Assembly: GCA_029563035.1 (NCBI GenBank)
Contig: JAKQTP010000237.1
Location: 1 to 9,117 of the forward strand
Direction of reading: 5' to 3'
DNA from: an archaeon
Lineage (GTDB): Archaea > Iainarchaeota > Iainarchaeia > CSSED10-239
Length of the DNA stretch: 9,117 nt
Position 1 is the first letter of the stretch. Each line of letters opens with the position of its first letter. The translations under genes were made by a program, and so were the position numbers. Positions 1 through 9,117 of the stretch are shown here, piece after piece. A model generated the notes under the pieces. It made no database searches. It was not told the origin of the DNA and was given only the letters and a program-made list of their open reading frames with translations.

Positions 1-1185
1 AGCCCTTTTAAGATCAGGATCTTGATGTTGCACTACATCATGGGGCGTGGTTATCACCGGTAAGTCTGGTTCAATCCCGATATTTTCTAGAGGACTGCCG
101 TTATTGCGTTGCATTCTCCAGGTAGCTACATTTAAGGTAAAGTTTCTTTTTCCTAGATGTATGTTAAAAGATTTAGGATTACCCGAACCTCCGCCAGTGG
201 TTTGACCGACAGTAATAGCTCGGTTTGTATCTTTCAACATCATAATAAACATTTCATTAGAACTTAAACATTTTGGCCCGGTTAAGATAACTAGTTTTTT
301 ATCTAGATAATCGCCCCGAGGTTGAAGATAGAAATTTTCACTTATCAGGGTATTATGTCCCGGTTCTCTTATAAAAGCCGTTCCATAGGCCACTGGTTGA
401 GTTATGAAATGGCCAGCTAGTTTTTCAGCTAGTTGACTATCTCCGCCACCATTGTTTCTAACATCTATGATTAAAGACTTAGCAGAAGTAAGAAGTCTTA
501 AATTATCTTCTACTAGGTCGGAAATATTTTTACCATCAATATTAACGCGGTTAGACCAACTGTCAATTTTTAAATAGCCAGTGTCTTCATCTAACATTTT
601 ACTATCAACGAATTCTTCTTTTGCTAAAGATGGAGCGATTTCTTTTGTATTGACATAATTAATTTTTAAATTAAAAGTTTGGTTTTCTTCATTTTTAACT
701 TTCAGAACTGCCGTATGGGCAAAGTCAGACATTAATACATGTAAGGCTCCATTGATTTTATAGTCTATTGTTCCGCCACCGAATTCTTTTATTTTTTGAT
801 GGATTAAGTCGTTAATATCTAGACCATTGATGTTGATAATCTCTAATATCTGGTTATCATTTTCTACCCAATATTTACCAGCTTTATAAAAAATAGGTTT
901 TTCTGGGTAATAGGCGTCTTTCTTTTCTTCTTTTAATAATGTGTGGGTGTTTTCTAGGCTAGCTAAAATTAATTTAATATTGTTTATAATATCAGTGGCC
1001 GAATAATTATCATCATTGAGTAATGCATCAAATTTATCTTCCAGCATCGTTTTCTCATCGTCGGTTGTAAAGGGGAAGGTTTCTAGCACTGATTTTTTGA
1101 CAGTTATAATGAAGTCAAGACATTCTTGTCTTTCAGTCTCTATTGTATTGATTGGTTGTTCAATTCTTGGGGTGGGTTGTTTCAT
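1..1185 (-). CDS. S41-family serine peptidase (non-Ctp type), 3' end outside window
   Basis: This is the first 395 codons of an S41 peptidase; the frame is still open at base 1. It has no signal peptide or membrane segment, so it is probably cytoplasmic. A helical N-terminal region ends in LENTHTLL (His81), which matches the conserved His position of tricorn/IRBP-like S41 enzymes. The core motif DVRNNGGG is at 241-248. The nucleophile is most likely Ser308 in LSSNE (308-311), and GIEPD lies near the C-terminal end. The Lys that CtpA/Tsp enzymes use is absent: the aligned GQTTGGGSG stretch (327-335) has Gly there. No PDZ domain is evident. The start at 1185 is set by a TAATG overlap with the stop of the upstream subtilase fragment, which implies coupled translation in the original operon. 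The last codons (HDVVQHQDPDLKRA) resemble the usual S41 C-terminus, so only a short tail is probably missing. Family assignment is strong; the substrate is unknown. Confidence 0.88.
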   Translation of the reverse strand, partial: MKQPTPRIEQPINTIETERQECLDFIITVKKSVLETFPFTTDDEKTMLEDKFDALLNDDNYSATDIINNIKLILASLENTHTLLKEEKKDAYYPEKPIFYKAGKYWVENDNQILEIININGLDINDLIHQKIKEFGGGTIDYKINGALHVLMSDFAHTAVLKVKNEENQTFNLKINYVNTKEIAPSLAKEEFVDSKMLDEDTGYLKIDSWSNRVNIDGKNISDLVEDNLRLLTSAKSLIIDVRNNGGGDSQLAEKLAGHFITQPVAYGTAFIREPGHNTLISENFYLQPRGDYLDKKLVILTGPKCLSSNEMFIMMLKDTNRAITVGQTTGGGSGNPKSFNIHLGKRNFTLNVATWRMQRNNGSPLENIGIEPDLPVITTPHDVVQHQDPDLKRA

Positions 1186-1382
1186 TAATTTTTCGTTTTT
1201 TCTTTTACTAATTCAATAATACCTTCTGGATTTACAATTTTCAACCCCTTGTTATTTACTACTGCACTTTTTTTTATAATTTCTGCAATTTCTTCTTTTT
1301 GAAGGTTTGGGTTTATCTGTAAGGCCAGGGCAAAAAGCCCAGCAAGATAGGGGACTGACCAACTCATTCCGCCCTTTCCGTA
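1185..1382 (-). pseudogene. S8 subtilisin-like protease, C-terminal fragment with the catalytic Ser
   Basis: These 65 codons encode YGKGGMSWSVPYLAG followed by a helical tail and a TAA stop. GMSWSVP corresponds to the GTSMATP catalytic-serine motif of subtilases; the serine codon is 1362-1364. The Asp and His parts of the active site are missing here and lie in the fragment at 7713-8612. In S8 relatives I recall, a stretch like SRTTASP..Y.FY.GG.SW precedes this motif, so the N-terminal piece ending QYMY and this piece starting YGKGG fit end to end, giving about 365 residues with Ser at about 307. An ATG at 1403 opens this frame a few codons further upstream, but those codons come from transposase-derived DNA. 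On its own this piece cannot be an active protease. It ends in a 1-nt TAATG overlap with the S41 gene. Confidence 0.85.
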
Positions 1383-1401
1383 AATCCTTGTTATCAACCG
1401 C
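1382..1401 (-). other. 20-base transposase-derived segment at the insertion seam
   Basis: Reading the minus strand, the seam between transposase and subtilase contains GCGGTTGATAACAAGGATTT. In the transposase frame it encodes AVDNKDL directly after LKEY. In related transposases, as I recall them, a stretch like this sits between NHKN and the TQFQRAM motif, exactly where this transposase is short by about 20 bases. The segment therefore appears displaced by about 180 bases in the same orientation. Confidence 0.45.
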
Positions 1402-2242
1402 ATATTCTTTTAAAAAAATATTAGCACTATCAATATCTGAGATATTGGCCAATCTTAATTCATTAACCAGTCTATCCTGTAATGTTCTATTCATTCTCTC
1501 TACTCTGCCTTTAGCCTGGGGGCTATTCGCGTTAATTACCTGAACCCCTAATTGCTTCATGGCTCTTTGAAACTGAGTCATTATTTTTATGATTAATTTT
1601 GTAAGTGCTAAATTTATCTAGATATATTGCTAGGGGTAATCCGTGTTTTTTGAAATAATCTAGCCAAAAATTAAATACAGCTATGACGCCCTCGTTAACG
1701 TCAAAAATAGCGTAAGTAATTTTACCGGTGGCATCATCAACTGATAACAGTAGGCAATATTCTTTATCTCCGAACCAAATATGATAACAACCATCAAATT
1801 GTTGCATTTCTCCATAACTATCTTTTCTGGCCCTATATTTATACTTATTTTTACATTGCTTTCTTGGCTTCGGAGTCCAGATACCTATAGTTATCATTAT
1901 TTGTCTAATTGTTTCTTTTCCGACTTTTATTTGGTGAATTTCTTCTAGTTTTTCCTGGGCAAAACTTGGTCCACAAAAACTATACTTGTTTTTTAAAAGA
2001 TCTTTTATTTTTTTAATTTCTTGACGGTTTATTTTGTTATTACTTTCTCTACCCCTATTCTTATGAATTACTCCTTCAACGCCTCTGATTATTACCTCTT
2101 TCTTGATTCTCTGAACTTGTCTAATACTTAAATTTGTTTGCTTGGCAGCGTCATCGGCTTTAATTGCCCGATTGATTAAATTTTGGATAATATCATATCT
2201 TGATAATTCCTCTCGAGTCATACTTATCATTTTTTGTGACAT
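1402..2242 (-). pseudogene. IS1202/ISNCY-type DDE transposase, frameshifted and truncated
   Basis: The first frame (2242 to about 1580) encodes an N-terminal helix-turn-helix region (residues about 10-60, with REELSRYDIIQ and SIRQVQRI), then a Lys/Arg-rich linker and an RNase H-fold integrase core. The core shows QQFDG (Asp150) and YLDKFSTYK (Asp209). The second frame (1581 to 1402) continues with TQFQRAMKQLGV and ANSPQAKGRVERMNRTLQDR, whose Glu in GRVER completes the DDE triad. The switch occurs after NHKN, where a few residues normally present are missing. The first frame therefore ends in non-homologous residues, and the second has only an accidental ATG at 1581. The C-terminal part after LKEY is gone. 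No functional transposase can be made without frame correction. DDE-family assignment is firm; the subfamily name is from memory. Confidence 0.85.
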
Positions 2243-2301
2243 AAATTTAATAATTAATTATTAATTAATTGAATTAAACTTTATATCACAAATTGTTAAA
2301 G

Positions 2302-2340
2302 TATGACATTTCTACTTGGCTAGACTATGACATTATCACA
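2302..2340 (-). repeat. IS terminal region with paired AATGTCATA repeats
   Basis: On the minus strand the end reads TGTGATAATGTCATAG, and AATGTCATA recurs 24 bases later, before ACTTTAACA. These are probably the transposase binding sites at the transposase-proximal end. The sequence outside the end (2341-2361) is unusually G/C-rich for this window and separates the IS from the PH-domain gene stop by 21 bases. Confidence 0.55.
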
Positions 2341-2361
2341 TGGGCGCGACAGACGCTTATC

Positions 2362-3684
2362 TTAATTATTACCATTAATTAAACTATTGAAATCTTCCTT
2401 CCAATCCTCTAATGAAGTATGGAAAACCCGACCAATAAAAAGTTGACGAAGTAATTTTAATTCTGGAATCTTAGTTATGGCTATTTTATACTTTAAATAT
2501 TCTGGTTTTTCTAATTCTTCATCTTTAATATATATTGGTTCTCTTCTAAAATTTATAGCTAACATACAATGATTAAATTTTTTAATTAAATCATCAATAT
2601 TTTTATCTTTCATCATTTTAAATAAATAAGTGGCTTTGCCTCCGCCTTCAATAGTAGATCCTGTTTCCATAACTAAAAATTTATGACCGGATTTAGAACT
2701 AATAGGAATAAGTAACCACAAATATTCTCCAGTCATATCTCCCATTAAATCTCTTTTGATACCAATAAAAAAATTATCAATAGTAGATAATGTTTTTAAA
2801 TATTGATAAGATTCTAAAATACCTATTTTATTCAATTTTTGTTCCAAATTTAACCAAATTTGTGATGAAATTTCATCAAGTTTATTTTTACTTATTGCTC
2901 GTCCATCTTTTAAAAGTTCGCTAACTTTTTTAATAGTTAAAGGATTAAAATCTGGTAAAAATTCTTTTAAAAGTTCTTGAGTTTTTAATGACAATTCGGC
3001 TAAAGTTTCCTTAATAATTTTATTTAAGCTATCAAATTTTTCTCCAAAAGAAAATAATGATATTGAAGCATTATCAGTAATAATAGAAATTTTATAATCT
3101 TTTTCAGAAAATTGATTAATTTCACTATAGGGTATTCTAACAAGATCACCTCGTTCTGGTTTTATTACTATTCCAGTATCACAAATTTCAACCATAGCCT
3201 CTCCTGAACATTCTTTATTTAATTCTTGATAATTATAATTACCTTTAAATCCAGTTTTTATAACTTTTTCTTTCATTAACAGATCTTGTTGAATTATTTC
3301 ATGACGAATTTTTGTAAAAGCTTTAATAAAATCATCATTTTCATAACCAAGTTCAGAAATAATTAATTTACCTTCAGAAAATAATAAATTGATTTTGTAA
3401 TCTTGATCCCAAAAATCAATAATATCTCTTAAAAAAATTAGTGTGGCCTTACCACTTTCCGCTAAAACAGATAATTTTTCTTCATCTAAAATAAATCTAG
3501 CTTGATTAGATTCAATCTCTATTTCATGTTTATCAATTAAAACAAATTTTCCATTAGTTTTAAAAATAATATCTGGTTTCTTTTTTTTCTTATTAACATC
3601 CTTCTTAAAATCAATATTACTCGCTTTATTAACAACTTCATTTGAAGATTCTTGATTTATTTGTTGATTATTTTTTTGTTTCAT
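2362..3684 (-). CDS. Protein with two tandem PH-like domains, last gene of the cargo operon
   Basis: This is a 440-residue protein with no signal peptide or membrane helix. The first 38 residues are polar and end in a Lys run (32-36), so they are probably disordered. Two similar beta-rich modules follow, at about 60-130 (ARFILDEEKLSVL..LRDIIDF) and about 160-232 (GEAMVEICDTGIVIK..IPYSEINQF). Each has the pattern of a PH/GRAM-like barrel ending in an amphipathic helix. An alpha-helical linker (232-300) leads to a C-terminal domain (300-440) containing TGSTIEGGGKATYLF (341-355), whose family I do not recognise. Tandem PH-like modules usually bind lipids or proteins, so a role at the membrane with its operon partners is plausible but inferred. 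It starts 7 bases after the EF-Tu-like gene. No terminator follows; the IS end is 21 bases beyond the stop, so the original 3' end of the operon may be lost. Confidence 0.8.
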   Translation of the reverse strand: MKQKNNQQINQESSNEVVNKASNIDFKKDVNKKKKKPDIIFKTNGKFVLIDKHEIEIESNQARFILDEEKLSVLAESGKATLIFLRDIIDFWDQDYKINLLFSEGKLIISELGYENDDFIKAFTKIRHEIIQQDLLMKEKVIKTGFKGNYNYQELNKECSGEAMVEICDTGIVIKPERGDLVRIPYSEINQFSEKDYKISIITDNASISLFSFGEKFDSLNKIIKETLAELSLKTQELLKEFLPDFNPLTIKKVSELLKDGRAISKNKLDEISSQIWLNLEQKLNKIGILESYQYLKTLSTIDNFFIGIKRDLMGDMTGEYLWLLIPISSKSGHKFLVMETGSTIEGGGKATYLFKMMKDKNIDDLIKKFNHCMLAINFRREPIYIKDEELEKPEYLKYKIAITKIPELKLLRQLFIGRVFHTSLEDWKEDFNSLINGNN

Positions 3685-3691
3685 AATTAAT

Positions 3692-3967
3692 TTATTCTTT
3701 AAAAATTATCTCTTTATTAATATTTTTGGCTATAATTTTTTCAGCCATTTCTGGTAAAATTATTCCTAATTGCTCGGCAAATTTTTCTCCTTCTTTAATT
3801 TCTTCTATTTTTTTATTAAGAATTTCCAAACCTAATAAAGGAATATTGGTTTTGTCTATTTTTAATGTCATTCCCGATTTTAAAACTCCACTTTTAAGAC
3901 AACCAAAAATAACCAATCCTTTATTCATAACCTTAAATATGGTTTTTGGTACAAAAACCCCTTGCAT
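3692..3967 (-). CDS. Orphan EF-Tu domain-2-like beta-barrel protein
   Basis: A 91-residue protein that reads as an isolated copy of the second domain of translational GTPases. VFVPKTIFKVMNKGLVIFGCL (3-23) gives the first strands. SGVLKSGMTLKI (26-37) matches the SGxLkvGdxv motif of EF-Tu/IF2 domain 2. LGLEILNKKIEEIKEGE (46-62) corresponds to the I..IE......a.aGd stretch, and EQLGIILPEM to the vGi.L stretch. There is no P-loop, NKxD motif or other GTPase domain in it or its neighbours, so it is not an elongation factor. The conserved fold may serve as a protein-binding barrel within the operon product complex; that is inference. It lies 12 bases after the zinc protein stop and 7 bases before the PH-like gene, so it is co-transcribed. 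The start is the only ATG near the 5' end of the frame and has no Shine-Dalgarno. Confidence 0.7.
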   Translation of the reverse strand: MQGVFVPKTIFKVMNKGLVIFGCLKSGVLKSGMTLKIDKTNIPLLGLEILNKKIEEIKEGEKFAEQLGIILPEMAEKIIAKNINKEIIFKE

Positions 3968-3979
3968 ATATTTTTATAT

Positions 3980-4648
3980 TTATTTTTTTAAATTGTCTCC
4001 GCAATTACCACAAAATTTTATTCCAGTTAAATTTTTCGCACCACATTTTTTACATGTGATAAATTTTAAAGAAGTACCACAATTAACACAGAATTTACCA
4101 GTTCCGGCTGGCTTACCACAAGAAGGACAAATAGTTTGTTTGCCTTCTATTTCTCCAGTAAAAACCGAAGTCATACTAGTTTTAGCTGTAATATCAGCTG
4201 ATCTTTTTTTAGCTCGAGCAGCTGCTATTTCAATTGCTTCCCTTGGAGCACAACTAACACATAAATTTTCTTGCTCATTCCAACAATTTTCACAAACCCA
4301 TTGGGTACATTTTGGACAACGATGAAAATGAGCTTTAGTTTCAACTTGAGCTTCTTCAAAAGCAATATCATGTTCTTTGCGCCAAGCTGGAGACATTTCA
4401 CCGAAACTTTCACTAATTACATCAGCTCCTCTTTCTACTCCATAGCCCACACTATACTTACCGGCTATTTGTGAAGCTGCCCCTATAATTCCTCCGATAG
4501 TTTTAAATACTCCTTTCTTTTTGTAGGTTTTAGAAGGAATAAATTTTGTTTTATAACCTTCACCGCAAACAGCACAATTAAAAGTAAATTGAAATCCAGC
4601 CTCAGTGCTGTTATCAATATAATTATCAGTAAATGGTTGAAGCGCCAT
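3980..4648 (-). CDS. Cysteine-rich zinc-binding protein with C-terminal double zinc ribbon
   Basis: A 222-residue soluble protein. The N-terminal part (6-70) carries FTDNYIDNSTEAGFQFTF, then CAVC (25-28) and a glycine-rich amphipathic segment (47-70). I recall this start from other bacterial zinc-ribbon proteins of unknown function. The middle (109-133) has CPKC, CENC and CVSC in close order with a Trp/His-rich context, like a treble-clef or RING-type zinc site. The C-terminus (174-216) has CPSC, CVNC, CKKC and CGNC, a classic double zinc ribbon. In total there are sixteen Cys in eight CxxC pairs. A helical Ala/Arg-rich linker (136-153) separates the two zinc regions. It sits between the DUF4870-like gene (42-base gap) and the EF-Tu-like gene (12-base gap). 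It is probably an adaptor or scaffold; nothing indicates DNA-binding specificity or an enzyme. Confidence 0.85.
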   Translation of the reverse strand: MALQPFTDNYIDNSTEAGFQFTFNCAVCGEGYKTKFIPSKTYKKKGVFKTIGGIIGAASQIAGKYSVGYGVERGADVISESFGEMSPAWRKEHDIAFEEAQVETKAHFHRCPKCTQWVCENCWNEQENLCVSCAPREAIEIAAARAKKRSADITAKTSMTSVFTGEIEGKQTICPSCGKPAGTGKFCVNCGTSLKFITCKKCGAKNLTGIKFCGNCGDNLKK

Positions 4649-4690
4649 ATATTTTTTATTAAATTAAATTTTATTAATCACGACCTTTAA

Positions 4691-5071
4691 TTAAAATTTA
4701 AATTGTTCCCCAAATTTTCCAATAATTGGTAATGGTTTTTGTTCTCCTTTAGCGGCACTCATAATTCCAATAATCATTAAAACAAAAACACCAAGATTTA
4801 AAATGGTTACAATTATACCTAATTGCCAAGGAAGAATCCAACTAATAATACTAATCAATATCCAACCAATAAAAATAAGTAATCCTTGTTTAACATGATA
4901 TTTTACAAAAGGATCATTTTTTGATTCTGTCAAAAGAGGAATGAAAAAAATAATATAAGCAACAATGGCCATGCCAGTATTTTTTTGATTCTTATCTTTT
5001 AAGGAATCTTTTTGATTTTGATTTGACGATGAATTATCTTGGTTTTGATTTGGCAATTTTTCTTCGTTCAT
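4691..5071 (-). CDS. DUF4870/Tic20-like small integral membrane protein
   Basis: A 126-residue protein. The first 32 residues are highly polar (Asn/Gln/Lys/Ser) and probably cytoplasmic. Three hydrophobic segments follow at about 34-47, 63-80 and 84-106. The short stretch between the first two contains FVKYHVKQGLLI, matching the F.r.HakQaL motif of DUF4870/Tic20-like proteins. The C-terminal tail (107-126) is again polar and ends GKFGEQFKF. Members are widespread with no settled biochemical role; some have been compared with the Tic20 translocon subunit, but no transport function can be claimed here. The gene lies 21 bases after the zinc-ribbon frame and 42 bases before the second zinc protein, so it belongs to the operon. 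The A/T-rich leader before its ATG has no Shine-Dalgarno. Confidence 0.8.
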   Translation of the reverse strand: MNEEKLPNQNQDNSSSNQNQKDSLKDKNQKNTGMAIVAYIIFFIPLLTESKNDPFVKYHVKQGLLIFIGWILISIISWILPWQLGIIVTILNLGVFVLMIIGIMSAAKGEQKPLPIIGKFGEQFKF

Positions 5072-5092
5072 AGATTTTAAATTAAATATTAA

Positions 5093-5557
5093 TTATTTTT
5101 CCTTTTTTAAAGGTTTATTACATTTAATACAATTATCACCAATTGGAGGCTGTTCTTGACCACAGGAAGGACATTTAACTAAAAGTCGTTCACCGCAATC
5201 CTCGCAATGATCACCAAAAAAAGTTATCTTTTCACAATAGGGACAAACAATTCTCAAACTTTGATTACATTTAGCGCAAACCTTCCAATCTTTTTCTATT
5301 GGTTCATGACATCGAGGACAACGCTCAGGACCTAAAGGATTTGTTTTTTCACAAAACGGACAAGTGATTGAATTAGGTGGAATTAATTTTTCGCAATATT
5401 TACAAGAATGTTTATAGCCAACAATCGGTTTATTAGCTTCTTTAGTCCCTGTTCCTGATTGAAAACCAGCGTTTTCTATTTTTTTTTTACTGAGAAAGCC
5501 AAATAACCAGGTATAACTATTCCAACTACTGGTACAATAATTAAAATTCCTAACCAA
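5093..5557 (-). CDS. Four-zinc-ribbon reading frame, probably the -1 frame extension of the PPC-DUF5684 gene
   Basis: The frame encodes eight CxxC knuckles (counting from a TTG at 5557: 52/55, 66/69, 80/83, 94/97, 105/108, 118/121, 129/132, 143/146), which is two double-zinc-ribbon modules, ending in a Lys-rich tail. There is no ATG anywhere in the frame. The only conventional start is that TTG, 82 bases inside the upstream membrane-protein gene, and the first 26 residues it yields are a shadow of that gene. Between 5479 and the first Cys there is no ATG, GTG or TTG. The upstream gene stops at TAG (5476-5478) right after ten A residues. A -1 slip on that run would read on as KKKIENAGFQSG into these ribbons, adding 128 residues for a fusion of about 601. 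Zinc binding is firmly supported; independent translation is doubtful. Confidence 0.75.
   Translation of the reverse strand: MVRNFNYCTSSWNSYTWLFGFLSKKKIENAGFQSGTGTKEANKPIVGYKHSCKYCEKLIPPNSITCPFCEKTNPLGPERCPRCHEPIEKDWKVCAKCNQSLRIVCPYCEKITFFGDHCEDCGERLLVKCPSCGQEQPPIGDNCIKCNKPLKKEK
5476..5491 (-). other. A10 slippery run and stop at the membrane-protein/zinc-ribbon junction
   Basis: The minus strand reads AGT, ten A residues (5488-5479), then TAG. In frame this is GTA AAA AAA AAA TAG (V K K K stop). One base back it is AGT AAA AAA AAA ATA GAA, the zinc-ribbon frame. Runs of nine or more A residues support polymerase slippage and -1 ribosomal slippage in bacteria. A missing A in the assembly would give the same picture: eleven A residues would make a single continuous gene. 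Confidence 0.5.
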
Positions 5558-6897
5558 TTTGGTTTATTTACTCTTTCAGCTATTTTCATCCAAAGAATAA
5601 TGCCAATAATAATATTAACTATTGGGATAAGAAGTAAAATAAACCACCATAAAGGTTTTTGAGCAATTTGAAGAAGAAGAAAAATATTAGCTACAGGAAT
5701 CCAAGCTAACCAACCATTAGGTATATTTGTCTTTTTGGCTAGTGCTTGAAGACAAATAGCTAAATAGATATAGAAAACCAATGCTAATATTAAATATAGA
5801 GCTGCCCACTTCCAAAATGATTTAAAAAAAGAAAAGGAATCTGATTGATAAGGAAATTTATCCATTAATCCTGGAACAATTGAACCTACTTCTAATCCTG
5901 TATCTTCCTCATCAAACTCGTCTAGATCTCCACCAATAATACCTTCACAATTTTCATCACAATCTGAATTTTCATAACAAGTTTTAGCATTCTCTTTTTG
6001 ACAATCTTCTAAAGTAGAGTATTCTCCAACAAATTGACAATAATCATCTTGACAAGCATAAAATTTATTTAAAGAATCTGATGTTTTTATACTTAAATCA
6101 TAATCAAAAGCTATAGCAGAATTATCATAATTATTTCCTTTTATTGTTAAAAAAACATTAGTATTGGTTACTGGGGTTAAAAACATGGAAACAACAGCCC
6201 CATCGTTTGAAGAATAGGCTGAATCTAATAATTCTCTTTTTTGATTTAATAATTCCACATCCGCTACACCATCAGTGGGTGGCGAAACTTTAAATTCATA
6301 AGTTACTCCTTTTTTAACTGAAATTTTATAATAATCAACATTATCAGTTCCATAACTATTCATATATTCGGCTGCTAAATGACCCTGATAATCTCCTAAA
6401 GTAACATCTAAGGCATTATTAAATGTATCACCGGCATCTGTTTTAGAATCGGCATCATAATAATCAGACAAAGAAACTTCTAAAGCAAAAGGATCTAATT
6501 CCGAAAAAATATCATTATATATTTTAAGATAATATGTATAATTATCTTTTGTTGAGTTAGGAAGCCAAATATTTTCATATTTTGCACCAACTGAATATCC
6601 ATTTTCATCACCTAAAACTTCTTGATCAGCATTATAAAGAGTTATACCAATATAACCACTCCATCTAATTTTTACTAATTGACCAGCTTTTCCAGAAAAA
6701 GAATAAAAAGAGGTCTCTCCCTCTCCAAATGATCCAACTTGATAAGTTCCAGGTTGAATTGCTGTAGCAGTTTCAAAACTATCTCCACCTGCTGTTAAAT
6801 TTTGAGCATTTACTGAATTAGCACCCACAAAAATAAAAGCTAATCCGATCAGAATTACTAAAAAATTAATTTTTTTAAAGATTTTATTATTATTCAT
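5476..6897 (-). CDS. Signal-peptide protein with two PPC-like domains and a C-terminal DUF5684 membrane region
   Basis: This is the first gene of the operon, 473 residues. A basic N-terminus and hydrophobic segment (about 10-26), then VNAQN, form a signal peptide with a likely cut near residue 31. Two beta-sandwich modules of the bacterial pre-peptidase C-terminal (PPC) type follow at about 36-145 and 150-270; both show D(S/T)F..A..... and a later YY.. strand pattern (for example TSFYSF and VDYYKI). Next is a small region with six Cys (282-317) and an acidic stretch (324-337). The end (about 358-470) matches DUF5684: four hydrophobic helices with PNGWLAWIPVANIFLLL, KPLWWFILLLIPIVNI and WMKIAERVNKPNWLGIL. 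The PPC part should lie outside the membrane, with only the end reaching the cytoplasm. No peptidase domain is present. The stop directly follows an A10 run (see the frameshift entry). A promoter lies about 58 bases upstream of the start. Confidence 0.88.
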   Translation of the reverse strand: MNNNKIFKKINFLVILIGLAFIFVGANSVNAQNLTAGGDSFETATAIQPGTYQVGSFGEGETSFYSFSGKAGQLVKIRWSGYIGITLYNADQEVLGDENGYSVGAKYENIWLPNSTKDNYTYYLKIYNDIFSELDPFALEVSLSDYYDADSKTDAGDTFNNALDVTLGDYQGHLAAEYMNSYGTDNVDYYKISVKKGVTYEFKVSPPTDGVADVELLNQKRELLDSAYSSNDGAVVSMFLTPVTNTNVFLTIKGNNYDNSAIAFDYDLSIKTSDSLNKFYACQDDYCQFVGEYSTLEDCQKENAKTCYENSDCDENCEGIIGGDLDEFDEEDTGLEVGSIVPGLMDKFPYQSDSFSFFKSFWKWAALYLILALVFYIYLAICLQALAKKTNIPNGWLAWIPVANIFLLLQIAQKPLWWFILLLIPIVNIIIGIILWMKIAERVNKPNWLGILIIVPVVGIVIPGYLAFSVKKK

Positions 6898-6954
6898 AAA
6901 TTTTAATTTATTATTTAAAAACGCTATTAGTTTAATAATTCGACCTTTGCTGAT

Positions 6955-6983
6955 ATTATAGCACTATAAAAAAATTGAGTAAA
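6955..6983 (-). promoter_or_regulatory. Sigma-70-type promoter of the PPC/zinc-ribbon operon
   Basis: The minus strand shows TTTACT (6983-6978), a 17-base spacer and a perfect TATAAT (6960-6955). A transcript would start near 6948, giving an A/T-rich leader of about 50 bases before the ATG at 6897, with no Shine-Dalgarno. It lies downstream of the NYN terminator, so the operon is transcribed separately from the NYN gene. Confidence 0.6.
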
Positions 6984-7052
6984 TATTAGCCAAATTTATA
7001 AACCCTTGCTTTTTTAACTTACCTATGTTATATTAATAATAGAATTTCTATT

Positions 7053-7095
7053 AAAAAGCACCTCTTAAAGTTTTGTCTTTAAGTGGTGCTTTTTT
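7053..7095 (-). terminator. Strong hairpin terminator overlapping the NYN stop codon
   Basis: Two arms, 7053-7070 and 7077-7094, pair over 18 positions with a single mismatch around a six-base loop. The arms begin and end in A5/T5 runs, giving a U tract on the minus-strand transcript after the stem (7057-7053). The upstream arm, in transcription order, encodes the last NYN residues (KSTT) and the TAA stop. The T run on the other strand makes the hairpin potentially bidirectional. Confidence 0.85.
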
Positions 7096-7591
7096 CTTTG
7101 GCTATATATTCAAGCTTATTTCTTAAGTTATCCATAAACACTATTTTCTCTTTAGCAGTCTTCTTTAATAATTTTGAACAGTTTTTTACATCCGGACTAA
7201 TAACTCTGGATAATTTTCCTTGTTCATATAGATATTTAACTAAACAATAAAAATCACCATCACTAGACACAATAACTGCTTGATCAAAATTATTTAATTC
7301 TATCATTGTTTGTAACACTAAATCAGCATCAACATTTCCTTTTGGTTGCCCTTCGCCATTGAGTAAAACCGGTTTAAAAATTAATATATAACCATCTTTT
7401 TGTAAAGAAGAATATAAATCTTGATTTTCTGGAATAAATCCAATAAACAAAAATGCTCGAGAAACTTCATATTTCTCTTTTAAATAAATACGAAACCTTT
7501 TAAAATCAAGTTTCCAATTTAATTTGTTAATGCCAAGATTTAAATTTTGACTATCAATAAAGGCATAATTATTTTTAGTATTTTTGTCCAT
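7079..7591 (-). CDS. NYN (LabA/DUF88-type PIN-like) domain protein
   Basis: A single-domain protein of 170 residues (175 if the ATG at 7606 is used; numbers below count from there). NYAFIDSQNL (14-22) carries the first acidic residue, Asp18. PKGNVDADLVL (88-98) holds Asp93/Asp95. AVIVSSDGDFYCLV (110-123) holds Asp116/Asp118, the hallmark of NYN domains, followed by SRVISP (133-138). These acidic residues form the metal site of PIN-like nucleases, so an RNA- or nucleic-acid-cleaving role is expected; the target is unknown. There are no added LOTUS/OST-HTH domains. I prefer the ATG at 7591 because the -10 box TATAAT (7605-7610) overlaps the ATG at 7606, so a transcript would begin near 7598 with almost no leader. 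The gene ends inside its own terminator and is separate from the following operon. Confidence 0.88.
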   Translation of the reverse strand: MDKNTKNNYAFIDSQNLNLGINKLNWKLDFKRFRIYLKEKYEVSRAFLFIGFIPENQDLYSSLQKDGYILIFKPVLLNGEGQPKGNVDADLVLQTMIELNNFDQAVIVSSDGDFYCLVKYLYEQGKLSRVISPDVKNCSKLLKKTAKEKIVFMDNLRNKLEYIAKEKSTT

Positions 7592-7604
7592 ATAAAAATA
7601 TATC

Positions 7605-7632
7605 ATTATAACAATATTACCATCTATATAAA
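7605..7632 (-). promoter_or_regulatory. Promoter of the NYN gene, nearly leaderless
   Basis: TTTATA (7632-7627), a 16-base spacer and a perfect TATAAT (7610-7605) on the minus strand. The -10 box overlaps the first possible ATG (7606), so the next ATG (7591) would be used with a leader of only a few bases. Confidence 0.5.
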
Positions 7633-7706
7633 GACTTATATATTTTATATAATTATCTAGTCCTAAAAAATAATTTATAAATTTAAAACATTATTAATTT
7701 AATAAT

Positions 7707-8612
7707 TCAACTATACATATATTGACCTTTTTTACTCCATGAAGATGCCATAGTACGGTAATCAGATGGAACAATTATTTTAGTTTCTTTGATACTTTTT
7801 AATATCTCATCAATATTGTCTTCAGTAATAAGTTTATCTAGTTCTTCTTCGTCATCATTGTGATGTAACCAAGGACGATAACTTTCGAAGTCGTCTTTAT
7901 TTTCTGGGCTCCCCCCACCAGTAAAATTAATATCAATTTTATCGCCCCCAACATCTATAACAAAAATTCCCGCCTCTTGTGCTTTTTGTATTGTCTTAAT
8001 CCATTTATCCAGCCCTGGTTCTGGGTTGTCTGTCATATAGCCAATGGAACAGCTAACAATTCTAACTTGTTCGTTTTGTGGAATATGTTTATTGTTTTCG
8101 ATGATGTCATTTAGGGCCTTAGACCAACCATAAAAATAATGGTCCGATGGCACGGCCTTATAAACTAATTTAGCTCCAGGTGCTACACCGCAATCTTTCC
8201 CAACCAGCAAACTTGTTACGGCTGGTCCATGCATACTTATTGGTTCATTTTTTGCTTCGTCGTATTCTTGATAATCAGAAATAGAATCTTTATATTCTGG
8301 ATGATTTATATCCAGTTTCTGATCAATAATAGCCACAACAATCCCTTGCCCAGTGATTCCCTGCTCATGTAATTTTTTAATTCCAAGTCCAGGGTTTTTG
8401 CTTTTCTTTAAAAGTTTTTTTGGGTTAAAGCCATTTGGCAATTTATCTTTTTCTGGCCATATAGTTTCTGTGTCAAAATCTACGGTTTGTAAGACTTCAA
8501 TGGGTATTTTTGAAAGATTTTGGTCGGATAAATCTTTATTTCTTAAATCTTCAAAACGAGAAATTTGCATTCTTTGTTCCTGACTATGTTCAATTTTTTC
8601 AAAATTTTTCAT
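7707..8612 (-). pseudogene. S8 subtilisin-like protease, N-terminal fragment with catalytic Asp and His
   Basis: 300 native codons, then AGT and TGA from foreign sequence. The N-terminal 85 residues (LRNKDLS..NLSKIPIEVL, then NPGLGIKKLHEQGITGQG) lead into the protease domain. VVAIIDQKL gives Asp97 and SMHGPAVTSLL gives His128; CGVAPGAKLVY (141-151) follows. VRIVSCSIGYM (183-193) is the substrate-strand region. Where most subtilases have the oxyanion Asn in AGN, this protein has VGGD (221-224). As I recall, close relatives also lack that Asn, so this is probably a family trait rather than damage. The frame breaks after SDYRTMASSWSKKGQYMY (283-300), just before the catalytic-Ser segment found at 1382-1185. 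There is no signal peptide, so the intact enzyme would have been cytoplasmic. The truncated product should be proteolytically inactive, but an intact promoter could still express it. Confidence 0.88.
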
Positions 8613-8680
8613 ATTTTTAATAAATTATTGACATTTATATTTAAACATTGGGTGATTGTATCTAGAGCTTTAATATTATT

Positions 8681-8709
8681 AGTATATTAAGTTTATATTT
8701 TTAGGTCAA
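8681..8709 (-). promoter_or_regulatory. Sigma-70-type promoter upstream of the split subtilase
   Basis: TTGACC (8709-8704), an exact 17-base spacer and TATACT (8686-8681) on the minus strand. A start near 8674 would leave a leader of about 60 bases before the ATG at 8612. It would once have driven the subtilase-S41 operon and now serves only the truncated N-terminal piece. Confidence 0.6.
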
Positions 8710-8758
8710 CAATTTTGGAAAAAGTATTAAGGAATTTTGGATACATTTCTTTACCATA

Positions 8759-9109
8759 TTTATATGTTGTGAGATATTTTTTCAAAAAATCGAATAAAAT
8801 AGGGGATTGGCTATAATTTTTTGCTCCTTGTGTGTTAATTTTGACAAGATACTTTTATGAGTATCGCTGGCAGTATATTTTTTGGGGTAGACCTCAAATG
8901 AATTTTTACTATAAGCTTTGTTTATATCGACAGTTGCTAGTGAGCCACTTTGGAAAAATTGTTCTAGACCAAAATGAGACTACCCAAGTCGTTGAGAAAT
9001 CAAAAATTTGTTGCAACTTGTTCTTTTCATTTACAGCAAAAGCCAGAATAACCTAAAATTTATTGGCCGTTTGGAAGTGCTCAGATATTTTTTCAATAAA
9101 CCTTGACAT
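8759..9109 (-). pseudogene. Probable decayed gene of unknown family
   Basis: No intact gene lies between 8710 and the window edge, but protein-like segments line up on the minus strand. From an ATG at 9109 the frame reads MSRFIEKISEHFQTANKF, then TAG (9055-9053), then in the same frame VILAFAVNEKNKLQQIFDF to about 8985. A second frame is open from 8979 to 8785 (SHFGLEQFFQSGSLATVD followed by about 47 more codons, including KLTHKEQKIIANPLF). A third continues as FEKISHNI to a TAA near 8759. One stop and two frameshifts over about 115 codons suggest decay. I do not recognise the protein. Chance open frames in A/T-rich DNA are the alternative. Confidence 0.35.
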
Positions 9110-9117
9110 TCTTGAAT

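Follow-up and report, generated by a model that had tools for sequence, protein, structure and literature searches.

The window, i.e. the whole stretch of 9,117 nucleotides analysed here, carries all its recognisable genes on the minus strand, and its plus-strand frames reach at most 199 aa (the longest at 3726–4325) and lie either antisense to minus-strand genes or in the right-end spacer; all features below are on the minus strand unless stated. Read from the right, the gene order is the N-terminal piece of an S8 subtilase, an NYN gene, a run of six frames (6897–2362), a broken transposase gene, the C-terminal piece of the subtilase and a peptidase of the S41 family assigned by Pfam. The six-frame run encodes a DUF5684 membrane protein, zinc-ribbon proteins, a DUF4870 protein, a 91-aa protein and a 440-aa protein. 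The S41 peptidase gene (C-terminal-processing type, 1–1185; open reading frame with Pfam Peptidase_S41, E 2e-25) continues past the window end and shares one base with the end of the subtilase C piece; nine NCBIfam S41 models matched it, every one under its own cut-off.

The subtilase N piece (7712–8612) was delimited by its open reading frame, Pfam and comparison with P0001, and matches Pfam Peptidase_S8 (PF00082) with E 2.3e-11 over profile positions 1–149 of 288; its reading frame extends to a stop at 7707, so that the protein ends in YMYS. The C piece (1185–1381) carries the catalytic-Ser motif GGMSWS and corresponds to residues 302–365 of P0001 plus part of codon 301. The 72-aa frame holding it matches Peptidase_S8 over profile positions 238–274 with E 0.0056, which is under the curated cut-off; this frame has an ATG at 1403, just within the insert. 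The initial annotation, made from the DNA letters, had assigned Asp97 and His128 to one piece and the catalytic Ser to the other, on the same strand and in gene order, and this was borne out. In the window the catalytic triad, which we take from familiar motifs to be Asp97, His128 and Ser307, is thus distributed over two chains, Asp and His in the N piece and only the Ser in the C piece, and the protease of this copy has probably been lost.

A relative with an uninterrupted gene, as the initial annotation had sought, was found in P0001, a protein of 365 aa that is 98% identical to the window subtilase and carries Asp, His and Ser in a single chain. P0001 equals the joined pieces in length and consists of N-piece residues 1–300, Asn301 and the 64-aa C piece, with no gap and no duplication at the seam, just as expected of the complete S8 domain of about 365 residues predicted earlier; leaving out the seam residue, 6 substitutions were counted at 364 compared positions. 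PF00082 matched the intact P0001 in two stretches (E 8.1e-15) and P0008 over profile positions 1–274 of 288. The two pieces are therefore halves of one S8 subtilase, and two separate paralogues were rejected, since both pieces match one protein along its entire length. The C piece had also been read as starting YGKGGMSWS at 1382; the C piece itself stands, and its first residue does not, since the ‘Y’ codon (1382–1380) straddles the seam and is Asn in the intact gene.

At the nucleotide level, the seam codon was compared in two more distant relatives, L001 and L011, in which it is AAC inside ATGTATAAC and ATGTACAAC, respectively, with GGA next. The window reads ATGTATA, then the insert, then ACGGAAAGG. 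Because the AAC codon of L001 and L011 continues across the two seam sides of the window, the split is exact: the halves abut with nothing lost and nothing duplicated, to within one base, as there is an A at the seam on either side. The insert so defined spans 1382–7711 (6330 bp), in agreement with the earlier reading of one gene split by about 6.3 kb.

A search with the N piece retrieved 342 proteins, and the comparisons that follow use the best 120 of the 342. The catalytic-Ser motif stands in the same chain in 115 of these 120 relatives, and Asn at the seam residue was found in 95 of them by a loose pattern. Organism names were available for nine of the best 120, namely six of Patescibacteria type, two ‘bacterium’ and one Nanoarchaeota, the closest named being P0008 of Parcubacteria group bacterium ADurb.Bin016. 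With such Patescibacteria S8 subtilases the window copy shares a near-identical protein outside a variable-length linker and the same catalytic motifs, and it differs from them in being split at codon 301 by 6330 bp; P0001 has the short linker of the window, and the linker is longer in P0003–P0008. Searches for the subtilase gave two matches at E 1e-60 among 383 genomes of one class and one among four genomes of G002's family, none of them near enough to represent the species of the window.

Among the five of the best 120 relatives without the Ser motif, P0002 (301 aa) was the only one ending at the seam: it ends YMYS, at the same residue and with the same extra Ser as the window N piece. P0061 stops a few residues short of the seam, and P0068, P0086 and P0110 end in other sequence. 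Between P0002 and the window N piece, 8 of 301 residues differ; the loop 157–163 is among the differing places, and there P0002 resembles P0005–P0008. P0002 is thus another allele with an identical end point, so the N-side truncation occurs beyond the window contig too, and the extra Ser and protein end of P0002 suggest that the same bases follow the truncation point as in the window.

Within the insert, the gene nearest the N-side seam encodes an NYN-domain protein of the LabA-like nuclease family (7079–7606; Pfam NYN, E 1.2e-13; 92% identical in genome G559). NYN genes are common, found in 104 of 380 genomes at E 1e-15. The DNA similarity to G559 (an 18-kb stretch) is confined to the NYN gene with its terminator (607 bases, 85%) and stops near the NYN start; the G559 NYN gene sits in a lower-GC3 stretch, with the other G559 genes in view near 0.5. 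PADLOC returned no hit for seven of eight insert frames, and the NYN protein matched the LabA-like NYN model (E 1.4e-9) and two other models weakly. A defence island was rejected, as this NYN match is insufficient for a defence call.

The run behind the NYN gene begins with a DUF5684 membrane protein with a signal-like N terminus, judged by eye (5476–6897; Pfam DUF5684, E 1.2e-10, and relatives), and a zinc-ribbon (DZR) reading frame by Pfam (5093–5557), the two frames being fused in relatives. These are followed by a DUF4870 membrane protein (4691–5071; Pfam, E 3.4e-6), a 222-aa double zinc-ribbon protein (3980–4648; Pfam DZR, E 1.2e-7), a 91-aa protein with a weak Pfam match to EF-Tu domain 2 under the cut-off (3692–3967) and, as the last gene of the operon, the 440-aa protein (2362–3684), 56–57% identical to its G682 counterpart. 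The core order DUF5684/zinc ribbon, 222-aa and 440-aa is kept in genome G682, with identities of 38% (DUF5684 part), 78% (zinc-ribbon part), 77% (222-aa) and 57% (440-aa); the DUF4870 gene, 69% identical, lies ∼4.5 kb away from the remaining operon genes there. The operon neighbours in G682, named from their sequences, are ordinary chromosomal genes, e.g. leucyl-tRNA synthetase-like and GreA-like ones. Searches for the 440-aa protein gave matches in 2 of 380 genomes, of which one is weak and partial, and in the same two among 26 genomes of the order of G682. Given this chromosomal setting and rarity, the zinc-ribbon/DUF5684 block looks like a rare Patescibacteria chromosomal operon rather than the cargo of a transposon.

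The insert differs from its flanks in composition. Pooled GC3, the G+C at synonymous third positions, is 0.109 in the insert (174 of 1603 codons) versus 0.242 in the subtilase and S41 genes (178 of 735), and the transposase gives 64 of 268. Frame by frame, all seven insert genes (0.082–0.151) are lower than any of the three subtilase and S41 pieces (0.221–0.258), and the two transposase pieces have 0.223 and 0.298; Fisher's test of insert versus flank gave p 4e-16, for codons that are not fully independent. For comparison, 13 genes in one stretch of L010 range from 0.186 to 0.294, and 14 genes in one genome stretch of L035 from 0.165 to 0.553. Because of the L035 range, a low-GC3 block can be resident and GC3 alone is no proof of another organism. 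With that proviso, the operon and the NYN gene are read as deriving from a different background than the subtilase; the transposase resembles the subtilase in composition, and the insertion sequence (IS) may have come from anywhere.

On the C side the insert ends in an IS remnant (1382–2351), recognised by comparison with 11 copies in 10 genomes, which has an upstream tip at 2351 and lacks the downstream end. Its ISNCY/IS1202-type transposase gene (1402–2242; NCBIfam and relatives) lies in two frames and is truncated after FLKEY. The N fragment matches NCBIfam transpos_ISNCY_2 (NF033594) with E 3.5e-55 and 187.7 bits versus a whole-protein cut-off of 250, the relative P0126 scores 377 bits with the same model, and the N part is 59% identical to the ISNCY-named P0123. 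At E 1e-30 or better, transposase relatives occur in 10 of 383 genomes of one class, with 11 copies, of which 9 have open frames of 434–455 aa. The copy in L012 measures 1474 bp between its tips, of which the window retains 970 bp. A downstream end with TAGAAATGTC-like motifs, searched as a loose pattern, is present in 10 of the 11 loci, and none was found on the window plus strand, where it would be expected; of the TGT...ACA terminal inverted repeats, the window has only the upstream tip at 2351.

Among six relatives whose IS flanks were compared, direct repeats of 16 bp or slightly longer flank the IS in L012 and L018, and no target duplication was found in L014, L019, L020 and L022. According to PMC10132070, the target site duplication of the IS1202 family is 3–5, >15 or 0 bp depending on the subgroup, and the L012 and L018 repeats fit the long-duplication group. 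The window copy resembles the IS1202 family/ISNCY (PMC10132070) in its transposase family, TGT tip and internal TAGAAATGTC-like motifs, but is frame-broken, lacks the downstream end and has 20 nt displaced.

This 20-nt piece of the transposase gene (1382–1401) occurs once in the window, precisely at the junction of the truncated transposase with the subtilase C piece, and matches the segment that L012 and L020 have in place at 18/20 positions (9–17/20 in the other copies). It is absent from its own place at 1582/1583, a displacement of ∼180 nt, and the loss there is what breaks the transposase frame. All 11 copies have seven codons between the two transposase parts, which encode the window's residues in L012 and L020 and more or less diverged ones in the other nine, and all 11 continue with different sequence beyond the point where the window transposase stops. 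Scanning the same loci gave one 17/20 match outside an IS, in L013, which was taken as chance and rejected as a meaningful second site; a lone match of this size could therefore be chance. Chance does not account for an 18/20 match at the same codons in two copies combined with the absence of those bases from exactly that point of the window. Either repeated strand switching during repair or the misordering of short contigs by an assembler would give such a displacement, and neither is a proven cause.

The initial annotation had further proposed that the insert is a cargo-bearing element, and this did not hold: no element ends were found at the seams, no target duplication lies at the two seams, the only recombinase among the insert frames scanned is the broken, truncated transposase, and the operon core is chromosomal in G682. 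Terminal repeats of the insert do not exceed chance, since 679 of 3000 random pairs reach the same score, and neither do direct or core repeats at the seams (1227 of 3000). A 54-nt direct repeat (6891–6944 and 7658–7711, 78%), whose second copy ends at the seam, has its two copies in AT-rich spacers upstream of two genes. A plasmid or phage origin of the insert was rejected as well, as megablast of the window against plasmids and phages gave no match and no relative of the subtilase N piece or the transposase N piece was found in viral_contigs.

Taken together, the exact split, the unlike composition, the truncated IS and the absent element ends are observed features of the window, and the explanation to which we give slightly better than even chances is a real, non-homologous insertion of foreign chromosomal DNA that inactivated the subtilase. 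About 6.3 kb of a foreign bacterial chromosome would have entered the subtilase gene of a Patescibacterium, the donor piece comprising the NYN gene, the zinc-ribbon/DUF5684 operon and an IS1202-type IS just behind the operon. The donor DNA would have ended, or broken, within the IS, and each of its ends would have been attached to one side of a single cut in codon 301, with no target duplication, by illegitimate recombination, e.g. of DNA taken up from outside, with the 20-nt displacement at the IS end as a by-product of the joining. That a living genome contains this joint, the nature of the donor, and entry by uptake are what we infer here. Illegitimate (non-homologous) insertion as generally understood likewise has arbitrary donor ends and no target duplication, but the window adds a 20-nt shuffle at one seam; among the papers listed on illegitimate recombination and on Patescibacteria, none appeared to describe a comparable insertion event.

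That a real insertion is the best reading, as first proposed, is thus favoured by the exact register of the halves and by the P0002 truncation and yet unproven, as the displaced 20 nt and the GC3 mismatch would fit a misassembly too. Mobile repeats are places where assemblers misjoin. A misassembly would have merged DNA of two organisms from the same sample, the intact subtilase–S41 pair from the first and the low-GC operon with an intact IS from the second, joined through the IS, and we regard it as a serious competitor with a considerable though lesser probability. The scrambled C-side seam, lying in just such a repeat, and the change in composition keep it so, and the 20-nt scramble exceeds the needs of a simple joining and counts against insertion. 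Moreover, the intact allele P0001 has 20 member sequences, and the 473-aa protein of the insert belongs to a cluster that covers 10 contigs of up to 21.3 kb and includes the window's own protein, so that the insert may also be at home elsewhere. Against this, two wrong joins would be needed at exactly the same bond of the subtilase, and the N-side truncation recurs in P0002, which is a different allele.

Explanations by mobile elements fare far worse. It is improbable that the insert is a composite or IS-carried transposon moved by its own IS: an IS1202-type IS does stand at one end and the absent target duplication is not decisive, four of the six relatives compared having none, but the C-side seam sits inside the transposase gene, so the IS was not placed by a transposition ending at the present seams, the N side yielded no IS end, no second transposase was seen among the frames scanned, and no terminal repeat rises above chance. 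Slightly less credible still is that a larger element or a whole IS inserted and later lost its ends and middle by deletions, the present seams being secondary; an IS in subtilase orientation, without its downstream end and on the subtilase side, would suit such a history, but exact abutment of the subtilase halves is not an expected outcome of secondary deletions. An intron or other element whose programmed excision would restore the gene can practically be dismissed, for although an exact split without target duplication recalls introns, the transposase is broken, neither a reverse transcriptase nor a homing nuclease was found among the insert frames scanned, Rfam gave no match at the gathering threshold, indicating no intron RNA, and no recombinase with core repeats at the seams was found.

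Patescibacteria have very small genomes. The insertion could be one of a kind in which they incorporate stretches of several kilobases from other Patescibacteria through two non-homologous joinings at one cut, without target duplication and with a 20-nt displacement reminiscent of template switching at one seam, so that low-GC operons would spread among them by these events rather than by mobile elements; we consider this generalisation speculative and rather unlikely, and the insertion in the window is most likely an ordinary gene-killing one. Under either the insertion or the misassembly reading, the protease in this copy is probably just lost. If the contig is misassembled, it would be a warning that two in-register seams in a metagenome contig are no proof of an insertion; if the joint is real, it would be a case, resolved to the base, in which a Patescibacterium acquired foreign chromosomal DNA with no mobile element involved.

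A direct repeat of 54 nt with 78% identity between its copies (window 6891–6944 and 7658–7711) was found, one copy lying upstream of the DUF5684 gene and the other upstream of the NYN gene, and the end of the second copy (7658–7711) coincides exactly with the N-side seam of the insert in the subtilase gene. At the seam on the other side, 20 nt of the transposase gene have been moved by ∼180 nt, from 1582/1583 to 1382–1401, adjoining the subtilase.

Within the subtilase itself, residues 157–163 (window about 8144–8124) form a loop that varies as one block (DHYFYGW, DHYFYGG or GRCFYSR) among otherwise near-identical proteins, and further substitutions are mixed between alleles, as if by recombination.

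A run of ten A was also observed where the DUF5684 and zinc-ribbon frames join (window 5476–5557, minus strand). Among the protein relatives of these frames, a single ORF of 607–638 aa covers both parts in P0243–P0245, and P0242 (476 aa, 80% identical) terminates at the same point as the window's DUF5684 frame; the junction may be a site of conserved slippage, or the window and P0242 may have the split in common.

The NYN gene and its terminator (window 6995–7601) share 85% DNA identity with L035 7829–8434, a stretch of genome G559, in surroundings otherwise unlike those in the window. The G559 copy sits in a stretch of lower third-position G+C within a genome of higher third-position G+C. Judged by these sequence comparisons, the NYN gene seems to be a mover between distant Patescibacteria.
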